Position numbers and translations under genes: made by a program | DNA from: an uncultured Marinoscillum sp. | Lineage (GTDB): Bacteria; Bacteroidota; Bacteroidia; Cytophagales; MED-G16 | DNA length: 64,000 bases | Assembly: GCA_902626505.1 (NCBI GenBank) | Contig: CACOFQ010000007.1 | Location: 1 to 64,000 of the forward strand | Direction of reading: 5' to 3' | Notes under the pieces: model-generated | The model's input: the letters and a program-made list of their open reading frames with translations, nothing else | Database searches by the model: none | Told to the model about the DNA's origin: nothing | Part shown: positions 1 to 64,000 of the stretch, in pieces | Numbering within the stretch: position 1 is the stretch's first letter | How the letters are laid out: the number at the start of each line of letters is the position of its first letter

Positions 1-384
1 TTAATTTTCAAGAAAAATAATTAACAAGGATAAAATCATAAATGTCAAGGCAGGAACTGATTTTTTTATTGGATCTTTTATTTTAACATGCATTAAAATA
101 GCAAAAAACATAAAAATTGCGATACCTGAGGCTGAAAACTTAACTAGCTCTGGAAACCATAAACCAGCAATCAGACCTACTGAAAAAACAACTTTCAAAG
201 TTCCAACTAAATAAACCATCCATTCAGGTAATCCATATACAGTAAATTCCTCTTTCATATTCTGCGCACCACCACCTCTCCATTGAGTTGGTTTGTTAAA
301 ATTCATAGTCCATACTCTCAGTACTGATAGCCCTATAACTACCTGAAAAACCGATGTTAATTGTTGATCTGATATTAATTCCAT
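1..384 (-). CDS. DoxX-like small integral membrane protein
   Basis: A 127-residue protein with about four hydrophobic segments (roughly residues 8-27, 52-75, 82-98 and 108-125) and the size and layout of the DoxX/DoxX_2 family. These are four-helix inner-membrane proteins, some linked to respiratory or redox functions. The stop codon is the first three bases of the window, so the gene is complete. It starts divergently from the large secreted protein to its right. The exact role cannot be read from the sequence; the family assignment rests on length, topology and the helix-2 region around 'LPEWMVYLVGTLKVV'. Confidence 0.7.
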   Translation of the reverse strand: MELISDQQLTSVFQVVIGLSVLRVWTMNFNKPTQWRGGGAQNMKEEFTVYGLPEWMVYLVGTLKVVFSVGLIAGLWFPELVKFSASGIAIFMFFAILMHVKIKDPIKKSVPALTFMILSLLIIFLEN

Positions 385-492
385 AATTAAATATTATACA
401 TTTTTTTTTAATGTTTCAATATTTTGAGAAATATTTAAAAAAAATTTAATAAATTAATGTCCCTATTTTTTCAAACTAAACCCATTAAACCC

Positions 493-3400
493 ATGAAAAA
501 ATTTATTTTATTAACCCTAATAACTTTATTTGTTTTTGACGTAAATTCTCAAAGAAGAAGAAGTAGTCAAACATCAAATACTCAACCAAAAGAGTCTAAA
601 TTATCATTATCAGCTCTAAAACTTAGAAACGTTGGCCCAGCATTTTTATCTGGTAGAATTGCAGATATCGCTATTCATCCTGAAAATAATAATGTTTGGT
701 ATGTAGCCACTGGATCTAGTGGTGTATGGAAAACTATAAATTCAGGAACTACATACACACCTATATTCGATAATGAATCAACATATTCAACAGGTTGTGT
801 TACAATTGACCCTAATGATCCTTCAATAGTTTGGCTTGGTACTGGGGAGAATGTTGGAGGTAGACATGTTGCATACGGTGATGGTGTATTTAAAAGTGAA
901 AATGGTGGCAAGTCTTGGAAAAATATGGGACTGAGAAAATCAGAACATATTTCAAAAATTATAGTTCACCCAGATAATTCTGATGTCGTATGGGTAGCTT
1001 CTCAGGGTCCACTATGGAGTTCTGGCGGTGAAAGAGGATTATATAAAACTACTGACGGAGGAAAAAACTGGAAAAAAGTTTTAGGAGGTGGCGAATGGAC
1101 AGGAGTTACTGATATTTTAATTGATCCAAGAAATCCTGATAGATTATATGCTGCTACATGGCAAAGACATAGAACTGTTGCTGCTCTGATGGGCGGTGGT
1201 CCAGAATCTGGATTGCATAGATCTGAAGACGGTGGTGAGACTTGGACAGAACTCAAGTCTGGTTTACCAGGATCTAATAAAGGTAAAATTGGTATAGCAA
1301 TATCACCTCAAAAACCTGACGTAATTTATGCTGCTATTGAATTGGAAAGGACAAAGGGTGCTGTTTACAGGTCTATTGACAGGGGTTCATCTTGGAAAAA
1401 AATGTCAAATACTGTTTCAGGAGCAACAGGACCTCACTATTATCAGGAACTTTATGCTAGTCCTCACAAATTCGACAGGCTTTATTTGATGAATGTTAGA
1501 ATATTAACATCAGAAGATGGTGGTAAAACTTTTGTTCAATTACAAGAAAGAGATAAGCACTCAGATAACCACTCTATTGCATTTAGAGATAATGACCCTA
1601 ATTATTTATTAGTTGGAACTGATGCTGGTATTTATGAATCCTTTGATTTAGCTGAAACATGGAAATACCATAAAAACCTTCCAATTACTCAATTTTATAA
1701 AGTAGCTGTAAATAATGCATATCCATTTTATCACATTTTTGGTGGAACACAAGATAATGGCTCCGCAGGCGGCCCATCAAGAACTGATGAGAGGCAAGGT
1801 ATAAGAAATGCACACTGGTATAAAATTTTAGGTGCTGATGGCCATCAAACTGCTACTGACCCAGTATTCAATGACATCGTTTACGGAGAATTTCAACAGG
1901 GGGTATTACATAGAGTTGATCTTAAAACTGGTGAAGCTGTTCTAATTCAACCTCAACCTAGAGAAGGTGAAAAATATGAAAGGTGGAATTGGGATTCACC
2001 AATACTAGTTAGTCCTCATAAACCTGAAAGATTATTCTTTGCTTCACAAAGAGTATGGAAATCAGAGAATAGAGGTGATAGTTGGGAACCTATATCTGGT
2101 GATCTTACAAGAGATGAAGAGAGATTAGATCTTCCAATTATGGGAAGAAGACATGGATGGGACAACTCTTGGGATGTTAAAGCAATGTCAAATTATAATA
2201 CTATAACATCTATTTCAGAATCTCCTGCCAGAGAAGGTGTTATATATGCTGGAACTGACGATGGAATTATTCAGGTTACTACAAACGGTGGAGAAACCTG
2301 GAAGAAAATTCCCGTTACTAAATTAGGACTTCCAGCTAGAACATTTGTAAATGATATCAAAGCAGATAATTTTGATGCTAATACAGTTTATGTATCATTA
2401 GACAATCATAAGGAAGGAGACTTTAATCCTTATCTATATAAAAGTACAGATCTTGGAGAAACATGGACTTCAATATCGGGTAATCTTCCAAAGAGAAATT
2501 TGGTTTGGAGATTAGTTCAAGACCATGTTGCTAAAGATTTAATGTTTTGTGCAACTGAAACAGCTATATATGTTACAATTAACGGAGGAAAAAGCTGGAA
2601 TAAAGTTCCTGGAGCACCAACAATTTCATTTAGAGATATAACTATTCAAAAAAGAGAAAATGACTTAGTTGGAGCGTCTTTTGGAAGAGGTTTTTATGTA
2701 TTAGATGACTACTCAGCATTAAGAGAAATGACTTCTGAAAATTTATCAAAAGAGGGAAAATTATTCAATTCTAGAGATGCTTTATGGTATTTACCTAAAA
2801 GTACTATAGGAAATACAGGTGGAGACTATTACTTTGCTCAAAATCCAGATTTTGGTGCAGTATTTACCTACCATCTTTCTAAATCCTACCCTTCTATGAA
2901 ATCATCAAGGGTAAAAAAGGAAAAAGAAATGATAAAAAAAGGTCAAGAAATTCCTGGTATTGATTGGGACGCTATTGAAAAAGAAGGAAGAGAAGAGACT
3001 ACGAAAATTTATATTGTTGTTAAAAATATGAATGGTGATATTATTAATAAGATTTCCGCTCCTAGGTCAAAAGGGTTAAATAGAGTTGCATGGAATTTAA
3101 GACATTCTAGTGCAACTGCAATAAATCCTGATAGACTTCCAAGAGGGGGAGGTAGAAGAGGTTGGTATAATTCTGGTCAACTTGCTTCTCCAGGATCATA
3201 TACAGCAACTCTTGTAAAAGAAAGTGAGGGTATGTCTGTAGATCTTGATGACCCTATAACTTTCAATGTAATTGATCTAGAAAGAGGAACTCTTCAGGGT
3301 ATGGGTTATACTGAATATAATGATCATGCCCAGAATATGATCGCTACTCAAAATAGACAGTCTTTATTTACTGATAAATTAAACAAAAATATAAACATGA

Positions 3401-3759
3401 TTAAGGCAATGAGATTATCATTAAGTAGATCTAAATCTATAAACAATAATCTGAGTAATAGTTTATTTAGCATCGAAGAAGAATTAAGCCAATTATCTAA
3501 AAAAATCTTCGGTAATTCAGCTAAGTCTGAGGTTGGAGTAAAAAATGATCCTACAGTAAGTACTTATATTGGAAATGCATACAGAGGGATAACTTCTACT
3601 TATGGACCAACTGGGCAACATAAGCAAAGCTTAAGTATTGCTAATAGTATGCTTGATAAGTTAGAAGTTGAACTGAATATAATTGTTGGAAAAATTCCAA
3701 GTTTAAAAATTGAACTAGATAATATGAATTCTCCCCCAATTATTGGAGCAAATAATTAA
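493..3759 (+). CDS. Secreted Asp-box (VPS10/sortilin- and sialidase-like) beta-propeller protein
   Basis: A secreted protein of about 1,088 residues. An in-frame ATG at 457 exists, but the ATG at 493 is preferred because it opens directly on a signal peptide ('MKKFILLTLITLFVF') ending in a plausible cleavage site after 'VNSQ'. At least six S/T-x-[DN]-G-G-x-[TS]-W/F Asp-box motifs (for example 'SENGGKSW', 'TTDGGKNW', 'SEDGGETW') mark the bladed VPS10/BNR propeller seen in sortilin-like glycosyl hydrolases of Bacteroidota. The C-terminal third carries a 'GLNRVAWNLR' segment typical of the FlgD-Ig-like module in these proteins. The catalytic activity is not established for this family. It ends tail to tail with the GH109-like gene, overlapping it by 4 bases. 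Confidence 0.85.
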   Translation: MKKFILLTLITLFVFDVNSQRRRSSQTSNTQPKESKLSLSALKLRNVGPAFLSGRIADIAIHPENNNVWYVATGSSGVWKTINSGTTYTPIFDNESTYSTGCVTIDPNDPSIVWLGTGENVGGRHVAYGDGVFKSENGGKSWKNMGLRKSEHISKIIVHPDNSDVVWVASQGPLWSSGGERGLYKTTDGGKNWKKVLGGGEWTGVTDILIDPRNPDRLYAATWQRHRTVAALMGGGPESGLHRSEDGGETWTELKSGLPGSNKGKIGIAISPQKPDVIYAAIELERTKGAVYRSIDRGSSWKKMSNTVSGATGPHYYQELYASPHKFDRLYLMNVRILTSEDGGKTFVQLQERDKHSDNHSIAFRDNDPNYLLVGTDAGIYESFDLAETWKYHKNLPITQFYKVAVNNAYPFYHIFGGTQDNGSAGGPSRTDERQGIRNAHWYKILGADGHQTATDPVFNDIVYGEFQQGVLHRVDLKTGEAVLIQPQPREGEKYERWNWDSPILVSPHKPERLFFASQRVWKSENRGDSWEPISGDLTRDEERLDLPIMGRRHGWDNSWDVKAMSNYNTITSISESPAREGVIYAGTDDGIIQVTTNGGETWKKIPVTKLGLPARTFVNDIKADNFDANTVYVSLDNHKEGDFNPYLYKSTDLGETWTSISGNLPKRNLVWRLVQDHVAKDLMFCATETAIYVTINGGKSWNKVPGAPTISFRDITIQKRENDLVGASFGRGFYVLDDYSALREMTSENLSKEGKLFNSRDALWYLPKSTIGNTGGDYYFAQNPDFGAVFTYHLSKSYPSMKSSRVKKEKEMIKKGQEIPGIDWDAIEKEGREETTKIYIVVKNMNGDIINKISAPRSKGLNRVAWNLRHSSATAINPDRLPRGGGRRGWYNSGQLASPGSYTATLVKESEGMSVDLDDPITFNVIDLERGTLQGMGYTEYNDHAQNMIATQNRQSLFTDKLNKNINMIKAMRLSLSRSKSINNNLSNSLFSIEEELSQLSKKIFGNSAKSEVGVKNDPTVSTYIGNAYRGITSTYGPTGQHKQSLSIANSMLDKLEVELNIIVGKIPSLKIELDNMNSPPIIGANN

Positions 3760-5147
3760 GATATAATATCTAGTTGATTAGTTGATTTCCAGTTTCCTCT
3801 AGTAAAATCTGGAAATTTTTGAGGTGCTCCATCATTAAGTATAGATTCTGCACTTAATGGTGTGACTGCACTCCAAAAACAACCCTCATATACATTTTGA
3901 TCGAGAGGCGTTCCTTGTCTTAGACATTCTATGATACGGAATCTCATAATAAAATCCATTCCTCCATGACCCCCCATTCTCCTTGCCTCCTCACCTATTC
4001 TTTTGTAAAGTGGATGGTCATATTTTTCATATAATTTTTCTAGGGCATTTCCTTTAGCCCAAGAATGATGGTTTTTTGTAATTCCCTCTACACCTCCATC
4101 CAAAGCTACTCTTGTAGGAAAACCTGCAAGAATACCTTTAGTTCCTTGTATTAAATTATGTCTTGAGTAAGGTCTTGGACTTGTTTCATCCCACTGAACC
4201 ATGATTGTTCTTCCCATTGAGGTCTTAATAATAGATGTATTTAAATCACCATTATTGTATTCAAGTCCATTCCACTTATGATCGGACGAGTAATTTTTTT
4301 CTGCGTATAACTTCCTTCCGAGTGCAGGTGTTGAGTAAGAGACTAGTGACTTAAAATTATCATCTCCTCTACCTAGATTCATATACTGAGCTACTGGACC
4401 TAAACCATGAGTCGGATATAAATTTCCTTTACTTTTTGCATAATGATGTGTTCTCCATGAACCTGTTCCTCTTTCTTGCTCTTCCATCTGAAATCTAAGT
4501 TCATGAATATAAGCTGCCTCAGCATGAAGAAAATCACCTATATACCCTTTCCTACACATATTTAAAAACATAAGTTCATCACGTCCATAATTCACATTTT
4601 CCATCATCATGCAGTGTTTTCGGGTTTTTTCAGATGTATCTATAATATCCCATAGATCTTTCAAATTAGTTGCCATAGGAACCTCTACAAAAGCATGAGA
4701 TCCTAATTCCATAGCCTTTATTACCATAGGAGCATGATTATCCCAATTTGTGGAAATAAATACAGCATCAGGCCTAGTATCTTCAATCATTTTTATCCAA
4801 TCATTTTCATTAGTATGATATAATTTTAAATTCTTATGTCTTTGATTATCGGCTTCTAAACATAATCTTTTAGATCTTTCTGCTAAATCCTTGTATAAAT
4901 CACATATTGCGACTACCTCTGTTCCTTCTATTGATGCAAATTGTTTAGCATGACCGGTACCTCTTGCACCAACACCTATGAAGGCAAGTCTAACTTTATC
5001 AAGCTTTGGTGCAGCAAAATCTCCCATATACTGAGACTTCTTATCTCTCTCTACATACTTAGAAGAAGATAAAGCTGATGCTGTTGCAATAGCTGCTCCA
5101 GATAAAGATGTTTTTTTAATAAAATTTCTTCTGTTTATTTTATTCAT
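3756..5147 (-). CDS. Tat-exported Gfo/Idh/MocA oxidoreductase, GH109-like
   Basis: A 463-residue protein with a twin-arginine signal ('NRRNFIKK', residues 5-12) followed by a small-residue segment, then a Rossmann dinucleotide motif G-x-G-x-R-G-x-G ('GVGARGTG', near residue 58). The second half contains 'GGHGGMDF' and a terminal 'FPDFTRGNW' block, as in GH109 enzymes, which cleave alpha-N-acetylgalactosaminides or related glycosides by an NAD-dependent redox mechanism. It starts 2 bases after the sulfatase stop and is the last gene of the long minus-strand run. Family membership is clear; substrate and strict GH109 activity are inferred, and a plain secreted sugar dehydrogenase is the alternative. 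Confidence 0.85.
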   Translation of the reverse strand: MNKINRRNFIKKTSLSGAAIATASALSSSKYVERDKKSQYMGDFAAPKLDKVRLAFIGVGARGTGHAKQFASIEGTEVVAICDLYKDLAERSKRLCLEADNQRHKNLKLYHTNENDWIKMIEDTRPDAVFISTNWDNHAPMVIKAMELGSHAFVEVPMATNLKDLWDIIDTSEKTRKHCMMMENVNYGRDELMFLNMCRKGYIGDFLHAEAAYIHELRFQMEEQERGTGSWRTHHYAKSKGNLYPTHGLGPVAQYMNLGRGDDNFKSLVSYSTPALGRKLYAEKNYSSDHKWNGLEYNNGDLNTSIIKTSMGRTIMVQWDETSPRPYSRHNLIQGTKGILAGFPTRVALDGGVEGITKNHHSWAKGNALEKLYEKYDHPLYKRIGEEARRMGGHGGMDFIMRFRIIECLRQGTPLDQNVYEGCFWSAVTPLSAESILNDGAPQKFPDFTRGNWKSTNQLDIIS

Positions 5148-5149
5148 TT

Positions 5150-6685
5150 TTAAGGTTTTTTAATTTCATCAATATAGCCCATTTCAAATCTTTTAATATC
5201 AGATTTTACGTGTTCCTTTTTAAAAATATCTTTAAATTTTTTTATTATTTCTGGATACTCAGATGAAATATCATTTTGCTCCTTCAAGTCATCAGAGATA
5301 TTATATAATTCAATTTTCTTATTTCCTTTCTTTATATCTTTTAAAATAGCTTTATAGTCTCCTAATCTAGCTGCTTGCTGACCTCCGTAGGAAGGAAATT
5401 CCCAGTAAATGTAGTCTCTTTCTAAAATTTTACCTTCATCTATAAATATATCTACTAGACTAACTCCATCTGTAGAGTAATCATATAGGTCATTTACTCC
5501 AGATAATTCACTTATTGTTGGAAAAATATCATATGAAATAGATACATCATCTACAGTTCTAGAATTTTTAATTTTATCCGGCCAAGAAACAATAAAAGGT
5601 ACTCTTACTCCACCTTCATAAGTATAACCCTTCATTCTCTTAGGATCATTTTGAAATAAGCCAGTACTATTAAAATATTCAAAATCAACACCTCCAGCAT
5701 ATGTTGGACCATTATCACTGGTAATTAAAATGATAGTATTATCATAAATATTTAATCTTTTTAGCTGCTCTATAATTTCACCAACTTGGATATCTATATA
5801 TTCTATCATAGCAGCATAAGTTGCTCTTGGATACCTAGTTGGAAAATATCCTTTATCACCTAAATAAGGTTCTTCGTCCCCAATTATTTGCCTGTACTTG
5901 TCTACTAAATATTGTGGGGCCTGTAAAGGAGCATGAGGTATTGGGCTTGCATAATAAAGAAAGAATGGGTTATCCTTATTATTTTCAATAAATTCCTGTG
6001 CTCTAACGTGCATTTTATCAGGAGCATAATCATTTTGATTAAAAACTTTATAATTTTTCTCATCATATGGATCCTCACCTGCTTGAAGTTTTAATCTAGG
6101 TGATATGACCTCATTATTCAGTAAATCTCTATTTTCATTTTCCCATAAATGAGGTGGATAAAGATTATGAGCCATTCTTTGACAATTATATCCATAGAAA
6201 TAATCAAAACCCATTTCTGTTGGAATAGATGTAGAATTTGGCGGACCTAACCCCCACTTCCCAACCATTCCATTACTATATCCTACACCCTTCAAAAGTT
6301 TTGGAAATATTAATGCTGATTTACCTATAGGATACTGACCCTCTAAGTTTGGGTCTTCAGACATCTTATGATAATCCCATACATCTCCCCTACTTCCATA
6401 CTCATGATTACCTCTAATTTTAGTGTGACCACCATGTAAACCAGTAAGTAAAATACTTCGAGAAGGAGCACATACTGGTGATCCAGAATAAAAATTAGTA
6501 AACTTTAACCCATTATTTGCAAGATTATCAATATTCTTTGTTTCAATTATTTTTTGACCATATACTCCTAATTCACCATAACCTAAATCATCATAAAAAA
6601 ATAAAATAATATTAGGAGTATCATTTTGAGATATGTTGCAAGAGGATAATAATAAAAAAAGAAAAAAAATTGAACTTTTAGTCAT
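5150..6685 (-). CDS. Arylsulfatase-type sulfatase lipoprotein
   Basis: A 511-residue type I sulfatase. The formylglycine signature C-x-P-S-R is present as Cys72-Ala-Pro-Ser-Arg76, with metal-ligand Asp32-Asp33 near the N-terminus and a 'ITSDNGPTY' metal-binding block further on. A lipoprotein signal ends at Cys16 ('LLLSSC'), so the enzyme is probably anchored to an envelope membrane. Type I sulfatases need a formylglycine-generating enzyme, which is not encoded in this window. It lies 22 bases after pntB and 2 bases before the GH109-like gene, which suggests joint action on a sulfated glycan. The substrate cannot be told from the sequence. Confidence 0.93.
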   Translation of the reverse strand: MTKSSIFFLFLLLSSCNISQNDTPNIILFFYDDLGYGELGVYGQKIIETKNIDNLANNGLKFTNFYSGSPVCAPSRSILLTGLHGGHTKIRGNHEYGSRGDVWDYHKMSEDPNLEGQYPIGKSALIFPKLLKGVGYSNGMVGKWGLGPPNSTSIPTEMGFDYFYGYNCQRMAHNLYPPHLWENENRDLLNNEVISPRLKLQAGEDPYDEKNYKVFNQNDYAPDKMHVRAQEFIENNKDNPFFLYYASPIPHAPLQAPQYLVDKYRQIIGDEEPYLGDKGYFPTRYPRATYAAMIEYIDIQVGEIIEQLKRLNIYDNTIILITSDNGPTYAGGVDFEYFNSTGLFQNDPKRMKGYTYEGGVRVPFIVSWPDKIKNSRTVDDVSISYDIFPTISELSGVNDLYDYSTDGVSLVDIFIDEGKILERDYIYWEFPSYGGQQAARLGDYKAILKDIKKGNKKIELYNISDDLKEQNDISSEYPEIIKKFKDIFKKEHVKSDIKRFEMGYIDEIKKP

Positions 6686-6707
6686 AGTTCAATTTAAAAA
6701 ATTTTTT

Positions 6708-8084
6708 CTAGAGATTTTTAAGCTCTGATGATAATCTTTGAAGACTTTCCTTTGCATCTCCAAAATACATTTTATTATTTTTCTTAAAAAATAAAGGATT
6801 TTGAACACCAGCATATCCTGCTGACATACTTCTCTTCAGAACTACAGTTGATATTGATTCCCATACTTTCAGAATTGGCATACCATATAAAGGACTGGAT
6901 GAATCATCAATAGCATCCGGATTAACAACATCGTTTGCTCCTATTATTACAGCAACATCAGTAGATTTAAATTCTTCGTTGGCTTGATCTAATTCGATTA
7001 ATTTAGAGTAATCAACATCTGCCTCAGCTAATAATACATTCATATGTCCAGGCATTCTTCCAGCAACTGGATGTATTGCATACTTAACCTCCACATCGTT
7101 TGCTTCTAATGATTCCTGAATTTCTTTACATAATTTTTGTGCTTGAGCAACTGCCAAACCATAACCAGGAACAATGATAACTTTATTAGAATAAAATAAT
7201 TGAACAGCAAAATCAGAATCTGATATTTCTTTAATATCACCTTGTTCCTTATTTTCATTAGAAGGACCACTTGAAGAAAAACCTCCTATTATTACATTTA
7301 ATAGGGATCTATTCATGGCATTACACATTAATAGTGTTAAAATGGTTCCAGCTGCACCAACTAATATTCCACCAAGGAGCATAACTATATTTCCAAAAAT
7401 TATACCCGTAAGAGCTGCCGTAATTCCAGTAAATGAATTTAAAAGTGAAATAACAACTGGCATGTCTGCTCCACCAATTGGAGCAACAAAAAATATACCA
7501 TAAACAAATGATAGAAATATTATTAAATATAAATAAGTAACATCTGAGCTTGAGATAAATAAGTATGAACAAACTAGAATCATAAAAATAAAAACGATAT
7601 TTATTATATGTTGAAAAGGAAGAGTTAATTTTTCTGACCACTTATACCCATCAAGTTTTGCAAAAGCGAGTAAACTTCCTGTAAAAGCAACAGAACCAAT
7701 AAATAGACTAGATAATAGAACAACCACTACTATAATTTCATATGCATCTGGAAAAATAATCCATTTATTTATCTCTGTAAAAGACAGTAAAACTGCGCTT
7801 AGTCCTCCTAAACCATTAAAAATTGAAACCATCTGAGGCATTGATGTCATCTCAATTTTTTTCGCTATTATATAACCTAGTGTAGCAGAAACTGATAAAG
7901 GTATAATAATCCAAATTAAATTTGATTTAGAGTTTTCTAGAGGCATAATTACTGCTGAAAAAATTGCAATTAACATACCTAAAGCTGCAAATTTGTTTCC
8001 CTTACTAGCAGAAGCAGGATCACTCTGCAGTCTCAAACCCCAAACCAATAAAAAAGCAGAAAGTAAAAATAAAAACTTTTCCAT
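6708..8084 (-). CDS. pntB: NAD(P) transhydrogenase subunit beta
   Basis: A 458-residue subunit of the proton-translocating transhydrogenase, which uses proton inflow to reduce NADP+ with NADH. The N-terminal 265 residues hold about nine membrane helices (domain II). The C-terminal NADP-binding domain III shows 'VPGYGLAVAQAQ', 'GRMPGHMNVLLAEA', 'IGANDVVNP' and 'KRSMSAGYAGV'. The length is normal. The start codon overlaps the pntA2 stop by one base (TAATG), which implies translational coupling. It is followed 22 bases later by the sulfatase gene, an unusual neighbour. Confidence 0.97.
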   Translation of the reverse strand: MEKFLFLLSAFLLVWGLRLQSDPASASKGNKFAALGMLIAIFSAVIMPLENSKSNLIWIIIPLSVSATLGYIIAKKIEMTSMPQMVSIFNGLGGLSAVLLSFTEINKWIIFPDAYEIIVVVVLLSSLFIGSVAFTGSLLAFAKLDGYKWSEKLTLPFQHIINIVFIFMILVCSYLFISSSDVTYLYLIIFLSFVYGIFFVAPIGGADMPVVISLLNSFTGITAALTGIIFGNIVMLLGGILVGAAGTILTLLMCNAMNRSLLNVIIGGFSSSGPSNENKEQGDIKEISDSDFAVQLFYSNKVIIVPGYGLAVAQAQKLCKEIQESLEANDVEVKYAIHPVAGRMPGHMNVLLAEADVDYSKLIELDQANEEFKSTDVAVIIGANDVVNPDAIDDSSSPLYGMPILKVWESISTVVLKRSMSAGYAGVQNPLFFKKNNKMYFGDAKESLQRLSSELKNL

Positions 8085-8398
8085 TATCCTTTCTTCTTTT
8101 TATTAAACATCTCAAGCATTCTATTTGTAACAAAAAAACCCCCAAAAACATTAATAGAACCGACAAATAATGCTATACTAGCAAGAATTAGAGTAAAATA
8201 ATTATCTGTCTCTGTTGTTCTTATTAGAATTATTGCACCTAAAATAACAATTCCACTTATTGCATTTGCTCCAGACATAAGTGGTGTATGAAGAACTGAA
8301 GGAACCTTTGAAATTACCTCAAAACCTAATAAAATCGTGAAGAGTAGAAGATAAATTAATATCTCATTATCAATTAAAAAACTTAATATTTCATTCAT
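8084..8398 (-). CDS. pntA2: NAD(P) transhydrogenase subunit alpha part 2
   Basis: A 104-residue membrane subunit with three or four helices, carrying 'VPSVLHTPLMSGANAISGI', the conserved signature of the PntA membrane domain. This is the separate small subunit seen in three-gene transhydrogenases such as that of Rhodospirillum rubrum. It starts 2 bases after pntA1 and overlaps pntB by one base. Confidence 0.97.
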   Translation of the reverse strand: MNEILSFLIDNEILIYLLLFTILLGFEVISKVPSVLHTPLMSGANAISGIVILGAIILIRTTETDNYFTLILASIALFVGSINVFGGFFVTNRMLEMFNKKKKG

Positions 8399-8400
8399 AA

Positions 8401-9459
8401 TTAAATTTTACAATTTTTTAAAATATCATCATCATCATGAATAAATTCGTTATCCTTAATGATATAATTAATGAAATTATAAACATTATTAGAGAAAAGA
8501 TTACTTGCATCATAAGATAGTTCAGATGCTAGATAAGAATTACCTACAATTTTAATACCATTATAATCTACTATTTTAGAATCTTCTGTCAATTCACAAT
8601 TTCCACCAGTAGAAGAAGCTAAATCTATTATCACTGTTCCAGAATTCATTTTTTCAACAATATCTTTAGAAATTAAGACTGGTGATTTTGATCCAAATAC
8701 TTGAGCAGTAGTTATTACAACATCTGCCTGAACTAATCTTTTTGAAACTTCTTCTTTCTGTTTTTCTAAATACTCTTTTGATTGCTTAACAGCATATCCA
8801 CCAGCAGTTTTATCTTCCACAGCTCCATCAACTTCTATAAACTTTGCACCTAAACTTAAAACTTCTTCCTTTGCAGCTTGTCGTGGATCAGATGCTTCTA
8901 CTATTGCACCAAGTCTTTTAGCCGTAGCTATAGCCTGTAATCCAGCAACTCCTGCACCTATAACTACTACTTTCACAGGTTTTATACTCCCTGCAGCAGT
9001 TATGGTCATTGGAAATATTTTTGGCAATAATTCTGCAGCCTTTATAATTGCTTTATATCCAGATAATCCTGCCATAGAGGACAATATATCCATGCTCTGA
9101 GCTATTGTAGTTCTTGGAATCATTGAAAGATCGTATGCAAGAATTTTATTTTTTTTAATTTCTTTTTTTAATTCTTCTCTATTTTGGTCAACACTAAAAT
9201 TTGATATGAGAACTTTACCTTTATAGTCATTGAGCATACCAAAACTAGAAGAGTTTACAGATAAAATAACATTGCTATTTTTAATTAATTCTTTTCTTGA
9301 ATAGAACTTAGCATTATTATATCTTGAATCAGAAAATCCAGATAAAATACCGGCATTTTTTTCTATAGAAACTTTATGTCCCAGTGAAATAAATTTTTCT
9401 AAAGTAGAAGGAGTTATAGAAACTCTAGGTTCATTATCTTTTAAAAAACCAAATTGCAT
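8401..9459 (-). CDS. pntA1: NAD(P) transhydrogenase subunit alpha part 1
   Basis: A 352-residue soluble NAD(H)-binding domain I of the transhydrogenase, related to alanine dehydrogenase. Visible signatures are an N-terminal 'EPRVSITPSTLEKF' block, 'MSSMAGLSGYKA'-like helix sequence, and the Rossmann motif 'VIGAGVAGLQAIATAKRLGA' near residue 170 followed by 'SDPRQAAKEE'. It lies 13 bases after the TIGR02206-like gene and leads pntA2 and pntB, so it is probably co-transcribed with the upstream retinal genes. The reading frame is intact and the length is typical for the split form. Confidence 0.96.
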   Translation of the reverse strand: MQFGFLKDNEPRVSITPSTLEKFISLGHKVSIEKNAGILSGFSDSRYNNAKFYSRKELIKNSNVILSVNSSSFGMLNDYKGKVLISNFSVDQNREELKKEIKKNKILAYDLSMIPRTTIAQSMDILSSMAGLSGYKAIIKAAELLPKIFPMTITAAGSIKPVKVVVIGAGVAGLQAIATAKRLGAIVEASDPRQAAKEEVLSLGAKFIEVDGAVEDKTAGGYAVKQSKEYLEKQKEEVSKRLVQADVVITTAQVFGSKSPVLISKDIVEKMNSGTVIIDLASSTGGNCELTEDSKIVDYNGIKIVGNSYLASELSYDASNLFSNNVYNFINYIIKDNEFIHDDDDILKNCKI

Positions 9460-9472
9460 AAGAATAAAACGT

Positions 9473-10180
9473 TTAGTTTTTTAATTTGTTCCTCAAAATT
9501 GGTGAATTAAATAGATGATAAGTGAAATAAAGGAGAAAAAACACTACGAATTCTAAATTAACAAGATAATATGGCCACCCACCAGAAACAAATGGATGAT
9601 CTACAGCTGGAGGATATTTTAAATACATATAATTAGCATCAATCATAAAATCAATTGGCATAATAATAATCAGGAGTACATTTATAAATATGAATGATTT
9701 TAACCAAGAGTATTTAGATAGTCTCATATCCATGTAATAGTACATATATAAAGGAAGAATAATTATAGAGGTATGACTATAAAAGTATTCAAAATAAAAA
9801 AAATTTTTACCTGTATAATTATCAATTAATGGAGTTATTAAAGCATTTAAACCTCCCAAAATCCCTGCATAAAATAAAAATTCAAATAAAAATTGTTTTT
9901 TGTCAACAAATAGAATTACACAAGTTATCATAGATGATATACCGCATAGATGAAGTGGAAGCCTTTTATTTAAACTCCACGTCCCATCAACAAAATGAAA
10001 ATAATGGAATAGTATATACATTACTATAAAAAAATAGACAAAAACAATAGCAAATTTCTTCATAAAATCTTTTGAAGAATATTTTCCGATTAATAAACAA
10101 GTAATTAAATATACCAAAGACAAAGAATTGGCAATAATCCAATCATTAGACATAAAAGTTATTGAATAATCAATATCCAT
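9473..10180 (-). CDS. TIGR02206/YwaF-like integral membrane protein
   Basis: A 235-residue protein with about six or seven hydrophobic helices. The 'LPLHLCGISS' motif near residue 95, 'GGLNALITPL' and a C-terminal aromatic helix match the TIGR02206 (YwaF) family of conserved membrane proteins, whose function is unknown. It begins 2 bases after the Blh gene and ends 13 bases before pntA1, so it sits inside the retinal-transhydrogenase run. That placement hints at a role in envelope energetics or pigment handling, which is inference only. Confidence 0.75.
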   Translation of the reverse strand: MDIDYSITFMSNDWIIANSLSLVYLITCLLIGKYSSKDFMKKFAIVFVYFFIVMYILFHYFHFVDGTWSLNKRLPLHLCGISSMITCVILFVDKKQFLFEFLFYAGILGGLNALITPLIDNYTGKNFFYFEYFYSHTSIIILPLYMYYYMDMRLSKYSWLKSFIFINVLLIIIMPIDFMIDANYMYLKYPPAVDHPFVSGGWPYYLVNLEFVVFFLLYFTYHLFNSPILRNKLKN

Positions 10181-10182
10181 TA

Positions 10183-11058
10183 TTACTTATCATTTACAAA
10201 ATCTTTCATAATAAATACGTGAGGCAATGTAAGACTTGATATTATTATAAAAACAAATAAAATCAAGTTATCGGTTGTCAAAATATTATTATTAAAATAA
10301 TAAAGAACTAGTCCGAAAACGACTGCAAGTAAAGTGAAAGGCAATGTCTTAAGATAAAATCTAAAAAAACTTTTTTCTTTCATCTCTTGATATTCCATTA
10401 ATAACATCGGTAAAGAATGAGAAAAACCAAAAAATATTGAAAATGAGGTTAATATATCAGTATGGTAAAATATTAAATAAAGAATAGAAAGCTCTGCATA
10501 CAAAGGAACTTTTCTTCTAATATCAAAATATACTACTGACATCATAAGCACAGCCACAGATATTAATAAGAAAAATATATTTTCAAATGATGAGAGGTTT
10601 AAGGAACTAAAAAAAGTAAAATCAACGAGTATCTCTTGTAACTCAAAAATATTGTTAAGAAAAAGAGATAACAAAATATTAGCACCGATAACAAAATTTA
10701 ATAACCTGTTATCAGTTGAATTATATCCTATAACTTGAGTTTCTCCAAAATGGTAACATGAGACTAATAGGAATATAAAAAGTCCCAAAAAAGGAGAAAG
10801 CACCCATACTAAAATATTTAAAGCAATTAAAACTAAATAGATAGAAAAGAAACTAAATCTACTGCTAAATCTCCTTGAATTAGGATTTATAAAAGCAATA
10901 ATATGATCTACAGAACCATGAGGAATTCCAATAGTAAGCATTATCAAAATAAATATAATACTAGAATAAGAATCACCTACATCAAAAAAAATAAGAGATA
11001 AAGAGAAAATTAATCCTACAATTTTGGCGGGAAGAATATAATTTTCTGTTGAAACCAT
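10183..11058 (-). CDS. blh: Brp/Blh-family beta-carotene 15,15'-dioxygenase
   Basis: A 291-residue membrane enzyme of the Brp/Blh family, which splits beta-carotene into two retinals, the chromophore of proteorhodopsin. Key family features are visible: 'GIPHGSVDH' near residue 45 (His ligands), 'YHFGETQ' near residue 104, and 'GFSHSLPMLL' near residue 210, all within a multi-helix hydrophobic protein. It lies 61 bases downstream of the proteorhodopsin gene on the same strand, and a hairpin in that gap may lower its expression relative to the opsin. Carotenoid synthesis genes themselves are not in this window. Confidence 0.93.
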   Translation of the reverse strand: MVSTENYILPAKIVGLIFSLSLIFFDVGDSYSSIIFILIMLTIGIPHGSVDHIIAFINPNSRRFSSRFSFFSIYLVLIALNILVWVLSPFLGLFIFLLVSCYHFGETQVIGYNSTDNRLLNFVIGANILLSLFLNNIFELQEILVDFTFFSSLNLSSFENIFFLLISVAVLMMSVVYFDIRRKVPLYAELSILYLIFYHTDILTSFSIFFGFSHSLPMLLMEYQEMKEKSFFRFYLKTLPFTLLAVVFGLVLYYFNNNILTTDNLILFVFIIISSLTLPHVFIMKDFVNDK

Positions 11059-11068
11059 AGGTTAATAT

Positions 11069-11096
11069 AAAAAAAAAGGTGAGGAAAACCTCACCT
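11069..11096 (-). terminator. Hairpin terminator between proteorhodopsin and blh
   Basis: A perfect 7-bp stem, GGTGAGG (11078-11084) and CCTCACC (11089-11095), with a 4-base loop. Read on the minus strand it is followed directly by a run of eight or more T. This is a classical intrinsic terminator for the opsin transcript. Because blh starts only 20 bases beyond it, it may act as a partial terminator that makes opsin mRNA more abundant than the downstream genes. Confidence 0.85.
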
Positions 11097-11119
11097 TTAA
11101 TTTTATTGAATATAATTAT

Positions 11120-11845
11120 TTATTTGGCAGCATACCATACAGCCATACCGAATCCAATCTTATTGATTGCATCACCTATATTATAAACAACATCCATGTT
11201 AAATGGAATACCAGCAACTAAACCAGAATACCATCCGTCAGTTCCCATCATATATCCAATAGGATAAATAGCCCATCCAACAAGGACAAATCTCTGTAGC
11301 ATTTTACCTGCTTCAGGAATTTTTCCACCAGCTTTTGCTAATGCAGCTCCTGTCTCACCAGTTGGTCCGCCGACAAGAGTCAAACAACCTACTTCGTAAG
11401 CCATCCAGAAGTATGCTAAACCAGCAATCAGTCCCCAACCTAAATCAGCAGGAAGAACTGGAGCTAATCCAGACTCACCCAGATAACCAGTAACTAACAT
11501 AACAACAGAAGCCAAAAATAATTTTCCCATACCTACACCTGTAAGTAGAGCAAACTCTACTACCATAAGAGGTACAGTAAGAATCCAATCTATATATCTA
11601 AGCTCAGTAGGTGAACCTAAACCTTCAGCCCACTGGTCTCTCATATAATAGTAATGTACAGCTGCAATACCAGTAATAAGTGCAGCAACAAGCATCGAAT
11701 CTTTAAATTTCTTGTCTACTTGACCGTGTTGTACTAAAAAGAACACAGTAGCAGCTAACATAGAAACAGATCCTATGAAGAAAGTGAAACCAGTAAAATC
11801 TCCTGGTGCCAAACTTGCTCCTAAAATAAAATTTAACGTATTCAT
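11120..11845 (-). CDS. Proteorhodopsin, green-type light-driven proton pump
   Basis: A 241-residue seven-helix retinal protein. By alignment with the well-studied green proteorhodopsin (GPR), the functional residues are Arg83, Asp86 (proton acceptor, GPR D97), Thr90 (T101), Met94 (spectral tuning site L105), Glu97 (proton donor, E108), His64 (H75), Asp225 (D227) and Lys229 (Schiff-base Lys, K231). The D-T-E triad marks an outward proton pump, and Met at the tuning site is known for green absorption in flavobacteria. Gly138 aligns with GPR Phe152, the position equivalent to the xanthorhodopsin glycine that opens a window for a carotenoid antenna. The protein starts with no obvious cleaved signal peptide. 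Upstream DNA contains palindromes; a hairpin follows the stop. Confidence 0.97.
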   Translation of the reverse strand: MNTLNFILGASLAPGDFTGFTFFIGSVSMLAATVFFLVQHGQVDKKFKDSMLVAALITGIAAVHYYYMRDQWAEGLGSPTELRYIDWILTVPLMVVEFALLTGVGMGKLFLASVVMLVTGYLGESGLAPVLPADLGWGLIAGLAYFWMAYEVGCLTLVGGPTGETGAALAKAGGKIPEAGKMLQRFVLVGWAIYPIGYMMGTDGWYSGLVAGIPFNMDVVYNIGDAINKIGFGMAVWYAAK

Positions 11846-11859
11846 ATTTGATCGTTTGG

Positions 11860-11891
11860 TTAATAATATTATTAATATGCTTAAAAAGCAT
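11860..11891 (-). promoter_or_regulatory. Palindromes in the proteorhodopsin leader
   Basis: The 121 bases upstream of the opsin start contain a perfect 16-bp palindrome, TTAATAATATTATTAA (11860-11875), and directly beside it a 6-bp inverted repeat, ATGCTT-AAA-AAGCAT (11877-11891). Both lie within 50 bases of the start codon, either at the promoter as operator sites or in the mRNA leader as stem-loops. The AT-rich composition makes the first palindrome less telling. No light-responsive factor is identifiable here. Confidence 0.35.
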
Positions 11892-11966
11892 TAACTAATA
11901 TACGGAGATTTTATTAAAAGGTTATTATTTATATATTTTGAATTATATATATATATCAAAATTATA

Positions 11967-13745
11967 TTAGTTATTATAGATATTTTTCATAATATAATTT
12001 GCAAAAAAAGCAGATATAAAAGAGATTGTTAACATAAAAACTCCAATTAAGTTTTGATCAAAAATAATATATCCAAAGCCAAATAAACAAAAATAAACCG
12101 CCAAAATACCTAAAAATAGAAGAAGAAGGTCATTCATTGAAGATTTACTATCTTCTTGAGATAAAGAAATATTATTTAATAATTTGAAAGATTTCCAACC
12201 AATTCCATAAGGTTTTATTTTTTTATAAAATGATAGTAATTTATCATTATCTGTTGGTTTAGTAATCAAGGTAACTAAAATCCAAGATATAGTAGTAATT
12301 GATATGCTTAATAAAAGTTCTATATATGGTTTTAGGTTTTGACCAGTAATTTCTTCATGAAACCACTGAAAATAAATTGCTAATAAAAAAGATATAACCA
12401 TACCAGTAATTTCACTATATGCATTTACCCTCCACCAAAACCATCTCAGTAAGAAAATTGAACCTGTTCCAGCTCCTATTTGCAACAGGATTTGAAAAGC
12501 ATCTAACGCGTCAGATAGTCTTAAAGCAACAAATCCAGCAAAAATCATTAACATAATAGTAGATATTCTTCCAATGAATACAACTTGCTTTTCAGAAGCA
12601 TTTACGTTTATAAACCTCTTATAAAAATCAATAGATATATAAGATGCACCCCAGTTTAAATGACTAGATATTGTACTCATATACGCCGCAATTAAAGAAG
12701 CAAGAACTAAACCCAAAAGACCTGTTGGAAGAAGAGATAACATTGCCGGATAAGCAATATCATTACCTATAATTGATTTATCAACATTTGGAAATGCAGA
12801 TGAAATATCAACTAAAGATGGGTAAATGATTAAAGATGATAGTGCAATAATTATCCATGGCCAAGGTCTTAAAGCATAATGTGCTACGTTAAACAGCAAT
12901 GTTGCATAAACTGCATTTTTTTCATCTTTTGCAGATAACATCCTTTGTGCTATATATCCTCCGCCTCCAGGCTCTGCACCAGGATACCAAACTGCCCACC
13001 ACTGTACTGCAATAGGAATAATAAAAATTGTAATAAGATTCTCTTTATCATTAAAATCCGGCAGAAAATTTATTTTATCAATAACATTCACATGAGAAAA
13101 TAACTGATTTAAACCACCGATTTCATTAAGGTTTAAAACATATAAACATGCCCAAACTGAACCTATCATTGCTAGAATGAATTGAATTAAATCTGTTACA
13201 ATTACACTTCTCAAACCTCCTAGAGAACTATAAATTACAGTTATTAAAGATGAATAAAAAACACATTCAAAAGGAGATAAACCTAATAATATCCCTCCAA
13301 TTTTGATTCCCGCTAAACAAACAGTAGCCATTATCATAACATTAAAAAAAACACCAAGATATATTGCTCTAAATGCTCTCAAGAAGGTAGCTGCTTTACC
13401 AGAATACCTTAATTCATAAAATTCTAAATCAGTTAATACTTTTGATCTTCTCCAAAGTTTTGCATAGAAAAAAACTGTCATCATACCAGTTATTAGAAAT
13501 GCCCACCATACCCAATTACCTGAAATACCATCTTCTCTAACAATATTTGTGACTAGATTAGGTGTATCAGCAGAAAAGGTGGTTGCAACCATAGAAATCC
13601 CAAGAAGCCACCATGGCATATTTCTACCCGATAAAAAAAACTCTTTACTACTTTCTCCGGATTTTTTTAAATTAATAAAACCTATTATTATGAAAATAAT
13701 AAAAAAGAAAAAAATTATAGTCCAATCCAGATTTGATATATTCAT
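11967..13745 (-). CDS. Sodium:solute symporter (SSS family)
   Basis: A 592-residue transporter with about 13-14 membrane helices. The N-terminal 'KEFFLSGRNMPWWLLGISMVA' region and the 'YIAQRMLSAKDEKNA' loop are typical of the SSS/SLC5 family, which takes up solutes with Na+. The substrate cannot be assigned. It is the first gene of the minus-strand run, 121 bases upstream of proteorhodopsin, which probably has its own promoter in that gap. A sodium-driven uptake system next to a proton pump fits energy coupling through the membrane potential or a Na+/H+ antiporter. Confidence 0.9.
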   Translation of the reverse strand: MNISNLDWTIIFFFFIIFIIIGFINLKKSGESSKEFFLSGRNMPWWLLGISMVATTFSADTPNLVTNIVREDGISGNWVWWAFLITGMMTVFFYAKLWRRSKVLTDLEFYELRYSGKAATFLRAFRAIYLGVFFNVMIMATVCLAGIKIGGILLGLSPFECVFYSSLITVIYSSLGGLRSVIVTDLIQFILAMIGSVWACLYVLNLNEIGGLNQLFSHVNVIDKINFLPDFNDKENLITIFIIPIAVQWWAVWYPGAEPGGGGYIAQRMLSAKDEKNAVYATLLFNVAHYALRPWPWIIIALSSLIIYPSLVDISSAFPNVDKSIIGNDIAYPAMLSLLPTGLLGLVLASLIAAYMSTISSHLNWGASYISIDFYKRFINVNASEKQVVFIGRISTIMLMIFAGFVALRLSDALDAFQILLQIGAGTGSIFLLRWFWWRVNAYSEITGMVISFLLAIYFQWFHEEITGQNLKPYIELLLSISITTISWILVTLITKPTDNDKLLSFYKKIKPYGIGWKSFKLLNNISLSQEDSKSSMNDLLLLFLGILAVYFCLFGFGYIIFDQNLIGVFMLTISFISAFFANYIMKNIYNN

Positions 13746-13874
13746 AAGTTTTTAAATATAGTTATTTATATTTTTGATACGAATTAATTTTTTGAATACA
13801 ATTTTTTAAAACTATCGTCATCTAACTCCGTATAAAATTTAAATATTAAAATCAATTTTTATTATTTTTGATTT

Positions 13875-14393
13875 ATGAAATCATTAACTACTTTCTTATT
13901 TATATTCTTAGCGAGTAGCACTTACAGATGTAAAGAACCTGAAAATACAATTAACTGTAATGATGCATCAACTCAAATGATTGGAACTTGGAAAGGAAGA
14001 ATGGATTTTTCTGGTTCATCTGCATCAGGACAAGTTCATAATATGACTTTATCTGTAATTACTTCTAACGGATGTTCTTTTCAAGGGATAAGTGCCTTCG
14101 ATGAGTCAAATACCACATTTGTTGTATCAGGAACTATTGACAAATATGGTTGGGTAGAATTCATGGAAACTTCATTTGAAGTAAATGGTGGAGAATACAC
14201 TGATTGTGAGGGCACCGGAAGTGGATGGAGAAATCCTTGTAATAGCTGGCCAACTGTTAGATGGAGACCTGGAACAAAATTCCACGAAGCTAGATTTAGA
14301 TCAGATCCTTACATATTAAATGGAGAGTTTTTCGCGCAAGGAGGCGGTTGGAATAGCCAGATTAGAGGTACTTATTTAATTACAAAACAATAG
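13875..14393 (+). CDS. Secreted or lipid-anchored protein of unknown function
   Basis: A 172-residue protein not recognised as any named family. It begins with a signal peptide (residues 1-18) ending at Cys19. The -1 residue is Arg, which is unusual for a lipobox, but the following Lys-Glu resembles the acidic surface-export signal of Bacteroidota lipoproteins. The mature part is rich in Gly, Ser, Thr and aromatic residues with 'MIGTWKGRMDFSG' near its start, suggesting a small beta-barrel like lipocalin-type domains, and has several further Cys residues (near 53, 115 and 124). It ends 4 bases before the nucleotidyltransferase gene. Confidence 0.65.
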   Translation: MKSLTTFLFIFLASSTYRCKEPENTINCNDASTQMIGTWKGRMDFSGSSASGQVHNMTLSVITSNGCSFQGISAFDESNTTFVVSGTIDKYGWVEFMETSFEVNGGEYTDCEGTGSGWRNPCNSWPTVRWRPGTKFHEARFRSDPYILNGEFFAQGGGWNSQIRGTYLITKQ

Positions 14394-14397
14394 ATTC

Positions 14398-15285
14398 ATG
14401 GATAGATCTGTCATTATAATGGCTGGAGGAATGGGCAGTCGTTATGGTGGTTTAAAACAGGTCGAGAGTTTCGGTCCTAATAACGAATCAATCCTAGACT
14501 ACTCAATTTATGATTCAATAAAAGTAGGTTTTAATAAAATAGTCATTCTATCATCACCTAAAATAGAAAGTTATTTTAAAGATAAATACACCAAAATATT
14601 TTCAAAACTTAAAAACATTTCACTTGAAATAGTTATTCAAGACCCTAACTATGGTCTTAAAGAATTTAAATTACCAACTGATAGGGAAAAACCATGGGGT
14701 ACAGGACATGCTATTCTTTGTTGTGAAAATGTAATTGATGAATCATTTATAACTATAAATGCAGACGATTTTTATGGGTCAGGAGCATTTAAAAAAGCAT
14801 ATGATTCCCTATATTATATTGAAAAAAATAATATTCAGGTTTCAACAATATCCTATCTTATTGAAAATACACTTTCAGAAAATGGAGGAGTTTCTAGGGG
14901 TATATGCATTAAAAATGGAAATAAATTAATTGATATTGAAGAGACACATGATTTGATGAGTAAAGGTGATATTGTAGTAGGAAATTATAATAATAAGAAA
15001 GTTTATCACAAAATTGGAACTAGTGTATCAATGAATTTATTCGGATTTCAAAAATCTATTTTTAATTTATTAAACATAAAATTTGATTTGTTTTTAAATG
15101 AAAATATTAATGAATTAAAAAATGAATTTTTATTACCAGAAATTATAGGTAGAGAAAATATCTACATTGATTCAACAGATGAGAAATGGTTTGGTGTAAC
15201 GTATAAAGAAGATAGTGAGATAGTAAAAAGAAAAATTAAAAAACTAATAGATAATAATTATTACCCATCTAATCTTTGGGATTAA
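14398..15285 (+). CDS. Sugar-phosphate nucleotidyltransferase-like protein
   Basis: A 295-residue protein with the NTP-transferase fold signature near the N-terminus: 'MAGGMGSRYGGLKQ' (residues 8-21), the G-x-G-[ST]-R loop that binds the nucleoside triphosphate, with the following Lys. 'NADDFYG' near residue 121 supplies the metal-binding Asp. Such enzymes join a nucleotide to a sugar phosphate for surface polysaccharide or nucleotide-sugar synthesis. The sugar is not evident, and no glycosyltransferases lie nearby. It starts 4 bases after the preceding secreted-protein gene, so the two are probably co-transcribed. Confidence 0.85.
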   Translation: MDRSVIIMAGGMGSRYGGLKQVESFGPNNESILDYSIYDSIKVGFNKIVILSSPKIESYFKDKYTKIFSKLKNISLEIVIQDPNYGLKEFKLPTDREKPWGTGHAILCCENVIDESFITINADDFYGSGAFKKAYDSLYYIEKNNIQVSTISYLIENTLSENGGVSRGICIKNGNKLIDIEETHDLMSKGDIVVGNYNNKKVYHKIGTSVSMNLFGFQKSIFNLLNIKFDLFLNENINELKNEFLLPEIIGRENIYIDSTDEKWFGVTYKEDSEIVKRKIKKLIDNNYYPSNLWD

Positions 15286-15354
15286 TTTTATTAAATTATT
15301 TGATAAACTATTTAAAAAAAAAAAATTATAATTGAATAATTAAAAACAATAAAC

Positions 15355-15957
15355 ATGAAAAATATAACTACTACATTTATTTTATTTCTTTTAACATTTG
15401 CATTGAATGCTCAAACTGCTAGACAATACCTTAGTCCAGTTGCGAGTCCACAAGCTTCAGTATCACAAAATGTGGGAATGACTAACATTACCATAAGTTA
15501 TTCCACACCAGGTATTAAGGGAAGAAAAATTTTTGGTGACTTAGTTCCCTATGGAGAATTATGGAGAGCTGGTGCTAATAGCCCAACTACAATAGAATTT
15601 TCTACAGATGTGAAAATAGGTGACAAAACTTTGAGAGCTGGCAAATATGCAATCGCAATGATTCCTCGAGAAAATGGTAATTGGACTATTGATTTCAATA
15701 AAGCTGCTAAATATCCATTTGCATATAGAAAAGATGGAAAAATTGATATGGAAGCTTATAATGCAGATCTTGCCCACAGTGAAGTAACTGAAGTTATCAT
15801 ATGGGATTCAAGTATTGAGAGGTTAACATATTTCATTGATGCTAATGATAATAAAATTGCAAACGTGAATATGCTTTGGGATAATGTTATTGTTTCATTC
15901 GAAGTAAATACCATGCCTGAAGAGCACTTAAAAAGATTTGCTAAAACACTAGAATAA
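15355..15957 (+). CDS. DUF2911 secreted protein
   Basis: A 200-residue protein with a cleavable signal peptide ending at 'LNAQ' (residue 19) and the DUF2911 body common in Bacteroidota: 'ISYSTPGIKGRKIFGDLVPYG', 'WRAGANSPTTIEFS' and 'LRAGKYAIAMIP'. The family has no established biochemical role. It is preceded by a 69-base AT-rich gap with a run of twelve A, and followed 16 bases later by the uracil-DNA glycosylase-like gene. Confidence 0.9.
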   Translation: MKNITTTFILFLLTFALNAQTARQYLSPVASPQASVSQNVGMTNITISYSTPGIKGRKIFGDLVPYGELWRAGANSPTTIEFSTDVKIGDKTLRAGKYAIAMIPRENGNWTIDFNKAAKYPFAYRKDGKIDMEAYNADLAHSEVTEVIIWDSSIERLTYFIDANDNKIANVNMLWDNVIVSFEVNTMPEEHLKRFAKTLE

Positions 15958-15973
15958 TTTTTTTTAATTTAAT

Positions 15974-16648
15974 ATGAACACTTCTGATAAGATTATTAAG
16001 TTTTATGATAATCTTAGGAAAGTAGTTACCAAAAATAATATTTCTGTATTGGATCCTTATACTAATAGTAGTGTAAAGAAGGTTTATAGGAATTTTTATA
16101 ATAAATATTTCGATGATACTAAAAAAAGAATTATTCTTTTTGGAATAAATCCAGGTCGTTTAGGAGGTGGGATTACAGGAATACCTTTTACTGATCCATA
16201 TAATCTAAAAGTAAAATGCGGAATAAATGCAGATTTTAATATAAAAAAAGAGCTGAGTTCAAAATTCATATATGAAATGATAGAGGGTTATGGTGGAACA
16301 AAAATGTTTTATAAAAAATTTTTCATTTCAAGTATTTGCCCTTATGGATTCACATTCAATGGTAAAAACTTAAACTATTATGATGACAATGATTTATTTA
16401 ATAAATGGAAAAATCAAATAGTTAAATGGATTAGGTTTCAAATAGAAAATATAGGTTCAAATAAAATATGTGTAATAATTGGGAAAGGAAAAAACCAAAA
16501 ATTTTTTGAAATATTAAACAAAGAGTATAAATTCTTTGATGAAATTATTGCACTACCCCATCCAAGATGGATTCTGCAGTACAGATCCAAAGAAAAAAAT
16601 TTATATATTAAAAATTATATTAAAACATTAAAACAAATGAAATTATGA
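15974..16648 (+). CDS. SMUG2-like uracil-DNA glycosylase (DUF4918)
   Basis: A 224-residue protein with the two active-site motifs of the uracil-DNA glycosylase superfamily in the SMUG2 form: 'GINPGRLGGGITGIPFTDP' (around residues 58-76) and 'LPHPRWI' (near residue 196). SMUG2-type enzymes excise uracil or damaged pyrimidines from DNA. The rest is Lys/Asn-rich and matches the AT bias of its neighbours. It overlaps the asparaginase start by 4 bases (ATGA), suggesting translational coupling of two functionally unrelated genes. Confidence 0.88.
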   Translation: MNTSDKIIKFYDNLRKVVTKNNISVLDPYTNSSVKKVYRNFYNKYFDDTKKRIILFGINPGRLGGGITGIPFTDPYNLKVKCGINADFNIKKELSSKFIYEMIEGYGGTKMFYKKFFISSICPYGFTFNGKNLNYYDDNDLFNKWKNQIVKWIRFQIENIGSNKICVIIGKGKNQKFFEILNKEYKFFDEIIALPHPRWILQYRSKEKNLYIKNYIKTLKQMKL

Positions 16649-17664
16649 ATAGCAGAAGAAAATTTTTGAAGAACTTAACAGCTGTTGGAGCTACAGTTCC
16701 ATTAGTTACCAATATTGAAGCTAAAGAAAAAAAAAATAAAGGACCTGTTATTCTATGTAGTAGAGGTGAGATTTGGGGTGAGAAAGTATTAAAACCAGGA
16801 TGGGAGATACTTTCAAATAATGGAAAACTCTTAGATGCTATTGAAGTCTCATCTAATGTCACAGAATTAGATCCAGAAGATACATCAGTTGGATACGGAG
16901 GCTTGCCAAATGAACATGGAGTTGTTCAGTTAGATGCTTCTATAATGTATGGCCCTACTCATAATTGTGGTTCAGTTGCAGCTTTAGAGGGGATAAAAAC
17001 ACCTTGTTCAGTTGCTAGACTTGTTATGGAAAGGACAGACCATATTCATATTGTAGGTAAGGGAGCACAAGATTTTGCAAGAGCTCATGGATTTAAAGTC
17101 GAAAATTTATTGACAGAGAAAGCAAGAAAAATATGGTTAAGATGGAAAGAAAATTTATCATCAAAAGATGACTGGTTTCCTCCTTCTGATAATAATTATG
17201 ATGAAAAAAGAACAACAGGAACCATTAATGTACTTGGTATTGATGAAGATAGTAATGTAGCAGGAATCACAACTACTAGTGGTTTAGCTTATAAAATACC
17301 AGGAAGAATTGGTGACTCACCAATAATTGGTGCAGGTTTATATGTAGACAATGAAGTGGGAGCTGCAGGAGCAACTGGAAGAGGTGAAGAAATACTTAGA
17401 ACATGTGGATCTTTTTTTGTAGTTGAACAAATGCGAAATGGAAAAACACCTCAGGAAGCATGTGAAGCGTTGTGTCAAAGAATTATTGATATTAATGGAG
17501 GAACAAAAAATATTGACTTTAATGATAAGATTGTTGCTTTAGGAAAAGATGGCAGTGTTGGATGCGCATCAATTAAAGAGAAAAAAGGGAATAATCCGAA
17601 ACTTGCATATTGGTCAAATGATGGATTCAAAGTTTATAAAGGAACTTATCTGATTGAAGGATAA
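16645..17664 (+). CDS. Tat-exported N4-(beta-N-acetylglucosaminyl)-L-asparaginase
   Basis: A 339-residue N-terminal-nucleophile hydrolase. A twin-arginine signal ('SRRKFLKNL', residues 3-11) predicts export of the folded protein. The autoprocessing site is 'TGTINVLGID' near residue 191, where the Thr after Gly would become the catalytic N-terminal residue. It is followed by 'TTTSGLAYKIPGRIGDSPIIG' and 'GAAGATGRGEE', the family's substrate-binding blocks. The enzyme releases aspartate from GlcNAc-Asn left after glycoprotein breakdown. The canonical Asp before the nucleophile is Gly here, as in isoaspartyl-type relatives, so specificity is not fully certain. Confidence 0.9.
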   Translation: MNSRRKFLKNLTAVGATVPLVTNIEAKEKKNKGPVILCSRGEIWGEKVLKPGWEILSNNGKLLDAIEVSSNVTELDPEDTSVGYGGLPNEHGVVQLDASIMYGPTHNCGSVAALEGIKTPCSVARLVMERTDHIHIVGKGAQDFARAHGFKVENLLTEKARKIWLRWKENLSSKDDWFPPSDNNYDEKRTTGTINVLGIDEDSNVAGITTTSGLAYKIPGRIGDSPIIGAGLYVDNEVGAAGATGRGEEILRTCGSFFVVEQMRNGKTPQEACEALCQRIIDINGGTKNIDFNDKIVALGKDGSVGCASIKEKKGNNPKLAYWSNDGFKVYKGTYLIEG

Positions 17665-18513
17665 TTAATAAATTATATAAGTTAATTTTATTAAGAATTC
17701 TTCAGGCATTTCTCTATTTCTTAATTTATAACTAAAATCTAATCTTGACCTTGATAACAAAATAAACTGTATCCCCGGAGCAAGAGTTGATGAAAATTTA
17801 TTATATCTAGATGGAAAATCTTTAGTTATGATAGTATTTGTTATATATTCAAGATATATATTAAAATTTGTTTGATTATATGACTTATATTTTCTAGGAA
17901 AAAGTAAGTATCCAGCTGATATTGAATTTTTAAAGGTATTTACATTTGTTTTTTGCCATTTTACAGTTGTTCCTTGAGTAAATTTTTCATCAATATTTGA
18001 AATTCTAGTAAAACCACTTGTAATAGATATTGCTAATTTTTTTATCAGTTGAGTTCCAATTAATCCTAACTCAAAACCAGTATCTTGAAGTTCTAGATCT
18101 AGGTTATCTTTCATAAATTTATTTTCATGATATGAATACTTTATAAAAGATGATAATCTGGTATGATACTTATCTTTATCAGTAGTTAGAATTCTTTGTT
18201 TTGAATATAATTTAAATCCATTAAAACCAAAATTGGGCATCATATCTTGCTCATAGGGTTTATTAGTAAACTGAAAACTTCCACTTACCATTATTTTTTT
18301 TGATAAACCATAAGATAGAGAAGGTGTCACAATAAAAGCATTACTAATACTTCCCATAATGTTAGATCCATCAAGAAAAATATTAGAATTTGTAAGCCTA
18401 ACAACTTTTGTTCCTTTTGGAATCAAGCTTGCTGGTTCTGAGTTAATATATAACTCTTGAGCTGAGATAATATAAGTATGTATTAATAAGAAAAGAATAA
18501 AAAGTATTCTCAT
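17665..18513 (-). CDS. Outer-membrane beta-barrel-like protein of unknown function
   Basis: A 282-residue protein with an N-terminal signal peptide ending after 'IISAQ' (residue 19). The rest alternates polar and hydrophobic residues in strands, has 'YGLSKKIMVSGSFQF'-type hairpins and ends in 'LTYIIY' with a terminal aromatic residue, as expected of an outer-membrane barrel. I do not recognise a named family. It lies 13 bases after the heavy-metal-binding protein gene on the same strand, so the pair may work together in metal handling at the envelope. Confidence 0.75.
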   Translation of the reverse strand: MRILFILFLLIHTYIISAQELYINSEPASLIPKGTKVVRLTNSNIFLDGSNIMGSISNAFIVTPSLSYGLSKKIMVSGSFQFTNKPYEQDMMPNFGFNGFKLYSKQRILTTDKDKYHTRLSSFIKYSYHENKFMKDNLDLELQDTGFELGLIGTQLIKKLAISITSGFTRISNIDEKFTQGTTVKWQKTNVNTFKNSISAGYLLFPRKYKSYNQTNFNIYLEYITNTIITKDFPSRYNKFSSTLAPGIQFILLSRSRLDFSYKLRNREMPEEFLIKLTYIIY

Positions 18514-18526
18514 TTAGTATTATAGT

Positions 18527-19069
18527 TTATAAACTACTTTTAAGATGAAAAACTTTATTAGATTTTAAATTTTCATGTTTTGAACAACAAGTTGCAGTAT
18601 GTAATCCTGTTTCATAACAAGCATGTGAAGTTTTTTCTGATAATAGTTTGTATTCACTTTTTCTAATAAATTTCTTATCAACTAAAGTAAATACATTAGT
18701 TTCCATATCCGCATCAGAGAAAAAATGAAATAAATTTCCATTAATTAGATTATGTTTATCATTTTCAGTTTTTAATTTATCATTAAAAACTATTTCAATT
18801 GACCCAACAAAAAAACCAGCATCTTCAACTTTCTCTTGAATTAAATCAAAATCAACAAAGGCATCATCCTTAAATTCTAATTTAAATGATGTAGCTTCTA
18901 AGTCTGGGGTTATTGACTCAATGAAATCAAGTTTTTCTAAGCTTTTTTGTGTTGAATATGAACACATAGCACATGTTAGTCCTGTAGCTTTTAAGTTTGA
19001 GTAGAATGACTGAGAATATCCAAGATTGAATATTACAAGCATTGATATTGTAAATAATGTTTTCTTCAT
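18527..19069 (-). CDS. Secreted heavy-metal-associated (HMA) domain protein
   Basis: A 180-residue protein with a signal peptide (residues 1-20) followed by an HMA domain. The metal-binding loop is 'GLTCAMC' with Cys33 and Cys36, and the rest of the domain runs to about residue 95 ('VEDAGFFVGSIEI'). A second, Cys/His-rich segment near the C-terminus has Cys151, His157, Cys161, Cys162 and His165 and could bind a further metal ion. HMA proteins carry Cu+, Zn2+ or Hg2+; a periplasmic form is less common than cytoplasmic chaperones. It is divergent from the TlpA-like gene and upstream of an outer-membrane protein gene. Confidence 0.85.
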   Translation of the reverse strand: MKKTLFTISMLVIFNLGYSQSFYSNLKATGLTCAMCSYSTQKSLEKLDFIESITPDLEATSFKLEFKDDAFVDFDLIQEKVEDAGFFVGSIEIVFNDKLKTENDKHNLINGNLFHFFSDADMETNVFTLVDKKFIRKSEYKLLSEKTSHACYETGLHTATCCSKHENLKSNKVFHLKSSL

Positions 19070-19102
19070 TACTTTTATTTAATTAAGTAAAAATAGTAAA
19101 AA

Positions 19103-19576
19103 ATGAAAATACTTAAATCCATTTTACTTTTTTTAACAATTATTAGCTGCAGTACTCCAAGTAATAAAAAAGCTAATGACTTCTCAGCTTTAATAGATCT
19201 TGATGGTAATGCATTTAATTTAGATGACTTAGAAGGGAATGTTTTAATTCTAAATATCTGGGCAACGTGGTGCAAGCCTTGTATAGCAGAATTTGAGAGT
19301 TTAGAAGAAGTAAAAAAAAAGTTCAATGATATTAATGTTAAAATTATTGCAGTTTCAAATGAAGATTTGAAATTGATAAATTCTTTTTTAAATAAAAGAA
19401 AATTTGATTTAAATTTTATTAAACTTAATGGTGACTTATCTTATTTTAATGCATACAGTTTACCAACGACTATAATATTTGACAAGAGTGGTAATGAGGC
19501 CTTTAGATTAACAGGTGGTGTTGACTTTAACACCAAAAATTTTATTGATAAAATATTAAATATTGAAAAGTTATAA
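19103..19576 (+). CDS. TlpA/ResA-like thioredoxin-fold lipoprotein
   Basis: A 157-residue protein with a lipobox Cys16 ('LTIISC') and a thioredoxin fold whose active site is Trp56-Cys57-Lys58-Pro59-Cys60, followed by a cis-Pro in 'SLPTTIIF'. Proteins of this type reduce or exchange disulfides in the periplasm, for example during cytochrome or metal-protein maturation. It lies 33 bases from the divergent HMA protein gene, whose Cys-rich sites could be its substrate (inference). Its 3' end overlaps the convergent NlpC/P60 gene by 6 bases. Confidence 0.92.
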   Translation: MKILKSILLFLTIISCSTPSNKKANDFSALIDLDGNAFNLDDLEGNVLILNIWATWCKPCIAEFESLEEVKKKFNDINVKIIAVSNEDLKLINSFLNKRKFDLNFIKLNGDLSYFNAYSLPTTIIFDKSGNEAFRLTGGVDFNTKNFIDKILNIEKL

Positions 19577-20677
19577 CTTTTTTACACCTAATGTTTCATG
19601 CCCAATAATTCTTCTCGACTCCATGTATTTTTCCATATGATATTTATCATATAATGGATCATCGTCGTATACAGAATTAATTCTTACATTTTTTGAAGCT
19701 TGAATAAATTTACCATCTCCAATCCATATTGCAACATGGTCAATTCTTCTTCTTCCATCCCTATAATATCCAAAAAACATTAAATCACCTTCATTAAGAT
19801 TATCCCAATTTCTATTTTGATCAACTAACAAGCCTTCATTAATTTGTTGAGATGCATCTCTTGGTATTATAAGTCCATTCATTAAGTAAATTGTTTTAGT
19901 AAATCCTGAACAATCAAAACCTTTTGAAGATGTTCCTCCCCATAAATAAGGAACTCCAATGAATTGTTTAGAATTATTTATTATATCTGAAGTTGTTTTA
20001 TCAATAGTATTAAACATTGGAGAAATATCCGTTTGATTTACCCAACCTACTCTCTTATCAGGATATTCAATTTTATAAAAATCTCCAATTTTATCAGTCA
20101 CATTCAAAACAGAACCAACAACTAGATCAGAAATAACAGCTTCTTTCTCAATAGATGAATAAGCAAAACCTTGAACAGAACTAAATATGTATGGGTTTTT
20201 ATAGTAATTATTATAATCACTTTCTGAAACAATTGATATCCCTCCATGATCAATCCATGAAATATATTCATCGGGAGTTTGAATAAGATACCACTCACCT
20301 TCCTTCTTTAAAATCTTTACCCTTGTCCCTAAAAGTGTTTGAGAAACTAACTCAGATGAATGTGATGGCCTACCTCTTAAATTACCAACTGAGTTGTTAA
20401 TAATTCCATAAATTGTATCTTTTGGAAGTACAATAATATTCTCTGAATAATTTACACCTACACTGTCTAGTTTCTGCAAAAAATAGTTTTTTGCTTCAAT
20501 TTTTGATGTTTCCCCATCAATTACTACAGTAGCATTACTTATTGAGTAAGTAATATTAAATAGAGAAACTCTTTTATCAGGTGCATAAATTGAATTCACC
20601 TCATCTATTATTAAGTCGATATTGGTGTTATTTTTATTACATCCAAAAAATATTAAAATGAAAAATAAGTATCTCAT
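19571..20677 (-). CDS. NlpC/P60 peptidoglycan hydrolase lipoprotein with SH3 domains
   Basis: A 368-residue protein. A short lipoprotein signal ends at Cys13. Two bacterial SH3-like domains follow (about residues 100-150 and 165-215, each with a Gly-Trp-[IV] strand), then a C-terminal NlpC/P60 domain. The catalytic Cys256 is in 'GFDCSGF' and the His in 'RRIDHVAIW'. Such enzymes cut peptide stems of peptidoglycan during wall turnover. The stop lies 2 bases after the... next gene on this strand begins upstream at 21853, so the lipase-like gene's transcript could continue in from position 20678 only if they share a strand order of lipase then hydrolase, which they do. Confidence 0.93.
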   Translation of the reverse strand: MRYLFFILIFFGCNKNNTNIDLIIDEVNSIYAPDKRVSLFNITYSISNATVVIDGETSKIEAKNYFLQKLDSVGVNYSENIIVLPKDTIYGIINNSVGNLRGRPSHSSELVSQTLLGTRVKILKKEGEWYLIQTPDEYISWIDHGGISIVSESDYNNYYKNPYIFSSVQGFAYSSIEKEAVISDLVVGSVLNVTDKIGDFYKIEYPDKRVGWVNQTDISPMFNTIDKTTSDIINNSKQFIGVPYLWGGTSSKGFDCSGFTKTIYLMNGLIIPRDASQQINEGLLVDQNRNWDNLNEGDLMFFGYYRDGRRRIDHVAIWIGDGKFIQASKNVRINSVYDDDPLYDKYHMEKYMESRRIIGHETLGVKKL

Positions 20678-21853
20678 TTATTTCAATTTCTCAAATTTAT
20701 CAAAGAGGTCTATTATATAAGGAAGAGAACCCGAGGAATGATTTTCTCCATTAAGATCAATAAACTCAACAGTATTTTTATCTGCACCAAGTGAAATAAA
20801 ATTATTGTAAGTATCAACAGAATTTTGATATGGAACAGTAATGTCATCAGTTCCATGATACATTATCATTTTATTTTTGGGAACCCATTGATCTAAACTA
20901 TTTTCTTGAAAAGCATCCACTATTATCTTTAATTCTAGATCACTATAAATATTATTAATGAAATTAGATGTTAATAATTCACTAATGTCATCACTCAAAA
21001 CAGAATTAATTTCATATCCTGAATATTTTCCGTTAAAATATTCTGGGATAATTGAAGCATAAGGCTCATTAAAAATAGAAGATAGAGGAAGAGTCCAATC
21101 ATATGATGTTTTATATCCAATTGCAACGTAAGCAATATAATATGGTACATGATAAGTATCTTTAGAAAGAAAATAGTCTAACATTCCTGATATATCATAT
21201 CCACCAGATGCTGGTGCAGAAGCAACAAGATTTAAACCTGAATAATTATTATTTTCTAAATTATAATGTGCAGACATAGTAGCAAATCCTCCTTCAGAAT
21301 AGCCTGAAAGAAATATATCTCCATTAAAATTATAACCTTCAATTTCAGAAAGCTCCTTAGTTGCTTTGATCATATCTACAACCGTCTGTCCTGTTATATC
21401 TGACCTATAATAAGGATGAACAATATCATCTGATATTCCAAAACCTAAGTAATCAGGTATTACAAAAATATAGCCAGCACTAGCAGCATTTGCAAAAAAA
21501 CTATACTGAATTAGATCTTCAGTAGGTGCATCGGCATGTAAAGAAGTTGTACCATGATTAAAATTAAGAATTGGCATACCATTATCAGTATCAGGAAAAG
21601 CTACTAATCCTGATGCTTTGATTTTCTTACCATTATATGTTGTATTATAAGTTATTGTATATAAACTAATATCATGTTTTAAATATCCTTCTAAATTTTC
21701 AAATTCAGAGGCTTGGACAATTTCTAAAATATTATCTTTTGTGATTGAAAATAATTTAGTGTAGGTATCAATATGAATTCTAGTATTTTCCTCTTGAATA
21801 CTGCAAGAAAATAATATTAGAATTAAAAAAATGTATGCTTTAATTTTATACAT
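20678..21853 (-). CDS. Secreted alpha/beta hydrolase (lipase/esterase-like) lipoprotein
   Basis: A protein of 391 residues with a lipoprotein signal ('LILILFSCS') and an alpha/beta-hydrolase body: nucleophile elbow G-Y-S-E-G in 'FLSGYSEGGFATMSAH', and a late 'MYHGTDDITVPYQNS' that supplies the Asp, with a final His near 'GENHSSG'. A longer reading begins at a GTG (21866-21868), but the ATG at 21853 gives a better-placed signal peptide and is preferred. It resembles secretory lipases and S9-like esterases. The natural ester is unknown. It ends directly at the start of the NlpC/P60 gene on the same strand. Confidence 0.85.
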   Translation of the reverse strand: MYKIKAYIFLILILFSCSIQEENTRIHIDTYTKLFSITKDNILEIVQASEFENLEGYLKHDISLYTITYNTTYNGKKIKASGLVAFPDTDNGMPILNFNHGTTSLHADAPTEDLIQYSFFANAASAGYIFVIPDYLGFGISDDIVHPYYRSDITGQTVVDMIKATKELSEIEGYNFNGDIFLSGYSEGGFATMSAHYNLENNNYSGLNLVASAPASGGYDISGMLDYFLSKDTYHVPYYIAYVAIGYKTSYDWTLPLSSIFNEPYASIIPEYFNGKYSGYEINSVLSDDISELLTSNFINNIYSDLELKIIVDAFQENSLDQWVPKNKMIMYHGTDDITVPYQNSVDTYNNFISLGADKNTVEFIDLNGENHSSGSLPYIIDLFDKFEKLK

Positions 21854-21891
21854 GTGATATTTGTTCACACAAATTTAATTAATATTGAAAT

Positions 21892-23346
21892 ATGGATAAC
21901 TATGGTTTTCTTTCTTTAATTCCTCCAATAATTGCAATTATTCTAGCAATCAGAACAAAACAAGTTTTCATTTCTCTATTAACTGGGATTTTTTTTGGTG
22001 CATTAATAATTGGAAACTGGAACCCTTTTAATGGAATATTACTTACAATCGAGTTTATTGTAGATGTATTTGATGATCCAGGAAACACCAGGGTTGTTTT
22101 CTTTACTTTTCTTGTGGGGTCACTAATTACTTTAATTCAAGTGTCTGGAGGAGTTGGTGGTTTTATAAAGACTTTTCAAAAAAAGTTTGAAAATAATAAT
22201 GGAAAAGAAAATACTAAAAAGATACAATTATATGCCTCTGTAACAGGATTTTTATTATTTGTTGAATCAAATATTTCAGCACTTACCGTAGGTACAATTT
22301 TCAGACCTCTATTTGATAAACTAAAAATTTCAAGAGAAAAACTTGCATATATAGCAGACTCTACATCTGCTCCCTCAAAACTTTTAATACCATTTAATGG
22401 GTGGGGTGCATATATAATTGGTTTATTAACTGTTCAAGGGATTGAAAAACCTTTTAATACATTAATAAATGCTATGAAATATAATTTTTATCCAATCCTT
22501 GTGATTCTATTATTATTAGTACTAATCCTAACTGGAAAAGATTATGGACTAATGAAAAAAGCAGAAAAAAGAACAAAAGGAGGTATTTTATTTGACAAGG
22601 GTTCATCGCCTATGGTTTCACAGGATATAATAATTATTAAAACAAAAGAAGGAGTAAAAGAAAATGCATTAAATATGTTTATTCCTCTTATATCAATGGT
22701 TGTAATAATGATATTAATGCTTTTCTATACAGGATATGATTCTAGTCAACAAAATATGAGTTTTTTTGATATTCTTGCAAACTCATCAGGTTCATCATCT
22801 GTCCTTTATTCTGTTATTATCTCAATTATAATAGCATCATTTTATTATATTATTTCTGGAATTTTATCCTTAAAGGAAGTTATATCTTATTCTATCAAAG
22901 GAATGTCAGGAATGATGCAACTTTCTTTATTAATAATTTTAGCATTTACAATAGGTAATTTATGTAAAGAATTAGGTACAGGAATTTATGTTTCTAATGA
23001 ATTAAAGGATATTTTATCACCTAAAATGGTGCCATTTCTTTTATTTATTACAAGTTGTTTTATTTCGTTTTCTACTGGTACTTCATGGGGAACTTTTGCT
23101 ATTATGCTAGCAATTGCAGTTCCAATATCTAATGAAATGGGAATTGAATCATCAATAACAATCGCAGCCGCATTAGGAGGAGGGTTATTTGGTGATCATT
23201 GTTCTCCTATATCAGACACATCTGTTGTTTCGTCAATGGCATCAGCATCTGATCATATTGATCATGTAAAAACACAATTGCCTTATGCTATGGTTTCTGG
23301 TATAATAACAGCAATTTTTTACTTAGTGATTGGATTTTGGATATAA
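21892..23346 (+). CDS. nhaC: NhaC-family Na+/H+ antiporter
   Basis: A 484-residue membrane protein with about 11-12 helices. The N-terminal 'LIPPIIAIILAI' segment, the 'STSAPSKLLIPFNGWGAY' block and the C-terminal 'GGGLFGDHCSPISDTSVVSS' block are hallmarks of the NhaC/tetracycline-antiporter-like family. It would expel Na+ in exchange for H+, linking the proton gradient to the sodium gradient used by the SSS transporters in this window. It stands alone on the plus strand and is followed by a hairpin. Confidence 0.92.
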   Translation: MDNYGFLSLIPPIIAIILAIRTKQVFISLLTGIFFGALIIGNWNPFNGILLTIEFIVDVFDDPGNTRVVFFTFLVGSLITLIQVSGGVGGFIKTFQKKFENNNGKENTKKIQLYASVTGFLLFVESNISALTVGTIFRPLFDKLKISREKLAYIADSTSAPSKLLIPFNGWGAYIIGLLTVQGIEKPFNTLINAMKYNFYPILVILLLLVLILTGKDYGLMKKAEKRTKGGILFDKGSSPMVSQDIIIIKTKEGVKENALNMFIPLISMVVIMILMLFYTGYDSSQQNMSFFDILANSSGSSSVLYSVIISIIIASFYYIISGILSLKEVISYSIKGMSGMMQLSLLIILAFTIGNLCKELGTGIYVSNELKDILSPKMVPFLLFITSCFISFSTGTSWGTFAIMLAIAVPISNEMGIESSITIAAALGGGLFGDHCSPISDTSVVSSMASASDHIDHVKTQLPYAMVSGIITAIFYLVIGFWI

Positions 23347-23350
23347 AAGA

Positions 23351-23377
23351 AAAGCACTTAAAATGATTAAGTGCTTT
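23351..23377 (+). terminator. Hairpin downstream of nhaC
   Basis: A perfect 11-bp inverted repeat, AAAGCACTTAA and TTAAGTGCTTT, with a 5-base loop, 4 bases after the nhaC stop. Because it begins with A and ends with T it can act in both directions, for nhaC and for the convergent xylA 91 bases away. The T run is short, so strength is uncertain. Confidence 0.7.
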
Positions 23378-23467
23378 ACAAACCAAACTAACTAAACTAA
23401 TTGAACTTTTTTGAACGCAAATTAATACTGTCTAGTTACATTAATGATAAAAAACCAATTATGGAAT

Positions 23468-24799
23468 CTAGAAGATAAATCTATTTATTAAATTCTCTAA
23501 TAGCTCCTGCTTACCAGACTTTAAAGAAGGTTCACCATTATTTTTAGCGTGAGTTGCTAGTTCATCTAAGTTAAGATTACCTTCAGCAAATGATTTGCCT
23601 ATTCCAGAATCAAAAGATGAATATCTTTGGTCTAAAAGCTTAACATAATCAGAATCATTAATTATTTTCTCAACAATTAGTAATGACCTGGCAAAAATAT
23701 CAATTCCTCCAATATGAGAATAAAATAAATCCTCAAGGTCCGTGGAATTTCTTCTTGTTTTTGCATCAAAATTAATTCCTCCTCCACTCAATCCCCCAGA
23801 TCTAATAATCACAATTAAAGCTTCAACTATCTCATAAATATTATTTGGAAATTGATCTGTATCCCAACCATTTTGATAATCACCTCTATTTGCATCTATA
23901 CTACCTAACATATTGGAATTTGCAGCAACTTGTAGTTCGTGATCAAATGTATGTCCTGCTAAAGTAGCATGATTGACTTCTATATTTAATTTAAAATCTT
24001 TATCTAATCCATATTCTTTTAAAAATCCAATTACAGTAGCAGAATCATAATCATATTGATGTTTTGATGGTTCCATAGGTTTTGGTTCAATGAAAAAATT
24101 ACCCGTAAATCCTATCGATCTCCCATAATCTTTTGCCATATGAAGAAAAGTAGCCATATTATCTATTTCTGTTTTCATTTTAGTATTTAACAAAGACATA
24201 TAACCTTCTCTTCCTCCCCAAAAAACATAATTTTCACCACCTAATTTTTGTGTGATATCAAGGGCATTTTTTACTTGAGCACCAGCATATGAAACTACAT
24301 CAAAATTAGGATTAGTAGCAGCGCCATTCATATATCTAGGGTTTGAAAAAAGATTAGCAGTGCCCCATAGAACCTTTATATTATTCGAATTTTTCTTTTC
24401 TTGAGCATAATCTGATATTTTATTTAGTCTTTTCTCTGATTCTTTTAGTGAACTTCCTTCATCAATTAAATCAAAATCATGGAAACAGAAATATTCAAGA
24501 CCTAATTTTGAGATAAATTCAAATGCAGCGTCCATTTTATTATAAGCTCTCTCATAAACATCAGAAGACTTATCCCAAGGATAAATTTTAGTTCCAGGTC
24601 CAAATGGATCATTACCAGTATTTACAAATGAATGCCAATATGCTATTGCAAATTTGAAATGATCTTTCATTTTCTTTCCCAATACTATCTTATCCTTATC
24701 ATAGTATCTGTATGCTAAAGGATTATCAGAATCTTTTCCTTCATATTTAATCTCATTCAAATTTTTAAAATATTCTTTTTGACCAATTATAACTCCCAT
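23468..24799 (-). CDS. xylA: Xylose isomerase
   Basis: A 443-residue enzyme that converts D-xylose to D-xylulose (also glucose to fructose) in the cytoplasm. The catalytic His107 in 'CFHDFDLID' and Glu238/Lys240 in 'FIEPKPMEPSKHQYD' are present, as is the metal-binding 'EVNHATLAGHTFDHEL' block. The length fits the longer class II enzymes. It starts 5 bases after the stop of xylB, so the two form a transcription unit in the order xylB-xylA. A sugar-uptake protein is not adjacent. Confidence 0.97.
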   Translation of the reverse strand: MGVIIGQKEYFKNLNEIKYEGKDSDNPLAYRYYDKDKIVLGKKMKDHFKFAIAYWHSFVNTGNDPFGPGTKIYPWDKSSDVYERAYNKMDAAFEFISKLGLEYFCFHDFDLIDEGSSLKESEKRLNKISDYAQEKKNSNNIKVLWGTANLFSNPRYMNGAATNPNFDVVSYAGAQVKNALDITQKLGGENYVFWGGREGYMSLLNTKMKTEIDNMATFLHMAKDYGRSIGFTGNFFIEPKPMEPSKHQYDYDSATVIGFLKEYGLDKDFKLNIEVNHATLAGHTFDHELQVAANSNMLGSIDANRGDYQNGWDTDQFPNNIYEIVEALIVIIRSGGLSGGGINFDAKTRRNSTDLEDLFYSHIGGIDIFARSLLIVEKIINDSDYVKLLDQRYSSFDSGIGKSFAEGNLNLDELATHAKNNGEPSLKSGKQELLENLINRFIF

Positions 24800-24804
24800 A
24801 TCAA

Positions 24805-26280
24805 TTAATTTAGTTTATTTAAAATGTTTTTCCAATTTCTATATTCTTCAGCGTAAAAATCCTCTTTAGATGGATTTATTTCTGAAATCATTTTAAGTTT
24901 TTGAAATGCTTCTTTTTCATCTTTATAAAATCCATAACCTAAAGCAGCACCTCTTGCAGCACCTTCAGAACCATTGGTATCGTATAACTGCAATTTTACC
25001 TTTGAAGAGCTAACAAAAGCTTCTCTGAAAACTTTACTTAAAAATAGATTTGCATTACCTACTCGAACTGTATTTACATCTACTCCAAATCTCCTTAAAA
25101 GTTCAATTCCATATGATAAAGAAAAAGCAATACCTTCTAATGTAGCTCTTATTATATGTTCATTTGAATGAACATTAAAATCTAAACCAATTAAATGGGA
25201 ATCAATTTTTCTATTTTCAAATAATCTCTCTGCACCATTTCCAAAAGAATAAAATTTAACACCTTCAGAGCTACAAACTTTTTCAGCTTTTAAATCCATT
25301 TCTTTATATGAAGATTCTTTTAGTAATGATTTTATCCATGAAAACGCAATGCCAGATCCATTTATACATAATAGTAAACCATTTCTTGAATTCAAACTAT
25401 TACTATTACAGTGTAAAAAAGTATTAATTCTATTATTTGGGTCATAAATATTTTTATCTGTTACAGAATATATAACTGCGGATGTACCTGCAGTAGCTGC
25501 AATTTCACCAGGGTTTAATACATTTAAAGAAAAAGCATTGTTAGGTTGATCACCAGTTCTATATGAAATTTTAATACCTTTTTTAAAATCTAACTTTTTA
25601 CATATCTCATCAGTAACATCTCCTTGATTTCCAATTGAATCAACAATTTCTGGAATAAAATTTGGATTAATATTATAATGATCTAGAACCTCTTTGCTAA
25701 TTGAATTAGTATGAAAGTCCCACAATGTTCCTTCAGATAACCCAGAAGATGTTGTTGAAATTTTTCCAGTTAATTTATATACTATGTAATCTCCTGGAAG
25801 CATAACTTTATAAATTTCAGAATAAGTTTCTGGATCATTTTCCATCACCCATTTTATTTTAGATGCAGTAAAATTACCTGGAGAATTAAGAATGTGTTTT
25901 TCAATAATATCTTTATTTATTTCTTTTTCAGCATTCTTTCCAATTTCAACTGCTCTAGAATCACACCAAATAATAGATGGAATTAAAGGTTCACCTTTAT
26001 TATTAATAGCTACCAATCCGTGCATTTGATAAGAGATGCCAATTGATTTAACTAAATCAAAATTGTTTCTATTTTTTAAGGTAATAAGACATTTTTCGAT
26101 ACATTGCCACCAATAGTTAGGATCTTGCTCTGCCCATCCTTTTTTTTTTGAAACTATTTTCATTTCTTTTTCAGGATAAGTAATAGAGTCAATGGTATTA
26201 CCTTTATCAGAGTCAAATAATGAAGTTTTAACTGAAGAGCTTCCAAGATCAATACCCAAAAAATATGAAGGATGACTCAT
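24805..26280 (-). CDS. xylB: Xylulokinase
   Basis: A 491-residue FGGY-family carbohydrate kinase. It shows the N-terminal phosphate loop 'GIDLGSSSVKTSLFD' (from residue 9), 'AEQDPNYWW', the substrate region 'SYQMHGLVAIN' and the ATP-site motif 'ATAGTSAVIYSVT'. It phosphorylates D-xylulose to xylulose 5-phosphate, feeding the pentose phosphate pathway after xylA. The gene faces the amino-acid permease gene divergently across 25 bases. Confidence 0.95.
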   Translation of the reverse strand: MSHPSYFLGIDLGSSSVKTSLFDSDKGNTIDSITYPEKEMKIVSKKKGWAEQDPNYWWQCIEKCLITLKNRNNFDLVKSIGISYQMHGLVAINNKGEPLIPSIIWCDSRAVEIGKNAEKEINKDIIEKHILNSPGNFTASKIKWVMENDPETYSEIYKVMLPGDYIVYKLTGKISTTSSGLSEGTLWDFHTNSISKEVLDHYNINPNFIPEIVDSIGNQGDVTDEICKKLDFKKGIKISYRTGDQPNNAFSLNVLNPGEIAATAGTSAVIYSVTDKNIYDPNNRINTFLHCNSNSLNSRNGLLLCINGSGIAFSWIKSLLKESSYKEMDLKAEKVCSSEGVKFYSFGNGAERLFENRKIDSHLIGLDFNVHSNEHIIRATLEGIAFSLSYGIELLRRFGVDVNTVRVGNANLFLSKVFREAFVSSSKVKLQLYDTNGSEGAARGAALGYGFYKDEKEAFQKLKMISEINPSKEDFYAEEYRNWKNILNKLN

Positions 26281-26305
26281 TTAAAAATATTATATTGAAA
26301 AATCA

Positions 26306-27610
26306 ATGCACAATATAGAAAATAATAAAATAGAATTGAAGGAATCAATTAGCCTTGTAGTAGGTAATATGATAGGGGCTGGTATTTTTATGCTTCCTGT
26401 TTCCCTTTCAGTATATGGATCAATAAGTATTTTTGGTTGGTTAATATCGGGTTTTATGGCATTGATATTAGCAAACATATTTAAAAGATTAAGCATAAAA
26501 TATCCAGGTGAAAGTGGACCATTTTATTATACTGAAAAGAGTTTTGGAGAATTTGTTGGGTTTTTTGTAATATGGGGTTATTGGATATCAATTCTTTTAG
26601 TTAATGCAAGTTTAGCAATTGCAATTACTAGTTATTCAACAATTTTTATTAGCGATCAAGAAAATACTAAATTCAGTTTACCTTTTGCAATTACAATTAT
26701 TTTTTTTATAGGTTTTTTAAATTTAAGAGGTATTAAGAAAGTTGGTAAATTTCAATTTATAACTTCAATACTTAAAGTATTACCCCTTTTGTTAACAATC
26801 TTTATAAGTTTTTTTGTTTTTGACTTATCAAATTTTACTCCAATTAATATCTCCCAAGAAACAAATTTAGAGGCAATAACAATAACAACTGCATTAACAT
26901 TTTTCGCATTTTTAGGAATAGAGTCAGCAACAATACCTGCTGACAAAATTAAAAATCCTGAAAAAAATATTCCAAAAGCAACAATAATTGGCACAACTCT
27001 AACTCTATTTATTTATTTATTTTCAAGTATTGCAATTTTTGGTATTATGAATCCAAGCGATATAGCAGTTTCAAATGCTCCCTATGCTGATGCAATTGGC
27101 ATTGTATTAGGTGATTATGGAAAAATAATAATTGCAATATTTGCAATTATTTCAGGTGTTGGATGTTTAAATGGATGGACATTGCTTCAAATTGAAATTC
27201 CAAAAAATCTTTCAGAAAAAAGACTTTTAGGTACTTTTTTTTCAGAAACTAATTCAAACGGTGTTCCATATAAAGGGGTGATTGCCTCAACAATTATTGT
27301 TTGTATTTTAATAGGAATAAATTACTCTAAGGATCTATCAAATTTATTTACTTATCTTATTTTAACCTCTACATTCTGTACATTGATTTTATATTTTTTT
27401 ATTTCATTATCAGAAATCATAATTGTTTTCCAAAAAAAGAAAAATTTTTCATCTAATTACAAATCCCTATTATCTGGAATAACCGCTTTTATATTTTCGA
27501 TTTGGATGATAGTTGGTGTGGGTTATGAATCAATTATTTCAGGAGTAATATTACTCTCATTATCTCTTCCTATTTATATTTATCAAAAAAACTATGCTAA
27601 ACATAAATAA
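26306..27610 (+). CDS. APC-family amino-acid permease
   Basis: A 434-residue transporter with 12 predicted helices. Helix 1 carries the consensus 'VVGNMIGAGIFMLPVSL', the unwound substrate-binding segment of the amino acid-polyamine-organocation superfamily, and helix 6 has 'FFAFLGIESATIPADKIKNP'. The amino-acid substrate is not clear; similar proteins carry basic or neutral amino acids, or act as antiporters. The last 17 bases overlap the start of the PLP-enzyme gene, which points to joint expression. Confidence 0.93.
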   Translation: MHNIENNKIELKESISLVVGNMIGAGIFMLPVSLSVYGSISIFGWLISGFMALILANIFKRLSIKYPGESGPFYYTEKSFGEFVGFFVIWGYWISILLVNASLAIAITSYSTIFISDQENTKFSLPFAITIIFFIGFLNLRGIKKVGKFQFITSILKVLPLLLTIFISFFVFDLSNFTPINISQETNLEAITITTALTFFAFLGIESATIPADKIKNPEKNIPKATIIGTTLTLFIYLFSSIAIFGIMNPSDIAVSNAPYADAIGIVLGDYGKIIIAIFAIISGVGCLNGWTLLQIEIPKNLSEKRLLGTFFSETNSNGVPYKGVIASTIIVCILIGINYSKDLSNLFTYLILTSTFCTLILYFFISLSEIIIVFQKKKNFSSNYKSLLSGITAFIFSIWMIVGVGYESIISGVILLSLSLPIYIYQKNYAKHK

Positions 27611-28805
27611 GATTAGGAGTCAATTTCCATCATTATCAATAAAAAATAATAATGGTGATAGTATTATTTTTTTAGATGGCCCTGGAGGAACACAAGTCCC
27701 GCAAATAGTAATTGATGGAATCTCTAATTATTATAAGCTCAGTAATGCAAATACTCACGGAGAATTTATTACCAGTATTGAAACTGATAAAGTGATGACT
27801 TCTTTAAGAAAAAAAATGGCAATTTTTTTAGGTGCAGAAAACGAAGACTGCATTTCTATTGGTCATAATATGACTACATTAAACTTTAGTTTGGCAAGAG
27901 GTCTATCAAAATTATTTAAGAGAGGAGACGAAGTAATAATAACAGATTTAGATCATGAAGCGAATAGAGGTCCTTGGATGATATTGAAAGAAAAAGGAAT
28001 TAAAATAATAAGAGTTGATTTATTGAACAATGGAAATCTCGATTATAAAGACTTTAAAAAAAAAATTAATGATAAAACAGTAATGATTGCAATGGGAATG
28101 TCTTCAAATGCTATAGGAACAGTTAATGATTTCGAATACGTAAAAAATTTAATAAACAATAAAAATATTTTATTTCTATTAGATGCAGTTCATTATGCTC
28201 CCCATTTTTCAATTGATGTAAAAAAAATTGGATGTGATTTTTTATTATGTTCATCGTATAAATTTTATGGACCTCATTTAGGATTTCTATATACTAAGTC
28301 TAATTTATTAGATAAAATAGAAACTGACAGATTAGATGTTCAAGAACAAAACGCACCATATAAAATTGAAACTGGAACATTGAATCATGCTGCATGCAAA
28401 GGTGTTGAAAAAGCTATAGATTTTATATCATATCTTGGTGAAGGAATTAGTTATAGAGAAAAGATTATAAATGCATATGAAAAAATCGGTCATCATGAAA
28501 ATCAACTTGCAACAAAACTTTATTCATCTTTAAATAATTTTAAAAAGATAAATGTTATAGGCCCAGATTTCTCTAAAAAAAGAAGTCCAACTGTTTCATT
28601 TATTCATAATAGATTAAAAGCAAATAAAATTTGCAGAATATTAGCTGAAAAAAATATATGTGCGTGGGATGGTCATTTCTATGCAAAAAAAGCAATTGAA
28701 AAATTAAAATTGGATAAAGTTGGTGGTGTTACAAGGTTAGGAATATCATGTTATAACTCTATTGAAGAAATAGACAAAACAATTGAAGTTATATCAACAA
28801 TTTAA
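27594..28805 (+). CDS. Class V aminotransferase, cysteine desulfurase-like (VC1184 subfamily)
   Basis: A 403-residue PLP enzyme. The opening 'FLDGPGGTQVPQ' and 'NANTHGEF' blocks match the VC1184-type cysteine desulfurase-like subfamily. The PLP Lys lies in 'CSSYKFYGPHLG' near residue 227, with the cofactor-binding Asp in 'LLDAVHYAPH'. It may remove sulfur or selenium from cysteine-like substrates, but no Fe-S assembly genes flank it, so an amino-acid catabolic role coupled to the overlapping permease is also possible. It ends tail to tail with the Nudix gene, sharing 4 bases. Confidence 0.88.
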   Translation: MLNINKIRSQFPSLSIKNNNGDSIIFLDGPGGTQVPQIVIDGISNYYKLSNANTHGEFITSIETDKVMTSLRKKMAIFLGAENEDCISIGHNMTTLNFSLARGLSKLFKRGDEVIITDLDHEANRGPWMILKEKGIKIIRVDLLNNGNLDYKDFKKKINDKTVMIAMGMSSNAIGTVNDFEYVKNLINNKNILFLLDAVHYAPHFSIDVKKIGCDFLLCSSYKFYGPHLGFLYTKSNLLDKIETDRLDVQEQNAPYKIETGTLNHAACKGVEKAIDFISYLGEGISYREKIINAYEKIGHHENQLATKLYSSLNNFKKINVIGPDFSKKRSPTVSFIHNRLKANKICRILAEKNICAWDGHFYAKKAIEKLKLDKVGGVTRLGISCYNSIEEIDKTIEVISTI

Positions 28806-29479
28806 GTTAATAATTTAAAATAATTTTTCATTAAATAGTTTAAAGTTTTGTATGAATTCAAAAGAATATCATCAACAGAAGATTTTTTCATCCATTCTAC
28901 TTTCTCTATTTTTTCTTTTTTCTGTGGTTTCATTTTAGAATCATCAATACTCTCCATCATATACCAAGTTGTTTTCTTTAAAATAAATTTTTTATTTTTT
29001 GTATAAGTATGCCATGTGGATAGGATTTTTTTTCCACATGATACCTTTACTTTAGTTTCTTCCTCAACCTCCCTTTTAGCACACTGTTTTATAGTTTCCC
29101 CTTTATCTAATTTTCCTTTTGGTAAATCCCATTTTTTCATTCTATATATAAATAAAATTTCTTTTTTATTATTATTTACAACTCCACCACCTGCTTTGAT
29201 TATTTTAAACATTTTCTTTAATTCTTTTATGTCATTATCGAGATTTTTTAAGGTTAAGGTTATAGAATAAATTTTTTTGAATTTGTACCTAGTCATTTTC
29301 TTCAAAAGATTAACAATTGTATCTAAAGAAGCATCGTATATTAAAACTCTTGAATATAACTTTTTTGGAACAATGCCAGAGGATCCATCTACATATGTAT
29401 CAAAATTTTCTTTCTTTAATTTTAAATTGTTTAAGTGTTTAAACTTTATAGGAATATCATTAACAAAAATTGTGTTCAT
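28802..29479 (-). CDS. Nudix hydrolase with N-terminal extension
   Basis: A 225-residue protein. The Nudix box G-x5-E-x7-R-E-U-x-E-E is intact at about residues 122-141 ('GKLDKGETIKQ' then 'REVEEE'), so it should hydrolyse a nucleoside diphosphate linked to another moiety. About 95 residues precede the domain, with no motif I recognise; the extension makes it longer than simple MutT proteins but is seen in Bacteroidota members. The substrate is unknown. It diverges from pyrE across 54 bases. Confidence 0.9.
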   Translation of the reverse strand: MNTIFVNDIPIKFKHLNNLKLKKENFDTYVDGSSGIVPKKLYSRVLIYDASLDTIVNLLKKMTRYKFKKIYSITLTLKNLDNDIKELKKMFKIIKAGGGVVNNNKKEILFIYRMKKWDLPKGKLDKGETIKQCAKREVEEETKVKVSCGKKILSTWHTYTKNKKFILKKTTWYMMESIDDSKMKPQKKEKIEKVEWMKKSSVDDILLNSYKTLNYLMKNYFKLLT

Positions 29480-29518
29480 ATTAATTTAAATTCAATAATT
29501 ATATATTAAAATTAATCT

Positions 29519-29526
29519 TACTTTTG
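29519..29526 (+). promoter_or_regulatory. Candidate -7 element upstream of pyrE
   Basis: TACTTTTG matches the Bacteroidota sigma-A -7 consensus TAnnTTTG exactly and lies 7 bases before the pyrE start. No TTG is present at the expected -33 spacing, and the region is AT-rich, so support is modest. Confidence 0.35.
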
Positions 29527-29533
29527 TTAAAAT

Positions 29534-30157
29534 ATGAAATCTCTAGAATTATTAAATGATTTAATAGGTATCAATTCTATAAAAATTGATGTAAATAATC
29601 CCTTTACTTGGGCTTCAGGATGGAAATCTCCAATTTACTTTGACAATAGAGTTTCATTATCATACCCACACATTAGAAAAAATATAACAAATAGACTGAT
29701 TGATATTATAGATAATAGATATAATAGTGTAAATACAATAGCGGGAGTAGCTACTGCTGGAATTCCTCAAGGTGCTTTAATTTCTGAGAAACTAAATCTT
29801 CCATTTGCCTATGTAAGATCTAAACCAAAGTCTCATGGAATGAAAAATTTAATTGAGGGGAAAATCGAAAAGGGGAAAAAAGTAATATTGATTGAGGATT
29901 TAATTTCAACAGGTGGAAGTTCAATTAAAGCAGTAGAAGCAATAAGAAATAATAATTCTGAAGTTATTGCTGTATTGTCAATATTTAATTATGGTTTTGA
30001 TTTATCGATAAATAATTTTATAGAAATCAATTGTCATACTGAAAGCATATTCACTTACAGTGACTTACTAGAAGTTGCATTAGCTAACAGACATATTAGC
30101 GAAAAAGAACTTATTAAATTGAAATCTTGGAGAGAAAATCCTGAAAAATGGTCTTAA
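29534..30157 (+). CDS. pyrE: Orotate phosphoribosyltransferase
   Basis: A 207-residue enzyme that adds the ribose phosphate of PRPP to orotate, giving orotidine 5'-phosphate in pyrimidine synthesis. The PRPP-binding motif is 'VILIEDLISTGGSS' near residue 117, and the N-terminal 'FTWASGWKSPIYFDNR' block binds orotate. Length is normal. No other pyrimidine gene adjoins it. Its 3' end converges with the cold-shock gene 7 bases away. Confidence 0.96.
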   Translation: MKSLELLNDLIGINSIKIDVNNPFTWASGWKSPIYFDNRVSLSYPHIRKNITNRLIDIIDNRYNSVNTIAGVATAGIPQGALISEKLNLPFAYVRSKPKSHGMKNLIEGKIEKGKKVILIEDLISTGGSSIKAVEAIRNNNSEVIAVLSIFNYGFDLSINNFIEINCHTESIFTYSDLLEVALANRHISEKELIKLKSWRENPEKWS

Positions 30158-30179
30158 ATATCAGTTAAGATATTTTTTT
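30156..30179 (+). terminator. Weak hairpin at the end of pyrE
   Basis: AAATATC and GATATTT form a 7-bp AT-rich stem around a 6-base loop, overlapping the pyrE stop codon and followed by seven T. It could end pyrE transcription, but it also lies in the coding end of the convergent cold-shock gene. Confidence 0.4.
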
Positions 30180-30359
30180 AACATTTCCAGCAATTTTTCC
30201 TTTTTTACCATCGACTAGTTCAAATTCTACTGAATCACCTTCATTAATTTGATCAATTAATCCAGTTGAATGAACAAAATGTTCAGTTTCATTACCATCT
30301 TCAATAATAAAACCGTAACCTTTAGATATATTAAAAAATTTTACTTTACCTGTACTCAT
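30165..30359 (-). CDS. Cold-shock domain protein
   Basis: A 64-residue CspA-type protein made of one cold-shock domain that binds single-stranded RNA or DNA. The RNP1-like motif 'KGYGFI' (residues 13-18) and RNP2-like 'HFVHST' (residues 27-32) are visible, although RNP2 starts with His rather than the usual Val or Ile. It would act as an RNA chaperone. It is a single gene with 53 bases upstream before the LysM gene. Confidence 0.93.
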   Translation of the reverse strand: MSTGKVKFFNISKGYGFIIEDGNETEHFVHSTGLIDQINEGDSVEFELVDGKKGKIAGNVKKIS

Positions 30360-30412
30360 AATATTTAAAATTAGAGCGCAATATATCTTATAATTATTAT
30401 AATAAAGAATTA

Positions 30413-30952
30413 TTACTTTATTTCTTTATCAACATAAGTTAATTCTACAGGAATAATTAAATCCTTTGCGTTTAATTTATCATAAGCAATCCTTGATAAT
30501 CTTATATCAATCTTATCATTTATTCCTGTATTAGGAAGTTTACCAATAACTCTGACTATAACCATGCTCTCATTCATTTGGTTTTTAACAAAAATTATAG
30601 TTCCTATTGGAGCAGATTTATGTAATGCTAGATATTTATCAGAATCATCTAATCCATCAATTGATGATGCAAATCCTTCAATTGAATTAGTAGACATTTC
30701 CTCTAGATTTTCTTTAGCTTCAGGTTTTACACCTTTTTCATAAATTATTTTTTGTCCAATTGATAGGGAATTATTAGATAAATTATTCCATTCCTTTAGT
30801 TCTTCAATAGTCACATCAAATTTTTTTGATAGAGAATATAAGGTTTCTCCTTTCTTAACTATATAAGATTTTTCAGACTGAGAAAAAATATTGTTAAATG
30901 AAAATAAAACTAATAATAGAGCAAATTTTAATAACTTTATATAAGTATTCAT
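30413..30952 (-). CDS. LysM and double-psi barrel-like cell-wall protein
   Basis: A 179-residue exported protein. After a signal peptide (ending near 'NIFSQ', residue 25) comes a LysM domain, 'YIVKKGETLYSLSKKFDVT' to 'GQKIIY' (about residues 30-71), which binds peptidoglycan. The C-terminal part ('LHKSAPIGTIIFVKN', 'VIVRVIGKLP') resembles the RlpA-like double-psi barrel. In Bacteroidota such proteins occur widely, with roles in wall remodelling assumed rather than proven. The gene diverges from nfeD with 17 bases between start codons. Confidence 0.85.
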   Translation of the reverse strand: MNTYIKLLKFALLLVLFSFNNIFSQSEKSYIVKKGETLYSLSKKFDVTIEELKEWNNLSNNSLSIGQKIIYEKGVKPEAKENLEEMSTNSIEGFASSIDGLDDSDKYLALHKSAPIGTIIFVKNQMNESMVIVRVIGKLPNTGINDKIDIRLSRIAYDKLNAKDLIIPVELTYVDKEIK

Positions 30953-30969
30953 AAATTAAAAAAAATGAT

Positions 30970-32307
30970 ATGTACTCAAATATATTGAAGGTTTTTGTAT
31001 TATTTATTTTCCCTCTGTTTAATATTATAGCTGATAATGACGAGAAAAAAATTCTATTAGGAAAAATTGATGATAATATTGATCCTAGAACAAATAGATA
31101 CTCAAAATTATTATTAGATGAGGCATCTAAAGATGAATATGATATTGTAGTTATTGAAATGGATACTTATGGCGGAGCTGTAAATGATGCTGATGATATT
31201 AGAACAAGAATTTTAGATTTTGAAAAACCAATATACGTATGGATAAATAAAGATGCAGCATCAGCTGGAGCATTAATTTCAATTGCTTGTGATAGTATAT
31301 ATATGAGCAGTGGAGCAAGTATTGGCGCGGCAACTGTTGTAACCGGGGATGGTGCTCAAGCTCCAGATAAATATCAGTCATATATGAGATCCATTATGAG
31401 ATCAACAGCTGAAGCAAAAGGTAGAGATCCAAAAATAGCAGAAGCAATGGTTGATGAAGATATATCTGTAGATAGTATTTCAATGGAAGGTAAAGTGATT
31501 ACTTTCTCTACTAAAGAAGCAATGAAATTTGGGTTTTGCGATGCTGAACTTAATTCTGTTGAAGAAATTCTTGAAAGACAAGGAATTGAAAAATTTGATA
31601 TAGTACCATTTGAACTTGGACCTGCAGAGGGTATTATATCTTTTTTTCTAAATCCAATTGTAAGTAGTATTTTAATTTTATTGATTCTTGGAGGTTTATA
31701 TTTTGAATTACAAACACCTGGGATAGGGTTTCCAATTATTGCTTCCATTACCGCTCTAATTTTATATCTAGTACCCTACTATTTGAATGGAGTAGCTGAA
31801 AATTGGGAAATTATCTTATTTTTTGCAGGTGTTATCTTAATAGTAATTGAAGTGTTTATTATACCAGGTTTTGGTGTTTTTGGAGTATTAGGTCTTTTTA
31901 CATCTATTGGATCACTTATTTTAATAATGTTAAACAATGATATGTTTGATTTTACTTTTGTCTTATCTAAAGATTTAGTTAGTTCAAGTTTATCTGTTTT
32001 AATCTCTGTTCTAAGTTTTCTTCTATTAATAATTTTTGGAGGAGTTAAGATTACTGATACTAAAGCTTTTAAAAGAATAGCTTTAGAAGAAACTCAAGAT
32101 ACAAGTAAAGGATTTATCTCTCAAAAATATTCTAATGATTTAGTGGGAAAAAAGGGGAAATCATTTTCTGTACTTAGGCCGAGTGGCAAAATTATTTTAA
32201 GTGATAAGGTATATGATGCCTCAACATCAGGTGAATTTATTGAAAAAAATAAAAATATTATAGTTATAAATAATGAGGGTTCATCTTTAAAAGTAAAAGA
32301 AGTATAG
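30970..32307 (+). CDS. NfeD-family membrane serine protease (ClpP-like)
   Basis: A 445-residue long-form NfeD. An N-terminal signal or anchor (residues 1-20) leads to a ClpP/SppA-like protease domain whose nucleophile is probably Ser98 in 'DAASAGALIS'. Four or five hydrophobic helices follow (residues about 220-360), and a C-terminal OB-fold NfeD domain ('GKKGKSFSVLRPSGKI') closes the protein. Long NfeD proteases usually pair with a stomatin-like protein, which they cut; no stomatin gene is adjacent here. The stop is followed at once by the kdsB start, with no gap. Confidence 0.88.
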   Translation: MYSNILKVFVLFIFPLFNIIADNDEKKILLGKIDDNIDPRTNRYSKLLLDEASKDEYDIVVIEMDTYGGAVNDADDIRTRILDFEKPIYVWINKDAASAGALISIACDSIYMSSGASIGAATVVTGDGAQAPDKYQSYMRSIMRSTAEAKGRDPKIAEAMVDEDISVDSISMEGKVITFSTKEAMKFGFCDAELNSVEEILERQGIEKFDIVPFELGPAEGIISFFLNPIVSSILILLILGGLYFELQTPGIGFPIIASITALILYLVPYYLNGVAENWEIILFFAGVILIVIEVFIIPGFGVFGVLGLFTSIGSLILIMLNNDMFDFTFVLSKDLVSSSLSVLISVLSFLLLIIFGGVKITDTKAFKRIALEETQDTSKGFISQKYSNDLVGKKGKSFSVLRPSGKIILSDKVYDASTSGEFIEKNKNIIVINNEGSSLKVKEV

Positions 32308-33018
32308 ATGAGAATTATCGGTATTATTCCAGCAAGAATGGAGTCTTCAAGACTTCCAGGAAAACCTTTAATTAAAATCGATGGAAAAACTATGATTCAA
32401 AGAGTTTATGAATCAGTAGATAAATCTATGTTATTTGATAAAGTCATAGTTGCCACACCAGACATGGAGATATATCATCATGTAGAAGTCTTTGGAGATG
32501 TAGTTCTTACATCTAATAATCCTTTAAATGGTACAGAAAGAGTTTTTGAGGCTTATCAAAAATTAGATAAAAAGTTTGATTTTATTGTTAATATACAAGG
32601 AGACGAACCTTTTATAAAAAAAGAACAATTAACTGATATTATATCTATTTGTAATGAACCAAATAAAATATGTACACTAGTCAAAAAAGAGAAATATTCT
32701 AATAATTTAGAGCGTGAATCAATTATGAAAGTAGTTATTAATTCTAATAACGAAGCCATGTATTTTTCTAGATCATTAATACCCTATCAGTCTGTTAAAA
32801 AAAATTATTTAAAACATATATGTATCTATGCTTATGATCCTACAACTCTAAAAAAAATTATTTCTTTACCTCCCTCAAGTTTAGAAAAATATGAATCTTT
32901 AGAACAACTAAGATGGCTTGAAAATGGATTTAAGATTAATGTAAAAATCACAAATTATGATAGTTTTAGTATAGATACAAAAGAAGATCTTATCTTAGCC
33001 GAAAATTACTTAAACTAA
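32308..33018 (+). CDS. kdsB: 3-deoxy-manno-octulosonate cytidylyltransferase
   Basis: A 236-residue enzyme that couples CMP to Kdo, the step before Kdo is added to lipid A. The N-terminal 'IIPARMESSRLPGKPL' loop binds CTP; 'NIQGDEPFI' near residue 97 holds the metal-binding Asp and the signature of the family. It indicates that this organism makes Kdo-containing lipopolysaccharide. It is placed between two ClpP-fold membrane protease genes on the same strand, 12 bases before sppA. Confidence 0.96.
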   Translation: MRIIGIIPARMESSRLPGKPLIKIDGKTMIQRVYESVDKSMLFDKVIVATPDMEIYHHVEVFGDVVLTSNNPLNGTERVFEAYQKLDKKFDFIVNIQGDEPFIKKEQLTDIISICNEPNKICTLVKKEKYSNNLERESIMKVVINSNNEAMYFSRSLIPYQSVKKNYLKHICIYAYDPTTLKKIISLPPSSLEKYESLEQLRWLENGFKINVKITNYDSFSIDTKEDLILAENYLN

Positions 33019-33030
33019 AAAATAAGATTT

Positions 33031-34791
33031 ATGAACTTTCTTAAGGATATATTTTTAGGAGCAATAAAAGGAATTCTCTCTCTTGGAATAGCTTTAATAA
33101 TGTTATTAATTTTCTTAAGTGTTTTAGGAGCATTATTTTCTCCAGACACAGAAGAAGAGGTAGTTGTATCAGAAAATAGTCTATTGTATATTGATAATTT
33201 AAGTTTAATAGGAGATAGAGATACTAAAGCTGACGAATTAAATTTTGATTTTGAAATTCCTCTACCTTTACCATTAATTGATAATAGTCAAACTGAAAAA
33301 ATAAGCCTATTAACATTCAAAAATATTATCAAGAAAGCTTCAGAAGATAATAAAATAAAAGGAATATATCTTAATGTAGAAAATGTAGGTATTAGTTTTA
33401 ATAAAGCTGAAAAGGTTAGAGATATTCTTGAAGAATTTAAAAAATCAAAGCCGATATATTCATTCGCTGATTTACATACTAAAGGTGCTTATTTTATTTC
33501 CTCTGTTTCAGATTTTATGGCTATTTCTCCTCCTGGTTTTATATCAGTAAGTGGATTCGGCATAAGTGAATTTTTTTATAAAAATATGTTAGATGAATTA
33601 GGAATAAAGATAAATCTTTTTAGAGTTGGTGAGTATAAAGGTGCAGCTGAAACGTATGTAAGAACTGATTTTAGTAAAGAAAATGAAGAACAATATCTAA
33701 ACCTATTAGATTATAGAATGTCAAACTATCTTAATAAAATTTCAAAATCTAGATCAATAGAAAAGGATAAGCTTCTCAGTATTATTGATGATTTTGAAAC
33801 TGAGCTTCCTAAAGATGCATTAACTAATAAATTAATTGATAGTTTAATCTATGAAGATGAAATGTCTAACTATCTAAAAAATAAGGTTGATAGTTCATTT
33901 AAAAAGATCTCTCTACTTAAATACAGAAAGACGATTAAAAATGATAAATACAATAGAAATAAAATAGCCATATTGTATGCAATCGGAAATATTTTACCCG
34001 GATCAGGAGATGAAGGCATTTACTCAGAATCTATAATTAAAGAAATCAAAAAAATTAAGAAAAATAAAAATATTAAGTCAGTTGTACTTTATGTTAATTC
34101 TGGTGGAGGAAGTGCATTTGCTTCAGACCTAATTGCTAGAGAACTTAAATTATTAAATGATGAAAAACCATTAATCGCTTATATGTCAGATGTATGTGCA
34201 TCAGGAGGATACTATATTTCAATGCCAGCTGATACATTAATAGCTTCAAGTGGTTCAATAGTAGGATCTATAGGTGTATTTGGTTTATTTCCTGAAATAT
34301 CAGGCCTACTTAATGACAAACTTAAAATAACAACTGATAAGATAAGAACTAATAAAAATATTGGAGAAATTGATCCATTTAAGCCATTGGAAGAGGACGA
34401 AAAAAAATTATTTCAAAGAGGTATTAATCAAATTTATTCTGACTTTTTATCAATAGTTGCAGAAGGAAGATCAATGACTACAGAAGAAGTTGATAAGCTA
34501 GCTAGAGGAAAAGTATATTATGGGAATGAAGGAAAAGAATTAAATCTCATCGATATCGTTGGTGAATTTAATGATGCAATTAAATTAGCTGCTGAATTTG
34601 CAGATATTGAAAAATATCAGATTATTGAATACCCTAAACAAAAAACTGAAATTGAAAGAATAATTTCTTCTCTCCAACAAACTAAAAGTATAATTGATCC
34701 ATTTATAAAAAGTAATTGGATACTTGAAAGTATAATTAAAAATGATTTTTACGATCCTTTTCAAATGAGATTAGAATACAGAATTGATTAA
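33031..34791 (+). CDS. sppA: Signal peptide peptidase SppA, 67K type
   Basis: A 586-residue inner-membrane protease with one N-terminal helix (about residues 15-37) and two tandem S49 domains. The catalytic dyad of this type is present: Lys203 in 'GEYKGAAE' of the first domain and Ser391 in 'DVCASGGYY' of the second. It degrades signal peptides left in the membrane. It is the third gene of the nfeD-kdsB-sppA run. Its 3' end overlaps the convergent binding-protein gene by 4 bases. Confidence 0.95.
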   Translation: MNFLKDIFLGAIKGILSLGIALIMLLIFLSVLGALFSPDTEEEVVVSENSLLYIDNLSLIGDRDTKADELNFDFEIPLPLPLIDNSQTEKISLLTFKNIIKKASEDNKIKGIYLNVENVGISFNKAEKVRDILEEFKKSKPIYSFADLHTKGAYFISSVSDFMAISPPGFISVSGFGISEFFYKNMLDELGIKINLFRVGEYKGAAETYVRTDFSKENEEQYLNLLDYRMSNYLNKISKSRSIEKDKLLSIIDDFETELPKDALTNKLIDSLIYEDEMSNYLKNKVDSSFKKISLLKYRKTIKNDKYNRNKIAILYAIGNILPGSGDEGIYSESIIKEIKKIKKNKNIKSVVLYVNSGGGSAFASDLIARELKLLNDEKPLIAYMSDVCASGGYYISMPADTLIASSGSIVGSIGVFGLFPEISGLLNDKLKITTDKIRTNKNIGEIDPFKPLEEDEKKLFQRGINQIYSDFLSIVAEGRSMTTEEVDKLARGKVYYGNEGKELNLIDIVGEFNDAIKLAAEFADIEKYQIIEYPKQKTEIERIISSLQQTKSIIDPFIKSNWILESIIKNDFYDPFQMRLEYRID

Positions 34792-36548
34792 TATTTAGGT
34801 AAAATTTTAAAATCATCTACCTTATATATTTTTACATTTTGATTATCATTAAATTCTAAATAATAAGGGTTTGAAAGTAAATTAGTTTCAATTAATTTTT
34901 CATTTCTTAATCCAAATTGAAAATAGTTTCCATAGTTATTATTAATTTTTATAATCATGTTAATTAAATCATAACCTACTAAAAAATTGTAGGAAATTTT
35001 TCTATTGTAATCTGACATGAAAAAATTATTTAATTTTTTAAATGATTCATTTTCTTTTTCAAAAAAAGTTGTTCCGATCATTCTTACATCGAGGTTTTGA
35101 AATTGATCCACAGAAATAACATTATAATCTAGCCATTCAGTATATCCTATTATTGGAATTGTATCATTTCTTATATCTAAGGCACTAATTGCATTTGAAG
35201 CAAATAAAGAATTTTTTGAAGAAACAAAAATATGACCTATACTATCATCCTCAATAAAAAATTTCTCAGTATACATGTATGTTGTATCTAATTTATCAAT
35301 ACCTCTACCCTCTTTTATAACTATTTTAGGAACATTTGATAATGTATCAAATAATGAGTCAGAAAGAATATATTCATATTTACTAGCTAATGAGTCTAAT
35401 ATTAGTCTTGAATCTTCAAAACTAACAGACTTACTATAAATTATATTAAAATTACTTGAATCTAATTTTTGTTTATATAATGATGCAATTAATGAATCTT
35501 GATAATTATTTTCATAGAATATTAATACATTTTTATTTTTTGAAAAATTATTTATAGAATAATCTGCTGTCTGTTTAGCAATAGTATTTATAGAAGGTTT
35601 GAATAAAAAACTATAATTATTATCATCAATAATTTTATTATTAGATGATAAAGGATTAATCATTAAAACTTTTTTTTCTAAACAAAACTGCTTGACAATT
35701 TCTATAGGTTTACTATATAAAGGACCTATAATTAAATCTACATTATCTAAACTCCCATCCTCTATTAATTTTTTAATTGTATCTGGATTTCTTTTAGTAT
35801 CAAAAGAAAGTATTTCAATATTTGTACTGATAGAATCATTATTTTTAAAACCATAATTTATACCAGTATAAAGATCCATTATAAAATCATTTTTCTTAAT
35901 AAATGTATTGTTTTCTATTCCTTCAAACATAAATGGAAGTAGAACTGCTATTTTAAAATTTGATTTTTTTGATATAAAGAGATCCTCAGACTCTACAATT
36001 TTTAATATTTTATTTATTTCTTCAATTACACTAGAATCTAAATATTCTTTAAGAAGAAATCTACCATAATACTTAGCTACAGATTTATTTTTTGGATATA
36101 ATTCATAATAATCATATAATTTAGAGGATGATATTTTTTCCAAAAAAGGATCAATATCAGGATATAAAATTTCTTTAATTTCAGAATTATTTAATTCAGA
36201 AAAATTTATAAGAGCATTGTCAAAATTATTTGTTTTTAAATCAACTTTGATCTGCCAATAATAAACTTCGTCTATTTGGGACCAATTTGGATATATAGCA
36301 ATTATCTCTTTAAAATAGTTTTCTGACTTATCATATGAACTAAGTTTGTATTCTGATACTCCTTTATAAAAAACAGCATAAGGATAAAATTCATTTTTTT
36401 TATCTATCTGATGATTATATTCACTTATTATTGAATATTTTTCTTCGATAAATAAGCGTTTTAGTTTAATAAATTCAGAATAATTAGTTTGAGAAAATAA
36501 GTTGGAAGAAAAAAAGAAAAACAAAATTAGTAGATTAAAATATTTCAT
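34788..36548 (-). CDS. TPR plus periplasmic-binding-protein-fold exported protein
   Basis: A 586-residue exported protein with a signal peptide ending near 'NLFSQ' (residue 20). Residues 30-190 look like tetratricopeptide-type helices ('YPYAVFYKGVSEYKLSSYDKSENYF'-like repeats). From about residue 198 ('FKIAVLLPFMFEG') the protein has a type I periplasmic-binding fold, with 'DLIIGPLYS'. This arrangement resembles LpoA, a lipoprotein activator of penicillin-binding proteins, but no lipobox is present and the resemblance is only architectural. Related proteins sit beside guaA in other Flavobacteriia, as this one does, 1 base after it. Confidence 0.75.
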   Translation of the reverse strand: MKYFNLLILFFFFSSNLFSQTNYSEFIKLKRLFIEEKYSIISEYNHQIDKKNEFYPYAVFYKGVSEYKLSSYDKSENYFKEIIAIYPNWSQIDEVYYWQIKVDLKTNNFDNALINFSELNNSEIKEILYPDIDPFLEKISSSKLYDYYELYPKNKSVAKYYGRFLLKEYLDSSVIEEINKILKIVESEDLFISKKSNFKIAVLLPFMFEGIENNTFIKKNDFIMDLYTGINYGFKNNDSISTNIEILSFDTKRNPDTIKKLIEDGSLDNVDLIIGPLYSKPIEIVKQFCLEKKVLMINPLSSNNKIIDDNNYSFLFKPSINTIAKQTADYSINNFSKNKNVLIFYENNYQDSLIASLYKQKLDSSNFNIIYSKSVSFEDSRLILDSLASKYEYILSDSLFDTLSNVPKIVIKEGRGIDKLDTTYMYTEKFFIEDDSIGHIFVSSKNSLFASNAISALDIRNDTIPIIGYTEWLDYNVISVDQFQNLDVRMIGTTFFEKENESFKKLNNFFMSDYNRKISYNFLVGYDLINMIIKINNNYGNYFQFGLRNEKLIETNLLSNPYYLEFNDNQNVKIYKVDDFKILPKY

Positions 36549-36549
36549 A

Positions 36550-38076
36550 TTATTCCCATTCTATAGTGGCAGGAGGTTTAGATGAAACATCATAAACTAC
36601 TCTATTTATTCCTTTTACTTTATTAATTATATTATTTGAAACTTCAGCAAGAAATTCATTTGGTAATCTTGACCAATCAGCTGTCATTCCATCTAAACTA
36701 GTAACTGCTCTTAAAACAACTGTATATTCATAAGTCCTTTCATCTCCCATTACACCAACTGATTTAACAGGCAATAAAATAGTCGCAGCTTGCCATACTT
36801 TATCATATAGATTTTCTTTAATTAATGAAGAAATATAAATATCATCTGCATCTTGAAGTAAATTTACTTTTTCTTCAGTAATCTCACCTAAAATTCTTAT
36901 TCCTAATCCCGGACCTGGAAATGGATGCCTTTTCAAAATATGTTTTGGAATATTTAATTGATGACCAACTTTTCTAACCTCATCTTTAAATAATAAGTTT
37001 AATGGCTCAATAATTTTTAAATTCATTTTTTCTGGTAATCCACCTACATTATGATGTGATTTTATAGTGGCTGATGGCCCATTCACAGATACTGACTCAA
37101 TAACATCTGGATATATTGTACCTTGAGCTAACCATTTTATATCTCCAATCTTTTTCGCTTCTTTCTCAAAAACTTTAATAAAATTTTTCCCAATTGATTT
37201 TCTTTTATCTTCAGGATCAATTTTACCAACTAATCCTTCATAAAAAATAATTTTTGCGTCTACTCCAATAACATTTAATCCTAAATTTTTATATGAAGAT
37301 AAAACAGTTGAAAACTCATCTTTTCTCAATAAACCATTATCCACAAAAACACAAAAAAGATTTTTACCTATCGCCTTATGTATTAACATAGCAGCCACAC
37401 TTGAATCAACACCTCCAGACAGACCTAAGACTACTTTATCATCTTTGACTGTATCCCTTATTCTTTGAATTGTATATTCAATAAATCTTTCGGAGTTCCA
37501 AGATTGAGAACAACCACAAATTTTTACAGTGAAATTATCTAATATTTTTCTACCAAAAGCAGAGTGAGTTACTTCAGGATGAAATTGTAATCCAAAATAA
37601 TTTTTCTTTGTAAGATGGTAAGAAGTTATTTTGACATCTTTAGTACTAGCTAAAACTTGAAATGAGTCATTAATTTCAGTTATTGAATCACCATGACTCA
37701 TCCATACGTCAGAATCTAATTCTACTCCATTCATCAAAAGACTATCAGAATCAACATAAGATAACTTAGCTCTTCCATATTCTCTAATTTCTGATTTAGC
37801 CACAACACAATCATTTTCTTTTGCTATTAATTGTGCTCCATAACAAATACCTAAAACTGGCAAATTATTAAATGATTCAAAATTAATTTTGGGTGAATCT
37901 TTATCGTGAACAGAGAAAGGGCTTCCTGATAAAATTATACCAACGTATTCTGAACTTATTTCTGGGATTTTATTGAAGGGAAAAATTTCACAATAAATAT
38001 TAAGCTCTCTAATTCTTCTTGCAATAAGTTGGGTATACTGTGATCCAAAATCAAGAATTAAAATCTTTTCTTCCAT
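36550..38076 (-). CDS. guaA: GMP synthase (glutamine-hydrolysing)
   Basis: A 508-residue enzyme that aminates XMP to GMP. The N-terminal glutamine amidotransferase has its nucleophile Cys78 in 'LGICYGAQ' and the His-Glu pair in 'QFHPEVTHS'. The ATP-pyrophosphatase loop '[11 protein letters not shown]' follows near residue 221, and the C-terminus ends in the expected 'PPATIEWE'. A TAATTTTG -7-like element lies just upstream (38080-38087, minus strand), which would leave almost no leader. It is the first gene of the guaA-binding protein pair. Confidence 0.98.
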
Positions 38077-38173
38077 CTACAAAATTAAACTTAGGATTTA
38101 TAATAGACTAATTAAATCTATATTTTGTAATTTAGTTATAATGAACTATTTATTAATAATTTATAGATAAACT

Positions 38174-38881
38174 ATGGGAAGAGCATTTGAATATAGAAGG
38201 GCTGCAAAAGAAAAAAGATGGGATAAAATGTCTAAAGTTTTTCCTAAACTCTCAAAAGCAATAACGGTAGCTGCAAAAGAAGGTGGAAGTGATCCTGAAA
38301 TGAACTTTAAATTAAGAGCTGCAATCCAAAATGCAAAAGCTGAAAATATGCCCAAAGACAATATTGACTCTGCAATTAAAAGAGCATCAGATAAAGAATT
38401 AAAAGATTATATAGAACAAACTTTCGAAGGAAAGGGACCTCATGGAGTTTTAGTTATTCTTGAAACAGCAACAGATAATGTAATAAGAACTACTGCAAAT
38501 GTTAAGTCATATTTTAATAAAGCTGAAGGTAGCCTAGTAGCATCAGGATCTTTGGAATATATGTTTCAAAGAAAGGCTGTTTTTCATATAGAAAAAGAAG
38601 GCCTAAACTATGAAGAAATTGAATTGTTTTTAATTGATCATGGACTTGAAGAAATAGAAGTGCAAGAAAATGAAATTGTTATCTATGGAGATTATACTTC
38701 TTATGGAAATATTAATAAAGGTTTATCAGAGTTAGACATAAAACCAACTAAATCATTACTAAAAAGAATCCCAACAAGTCCAATTAACTTTAGTGAAGAA
38801 CAATTAAATGAAATTGAGAAAATGCTTGATAAAATGGAAGATGATGAAGATGTTCAATATGTCTTTACAAATATTAACTAG
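38174..38881 (+). CDS. yebC: YebC/PmpR family regulatory or translation-related protein
   Basis: A 235-residue member of the YebC/TACO1 family, with the typical opening '[12 protein letters not shown]', the '[15 protein letters not shown]' block and 'YEGKGPHGV'-type centre ('[14 protein letters not shown]'). Members have been described as transcription regulators and as factors that help ribosomes through proline stretches. It is 4 bases upstream of murB, with which it is likely co-transcribed. Confidence 0.95.
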
Positions 38882-38884
38882 TAT

Positions 38885-39886
38885 ATGAATATTAAAAAAA
38901 ACTATTCTCTATTAAATTATAATTCATTTTGTGTAGATCATAGCACCCATTATTTTATTGAAATAGAGAATAAAAATCAAATTTTTAGCTTTTTAAAAGA
39001 TAAGAAGTATTTTAAAATAGATAAATTAATTTTAGGTGGAGGTTCAAACATTTTATTCACAAAAGATTTTACTGGTGTAGTTTTATTCAATAAAATAAAA
39101 GGAATCACTAAGATAAAAGAGGATGAAAATCATATTTATTTAAGAGTTGGATCTGGTGAAAACTGGGATAAATTCGTATCATTTTGTGTTAATAACAATT
39201 ATTATGGTATTGAAAATTTATCACTTATTCCGGGATCAGTTGGCGCTGCACCTATTCAAAATATTGGAGCATATGGAGTTGAAGTTAAATCATTTATTGA
39301 AAATGTCAATGGTATATTTTTAGATGATTCAAATGAAAAACAATTTGATAAGAACTCATGTTTATTTGAATATAGGAATAGTATTTTTAAAAGAAGCCTT
39401 AAAAATAAATTTTTCATTACCTCTGTTGATTTCAAACTAAATAAAAAAGAAAATTATAACCTTTCATATAAAGACTTCAAAGAGATAGACATAGATATAA
39501 TTACATTAAAAAATTTGAGAGAAAAAATAATAGAAATTAGAAACTCTAAGTTACCAAATCCATCAGAAATTGGTAATGCAGGAAGTTTTTTTAAAAATCC
39601 TTTAGTGAAAATAGACACTATAGAAAAAATTAAGATGAATTATGATGATTTTATATATTTTAAAGATAATGGTAGATATAAAATTCCAGCAGCTTGGTTA
39701 ATTGAAAAATGTGGATGGAAAGGATATAAAAGTAACAATATAGGTGTTTATGAAAAACATGCACTGGTATTAGTAAATTACGGAGAATCAAAGGGAAAAA
39801 AAATAAAAAGATTATCAGAAAAGATAATTGAAGATGTTAATAATAAATTTGAAATTAAATTAGAGTCTGAAGTAAATATTATCTAG
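38885..39886 (+). CDS. murB: UDP-N-acetylenolpyruvoylglucosamine reductase
   Basis: A 333-residue flavoenzyme that makes UDP-MurNAc, an early peptidoglycan step. FAD-binding 'LGGGSNILFT' (near residue 50), 'PIQNIGAYGVE', the catalytic 'GNAGSFFKNP' (Ser as proton donor) and the type I C-terminal 'AAWLIEKCGWKG' block are all present. It follows yebC by 3 bases and ends against the convergent dehydrogenase gene. Confidence 0.96.
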   Translation: MNIKKNYSLLNYNSFCVDHSTHYFIEIENKNQIFSFLKDKKYFKIDKLILGGGSNILFTKDFTGVVLFNKIKGITKIKEDENHIYLRVGSGENWDKFVSFCVNNNYYGIENLSLIPGSVGAAPIQNIGAYGVEVKSFIENVNGIFLDDSNEKQFDKNSCLFEYRNSIFKRSLKNKFFITSVDFKLNKKENYNLSYKDFKEIDIDIITLKNLREKIIEIRNSKLPNPSEIGNAGSFFKNPLVKIDTIEKIKMNYDDFIYFKDNGRYKIPAAWLIEKCGWKGYKSNNIGVYEKHALVLVNYGESKGKKIKRLSEKIIEDVNNKFEIKLESEVNII

Positions 39887-41035
39887 CTACCCTTCATATG
39901 ATACTCTATAAATTGCGTCAGCATAGTCATCTGAAATTAACATTGAACCATCATCTAATATTACAACATCAACTGGTCTACCCCATGCCTCTTGCTCATC
40001 CTCATTTAACCAACCATAAATAAATGGCTCATAACCTACTGATTTAGAATTTTCAATTTTAACTCTTGTTATTCTATAACCTATTTTTCTTGATCTATTC
40101 CATGACCCATGTTCTGCAATAAAAATATCACCATTGTATTCTTGAGGAAACATATTTCCAGTATAAAATTTTAATCCTAGAGGAGCAACATGAGGTCCAA
40201 GATTCTGAACAGGTTTTATAAAATCTTCGCATGGAAATTTTGATCCAAATTCAGGATCTGAAATATCATTACCATGACAGTAAGGATATCCAAAATGTTG
40301 GTTAGGCTTTTGAACTTTATTGAGTTCGCATGGAGGATAATTATCACCAAGCATATCTCTTCCATTATCAGTAAACCACATTTCTCCTGTTTCTGGATGC
40401 CAAGTAAAACCAACAGTATTTCTTACTCCATGAGCATATATTTCCTTTTCTGATCCATCAGGATTCATTCTAGTTATAGATGAATAAATTTCATCTTTAC
40501 TCTCACATATGTTACATGGTGCACCTACTGGTACATACAGTTTTCCGTCAGGCCCAAAAGAGATATATTTCCAACCATGATGTCTATCAGAAGGGTAATC
40601 ATCTGATATTAAAATTGGTTCTTCAGGATAATCTCCAAATTTATCTATGAAATCAAGATTCTCTTCAATATTTTTAAAGACCCATATTTTATTAACCTCC
40701 GCTACATATAAATCACCATTATGAAATGCTACCCCATTTGGCATATTTTTAAGTTTGTCAGTTACAAGATATTTTTTATCAATAATATTATCACCATCTG
40801 TGTCTTTTAAAGCAAATATGTTATCAGCTCTTCTATTACCAACAAATACTGTTCCTGAAGGACTTACTGACATCGACCTGGCATTTTCTATATCAGAAGC
40901 GTAAACTTCTATTTTAAAACCCTCTGGTAAAGTTAGATCAGCTAACTGAGTTTTCAAGTCCAACTTATCTTCATTGAAAATTGATATTGAGTTTGAGAAA
41001 ATAAAGATAAATGTTAAAAGTATTGCTTTGGTCAT
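39887..41035 (-). CDS. Secreted PQQ-type sugar (glucose/sorbosone) dehydrogenase-like protein
   Basis: A 382-residue exported protein with a signal peptide (about residues 1-20) and a six-bladed propeller of the soluble aldose sugar dehydrogenase family: 'LPEGFKIEVYAS' at the start, 'HHGWKYISFGPDGKLYVPVG', 'HGVRNTVGFTWHPETG' and 'MWFTDNGRD'. Such proteins oxidise sugars in the periplasm with PQQ. Many homologues lack proven activity, and no PQQ synthesis genes are in this window. It diverges from the Na+/sugar symporter gene, which hints at a shared sugar theme. Confidence 0.87.
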   Translation of the reverse strand: MTKAILLTFIFIFSNSISIFNEDKLDLKTQLADLTLPEGFKIEVYASDIENARSMSVSPSGTVFVGNRRADNIFALKDTDGDNIIDKKYLVTDKLKNMPNGVAFHNGDLYVAEVNKIWVFKNIEENLDFIDKFGDYPEEPILISDDYPSDRHHGWKYISFGPDGKLYVPVGAPCNICESKDEIYSSITRMNPDGSEKEIYAHGVRNTVGFTWHPETGEMWFTDNGRDMLGDNYPPCELNKVQKPNQHFGYPYCHGNDISDPEFGSKFPCEDFIKPVQNLGPHVAPLGLKFYTGNMFPQEYNGDIFIAEHGSWNRSRKIGYRITRVKIENSKSVGYEPFIYGWLNEDEQEAWGRPVDVVILDDGSMLISDDYADAIYRVSYEG

Positions 41036-41109
41036 TTTTAATAATTTTAGAGTTTTAATCTAGTTCAAATAAATATTAAGTATTAAATTAAATAAACTAA
41101 TCTAAACTA

Positions 41110-42807
41110 ATGGAAAATATTGACATTATTGTTTTTATAAGTTACTGTATAGTTATACTATCAATTGGCTTATATGTTTCACGAGATAAGAAAGGATCTG
41201 GAAAAAGTGCTGAGGATTATTTTTTAGCTGGAAAATCATTACCATGGTGGGCAATTGGAGCATCATTAATAGCTGCAAATATATCTGCCGAACAATTTGT
41301 TGCTATGAATGGATCTGGTTTCGCATTGGGACTAGCTATTGCTACATATGAATGGATGGCTGCAGTAACATTGCTAGTTGTTGGTAAATTCTTCTTGCCT
41401 ATTTACATAGAAAAAAAAATATACACTATTCCCGAATTTGTCAAAAAAAGATATAGTAATAATTTAAAAACCATTCTAGCAATATTTTGGATAAGTTTAT
41501 TTGTGTTTGTTAATCTAACTACAGTTATGTATTTAGGTGGTAAGGCTATGGATACAATTTTTGGATCAGGTGATGGAAGCTTAATTACAACAAGCATTAT
41601 TGGACTAAGTTTATTTGCATTAACTTATTCAGTTTGGGGAGGATTATCAGCAGTTGCATGGACTGATGTTGTTCAAGTTATAATTTTAATTTTAGGAGGA
41701 ATTTTAATGACTGGCATTGCCTTATCTTATGTTACGCCGGGTGGTGGTATAATTGACGGACTATCATACGTATATAATGCTGTACCTGAAAGGTTTTCTA
41801 TGATTTTAGAAAAAGGAGAAATCATAACTCCTGATGGAAGAGATGCATACTTTGACCTACCAGGAATAGCTGTTCTTGTAGGTGGTATGTGGATAGCAAA
41901 CACCTATTATTGGGGATTTAATCAATATATTATACAAAGAACATTTGCAGCTAAAAGTTTGGCTGAAGCTCAAAAAGGTATTGCTTTTGCGGCTTTTTTA
42001 AAGCTGATAATACCAATTTTTGTAGTTCTTCCTGGAATAATTGCATATGTTATAAATCTTGATCCAGCTACCGGTGAATTAATTAAAACCCTCCCAGAAG
42101 GATTCACATCCTCTGATGGTAGAATCTTGAATGATAATGCAGCACCTTGGTTAATTAAAAATTATATACCAGTTGGTATTAAAGGTTTAATATTAGCAGC
42201 CTTAGCTGCTGCTATTGTATCATCACTAGCATCTATGTTAAATTCAACTTCTACTATTTTTACCATGGATATATATAAAGAATATATAAATAAAAATGCA
42301 TCAGATAAAAAATTAGTTGCTGTTGGTAGAATTGTTGTTATAGTTGCTTTATTTGTGGCAATGTTAATTGCTCCAGCTTTTGGTAATTTAGGTCAGGTAT
42401 TTCAAGCAATTCAAGAATATACTGGTGTTGTAAGTCCAGGTATATTAGCTGTCTTTATTTTAGGTCTTTTCTATAAAAAAGCTACTAATAATGCAGCCAT
42501 TTGGGGTATACTTTTATCAATACCTGTTGCGATGTACTTTAAAGTAGTTCCTAAGGGATGGATTGAGTTTATGCCTTCTTTTTCTCAGGGAATTTTCATT
42601 GGAGAAATTCCATTCCTCCACCAGATGGGAATAACATTTTTAATTACTATATTTATTATTTATGTAATAAGCTTTATTGAGGGTAATGAAGATGATCCTA
42701 AAGGAATAAAACTATCAAGTAAGTTATTTGAAACTAGACCTTCATTTAATATTCCAGCATTTGCCGTATTAATAATTACTGCAATACTCTACTCTATGTT
42801 TTGGTAA
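41110..42807 (+). CDS. vSGLT-like sodium/sugar symporter
   Basis: A 565-residue SSS-family transporter with about 14 helices. The first 150 residues, with 'FLAGKSLPWWAIGASLIAAN' and 'ISAEQFVAMNGSGFALGLAI', closely follow the Vibrio Na+/galactose transporter vSGLT. The Na+ site on helix 8 ('SSLASMLNSTSTIFTMDIY') is intact. It should import a hexose or pentose with Na+; xylose for the xylAB pathway is a possible but unproven substrate. A 50-residue membrane protein gene follows 13 bases after its stop. Confidence 0.93.
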   Translation: MENIDIIVFISYCIVILSIGLYVSRDKKGSGKSAEDYFLAGKSLPWWAIGASLIAANISAEQFVAMNGSGFALGLAIATYEWMAAVTLLVVGKFFLPIYIEKKIYTIPEFVKKRYSNNLKTILAIFWISLFVFVNLTTVMYLGGKAMDTIFGSGDGSLITTSIIGLSLFALTYSVWGGLSAVAWTDVVQVIILILGGILMTGIALSYVTPGGGIIDGLSYVYNAVPERFSMILEKGEIITPDGRDAYFDLPGIAVLVGGMWIANTYYWGFNQYIIQRTFAAKSLAEAQKGIAFAAFLKLIIPIFVVLPGIIAYVINLDPATGELIKTLPEGFTSSDGRILNDNAAPWLIKNYIPVGIKGLILAALAAAIVSSLASMLNSTSTIFTMDIYKEYINKNASDKKLVAVGRIVVIVALFVAMLIAPAFGNLGQVFQAIQEYTGVVSPGILAVFILGLFYKKATNNAAIWGILLSIPVAMYFKVVPKGWIEFMPSFSQGIFIGEIPFLHQMGITFLITIFIIYVISFIEGNEDDPKGIKLSSKLFETRPSFNIPAFAVLIITAILYSMFW

Positions 42808-42820
42808 ATTTGTATTAAGT

Positions 42821-42973
42821 ATGAATAAAGTTTGGTTATCAATAGGATACATATCATCAGCTGCTCTTTTTGGTATGGGAATCTACAACTTGATTTATCA
42901 TAAAGAACTTTTACCTCAAATTTTTCTAGGGGTAATAATTTTTTTGATGGTTCAAAGAACTAAAAAGCTATAA
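42821..42973 (+). CDS. Small two-helix membrane protein, 50 residues
   Basis: An ATG at 42821 opens a 50-codon frame ending in TAA at 42973. The product has two hydrophobic segments (about residues 5-25 and 31-44), a His-Lys-Glu turn between them and a positively charged end ('QRTKKL'). It begins 13 bases after the vSGLT-like gene on the same strand, so it is probably translated from the same mRNA and may be an accessory or regulator of the transporter. No family is recognised. Its regular topology, not chance, is the main support. Confidence 0.6.
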   Translation: MNKVWLSIGYISSAALFGMGIYNLIYHKELLPQIFLGVIIFLMVQRTKKL

Positions 42974-42989
42974 ATTAAATTGGCTTATT

Positions 42990-43487
42990 TCAACACTTAT
43001 TTGGAGCTCTTAGCTTAAAAGTATCAAACTCTTCTTGATTGGATAATTCAAGTACTGAATCTGAAGTCCAAGTGCCTCCGAAACCAGATGTACCTGTGGT
43101 TTTTAACTTAATACTTCCACTTGAGCCATAAGTATATTCATACTTTCTATCAGGGGAATTAAATTGAACTGTAAATGCATTTTCATTATCTACTAGAATA
43201 GTATAACCACCACCCATTGATTTATCCTCATAACAATTTGCATTATTAGGATCAAGCAAATCATGATAAGAATAATTAACATTAAATTGGTTTGTAGTAA
43301 TCTTAAAATCAATAAAGTCAGTATTAGTTAAGTCTAAAACAGTATTATTATTAAAAATTGTATAAGATCCAGTTTCTTTAAAAATATTTGATATTAAATA
43401 TCTTTTGACAGAATCTGGTTCAGCTTCATCACTCTCTGAACATGAAAAAATGAGTAATGTTACAAATAAATAGAAGAAATTTTTCAT
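42990..43487 (-). CDS. Lipoprotein of unknown function
   Basis: A 165-residue lipoprotein with lipobox 'LLIFSC' (Cys16) and an acidic Ser-Glu-Ser-Asp-Glu stretch right after it, like the surface-export signal of Bacteroidota lipoproteins. The mature part is rich in Thr, Ser, Gly and aromatic residues, suggesting a beta-sandwich or small barrel, with Cys near residue 88 and at the last position (165), possibly a disulfide. No family is recognised. A 44-codon frame lies 10 bases upstream on the same strand. Confidence 0.75.
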   Translation of the reverse strand: MKNFFYLFVTLLIFSCSESDEAEPDSVKRYLISNIFKETGSYTIFNNNTVLDLTNTDFIDFKITTNQFNVNYSYHDLLDPNNANCYEDKSMGGGYTILVDNENAFTVQFNSPDRKYEYTYGSSGSIKLKTTGTSGFGGTWTSDSVLELSNQEEFDTFKLRAPNKC

Positions 43488-43497
43488 AGTATTATTA

Positions 43498-43632
43498 TTA
43501 GTTATTGTAAGTATTTAGTAGATGATAAATTAATAAGCCTGAAATAAGTCCTTTAACCCAACCTAAACAAGATGCTAATCTAGGATTTTTATCAACCCAT
43601 AACCATTTTCTTTTTAAATAATCTTTTATCAT
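43498..43632 (-). CDS. Possible small protein, 44 residues
   Basis: ATG at 43632 (minus strand) to TAA at 43498. The product starts with a basic, aromatic stretch ('KDYLKRKWLWVDKNPR') and continues into one hydrophobic helix ('CLGWVKGLISGLLIYHLL'), the layout of a single-span membrane peptide. It fills most of the 198-base gap between the lipoprotein and the DUF4442 gene and lies 10 bases upstream of the lipoprotein start. Codon choice matches its neighbours. No family is recognised, and it could still be a chance frame. Confidence 0.5.
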   Translation of the reverse strand: MIKDYLKRKWLWVDKNPRLASCLGWVKGLISGLLIYHLLNTYNN

Positions 43633-43685
43633 AATCTAAATTTAGTAATCTTTATTGAATTAAATTTCTAATTGAACAAAATAGA

Positions 43686-44198
43686 ATGAAAAGAAATCTC
43701 TCAAAATATCAAAAAAATCTTAGAAAGAGTTTTTTAAATCCATTTTCATTCTCATTATTTTTTTTATTTAATGTTCCAATGGTATGGTTATCTGGTATGA
43801 AACTTAAACATTTAGATACTAAAAAAGCTATTTCAAAAATTCCATTTAGGTTTTTTTATAGATGGCTGAATAAGAACCCATTCAAATCAATATATTTTGC
43901 AGTTCAATGTATTGGAGCAGAAATATCTACAGCTTCAATTGTAGCATTAGCAATAGAAGGTCATAAACCATCTTTCGCATATATTGTCACTAAAATGAGA
44001 TCAAAATATTTCAAGAAGGCAACTGGAACAACTACATTTACTTGTAACGATGGGGATAAAATATTTACTGCTGTTGATAAAGCATTAAAAACAAAAGAAG
44101 GTATAGAGATTGAAGCTAAAACTACAGGAACCTTAGATGATGGAACAATTGTTTCAGAGTTTCACTTTACTTGGTCAATTAAACAAAGAAAGAAATAA
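43686..44198 (+). CDS. DUF4442 (hotdog-fold thioesterase-like) protein
   Basis: A 170-residue protein similar to DUF4442 members, which share the hotdog fold of acyl-CoA thioesterases. Supporting blocks are 'WLNKNPFKSIYFAVQCIGAE', with the helix that carries the active-site region in thioesterases, and the strand pairs near 'GTTTFTCNDGD' and 'AKTTGTLDDGTIVSEFHF'. The substrate is unknown. It is 3 bases upstream of the nitroreductase gene, so the two may be expressed together. Confidence 0.8.
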   Translation: MKRNLSKYQKNLRKSFLNPFSFSLFFLFNVPMVWLSGMKLKHLDTKKAISKIPFRFFYRWLNKNPFKSIYFAVQCIGAEISTASIVALAIEGHKPSFAYIVTKMRSKYFKKATGTTTFTCNDGDKIFTAVDKALKTKEGIEIEAKTTGTLDDGTIVSEFHFTWSIKQRKK

Positions 44199-44201
44199 AT
44201 T

Positions 44202-44771
44202 ATGAGAATTATAGATGAGATAATTAATACTAGAAGAGCAATATATCCTAAACAGTTTACTGGAGAAAAAATATCAAAAAAAATAATTTTAAATATTCTA
44301 GAAAATGGGAATATGGCACCCTCACATAAATTGACACAACCTTGGTTCTTTAAAATTTTTTATTCTTCTTCAAAGAAAAATCTTGCAAATGAAATGATTA
44401 AAAAATATAAAGAATCTTCTTTAGAGTTAAAATCAAATGATATAAAAACAAAAAAAATATTTGATAAATGTAAACTTTCAGAATATATAATTGCGATATG
44501 TATGAGAAGAGATATAAATAATTCAATTCCTGAATGGGAAGAAATTGCTTCAACTGCGATGGCAGTTCAAAATATGTGGTTAACATGTGTCTCTTATGAA
44601 ATCGGTTGTTATTGGAGTTCTCCTAAATATGCAAATAAACTTTCTGAATTTCTAAATTTAGATAAAAATGAAAGGTGCTTAGGTTTTTTCTATTTAGGAA
44701 AGTTTAATCATAAAGATCAAAAATCTAAAAAAAGAAATAATATTGAAAGTAAAATAGAATGGTTTAAATAA
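44202..44771 (+). CDS. Nitroreductase-family flavoprotein
   Basis: A 189-residue FMN-dependent oxidoreductase. The N-terminal 'NTRRAIYPKQF' and 'ILENGNMAPSHKLTQPW' blocks bind FMN in this family, and 'ASTAMAVQNMWLTCVSYEIGCYWSS' is the typical central helix. Members reduce nitro compounds, quinones or enones with NAD(P)H; the natural substrate is not predictable. It lies 3 bases after the DUF4442 gene and abuts the convergent phosphoesterase gene with no gap. Confidence 0.93.
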   Translation: MRIIDEIINTRRAIYPKQFTGEKISKKIILNILENGNMAPSHKLTQPWFFKIFYSSSKKNLANEMIKKYKESSLELKSNDIKTKKIFDKCKLSEYIIAICMRRDINNSIPEWEEIASTAMAVQNMWLTCVSYEIGCYWSSPKYANKLSEFLNLDKNERCLGFFYLGKFNHKDQKSKKRNNIESKIEWFK

Positions 44772-45992
44772 TTAGACCTTATTTAATTCTAGAATTGTAA
44801 TTTCAGGTAATATACCAACTCTTCCAGGGTACCCCATGAATCCAAAACCTCTATTTACATAGATAAATTGGTCATTATTAGAATATAAATCTGCCCATTG
44901 TTTGTAAGCCAACCTAACTGGACTGATTCTAAATTTTCCTATATCAATTCCATACTGTAGACCATGTGTATGTCCAGAAAGTGTAAGGTCGATATCCCTA
45001 TAATTATTTGTGACTCGAGCATTCCAATGAGAGGGATTATGAGTCATTAAAAGTTTAAATCCTTCTTCATCTAATCCATCATATGCTTTTTTTAAGTCAC
45101 CGTATTGTTGAAATCTTGATGAAGCCCAATTTTCAACACCTATAATATTCAACTTTTGACCATCAACTTCTATAAAATCATTTTGATTTCTAAGTAAATT
45201 CCAACCAAATTCTTTTTGACCTTTAATTAAATCATTAAAATTTTTAATTTTCTCACTTTCACTTTTCCATGATGTATATTCTCCATAGTCATGATTTCCG
45301 AGGACACTATGTACACCAAGAGGAGCTTTTATTTTTGAAAGATCATCTCCCCATCCTTTTAGTTCTTCTGCCTTATCATTTACTAAATCACCTGTAAAAA
45401 AAATAACATCTGGTTTTTCATTTATAATCATATCAAAACCACCTCTAACAGCTACCCTGTTCTTTAGGCTACCTACGTGAATATCTGAAATATGACATAT
45501 TTTAATGCCATCAAAAGCAGATGGTAAATTTTTAAAAGATATTTTTCTTCTTTTGACTCTATAATCGTACACATTGTTAGATAGGATACCATATGTAAGA
45601 GAGGTTATTGGAAGACCATAAGCTAGGGAAGCTGATATACTAAGAAATTTAGATCTTGATATTTTATTTGATGATTTTTTTATTTTATTTCTAAAAATAT
45701 AAATAATAAATCTTCTTAAATCATCAATTAATATAAAAGGTAATGCAACTAGCTTTGAAATAAAGTTTCCTATTATCATATTAAATATTATTGCCTTAAA
45801 ATAAAATCCTAGATTGATACCAAGAGCGTATATAAATAAATTTGTTACAGTAACTATAGTAAATAACCAGTAAACATAAAAAAGAGGTTTTGACCAAGAT
45901 ATGAACCTATATTTTTTTATTATTTGATAAAAATATAAGTCAAGAAGGACTGATATAATTGTAAAGAGAAATAAGAAAATAGTTCTTTCCAT
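44772..45992 (-). CDS. Membrane-anchored calcineurin-like metallophosphoesterase
   Basis: A 406-residue protein. The first 100 residues contain about three or four hydrophobic helices; the C-terminal half is a metallophosphoesterase with the metal ligands in order: Asp170-x-His172 ('HISDIHVGS'), Gly201-Asp202, Gly-Asn-His-Asp at 232-235 and 'LSGHTHG'. This layout matches YkuE/YaeI-type enzymes, some of which hydrolyse UDP-diacylglucosamine or phosphodiesters. The start codon overlaps the stop of the RND pump gene by one base, so it is translationally coupled to the efflux operon. Confidence 0.92.
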   Translation of the reverse strand: MERTIFLFLFTIISVLLDLYFYQIIKKYRFISWSKPLFYVYWLFTIVTVTNLFIYALGINLGFYFKAIIFNMIIGNFISKLVALPFILIDDLRRFIIYIFRNKIKKSSNKISRSKFLSISASLAYGLPITSLTYGILSNNVYDYRVKRRKISFKNLPSAFDGIKICHISDIHVGSLKNRVAVRGGFDMIINEKPDVIFFTGDLVNDKAEELKGWGDDLSKIKAPLGVHSVLGNHDYGEYTSWKSESEKIKNFNDLIKGQKEFGWNLLRNQNDFIEVDGQKLNIIGVENWASSRFQQYGDLKKAYDGLDEEGFKLLMTHNPSHWNARVTNNYRDIDLTLSGHTHGLQYGIDIGKFRISPVRLAYKQWADLYSNNDQFIYVNRGFGFMGYPGRVGILPEITILELNKV

Positions 45993-48900
45993 TATGATAT
46001 GCCTAAGTACCTATTTAATCTAACTTGTATTAAATACATAGAAGGAATAACTAATAATGTAAGAAAAGTTGCAAATGATAAGCCAAAAATAATTGCCCAA
46101 GCTATAGGGCCAAAAAATACCATATTATCTCCTCCTAAATAGAAATTAACCTCATAGTATTTAAAGAAACTTACAAAGTCAAAATTCATTCCAATTGCAA
46201 GAGGCATTAAACCTAAAATAGTAGTTAAAGCAGTAAGAATAACTGGTCTTAATCTAGTCCTACCCGCTTCTGTAATACATTCCATAACTTCATCTACAGA
46301 TAAATGAATTTTTTTTCCAATCATTTTTCTTTTTCTATTTAATTCTATAAAATCTATGAGTACAATAGCATTATTAACAACAATTCCTATAAGAGAAATA
46401 ACACCAATCATAGTCATGACAACCACGAAATCCATATTAAATATCAATAGACCTAGAAACACACCTATTGTACTTAATATTATGGATGACATAATAATAA
46501 GAGGAGTTATAATTTTGTTAAACTGAGCAACAATAATTATAAAAACTAAAAATAAAGCAATCATAAATGCATTTGATAAAAATGCCATTTCTTCTTCTTG
46601 TTCTTGTTGTTCACCACCAAATTTATAAGAATAACCATTTGGTAAAGGATAGTTTTTAAGCACCATATCTATCTTAGAATTTACCTCAGTTGGATTATAT
46701 CCAGAAATTACATTCGATGAAATTGTAATTACTTTATCTAAATCTTTTCTTTTGACAGAACTAAAAGTATTTGACATTTTCATAGAAGCAAAAGAACTAA
46801 TAGGAACTTGGTAAGTTCTACCGTTTGACTGGTTTCTAAAAGTAATATTTTTATTTAATAAGGTATTTATATCATATCTGAATTCATCAGCTAACCTTAA
46901 CTGAATTTTATATTCATCCTCCCCTATTTTATATTTAGATATTTCCTTTCCAAATAATGATGTCCTTAGCTCATTTGCCAACATACCAGTTGATAAACCA
47001 TACCTTCTTAATCTATCTCTATCAAAATCAATTAATAATTCAGGCTTTCTAGTTGAAAGGTCTAATCCTAATTTTTCAATACCAGGTATATTAGATTCAT
47101 TTATGTATTTTCTCATATTTTCAACTTGAGAAATTAACTCTTGAAAATCAGGACCTTTTACCTGAATACTAATTTCTCCTCCAACTGGTGGACCTTTTCT
47201 ATCTTTACCATAAGTTATACTTACTCCAGGATATTGATTAATATCTTTTCTTAATTTCTCTAAAACATCTATAGTGTTAATTCCATTTCTCTTTTCAAAT
47301 TCAAAAAAATTAATATTTATTCTTGCCCTATTAGGTGTATCCCTCATTCCTAAGGCTGATGGATCATTTTCATTTAATGTTCTCTGTCCAACATAAGTTA
47401 CAATACTTTCTATAATATCTGAATAATCCGAAGTTGACTTGTTAACCTCATTTTCAATAATTTTAGTGAATTTATTTGTTTCATCTATATCTGTTCCAAC
47501 TGGTAATTCTAAAAACACATTGATATAATTTGGTCTATTTTCAGGGAAGAATAAAATTTTTGGTGGATATAATTGTAATAATTGATATGTTCCTAAAAGT
47601 AAAAAGATTGCTGATAATAATACAAAATATGGTTTTTTTCCAATTAGTAAATAGGATAGAAACTTACTGTATCTATTTTCTAATCTTTTAAGATATTTTT
47701 CTCTAAATATTTTTGAAAGAGGAACAAACACATAATAATTTGAAAGTATAAATAAAGAGATAAAAATAAGAATATTTCCAATCCAGTAGATCCCAGATAA
47801 TATAAAGACAAAACCTATAAATGATAATAGGAGGACATTTCGAACATATTTTTTAAAATCTTTACCTTTATTATCTTCAATTTTCATTAAATATGAAATC
47901 ATAACAGGATTTATAACAAGAGCTACAAAAAGTGATGAAAGAAGGGTCACAATAATTCCTATAGGTAAATAACTCATAAATTTGCCAGTAAGACCAGGCC
48001 AAAATGCTAAAGGAATAAATACAGCAAGTGTTGTCGCTGTAGAAGTAATTATTGGTAAAGCAATTTCTCCGATCCCTAATTTTGTAGCCTCAATTTTAGA
48101 ATATCCTTTTTCTAAAAACCTATAAATATTTTCTGTAACAACAATACCATTATCTACAAGTAGTCCCAATGATATAACAAGAGAAAACAGAATCATCATA
48201 TTTACTGTAATTCCAAATAATTGTAGTATGATGAATGATATACACATTGAAAGTGGGATTGATAGCCCTACAAATAATGCATTTCTTACTCCTAAAAAGA
48301 ACATAAGTACTAATACAACTAAAATTACTCCACTGAAAATACTATTTTCTAAAGTACTAACCTGCTCTTTTGTATTTTGGGATTGATTATTTACAATAAT
48401 TATATTGACGTCATTTGGTATATAATTTTTTACTTCACTTATAGCATCATTGACCTTATCATTAAGAAGAAGTAAATTTGTTCCAGACCTTTTTGAAACA
48501 TCAACTGAAACAACAGGTTTTCCGGACAATCTTGTATAGCTCTCTATTTCCTTATAGCCAAACTTAACAACTGCAACATCTTTTAAAAAAACAGCTCTAT
48601 CATTTTTAGTTGAAATAATTATATTTTCAATATCATCTATTTCTTTAAATTCACCAATTAATCTAACAGATCTCCTCGTATCATTTTCTAATAAATTACC
48701 TCCAGAAACTGAAATATTTTCATACTTGATTGCATTTTCAATATCAGAAAAAGATAAGTTCCTAGCTTCTAATTCAAATGGGTTAACCATTATTGCTATT
48801 TCTTTCTCTTCAACACCAGCAATTTCCACATTAGATACATCTGAAATTTTTTCAAGTTCGTCTTTAAGAATTTCACCATAGGACTCTAATTCTTCTATTG

Positions 48901-49381
48901 TATATTCTCCAGAAAGAGTAACACTCATAACAGGAAAATCAGAAAAGCTAATTTCATAAACATCAGATTCTCTTGGTAGATCAGATGGTAAATTAATTTT
49001 AGCTTTATCTACTGCATCTTTTATTTTAGATTTAGCATATTCAATATTAGTTCCAGAAACAAATTCAGCAACTATTGTAGAAAATCCCTGAATTGAATTA
49101 GACCTGATTTCTTTAATTTCAGAGATAGTATTTATTTCTTTTTCAATTGGCCTAGTAATAAGGTTTTCAATATCTGTTGGTGAATTTCCTGGATAAGGTG
49201 TTCCTACAAAAACAGTAGATTGCTCTACTTCTGGATAACTTTCTTTTGGCAAATTATTATATGCGCCAACCCCAAGAATAACTAATAAAATAAAAATTAA
49301 TACAACTGTTATTCTATTCTTTAGAGAGAAGTTTGAAAGACCAAACTGTTTAATAACTTTATCTTCGCTTTTATTTTGCAT
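45992..49381 (-). CDS. RND-family multidrug efflux pump (AcrB/HAE1-like)
   Basis: A 1,129-residue inner-membrane transporter with 12 helices and two large periplasmic loops. 'VFVGTPYPGNSPTDIENLI' near residue 48, 'GLLVDNGIVVTENIYRFL' (helix 4 Asp for proton relay) and 'GRTRLRPVILTALTTILGLMP' near the end are standard HAE1-family motifs. It is about 80-100 residues longer than AcrB, with an extra hydrophobic stretch near residues 505-555 that suggests a different central region. It should drive drug or lipid-like compounds outward using the proton gradient, together with the adaptor and TolC-like genes beside it. Confidence 0.94.
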   Translation of the reverse strand: MQNKSEDKVIKQFGLSNFSLKNRITVVLIFILLVILGVGAYNNLPKESYPEVEQSTVFVGTPYPGNSPTDIENLITRPIEKEINTISEIKEIRSNSIQGFSTIVAEFVSGTNIEYAKSKIKDAVDKAKINLPSDLPRESDVYEISFSDFPVMSVTLSGEYTIEELESYGEILKDELEKISDVSNVEIAGVEEKEIAIMVNPFELEARNLSFSDIENAIKYENISVSGGNLLENDTRRSVRLIGEFKEIDDIENIIISTKNDRAVFLKDVAVVKFGYKEIESYTRLSGKPVVSVDVSKRSGTNLLLLNDKVNDAISEVKNYIPNDVNIIIVNNQSQNTKEQVSTLENSIFSGVILVVLVLMFFLGVRNALFVGLSIPLSMCISFIILQLFGITVNMMILFSLVISLGLLVDNGIVVTENIYRFLEKGYSKIEATKLGIGEIALPIITSTATTLAVFIPLAFWPGLTGKFMSYLPIGIIVTLLSSLFVALVINPVMISYLMKIEDNKGKDFKKYVRNVLLLSFIGFVFILSGIYWIGNILIFISLFILSNYYVFVPLSKIFREKYLKRLENRYSKFLSYLLIGKKPYFVLLSAIFLLLGTYQLLQLYPPKILFFPENRPNYINVFLELPVGTDIDETNKFTKIIENEVNKSTSDYSDIIESIVTYVGQRTLNENDPSALGMRDTPNRARININFFEFEKRNGINTIDVLEKLRKDINQYPGVSITYGKDRKGPPVGGEISIQVKGPDFQELISQVENMRKYINESNIPGIEKLGLDLSTRKPELLIDFDRDRLRRYGLSTGMLANELRTSLFGKEISKYKIGEDEYKIQLRLADEFRYDINTLLNKNITFRNQSNGRTYQVPISSFASMKMSNTFSSVKRKDLDKVITISSNVISGYNPTEVNSKIDMVLKNYPLPNGYSYKFGGEQQEQEEEMAFLSNAFMIALFLVFIIIVAQFNKIITPLIIMSSIILSTIGVFLGLLIFNMDFVVVMTMIGVISLIGIVVNNAIVLIDFIELNRKRKMIGKKIHLSVDEVMECITEAGRTRLRPVILTALTTILGLMPLAIGMNFDFVSFFKYYEVNFYLGGDNMVFFGPIAWAIIFGLSFATFLTLLVIPSMYLIQVRLNRYLGIS

Positions 49382-49386
49382 TAATA

Positions 49387-50508
49387 TTACTCTTTAATTT
49401 TTATATAAGTACCATCCATAACTTCAGTCGAACCTTTATCAATAACTAATTCATCCCCAGTTAATCCAGATAAAATTTCTGTTTTATATTTAAATGATTT
49501 TCCAGTTAATACTGGTACCTTTCTCGCTATCATTTCACCATCAAAATCATTAACAATAAACACATAACTCCCTCTTTCTTCGTTAAAAATTATATTTGAA
49601 GAAACTGATATTGCATCATCATTTTGGTAATCAACCAAAAGGGTATTTAAAATTTGATTTGGCTTTATTTGATCTAATAACTCTTTAGGAATTTCAATAC
49701 CAATATTGAAGGTTCTATTAACTGGATTAATAACTTTAGAAATTGAAATAATATTAGAGTTAAGAATATTTCCATCATCTGAAATAACTTTAACTGAATC
49801 TCCTATTGAAAATGAATTGATATAACCTTCAGATATATCAACGCTTAAAAAATATTCACTATCATTAAGTATTCTAAAGGAAGGTACCGATGGAGAAGCC
49901 ATTTCACCAACCTTAACATTAACTTCATCAATTACTCCAGAAAAAGGAGCTACAACTTCAAACTTTGATTTTTGTAACCTTGTTGCATTATACCTACTCT
50001 TAATGGACTCATAATTTGATTTTGCTCTTAAGTATTCAATTTCTGAACCTATATTTTTTTCCCAAAGATTTGATTGTCTTTCAAAGATTGTCTTTATAAG
50101 ATCTAAATTTGATTTAATTTCATTCAAGTTATTGTCAAATACATCTGAATTAATTTTAGCTAATTGAGTTCCTTTATCTACATATTGACCTTCTAGAACA
50201 TTAATATTTACATATTTACCAATAACTTCTGGAACAACTATAACGTTTTTTCTTGATTCAATATTACCTCTTAATTCTATTTCATTTATAAAAGATTTTT
50301 TTTCTAATTTAGAAACTGAAACAAGTTCATAGTTCTTTTGAATAAAAGTTGAATCTAACAATATAATTTCTTTTTCGAGTCTTTCTATTTCTGAGTATGT
50401 CTCAACCAAGGAGTTTTTTAGTTTATCTAGTTTCTTTTTTTTATTTTCAAGATTACTGTTTTCACATGAAAGGGTTAAGAATAGGAAGAGAAATAATATT
50501 TTTTTCAT
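49387..50508 (-). CDS. RND periplasmic adaptor (membrane fusion) lipoprotein
   Basis: A 373-residue adaptor protein. A lipoprotein signal ends at Cys15 ('FLTLSC') and is followed by a short coiled-coil rich in Lys/Leu/Glu (about residues 20-55). The lipoyl halves ('NINVLEGQYVDKGTQLAKIN', 'VVAPFSGVIDEVNVKVGEM') flank a helical hairpin, and beta-barrel and membrane-proximal domains follow, as in AcrA-type proteins. It bridges the pump and the outer-membrane channel. It lies 2 bases after the TolC-like gene and 5 bases before the pump gene. Confidence 0.94.
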   Translation of the reverse strand: MKKILFLFLFLTLSCENSNLENKKKKLDKLKNSLVETYSEIERLEKEIILLDSTFIQKNYELVSVSKLEKKSFINEIELRGNIESRKNVIVVPEVIGKYVNINVLEGQYVDKGTQLAKINSDVFDNNLNEIKSNLDLIKTIFERQSNLWEKNIGSEIEYLRAKSNYESIKSRYNATRLQKSKFEVVAPFSGVIDEVNVKVGEMASPSVPSFRILNDSEYFLSVDISEGYINSFSIGDSVKVISDDGNILNSNIISISKVINPVNRTFNIGIEIPKELLDQIKPNQILNTLLVDYQNDDAISVSSNIIFNEERGSYVFIVNDFDGEMIARKVPVLTGKSFKYKTEILSGLTGDELVIDKGSTEVMDGTYIKIKE

Positions 50509-50510
50509 AA

Positions 50511-51848
50511 TTAATTATTTAATAAAGTTCCAAGTGTTTTTTTAATATCAATAGAAGCAATAATTGACTCATAAAGTGAATTATAATATTGATTTTGAGC
50601 TATTTTAAGAGAGTTATTTGAATCAATTAATTCTAAATTTGATCCAACACCTTCTTTATATTTTCTTTCAGTAGCATTATAGACATTTTGAGCCAATTCA
50701 AGATTTTGTTTTGATATAGTTAAAGATTCTTTAGTATTTTCATAATTGATAATTGATTGATTTATTTGAAGATTTATAGATCTTTCTAAAAACATCATCT
50801 GATTCTCAACTTGTTCTATTTTATATTTTGATTGATTTATCTTACTTCTTTTTAAAAAACCATCAAATATTGGTACGATGATTTTCAAACCAAGTGTCCC
50901 AAAACTTTTCCATCTATCTGATTCAAAAAACAAATCATAATTAGATGATGAAGTATTATAGCCATAATTATAATTTGCATAAATCTGTGGATAATATTGT
51001 GATCTATTATTTTTTAAATCATAAAATTTCAAATTTTTATCTGTCTGTAGTATTGAATACTCAATTCTTTTAGAATAATCAAAATCATTCAAATTATATG
51101 AAAAATCATTAACTATATCTTCAGATAAACTTCCAATTAATTCAATATTAGTTCCTACAGGTAATCCTATTTGAAAATTCAAAACCTCTTTACTCAATTC
51201 ATAAAGTCTATCAGCTTTTATTTTTTCACTGTTTAAATTATTAAATGCAACTTGAATTCTATCAACATCTAATTTTTCAATAAATCCATTTTGATATAAT
51301 TGAGTAGTTTCATTTAATAAGTTTTGAAGTCTCTCTAAATTGTTATTAACTAATTCAATCCTGGATTTTGTATTTAGTACAGTATAAAAAGCTTTACGAA
51401 CAGATATATTTATATCTATTTCATCTCTCTTAGTTAACTTTTCTGATAATTTGACTAATTCTTTAGCTGCAGATAAACCAACAAAATAAGAGCCATTAAA
51501 AATCATCTGATTAATGAATAAATCAACCCTCCCATCATATGCTTGACCAAATTGAACTTCCTGCTCAGTTCCCTCAGGTACTCCAGGCATAAACCTACTT
51601 ATATCAATTAAACTTTTTGGGACATCATGATTATACTTTAATCCACCGTCAAGGTTAATTTGAGGTAATCCAATAGAAAGGAATTCTCTTGAAAGAGCCT
51701 TAGAAATTCTTTCCTCTAACTTTGAGTTTTTTAGGTTCTCATTATTTTCAGTGGCTAATTGTATACATTCTTTTAATGATAATTTTCTTTCTTGGGGAAA
51801 AGAAAGAAAAGAAAAGAAAACATATATTAAAACTAAGATATAATTCAT
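50511..51848 (-). CDS. TolC-family outer-membrane efflux protein
   Basis: A 445-residue outer-membrane factor with a signal peptide (about residues 1-18) and two repeated OEP halves, each with long alpha-helical coiled coils ('LSLKECIQLATENNENLKNS' near residue 23 begins the first; 'YKIEQVENQMMFLERSINLQI'-like helices mark the second). It forms the exit duct for the tripartite pump. Its first 4 bases overlap the end of the TetR-family gene, so the regulator and pump genes form one operon. Confidence 0.94.
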   Translation of the reverse strand: MNYILVLIYVFFSFLSFPQERKLSLKECIQLATENNENLKNSKLEERISKALSREFLSIGLPQINLDGGLKYNHDVPKSLIDISRFMPGVPEGTEQEVQFGQAYDGRVDLFINQMIFNGSYFVGLSAAKELVKLSEKLTKRDEIDINISVRKAFYTVLNTKSRIELVNNNLERLQNLLNETTQLYQNGFIEKLDVDRIQVAFNNLNSEKIKADRLYELSKEVLNFQIGLPVGTNIELIGSLSEDIVNDFSYNLNDFDYSKRIEYSILQTDKNLKFYDLKNNRSQYYPQIYANYNYGYNTSSSNYDLFFESDRWKSFGTLGLKIIVPIFDGFLKRSKINQSKYKIEQVENQMMFLERSINLQINQSIINYENTKESLTISKQNLELAQNVYNATERKYKEGVGSNLELIDSNNSLKIAQNQYYNSLYESIIASIDIKKTLGTLLNN

Positions 51849-52456
51849 GGTTGAAACGATGTTAAAGTTTTTTCATAAATTTCAAGACCTTTCTTTGTAA
51901 CTACTCCTCGTAAAAAAAGATCAAATGATATAATTTGTATATTCATATAATCATACTCTTTTTGAGGAAAAACATCTTGATTAAATCCAGACTCAATCAT
52001 CTCAATTCTAAGTTTTGATATTATATCCTCATTAATTTCAGATCTAATTAGACCCTCATCCTTTCCATTTTTTATAACGTTCTGTAATGTTTTCACAAAA
52101 AGTTTTTCTTTAGATTTCTCGTGAATCTTATAAAGTTTTGGATGAAACTTTTTTAAATCATGTACGAAAGACGGAGTTATATCATTTAATGTTTCCCTAA
52201 AGTGCATTGAAATTTTAAAAAAAGTTTCTATTGCATTAGACGAATTGTTAACTATTGAATTAATTTCTTTGAAAAGTTTATCATAATGATATTCTAAAGA
52301 TTTGTTTGCTAATGCATATTTGTCAGAATAATGCTTATAAATAGTTTTTTTTGAAATACCACAAGCATTACAAATGTCATCTACTGTGACACCTCTTATT
52401 CCGTATGTTCTAAAAAGTGAATCAGCTTTTTCTACAATATTTAATTTTATACTCAT
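51845..52456 (-). CDS. TetR-family transcriptional regulator
   Basis: A 203-residue repressor. The N-terminal DNA-binding helix-turn-helix is 'GIRGVTVDDICNACGISKKT' followed by 'IYKHYSDKYAL' (residues 19-49), as in the TetR/AcrR family; the C-terminal two-thirds are helical and would bind the inducing compound. It is the first gene of the efflux operon, so autoregulation through the inverted repeat just upstream (52468-52495) is likely. Confidence 0.93.
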   Translation of the reverse strand: MSIKLNIVEKADSLFRTYGIRGVTVDDICNACGISKKTIYKHYSDKYALANKSLEYHYDKLFKEINSIVNNSSNAIETFFKISMHFRETLNDITPSFVHDLKKFHPKLYKIHEKSKEKLFVKTLQNVIKNGKDEGLIRSEINEDIISKLRIEMIESGFNQDVFPQKEYDYMNIQIISFDLFLRGVVTKKGLEIYEKTLTSFQP

Positions 52457-52467
52457 ATAAAAACCAA

Positions 52468-52495
52468 GGAAACTATTTTGTTATTTTTAGTTTCC
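52468..52495 (-). promoter_or_regulatory. Candidate TetR operator and promoter of the efflux operon
   Basis: GGAAACTA (52468-52475) and TAGTTTCC (52488-52495) form a perfect 8-bp inverted repeat with a 12-base spacer, 12 bases upstream of the regulator start. On the minus strand a TTG (52494-52496 region) and the element TAGTTTCC (partial match to the Bacteroidota -7 box TAnnTTTG) are 19 bases apart, so each half-site covers a promoter element. This is the layout expected for an autorepressor. Confidence 0.6.
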
Positions 52496-52569
52496 AACGC
52501 AAACTTAGAAAAAAAGTTTAATTATTTTTCATTTTTTCTTTTCAGATAAGAATATGTTATAAAAAAAAT

Positions 52570-52577
52570 TATTTTTG
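52570..52577 (+). promoter_or_regulatory. Candidate -7 element upstream of purL
   Basis: TATTTTTG matches TAnnTTTG exactly, 16 bases before the purL start. A -33 TTG is not clear at the usual distance, and the DNA here is very AT-rich. Confidence 0.35.
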
Positions 52578-52593
52578 TTCCTTACAAATTCAA

Positions 52594-55500
52594 ATGATAT
52601 CATTTTTTAAAAAATCATCAAATTATTTTTTTGCAGTTGAGCATGATATAAATCTTGAAAATAAAAATATTAGTAAACTTAATTGGCTATTTGGTGATTC
52701 TACTTTATTAAATAAAAAAAAATTAATTGGTTCATTCGTTGGGCCTCTTAAAGAAATGACCACTCCATGGAGTACTAATGCAGTGGAAATAACTAAAAAT
52801 GTTGGAATAGATGGGATTATAAGAATCGAAATTCTATATAAGGATAAAGATTCATTTGATCCTATGACTGAATATAATTATTCTAATCCTGATCAAAATA
52901 TTTTCAAGGTGACAAAAAAACCAGAAAATGTAATTTTTATTAATGATCTTAAAGAATATAATCAGGAAGAAGGTTTAGCACTAAGTAAAGAAGAAATAGA
53001 ATATTTGAATGAAGTAAGTAAAAGGTTAAATAGAAAACTTACTGATAGTGAAGTATTTGGGTTTTCACAAGTTAATTCAGAACACTGTAGACATAAAATA
53101 TTTAATGGAGAATTTATTTTAAATGGTGAAAAGATGGATTCTAGTCTATTTCAAATGATTAAAAAAACTTCTAAAAAAAATTCTAAAAATTTAATTTCTG
53201 CTTATAAAGACAATGTTGCTTTCATATCAGGACCTGAAATTGAGTTATTTACTACAGAATTAAAAGATAGACCCGATTATTATATAAAAAGAAATATAAA
53301 ATCCTCAATTTCTTTAAAAGCTGAAACACATAATTTCCCTACAACAGTTGAGCCATTTAGTGGAGCTGCTACTGGATCTGGAGGAGAAATAAGGGATAGG
53401 ATGGCAGGAGGTCAAGCTAGCTTTCCCTTAGCTGGTTCAGCAGTTTATATGACATCATATCCTAGAACTACTAATTCTAAGTCATGGGAAAAAAATCAAA
53501 TAAAAAAAGAATGGTTATATCAAAATCCTAAAGATATTTTAATTAAAGCATCAAACGGAGCAAGTGATTATGGAAATAAATTTGGTCAACCTCTTATAAA
53601 TGGAAGTGTTTTAACATTTGAACATTCTGAAAAGCAACATAATCTAGGATATGATAAAGTTATTATGTTAGCAGGAGGAATTGGTTTTGGCAAAGAAAAA
53701 GAGTCAAAAAAGAAAAAAATTAAAGATGGAGATTATGTAGTTGTTCTTGGCGGAGATAATTATAGAATTGGGATGGGAGGTGGTGCTGTTTCATCTGTTA
53801 ACACAGGAGAATTTAAAAATAAAATTGAACTTAACGCTGTGCAAAGATCAAACCCTGAAATGCAAAAAAGAGTTGCGAATGTAATTAGAGCATTAGGAGA
53901 AGAAATAAACAACCCTATTCTATCTATTCATGATCATGGTGCAGGTGGTCATCTTAATTGTTTATCAGAATTATTAGAAGAAACTGGTGGTGAAATAAAT
54001 ATTAATAAATTACCTGTTGGAGATCCAACATTATCAGAAAAAGAAATTATTGGGAATGAGTCACAAGAAAGAATGGGTCTAGTAATAAAAAAGGAAGATT
54101 TTAAAAAAGTAAAAAATATTGCCGAAAGAGAAAGAGCACCAATCTATCATGTTGGTTTTGTTAAAGAAAATAAACAACTAATCTTTAGTGGTAAAGAAGA
54201 TATAAAACCAATTGATTTAGGATTAGATGATTTTTTCGGATCCTCTCCAAAAACAATTATTGAAGATGAGACAAAAATCAATGATTACATTAATCCTAAA
54301 TATCATCAAAATTTGTTAGTTAAGTACCTTGAGAATGTTCTTTCCCTTGAGTCTGTTTCTTGTAAGGATTGGTTAACAAATAAAGTTGACAGATGTGTTA
54401 CAGGAAGAGTTGCATTACAACAAACAGTAGGAGAAATCCAATTACCACTAAATAATTTAGGTATAATGGCTTTCGACTTTAATTCAAATAAGGGGATTGC
54501 TACTGCTGTAGGATTTTCTCCTATTGTATCTTTATCAGATGAAAAAATAGGTGCTAAATACTCTATATTAAAGTCTCTAACAAATATAATATGGGCTCCA
54601 ATAAAAAATGGTCTTTCTAATGTTTCATTAAGTGCAAATTGGATGTGGCCAGCAAATAATCCAGGTGAAAACACTCGACTTTATAATGCAGTTAGTTCAA
54701 TTAGTGATTTCGCTATTAAACTAGGTGTAAATATTCCGACTGGGAAAGATTCATTATCAATGACTCAAAAATATGATGATGGATTAAAAGTTCTTTCTCC
54801 TGGAACAGTGATAATTTCAGCAGTTTCTGAAGTTTCTGATATTAATAAAGTAGTTAAACCTAATTTAATACAAGATAAATTTTATGAATTAATATATATC
54901 AATTTCTGTAAAGGATTGAATTTAACGGGATCATCATTTTTTCAGACATTATCTTCTGTAGGTAGTACAGTAATTGATACAAAACCTGCAAGTGAGATAA
55001 AGAAGATATTCAGAGTTATACAAGAGCTTATTCTAAATAATCATATACAATCAGGGCATGACATTTCATCAGGAGGGCTAATTACATCTTTACTTGAGAT
55101 GAACTTCCCAAATAAAAAGGATGGTATTGAAATTAGTTTAGATGGATTTATGGAAGATGATTTAATTAAAATTCTCTTTAATGAATCTCCTGGACTCCTA
55201 ATTCAGATTAATAAGAAAGGCTTAAAAAAACTTAAAGATGAAAAAATAGAATTTATTTCTTTAGGTCACTCAATTGAGGAGAGAAAATTAAATATAAAAT
55301 TTAAAAACAAACATTTAAGCTTAGATATTGATCATTTCAGAGAATCTTGGTATAGAAATTCTTTTGTTTTAGACTCTGAACAAACCTCAAATAATAAGAG
55401 CTTAGAAAGATTTAAAAACTATAAAAATCAACCACTAAAATTTAATTTTCCATCAAATTTTTCAGGTGACTTTCCAAAAATAAATTTCAAAAGAGAAATA

Positions 55501-56241
55501 AAAGCAGCAGTTATTAGAGAAAAAGGAATTAATAGTGAAAGAGAAATGGCATATATGCTACATAGTTCTGGCTTTAAAGTAAAAGATGTGCATATGACAG
55601 ATCTAGTTAGTGGTAGAGAATCATTAGAGGATATTAACATGCTTGTATTTCCTGGTGGTTTTTCAAATTCTGATGTTCTAGGATCTGCAAAAGGTTGGGC
55701 TGGAGCATTTAAGTTTAATGAGATAGCTAAAGAAACAATTGAAAAATTTTATAAAAGAGAAAATACCTTAAGTCTAGGTGTTTGTAATGGATGTCAACTT
55801 ATGATGGAATTAGATTTAATATATCCAAACTTAAAAGATAGACATCCTAAAATGGAACATAACGATTCTAAAAAATTCGAGTGTATCTTTTCTACCATTG
55901 ACATTCAAAAGACAAATTCAATAATGTTAAATAATCTTGAAGGGTCTTCACTTGGCATATGGTCTGCTCATGGAGAGGGTAAGTTTAATTTTAAAAATCA
56001 AAAGGTTAATATAGCAGCAAAGTTTCATTATAATGATTATCCTGCTAATCCTAATGGATCTGAGCAATCAGCAGCTGCCATATGCTCAAATAATGGAAGA
56101 CATTTAGCCATTATGCCACATCTTGAAAGATCTATTTTTCCATGGAATTGGGCACATTACCCAGTTGATAGAAAAGATAAAATATCACCTTGGATTATGC
56201 CTTTTTATAATGCTAGAATGTGGCTTGAAGAAAATGCATAA
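52594..56241 (+). CDS. purL: Phosphoribosylformylglycinamidine synthase, single-chain
   Basis: A 1,215-residue large-form FGAM synthase, in which the synthetase and the glutaminase (PurQ) are fused in one chain. It uses glutamine and ATP to convert FGAR to FGAM in purine synthesis. ATP-site 'KAETHNFPTTVEPFSGAATG' (near residue 247), 'DHGAGGHLNCLSELLEE' and 'IPTGKDSLSM' are in the synthetase. The C-terminal glutaminase begins near residue 970, with nucleophile Cys1064 in 'LGVCNGCQLM' and the late 'MPHLERSIFPW' block. The length is slightly below the E. coli enzyme but typical for the phylum. Confidence 0.97.
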   Translation: MISFFKKSSNYFFAVEHDINLENKNISKLNWLFGDSTLLNKKKLIGSFVGPLKEMTTPWSTNAVEITKNVGIDGIIRIEILYKDKDSFDPMTEYNYSNPDQNIFKVTKKPENVIFINDLKEYNQEEGLALSKEEIEYLNEVSKRLNRKLTDSEVFGFSQVNSEHCRHKIFNGEFILNGEKMDSSLFQMIKKTSKKNSKNLISAYKDNVAFISGPEIELFTTELKDRPDYYIKRNIKSSISLKAETHNFPTTVEPFSGAATGSGGEIRDRMAGGQASFPLAGSAVYMTSYPRTTNSKSWEKNQIKKEWLYQNPKDILIKASNGASDYGNKFGQPLINGSVLTFEHSEKQHNLGYDKVIMLAGGIGFGKEKESKKKKIKDGDYVVVLGGDNYRIGMGGGAVSSVNTGEFKNKIELNAVQRSNPEMQKRVANVIRALGEEINNPILSIHDHGAGGHLNCLSELLEETGGEININKLPVGDPTLSEKEIIGNESQERMGLVIKKEDFKKVKNIAERERAPIYHVGFVKENKQLIFSGKEDIKPIDLGLDDFFGSSPKTIIEDETKINDYINPKYHQNLLVKYLENVLSLESVSCKDWLTNKVDRCVTGRVALQQTVGEIQLPLNNLGIMAFDFNSNKGIATAVGFSPIVSLSDEKIGAKYSILKSLTNIIWAPIKNGLSNVSLSANWMWPANNPGENTRLYNAVSSISDFAIKLGVNIPTGKDSLSMTQKYDDGLKVLSPGTVIISAVSEVSDINKVVKPNLIQDKFYELIYINFCKGLNLTGSSFFQTLSSVGSTVIDTKPASEIKKIFRVIQELILNNHIQSGHDISSGGLITSLLEMNFPNKKDGIEISLDGFMEDDLIKILFNESPGLLIQINKKGLKKLKDEKIEFISLGHSIEERKLNIKFKNKHLSLDIDHFRESWYRNSFVLDSEQTSNNKSLERFKNYKNQPLKFNFPSNFSGDFPKINFKREIKAAVIREKGINSEREMAYMLHSSGFKVKDVHMTDLVSGRESLEDINMLVFPGGFSNSDVLGSAKGWAGAFKFNEIAKETIEKFYKRENTLSLGVCNGCQLMMELDLIYPNLKDRHPKMEHNDSKKFECIFSTIDIQKTNSIMLNNLEGSSLGIWSAHGEGKFNFKNQKVNIAAKFHYNDYPANPNGSEQSAAAICSNNGRHLAIMPHLERSIFPWNWAHYPVDRKDKISPWIMPFYNARMWLEENA

Positions 56242-56271
56242 TTTTAATTTCAATAAATTAAAAATAAAATC

Positions 56272-56279
56272 TACTTTTG
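56272..56279 (+). promoter_or_regulatory. Candidate promoter -7 element of tRNA-Gln
   Basis: TACTTTTG is an exact TAnnTTTG match ending 10 bases before the tRNA 5' end, which is the expected distance from -7 to a start of transcription just ahead of the tRNA. The -33 box is weak (TTTC rather than TTG). Confidence 0.5.
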
Positions 56280-56289
56280 TAGCCCATAT

Positions 56290-56362
56290 TGGCTCATGGT
56301 GTAACTGGTAACACGTCTGGTTTTGGTCCAGAAGAGTCTAGGTTCGAGCCCTAGTGAGCCAA
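56290..56362 (+). tRNA. tRNA-Gln (anticodon UUG)
   Basis: A full cloverleaf can be drawn by hand: acceptor TGGCTCA/TGAGCCA (7 bp), D stem GTGT/ACAC with loop AACTGGTA, anticodon stem TCTGG/CCAGA around loop TTTTGGT (anticodon TTG), and T stem CTAGG/CCTAG with loop TTCGAGC. The discriminator is A and the CCA end is not encoded. It lies between purL and prs, 13 bases before the prs start codon. Confidence 0.96.
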
Positions 56363-56375
56363 CAAAATATAACTA

Positions 56376-57308
56376 ATGAGTACAGTTAAAATTTTTTCTG
56401 GGAGTGGTTCAATTGAATTAGCAAAAAAAATAGCATCTGAATTTGGTAAACCTTTAGGAAAAGGAAAACTTGGAAAATTTAGTGATGGTGAATTAAGTTA
56501 TAGATACACTGAAACCGTAAGAGGCTCTGACGTTTATATAATTCAATCAACTGTAGATAGCTCAGATAATATAATGGAGTTATTTCTGATGATTGATGCA
56601 GCAAAAAGAGCAAGTGCAAAATTTGTAAATGTTGTTATACCATACTACGGTTATGCTAGACAAGATAGAAAAGATAAACCTAGAATAGCTGTTTCTGCAA
56701 AATTATTAGCAAACTTACTTACAGCTTCTGGAGCTTCAAGAATTGTATCGTGTGATTTACATGCAGGTCAAATTCAAGGTTTTTTTGATATACCTTTAGA
56801 TCATTTAAATGGAAGTTCCGTATTTGTTCCTTATGTTAAAAAATTGAATCTTAATGATGTGATTTTTGCTTCACCTGATGCTGGAGGAGCAGAAAGAGTT
56901 AGAGAATATGCTAAATACTTTGAAACAGATTTTGTTATTTGTGATAAAAATAGAGTGAAAGAAAATGAAGTAAAATCCGTTCAAGTCATCGGAGACGTTG
57001 AAGGAAAAGACGTTATAATCATTGATGATCTTATTGATACTGGAGGAACAATTTCAATGGCATCAAAAGTGATTATGGAAAAAGGTGCAAAATCTGTTAG
57101 AGCCTTAATTTCACATCCAGTTCTAAGTGGAAATGCTGAAAAAAATTTAGAGGATTCAGTTCTCGAAGAATTAGTTGTAACTGATAGTATTCCTCTAAAA
57201 TTTAGGAATAAAAAAATAAAAGTGTTATCCATTGCAGGGTTAATTGCAAAGGCTATTAGAAAAATTCATGAAAATGAATCAACTAGCTCACTTTTTATTA
57301 ATAGATAA
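56376..57308 (+). CDS. prs: Ribose-phosphate pyrophosphokinase
   Basis: A 310-residue class I PRPP synthetase. It transfers pyrophosphate from ATP to ribose 5-phosphate, giving the PRPP used by PyrE and the purine pathway. The catalytic flexible-loop region 'YYGYARQDRKDKPR' (near residue 89), the metal-site 'CDLHAGQIQGFF' and the PRPP loop 'IIDDLIDTGGTI' are all present. Its start lies 13 bases after tRNA-Gln, so the two may share a transcript. Confidence 0.97.
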   Translation: MSTVKIFSGSGSIELAKKIASEFGKPLGKGKLGKFSDGELSYRYTETVRGSDVYIIQSTVDSSDNIMELFLMIDAAKRASAKFVNVVIPYYGYARQDRKDKPRIAVSAKLLANLLTASGASRIVSCDLHAGQIQGFFDIPLDHLNGSSVFVPYVKKLNLNDVIFASPDAGGAERVREYAKYFETDFVICDKNRVKENEVKSVQVIGDVEGKDVIIIDDLIDTGGTISMASKVIMEKGAKSVRALISHPVLSGNAEKNLEDSVLEELVVTDSIPLKFRNKKIKVLSIAGLIAKAIRKIHENESTSSLFINR

Positions 57309-57319
57309 ATTTAAATTAT

Positions 57320-58018
57320 ATGGAAACAATTGAGATTATAGGGTATAAAAGAGCAAATCTTGGTAAAAGAAATTCCAATAAATTAAGAGAGGAAGGTAAT
57401 GTTCCTTGCGTAGTTTATGGCGGTGATGAACAAATTCATTTTCAGGCACCAATGATTCTTTTCAGAGAATTAGTTTATACACCTGGTGCTAATTTTGTAA
57501 AGCTAAATATTGAAGGAGTTGAAAAAGATGCAATTCTACAAGACATACAATTTCATCCAGTTAGTGAAGTTATACTTCATGCTGACTTTTTAGAACTACA
57601 AGAAAATAAAAAGGTTAAAATGGATATACCAGTTAAAATTATAGGAAATTCTCCTGGTGTTCAGCAAGGAGGTAAAATTCTGATAAGAATTAGAAAATTA
57701 TCTGTTATGGCTTATCCAAAAAATATGCCTTCATTTGTTGAAGTAGATATAAGTGAACTTCAACTTGGTAAAAGTATTAAAGTAGAAGAACTATTAAATG
57801 ATCAATTTGAAATATTAAATAGTCCTTTGGTTAGTGTAGTATCTGTAAACATACCGAGAGTTAAAATTGAAATTGAAGAAGAAGACGAAGAAGGCGTAGA
57901 AGGAGAAGAAGGTACGGAAGGTGATGAATCTAAAGCTGATGAATCTAAAGCTGATGAATCTAAAGCTGATGGTAAATCTGATGATACCAATAAAGATTCA
58001 TCTGATTCAAAAGAGTAA
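57320..58018 (+). CDS. rplY: Ribosomal protein L25/Ctc-family protein with acidic repeat tail
   Basis: A 232-residue two-domain L25 (Ctc type) that binds 5S rRNA. The N-terminal L25 domain has 'RANLGKRNSNKLREEGNVPCVVYGG', and the TL5-type C-terminal domain covers about residues 95-185 ('HADFLELQENKKVKMDIPV'). After residue 190 comes an acidic, low-complexity tail with three copies of Asp-Glu-Ser-Lys-Ala, encoded by exact 15-base repeats. Tails rich in acid residues are common in Bacteroidota L25. It follows prs by 11 bases and is followed by a hairpin. Confidence 0.93.
   Translation: METIEIIGYKRANLGKRNSNKLREEGNVPCVVYGGDEQIHFQAPMILFRELVYTPGANFVKLNIEGVEKDAILQDIQFHPVSEVILHADFLELQENKKVKMDIPVKIIGNSPGVQQGGKILIRIRKLSVMAYPKNMPSFVEVDISELQLGKSIKVEELLNDQFEILNSPLVSVVSVNIPRVKIEIEEEDEEGVEGEEGTEGDESKADESKADESKADGKSDDTNKDSSDSKE
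57923..57970 (+). repeat. Tandem 15-base repeats in the rplY tail
   Basis: Three identical copies of GATGAATCTAAAGCT (57923-57937, 57938-57952, 57953-57967), followed by GAT. They encode the acidic/lysine tail of L25. Perfect identity at the DNA level shows recent expansion by slippage, and 15-base units keep the frame. Confidence 0.9.
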
Positions 58019-58050
58019 AATTAATATTAATTTCTCTAATTATTTTTAAT

Positions 58051-58087
58051 CGAAAGTTTAGTATAAATTTAATATGCTAAACTTTTG
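58051..58087 (+). terminator. Hairpin between rplY and pth
   Basis: CGAAAGTTTAG (58051-58061) and CTAAACTTTTG (58077-58087) pair over 11 positions including one G-U, with a 15-base AT-rich loop. The 3' arm ends in four T. It lies 33 bases after the rplY stop and just before pth, so it may end or attenuate the prs-rplY transcript. The large loop makes it weaker than the opsin terminator. Confidence 0.5.
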
Positions 58088-58091
58088 ATTA

Positions 58092-58649
58092 ATGAAGTAT
58101 CTTATTATTGGTCTTGGTAACATAGGTAAAGAATACGAAAATACAAGACATAATATTGGATTTGAAATTGCAGATAATCTACTCAATAAAATTGACTCTA
58201 AATTTGAATTAGACAAACATGCTTTTTATGCTAAAGGAAAATTTAAAGGAAAAAATATTCATTTAATTAAACCTTTAAATTATGTAAACAACAGTGGAAA
58301 AGCTGTTAAATATTGGATAAATAAGTTAAAAATTCCCATAAAAAATATTCTTGTAATAATTGATGATATATCTCTACCTTTTGCAAAAATCAGATTAAAA
58401 AATAAAGGCTCAGATGGTGGACACAATGGACTAAAAAGTATTAATCATTCATTAAATTCATCTAATTATGCTAGGTTGAGATTTGGAGTTGGTAATAATT
58501 TTAGACCTGGATATCAGTCTAAATATGTTTTAGAAAGTTTTAGCAATGATGAACAAAAAGAGTTACCTATCAATATTGAATTAGCTTCAGATATATCTCT
58601 AAATTTTTGCCATTTAGGAGTTGAAAGAACAATGAATGAATTTAACTAA
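58092..58649 (+). CDS. pth: Peptidyl-tRNA hydrolase
   Basis: A 185-residue enzyme that frees tRNA from stalled peptidyl-tRNA. It opens with 'MKYLIIGLGNIGKEYENTRHNIGFE', which contains the catalytic His21 and the Asn of the family. 'DDISLPFAKIRLKNKGSDGGHNGLKSI' near residue 93 is the second conserved block. The order rplY-pth is conserved in many bacteria. It overlaps the convergent metG gene by 4 bases. Confidence 0.97.
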   Translation: MKYLIIGLGNIGKEYENTRHNIGFEIADNLLNKIDSKFELDKHAFYAKGKFKGKNIHLIKPLNYVNNSGKAVKYWINKLKIPIKNILVIIDDISLPFAKIRLKNKGSDGGHNGLKSINHSLNSSNYARLRFGVGNNFRPGYQSKYVLESFSNDEQKELPINIELASDISLNFCHLGVERTMNEFN

Positions 58650-60658
58650 GCAACTACTGATCCGTTTGAAATATTAGAATCTGGTTGCATTAAACTTAAA
58701 TTTCCATCACCATCATCTGCAAGTAATAACATGCCTTGACTTTCAAAACCCATCATTTTCCTAGGTTTTAAATTGATTAAAACCATAACTTTTTTATTTA
58801 GAATTTCCTCGGGAGAATAATATTTAGAAATACCACTTAAAATAGTTCTTTTATCAAGTCCAGTATCAACTTTAAGTTTTAAAAGTTTATCAGATTTTGG
58901 GATATTTTCAGCTTCAGTCACAGTACCAACTCTAATATCTACTTTTGTAAAATCATCAAATTCTATTATATTTTTTTGTGGCATAATTTTATCATTTTCA
59001 TTATTTAATTTAAGTTTTTTTATTTGATCTTCAATTATCTCGTCCTCAATTTTTGAAAAGATATGGGCTTTTCCTGAAATTATATGATCTGGATTTATAA
59101 TTTCTGAACCCGTATCAATCCAATTTAAATCATTAATATTTAAGTGCTCTTTAATTTTTTTTGATGTAAATGGAAGAAATGGTCCACATATAATGGAGAT
59201 ATTTGCAACTATTTGAATTGAATTATAGATTATATCTTTCACTCTCTCAGGATTATCTTTAAATATTTTCCATGGCTCGGTATCAGTGAGATATTTATTA
59301 CCAAGTCTTGCAACATCAATTACATAACTCATTGCTTCTCTAAACCTAAATTTCTCGATAGAAGATTCAATTTTTTCTATTATATCTTTTAAATCTGTAA
59401 AAATTTCACTGTCAATATCTTTAGATGATACTCCAGGGACTTTTTTATCAAAAAACTTATCACAGAGAACAAAAACACGATTAATGTAATTACCGAGAAT
59501 TGCAACTAGTTCATTATTATTTTTCTGTTGAAAATCTTTCCAGGAAAAGTCGCTATCCTTATTTTCTGGCAAATTAGTTATTAGGCAGTACCTTAACTCA
59601 TCCTGCATATCTGGAAAATCATTAAGATATTCGTGAAGCCAAACTGCCCAGTTTCTAGAAGTTGATATTTTTTCACCTTCTAAATTCATGAACTCATTTG
59701 CTGGAACATTCTCGGGAAGGATATAATCCTCGTGTTCCATAAGCATCATAGGAAAAATTATTGTGTGGAACACTATATTATCTTTTCCTATAAAGTGAAT
59801 AAGACTAGTTTCATCATCTTTCCAATATTTCTCCCAATTTTCAGGTTCTAATTCTTTAGTAGCAGTTATATAACCAATAGGTGCATCAAACCAAACATAT
59901 AAAACCTTCCCATCAGCATTTTTTATGGGTACACTAACCCCCCAGTCAAGATCTCTAGTCATTGCTCTTGGTTTTAGTCCATCATTTAACCATGATTTAC
60001 ACTGACCAACAACATTAGATTTCCAATCTTTCTTCTTATCAATATACTTTTCAATGTTTCCCTGAAGTTTATCCATTGGCAAATACCAATTTTTTGTCTC
60101 TTTAAGTATTGGAGAATTACCTGATAAAGTAGATTTTGGATTTTTCAAATCCATAGGACTTAGTGTCTTACCACATACTTCACACTGGTCACCATATGCA
60201 TTATTATTATTTCCACATGGACACTCGCCAGTTATATACCTATCCGAAAGGAACTGTTTTTCTTTTTCATCATAATACTGAGAAGAAGTAATTTCTTGAA
60301 ATGTTCCTTTATCATATAGATTAAGAAAGAATTCCGAACTTGTCTTATGATGAATTTCTTTTGAAGTTCTTGAAAAAATGTCAAAACTTATTCCAAATTC
60401 TTTAAATGAATCATTTATTAATTTATAATAATGATCAACAACTTCTTGAGGAGACTTATTTTCATCTCTAGCCTTGATAGTAATGGGAACTCCATGCTCA
60501 TCAGTACCACTAATAAATTTTACATCTTTACCCTTTGATCTTAAAAATCTGACATATAAATCGGAAGGAATATAGCAACCAGCTAAATGTCCAATATGAA
60601 TTGGTCCATTAGCATAAATTAAAGCTGCAGTTACAAGATGTCTTTTTTTTTGGCACAT
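58646..60658 (-). CDS. metG: Methionyl-tRNA synthetase
   Basis: A 670-residue class I synthetase. The HIGH motif is His21-Ile-Gly-His24; the KMSKS motif appears as Lys330-Ile-Ser-Thr-Ser334. A zinc knuckle with paired Cys ('CPCGNNN', 'CEVCGK') lies near residues 145-162. The C-terminal 110 residues are a tRNA-binding domain of the EMAP II/Arc1p type ('KVDIRVGTVTEAENIPKSDKLLKLKVD'-like). The start codon shares one base with the stop of the SDR gene, indicating translational coupling. Confidence 0.97.
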   Translation of the reverse strand: MCQKKRHLVTAALIYANGPIHIGHLAGCYIPSDLYVRFLRSKGKDVKFISGTDEHGVPITIKARDENKSPQEVVDHYYKLINDSFKEFGISFDIFSRTSKEIHHKTSSEFFLNLYDKGTFQEITSSQYYDEKEKQFLSDRYITGECPCGNNNNAYGDQCEVCGKTLSPMDLKNPKSTLSGNSPILKETKNWYLPMDKLQGNIEKYIDKKKDWKSNVVGQCKSWLNDGLKPRAMTRDLDWGVSVPIKNADGKVLYVWFDAPIGYITATKELEPENWEKYWKDDETSLIHFIGKDNIVFHTIIFPMMLMEHEDYILPENVPANEFMNLEGEKISTSRNWAVWLHEYLNDFPDMQDELRYCLITNLPENKDSDFSWKDFQQKNNNELVAILGNYINRVFVLCDKFFDKKVPGVSSKDIDSEIFTDLKDIIEKIESSIEKFRFREAMSYVIDVARLGNKYLTDTEPWKIFKDNPERVKDIIYNSIQIVANISIICGPFLPFTSKKIKEHLNINDLNWIDTGSEIINPDHIISGKAHIFSKIEDEIIEDQIKKLKLNNENDKIMPQKNIIEFDDFTKVDIRVGTVTEAENIPKSDKLLKLKVDTGLDKRTILSGISKYYSPEEILNKKVMVLINLKPRKMMGFESQGMLLLADDGDGNLSLMQPDSNISNGSVVA

Positions 60659-61518
60659 TATTTTTTCTTTCTCATCATCTCAAACATATCCCACATTTGA
60701 TCTGTAATCATCTCAAGGTGATTGAATTGACCAGCACCTTTAAGCCATTCAGCACCGTCAATTGTAATGACTTCTCCATTTATATATGAAGAAAAATCAG
60801 ATAAAAGATATGCAGCTAAATTTGATAATTCATGATGTTCACCGACTCTACCAACAGGAACCTTTTTTGAAGGATCAAATTTTTCTTTTAAGTCTCCAGG
60901 TAGTAGTCTTTCCCATGCTCCCTTAGTTGGAAAAGGACCAGGAGCAATAGCATTAGATCTTATTTTATATTTAGCCCATTCAACAGCTAATGAGCGTGTC
61001 AAACTTAAAACTCCAGATTTAGCACATGCTGAAGGTACGACATAGCCAGAGCCTGTCCAAGAATATGTTGTAACAATATTTAAAATATTACCATCTTTTT
61101 TTTCTTTTATCCATCTTTTACCTAAAGTAAGAGTAAAATTGATTGTTCCCTTTAATACTATATCAATTACAGCATCAAATGCCCTTGTGGATAGTCTTTC
61201 AGTAGGACTAATAAAGTTTCCAGCAGCATTATTCACTAAACAATCAATCTTTCCAAATTTATTGTATGACTCCTCAACAACTTTTTCTACTTCTTCAATA
61301 TTCCTTACATCACATGCTATTGGAAATACCTCCGCTTTAAACTCATTATTTAAATCTTTTGCTACTTCTTTGAGTAACTCCTCTCTCCTACTAGTTATTA
61401 TTACGTTGGCGCCTAACTCTAAAAAATATTTTACCATAGATTTTCCTAACCCAGAACCTCCTCCTGTGACAAGAATCACTTTATTTTCTAAACTATTTTC
61501 TTTAAGCATACCTTTCAT
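60658..61518 (-). CDS. Short-chain dehydrogenase, 2,4-dienoyl-CoA reductase-like
   Basis: A 286-residue Rossmann-fold oxidoreductase. The cofactor motif T-G-G-G-S-G-L-G (near residue 19) and the 'NNAAGNF' block are present. The usual Tyr of the YxxxK catalytic motif is replaced: the region reads Val-Pro-Ser-Ala-Cys-Ala-Lys-Ser, so the Lys is kept but the Tyr is not, as in peroxisomal-type 2,4-dienoyl-CoA reductases, which also have 'GGGSGLGK'. That suggests a role in breaking down unsaturated fatty acids. It lies between fabD and metG on the same strand, 10 bases after fabD. Confidence 0.87.
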   Translation of the reverse strand: MKGMLKENSLENKVILVTGGGSGLGKSMVKYFLELGANVIITSRREELLKEVAKDLNNEFKAEVFPIACDVRNIEEVEKVVEESYNKFGKIDCLVNNAAGNFISPTERLSTRAFDAVIDIVLKGTINFTLTLGKRWIKEKKDGNILNIVTTYSWTGSGYVVPSACAKSGVLSLTRSLAVEWAKYKIRSNAIAPGPFPTKGAWERLLPGDLKEKFDPSKKVPVGRVGEHHELSNLAAYLLSDFSSYINGEVITIDGAEWLKGAGQFNHLEMITDQMWDMFEMMRKKK

Positions 61519-61528
61519 ATAAACATAA

Positions 61529-62395
61529 TTATATAGATGAGACCTCTGAGTCTCTGTTAATTTTTTTAACTAATCCCTGTAAAACTCTTCCAGGTCCACA
61601 TTCTATAAAAGTATTAATATTATCGTTTATCATGTTATTTATAGATTCTGTCCATCTTACAGGAGAGGTTAATTGATTAATAAGATTAATCCTTATATTT
61701 TTTGGATCAATGTGACCTTTCGCATCATAATTCTGATAAATTGGAGCACTAGGAGTATCAATATTTGCTTTATTAACTGCATCCTCTAATTCGACCCTTG
61801 CAGTTTCCATATAAGGGGAGTGAAAACCTCCTCCAACAGGTAGAGGAATAGCTTTTCCACCTTTATCTTTAAATATATCACATGCATTTTTTATACCTGT
61901 TTTTGATCCTGAAATAACTATCTGCCCAGGACAATTATAATTTGCAGGTACAACATACTCAATATTTTCACAAACTTCATTGACAATTTCATCAGGTAAT
62001 GCTAAAATAGCAGCCATTGTAGAATCATTATTTTTACATGCATCCTGCATAGCTCTAGCTCTAATTAAAACTAATTCTAGTCCCTCTTCAAATGAAAGAG
62101 ACCCAGAACAAGTTACAGCAGAAAACTCACCAAGCGAATGACCAGCAAAAGCAGATACACCCTTAAGTTTATTTATAAAAAATGCTATACAAGAATGAAT
62201 AAAAATAGCTGGTTGCGTTATATCAGTCTTTTTAAGATCATCAACTGTTCCATTAAACATTACATCAGTAATATCAAAACCTAATATTTTATTTGATTGC
62301 AGAAACAGATTTTTTGCTTCTTCATGGCCTTCATAAAGTTCTTTTCCCATTCCCACAAACTGAGATCCTTGACCAGGAAATATTAATGCATTCAT
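61529..62395 (-). CDS. fabD: Malonyl-CoA:ACP transacylase
   Basis: A protein of 288 residues that moves malonyl groups to acyl-carrier protein at the start of fatty-acid synthesis. 'FPGQGSQFVGMG' at the N-terminus, the nucleophile Ser in 'AGHSLGEFSAV', the Arg of 'LVLIRARAMQDA' and the catalytic His in 'GGGFHSPYM' are all present. A longer frame starts at 62410 (5 more residues), but the ATG at 62395 begins right at the conserved 'NALIFPGQGSQ' and is preferred. Confidence 0.96.
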   Translation of the reverse strand: MNALIFPGQGSQFVGMGKELYEGHEEAKNLFLQSNKILGFDITDVMFNGTVDDLKKTDITQPAIFIHSCIAFFINKLKGVSAFAGHSLGEFSAVTCSGSLSFEEGLELVLIRARAMQDACKNNDSTMAAILALPDEIVNEVCENIEYVVPANYNCPGQIVISGSKTGIKNACDIFKDKGGKAIPLPVGGGFHSPYMETARVELEDAVNKANIDTPSAPIYQNYDAKGHIDPKNIRINLINQLTSPVRWTESINNMINDNINTFIECGPGRVLQGLVKKINRDSEVSSI

Positions 62396-62428
62396 ATTTT
62401 GACCTTTCATCCAAAAATAGGGAATAAA

Positions 62429-62848
62429 CTAATCATATATAAACCTATCAGCTATTTCTTTAGGAGGAACATGACACTGCTCTAATTTACCAAACCACTT
62501 GTAGCGGTTAGTTGCAAAAAAATCATAAAATTTATTTCTAAAGCTTGCAGGAAATATTTTAAGTATTGAAAATAAATTATAAAAACCTCCTAATTCTATA
62601 AAAACCTGAATAACAGCATCAGATTTTGTATAAATTTTATTATTGGAAAGATAAACTATAAATTTTCCAATCTTTTCTGATCCTAATCTCTCCTCTAGGG
62701 TTTTAATTGAATATTTTGAGGAGATACTAGTAAACTTAGTTTGTTTTTTTTTATCGGATTTAATTATAAGATTGATAAATCTGCTACAGACAACACAGAA
62801 ACCATCATAAAAAATAATTTTATTATTTATCTTAATATCTGTACCCAT
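62429..62848 (-). CDS. DCC-family thiol-disulfide oxidoreductase-like protein (DUF393)
   Basis: A 139-residue protein with the family's N-terminal 'FYDGFCVVCSRFI' (residues 13-25), where the two Cys are in a thioredoxin-like C-x-x-C position, and the C-terminal 'NRYKWFGKLEQCHVPP' block. Its biochemical role is not settled. The start overlaps the end of the upstream surface-protein gene by 22 bases. That is a long overlap, but no later Met is available before the conserved block. Confidence 0.9.
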   Translation of the reverse strand: MGTDIKINNKIIFYDGFCVVCSRFINLIIKSDKKKQTKFTSISSKYSIKTLEERLGSEKIGKFIVYLSNNKIYTKSDAVIQVFIELGGFYNLFSILKIFPASFRNKFYDFFATNRYKWFGKLEQCHVPPKEIADRFIYD

Positions 62849-64000
62849 CCTTTAATTTCTTTTACACTGTCATTTTCATCTAAGATATCAAAAGTAACAG
62901 TTGCATTATAAAAATAAGTATCTGCAGGTAAATATTTTCCACTTTTATTTTTTCCATCCCAATTAATATAAATTCCATCTACTATATTTTCTTCAGAATC
63001 GTGAGAAAATACTTCTTTTCCAGTCCTATCAACAATTGTTATCTTGACTGACTTTACAAATCTGGGACAATTTCCATAATTAAAATTTGAAATAGAACCA
63101 TCTGTATAAAAAGGGGTGAAAAAATCATTCTTCCCATCATCATTTGGAGTAAAAACATTAGGCAAAAGATATTTAGGGCAATTATCTCTAACTAAAGTAT
63201 CGGATGGTAAACTTTCATTACCAGATCTATCTAGAGCTGTTATATAGTAAGCTCCTTTCAGATTAGATAGGTTTTGATGAACAAAATAATTATTTTTTGT
63301 TGAACCAATTGACTGAAAATTATCTACTCCATTTTCAGAAAAATATATATTAAAAAATTTGGCATCTAAATAACAATCCTCATTACCACTTGACCACTCT
63401 ATTCTATTTTCAAAATCTTTCAAATCGCATGACTTATCAAAGAAATAATATTCACATGAAAACTGATCAGAAACTTTAAATTCAATTGGAGGACATGGTG
63501 GTATCAAATCATTAGTTTGTGCACAAATTTTTTGTGAATTATTCAATAATAAATCATCATTGATCATATTTGATGGCAATTTATCATTTTCATAAGTTCC
63601 TGATGTAATAACATAATAACAATAAACTTTGTTTTCATCAAGTTCTATATCCTCAAATTCTCCAGTATCAGTATACTTAAAACCATCTTCAATTACATTA
63701 ACTGAATCGATTAAGATGAAATTATTTGGATCGTTTCCAGATACATTATTTCTATAGATATAGTGCATTGGATATAATGAAGAACTATTAGACCATGGCA
63801 CATCAAAATTCCATGATAATTCAATACTATTTTGATACCCACTTAATTCAAGTCTAACACTTGAAGCGTGATGTGAAGTGTCAAATGGAAGTGAATTATT
63901 AGATTGAAAAACATCAATGGTATAATTATAAATATTATCCAAAGTGTTTAGATTACTATCAAGGAAGAAGGTATCAGTTAAAATACTTGATTCAAATAAT
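62827..64000 (-). CDS. Gliding/T9SS type B surface protein, 3' part (partial)
   Basis: The frame is open to the window edge on the minus strand, so the N-terminus lies outside; about 391 codons are visible. The C-terminal domain has 'NVFTPNDDGKNDFF' near 100 residues from the end, then 'VKSVKITIVDRTGKEVF', 'INWDGKNKSGKYLPADTYFY' and 'KGWVQILR', the standard type B C-terminal domain that sends proteins through the type IX secretion system. Upstream are fibronectin III-like strands and several Cys. It is therefore a large surface or adhesin-like protein. A TTG at 63942 could be read as a start but is not the true one, since the upstream codons continue the same protein. Confidence 0.88.
   Translation of the reverse strand, partial: LFESSILTDTFFLDSNLNTLDNIYNYTIDVFQSNNSLPFDTSHHASSVRLELSGYQNSIELSWNFDVPWSNSSSLYPMHYIYRNNVSGNDPNNFILIDSVNVIEDGFKYTDTGEFEDIELDENKVYCYYVITSGTYENDKLPSNMINDDLLLNNSQKICAQTNDLIPPCPPIEFKVSDQFSCEYYFFDKSCDLKDFENRIEWSSGNEDCYLDAKFFNIYFSENGVDNFQSIGSTKNNYFVHQNLSNLKGAYYITALDRSGNESLPSDTLVRDNCPKYLLPNVFTPNDDGKNDFFTPFYTDGSISNFNYGNCPRFVKSVKITIVDRTGKEVFSHDSEENIVDGIYINWDGKNKSGKYLPADTYFYNATVTFDILDENDSVKEIKGWVQILR

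Follow-up and report, generated by a model that had tools for sequence, protein, structure and literature searches.

A green-type proteorhodopsin with a putative carotenoid-binding site in a small-genome marine Cytophagales bacterium

In this study, we analysed a 64,000-nucleotide stretch of DNA from an uncultured Marinoscillum sp. (hereafter the window), which carries a proteorhodopsin gene for a protein of 241 amino acids at 11120-11845 on the minus strand. By its residues, the window protein is a light-driven proton pump of the green type, and its sequence suggests that it probably pumps outward with a zeaxanthin-type carotenoid lodged in a slot at Gly138 and passing energy to the retinal. 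The carotenoid site is credible and well supported by homology, and its type is already known: the protein is very probably an ordinary member of the carotenoid-assisted Bacteroidota proteorhodopsins described from 2023 to 2025. Carotenoid-assisted rhodopsins were reportedly presented by Chazan et al. in 2023, Das et al. in 2025 and Fujiwara et al. in 2025, and the glycine adds little to those accounts because it is the default in Bacteroidota. What is gained is that the list of likely carotenoid-assisted proteorhodopsins now reaches a family of small-genome marine Cytophagales, in a host with genes for both chromophores.

Pump residues and the fenestration glycine

The open reading frame runs exactly from 11120 to 11845 on the minus strand, from ATG to TAA, and PF01036 was the sole family that its product matched in a profile search (E = 1.9e-31). 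The nearest solved sequences were 9jov and 9jou (E about 1e-57), the best Foldseek match was PDB 9JOU, and the best PDB matches in structure comparison were proteorhodopsins (Z 20-21), with 9JOU among the top three in VIA-align, where 209 residues were aligned at an rmsd of 3.4 (Z 20.2). No other rhodopsin was found in the 1.55-Mb host genome (89% complete), and a scan of viral contigs gave no relative. Membership of the xanthorhodopsin subfamily was considered and rejected, as 3DDL and 7YTB are only 25-26% identical to the window protein, far below NM-R1 and the SAR86 green proteorhodopsin (GPR).

An earlier reading of the sequence alone (the sequence-only reading) had assigned a D-T-E pump triad with methionine at the tuning site, and alignment numbering bore out each of these residues. 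On the minus strand, the codons are those of Asp86, the primary acceptor, within the R-Y-I-D-W motif and equivalent to GPR Asp97 (11588-11590), Thr90, the second residue of the triad (11576-11578), Glu97, the proton donor, equivalent to GPR Glu108 (11555-11557), and Met94 at the spectral tuning site, GPR position 105 (11564-11566). Methionine at the colour-tuning site of proteorhodopsins gives green absorption. The retinal Schiff-base residue, Lys229 (11159-11161, minus strand), lies in an N-K-I-G-F-G stretch that was invariant in an alignment of 44 sequences; Gly138, Tyr198 and Thr202 were also invariant in this alignment, which included Flavobacteriia.

The codon of Gly138 occupies 11432-11434 on the minus strand, where tcc on the plus strand reads as GGA. 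This fenestration glycine corresponds by alignment to GPR Phe152, and to Gly156 of xanthorhodopsin and Gly153 of Kin4B8 by the equivalence given in PMC12308411. The placement opposite Phe152, also proposed from the sequence alone, stands: the anchor L143-A144-x-x-x-M148-x-Y150-E151 is present and counting along helix E from SAR86 green proteorhodopsin is ungapped. A short helix-E query with phmmer returned nothing useful.

The glycine is no noteworthy exception but the rule in Bacteroidota proteorhodopsins. It occupied the Phe152 position in all 164 rows with a DTE triad and methionine, drawn from the rhodopsins of named Bacteroidota and of the genus, family and order to which the window belongs; these rows amount to about 160 distinct ones, as the window was counted twice and some family rows repeat one contig. 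The named set was gathered partly with the pattern TVPLM[VC]VE, so that methionine was favoured there by construction, and glycine was not. Glycine was likewise present throughout the Bacteroidota proteorhodopsins of a 2026 study (PMC13043013). Being fixed in all DTE and methionine relatives examined, Gly138 is neither a chance residue nor unusual for its lineage. Across the order, crtZ occurred in 246 of 291 genomes and glycine in all sampled DTE and methionine pumps, and since both are near-ubiquitous their co-occurrence is uninformative.

In the alignment of these rows, one further DTE rhodopsin, from a 62%-complete MAG of the window's genus (G007:C56:5314-5970), had glutamine at the tuning site and phenylalanine at the 152 position. 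It is of gamma type with a proteobacterial look, and is probably a binning contamination.

The carotenoid pocket and its likely use

Four helix-F residues lie near zeaxanthin in Kin4B8, a tetrad that lines the carotenoid ring, and the features associated with binding are the glycine, a conserved tyrosine (Kin4B8 204) and, for 3-hydroxy carotenoids, polar residues at 208 and 209 (PMC12308411). In Kin4B8, a bulkier residue in place of the glycine abolishes zeaxanthin binding, S208A lowers binding to 2%, and energy transfer, otherwise about 40%, falls to about 18% in Y209F (PMC12308411). The window protein has Gly138 at the first of these sites and Tyr198, Thr202 and Asp203 at the positions of Kin4B8 204, 208 and 209. 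Together with Met199, these form the helix-F tetrad Tyr198-Met199-x-x-Thr202-Asp203 (Y-M-T-D; 11237-11254, minus strand), placed by alignment and Table 2 of PMC12308411, and all four residues were confirmed in the window protein by alignment numbering.

The AlphaFold2 model of the window protein (mean pLDDT 72, pTM 0.68) is too coarse for side chains, and the openness of the pocket is therefore argued from homology only. Sequence comparison with NM-R1 over Trp137-Trp147 of helix E gave just three differences, F144 to I140, S145 to A141 and V147 to L143; no obvious obstruction of the pocket follows from any of them. The helix-F differences were Met200 for Ala196, two residues past the tyrosine, and Asp203 for Pro199.

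The Thr-Asp pair of this family and of KR1 is replaced by Pro-Gly in the majority of the other Cytophagales proteorhodopsins sampled (51 of the 69 rows at order level). These proteins retain the fenestration glycine, and they may prefer another carotenoid or bind none. The contrast of Thr-Asp here with Pro-Gly in most other sampled Cytophagales predicts carotenoid affinities that differ within one order. As glycine is fixed in every sampled DTE and methionine proteorhodopsin, even with the Pro-Gly pair, it is by itself no proof of use, and the slot might be empty or filled with lipid in the cell, the glycine being merely an inherited trait of the clade. We consider this improbable, because the polar Thr-Asp pair is present here, the host genome has crtZ, and homologues bind zeaxanthin (PMC12308411; 9JOU).

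Considering these residues, we propose a likely model for an occupied pocket, in which the roles of Lys229, Asp86, Glu97 and Met94 are supported by the sequence. Blh, encoded by the neighbouring gene, would make retinal, which would be bound to Lys229; Asp86 would accept the Schiff-base proton and Glu97 would re-donate it, with outward pumping and, from Met94, green absorption. With no side chain at Gly138, a slot between helices E and F would leave the ring end of the retinal open to the lipid. Into this slot would fit one ring of a 3-hydroxylated carotenoid, likeliest zeaxanthin made by the host (crtI-crtB-lycopene cyclase-crtZ), and Thr202, perhaps together with Asp203, would hold the 3-hydroxyl of that ring close to Tyr198. 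Blue-light energy would then pass from the carotenoid to the retinal, and the photocycle would probably be quickened as well.

For the window protein, we infer binding, energy transfer and the effect on the photocycle alike, and what has been published on relatives points to light harvesting as well as to a faster photocycle. The carotenoid might instead be bound mainly to speed the photocycle or to stabilise the protein, with energy transfer to retinal minor in the cell. The titles of Fujiwara et al. are in keeping with a photocycle role, since they name photocycle acceleration beside light harvesting (preprint title: PMC11855829 ref 37), but the two roles are not mutually exclusive, and KR1, whose tetrad is identical, behaved much like Kin4B8 except with canthaxanthin, energy transfer being reported (PMC12308411). 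We regard a mainly photocycle-directed carotenoid as a rather unlikely alternative to the antenna proposed above.

The host, its pigment genes and the blh-pnt block

The relatives in the named collection were MAGs labelled 'uncultured Marinoscillum' and 'Flammeovirgaceae bacterium', at 81-85% protein identity, and both names belong to Cytophagales in the NCBI taxonomy. This taxonomy, taken with the order's genome sizes (many genomes of 3-9 Mb), indicates that the host is a small-genome member of Cytophagales, not a flavobacterium. The sequence-only reading had proposed an opening at the glycine with a 3-hydroxylated carotenoid as likely ligand, which homology supports, and had pointed to flavobacteria, which are a neighbouring group; this part was set aside. 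In a quick maximum-likelihood tree, the proteorhodopsins of the family grouped beside flavobacterial ones, apart from most other Cytophagales, with a midpoint root and modest support of 81-83 at the joining forks (SH-aLRT 81 for the flavobacterial grouping). A contig labelled Bifidobacterium breve (CALPIE020000094.1) carries a Flavobacterium-type proteorhodopsin, and this label looks wrong.

The gene for retinal synthesis, blh (beta-carotene 15,15'-dioxygenase; 10183-11058, minus strand; TIGR03753, E = 5.6e-45; PF15461), lies 61 bp downstream of the proteorhodopsin gene. Carotenoid genes are on another contig of the host genome (G000:C9, locus L054), with crtI at 5681-7156 (NF058655), crtB at 8982-9812 (PF00494), a lycopene cyclase at 9813-10499 (PF18916), ispH at 10533-11378 and crtZ at 11382-11831. 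CrtZ, located by reading the neighbourhood of crtB, had no HMM match in Pfam or NCBIfam; 98% of its length aligned at 46% identity with an annotated beta-carotene hydroxylase, and its identity to Pantoea plasmid homologues was about 47% (46-48% over these enzymes). A search of the host genome with PF04116 missed it and gave two other, OlsE-like genes of the sterol-desaturase type, and PF05834 gave no lycopene cyclase because that of the host is of the PF18916 type. Two polyprenyl synthases were also found in the host genome.

With blh beside the pump and the crtI-crtB-lycopene cyclase-ispH-crtZ genes, both retinal and zeaxanthin should be makeable; by gene content, the host can make a 3-hydroxylated carotenoid, and zeaxanthin is most likely its hydroxylated end product. 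A different ligand, such as beta-cryptoxanthin or another hydroxylated or keto-carotenoid, is suggested by the match of CrtI to the 'bifunctional phytoene desaturase/3,4-desaturase' model NF058655, a hint of further chemistry, and by the incompleteness of the host genome. Against it, CruF, which is needed for myxol in Nonlabens (PMC11855829), was not found in the host genome, leaving no sign of myxol; of the two FA_desaturase-family genes of the host, neither of which matches a ketolase model, one resembles a fatty-acid desaturase and the other an AlkB-like hydroxylase; and canthaxanthin did not bind KR1 (PMC12308411). The absences of CruF and a ketolase weigh little, since the genome is 89% complete, but we regard a ligand other than zeaxanthin as quite improbable. 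An AlkB-like membrane hydroxylase gene (1192-2232 of locus L242, on G000:C16) was observed in this small marine genome, with histidine motifs read by eye and no NCBIfam match.

Between the proteorhodopsin gene and blh lies a strong intrinsic terminator, AAAGGTGAGG-TTTT-CCTCACCTTT followed by a T run (11075-11098, minus strand), which has one copy in the host genome. Its core stem is the same in most family relatives, nearly invariant while the flanking spacer has diverged, and most flavobacterial loci viewed have, by eye, terminator-like hairpins of different sequence at the same place.

Directly after the proteorhodopsin gene, a tightly spaced block occupies 6708-11058 on the minus strand. 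There, blh is followed after 2 bp by a TMEM164-family membrane acyltransferase gene (9473-10180; PF14808, TIGR02206), and then by the genes of a proton-translocating NAD(P) transhydrogenase, identified by profile matches (6708-9459): pntA1 (9459-8401), pntA2 (8398-8084) and pntB (8084-6708). The gaps from blh onwards are 2, 13 and 2 bp, then a 1-bp overlap. The order from the proteorhodopsin gene through blh and the TMEM164-family gene to pnt was kept in all ten other members of the genus viewed, and only the proteorhodopsin-blh part was retained in the sister genus; a further 106 rhodopsin loci were examined, and their flanks contained no pnt or TMEM164 homologue.

It is conceivable that blh to pnt are co-transcribed and induced by light, the light-made proton motive force, widened by zeaxanthin, being spent partly on NADPH, but we hold this to be a speculative and improbable reading. 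Neutral synteny would account for the order just as well. Since functionally unrelated genes in the flanks (a symporter, a sulfatase and an oxidoreductase) are syntenic too, shared order alone is no proof of coupling. If coupling were true, light-made proton motive force would partly feed the making of NADPH in an oceanic genus of Cytophagales.

Comparison with known rhodopsins

NM-R1 of Nonlabens marinus, in PDB 9JOU, is presumably the structure of Fujiwara et al. 2025 (Nat Microbiol). The entry is titled 'zeaxanthin-bound light-driven proton pumping rhodopsin, NM-R1', and the sequence of 9JOV is nearly equal to it. NM-R1 is a Bacteroidota proton pump with 47% identity to the window protein in structural alignment, and both have the DTE triad, the methionine tuning residue, Trp-Gly in helix E and Tyr-Met-x-x-Thr in helix F. 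Around the site, WGLFSGVAYFW and GYMAGTPGWY of NM-R1 stand without gaps opposite WGLIAGLAYFW and GYMMGTDGWY of the window protein. The two differ in that the tetrad ends in Thr-Pro in NM-R1 and in Thr-Asp here, and the helix E-F region is longer in the window protein. N. marinus makes myxol and zeaxanthin (PMC11855829), whereas the 89%-complete genome of the window's host gave no CruF.

The proteorhodopsin KR1 of Dokdonia eikasta (BAN14807) has the same Y-M-T-D tetrad (Table 2, PMC12308411), by which the likeness is known, and it binds zeaxanthin and lutein in vitro while behaving close to Kin4B8, apart from canthaxanthin, in a study that reported energy transfer (PMC12308411); KR1 is flavobacterial, whereas the host here belongs to Cytophagales. 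The xanthorhodopsin Kin4B8 (7YTB, 8I2Z) shares the fenestration glycine (Gly153), the helix-F tyrosine and a polar pair for the 3-hydroxylated ring, and its antenna is a hydroxylated carotenoid, such as is predicted for the window protein. Unlike the window protein, it belongs to the xanthorhodopsin subfamily, with 25% identity and the tetrad Y-A-S-Y. The xanthorhodopsin of Salinibacter ruber (3DDL) also has the fenestration glycine (Gly156), with its carotenoid at helices E and F, but that carotenoid is the 4-keto compound salinixanthin, the ring site has a hydrophobic Met-Ala, and identity is 25-26%. Finally, SAR86 green proteorhodopsin (2L6X, 7B03) has the same fold and DTE pump residues at 39-40% identity; in contrast to Gly138 and methionine in the window protein, its Phe152 shuts the opening and its tuning site is leucine.
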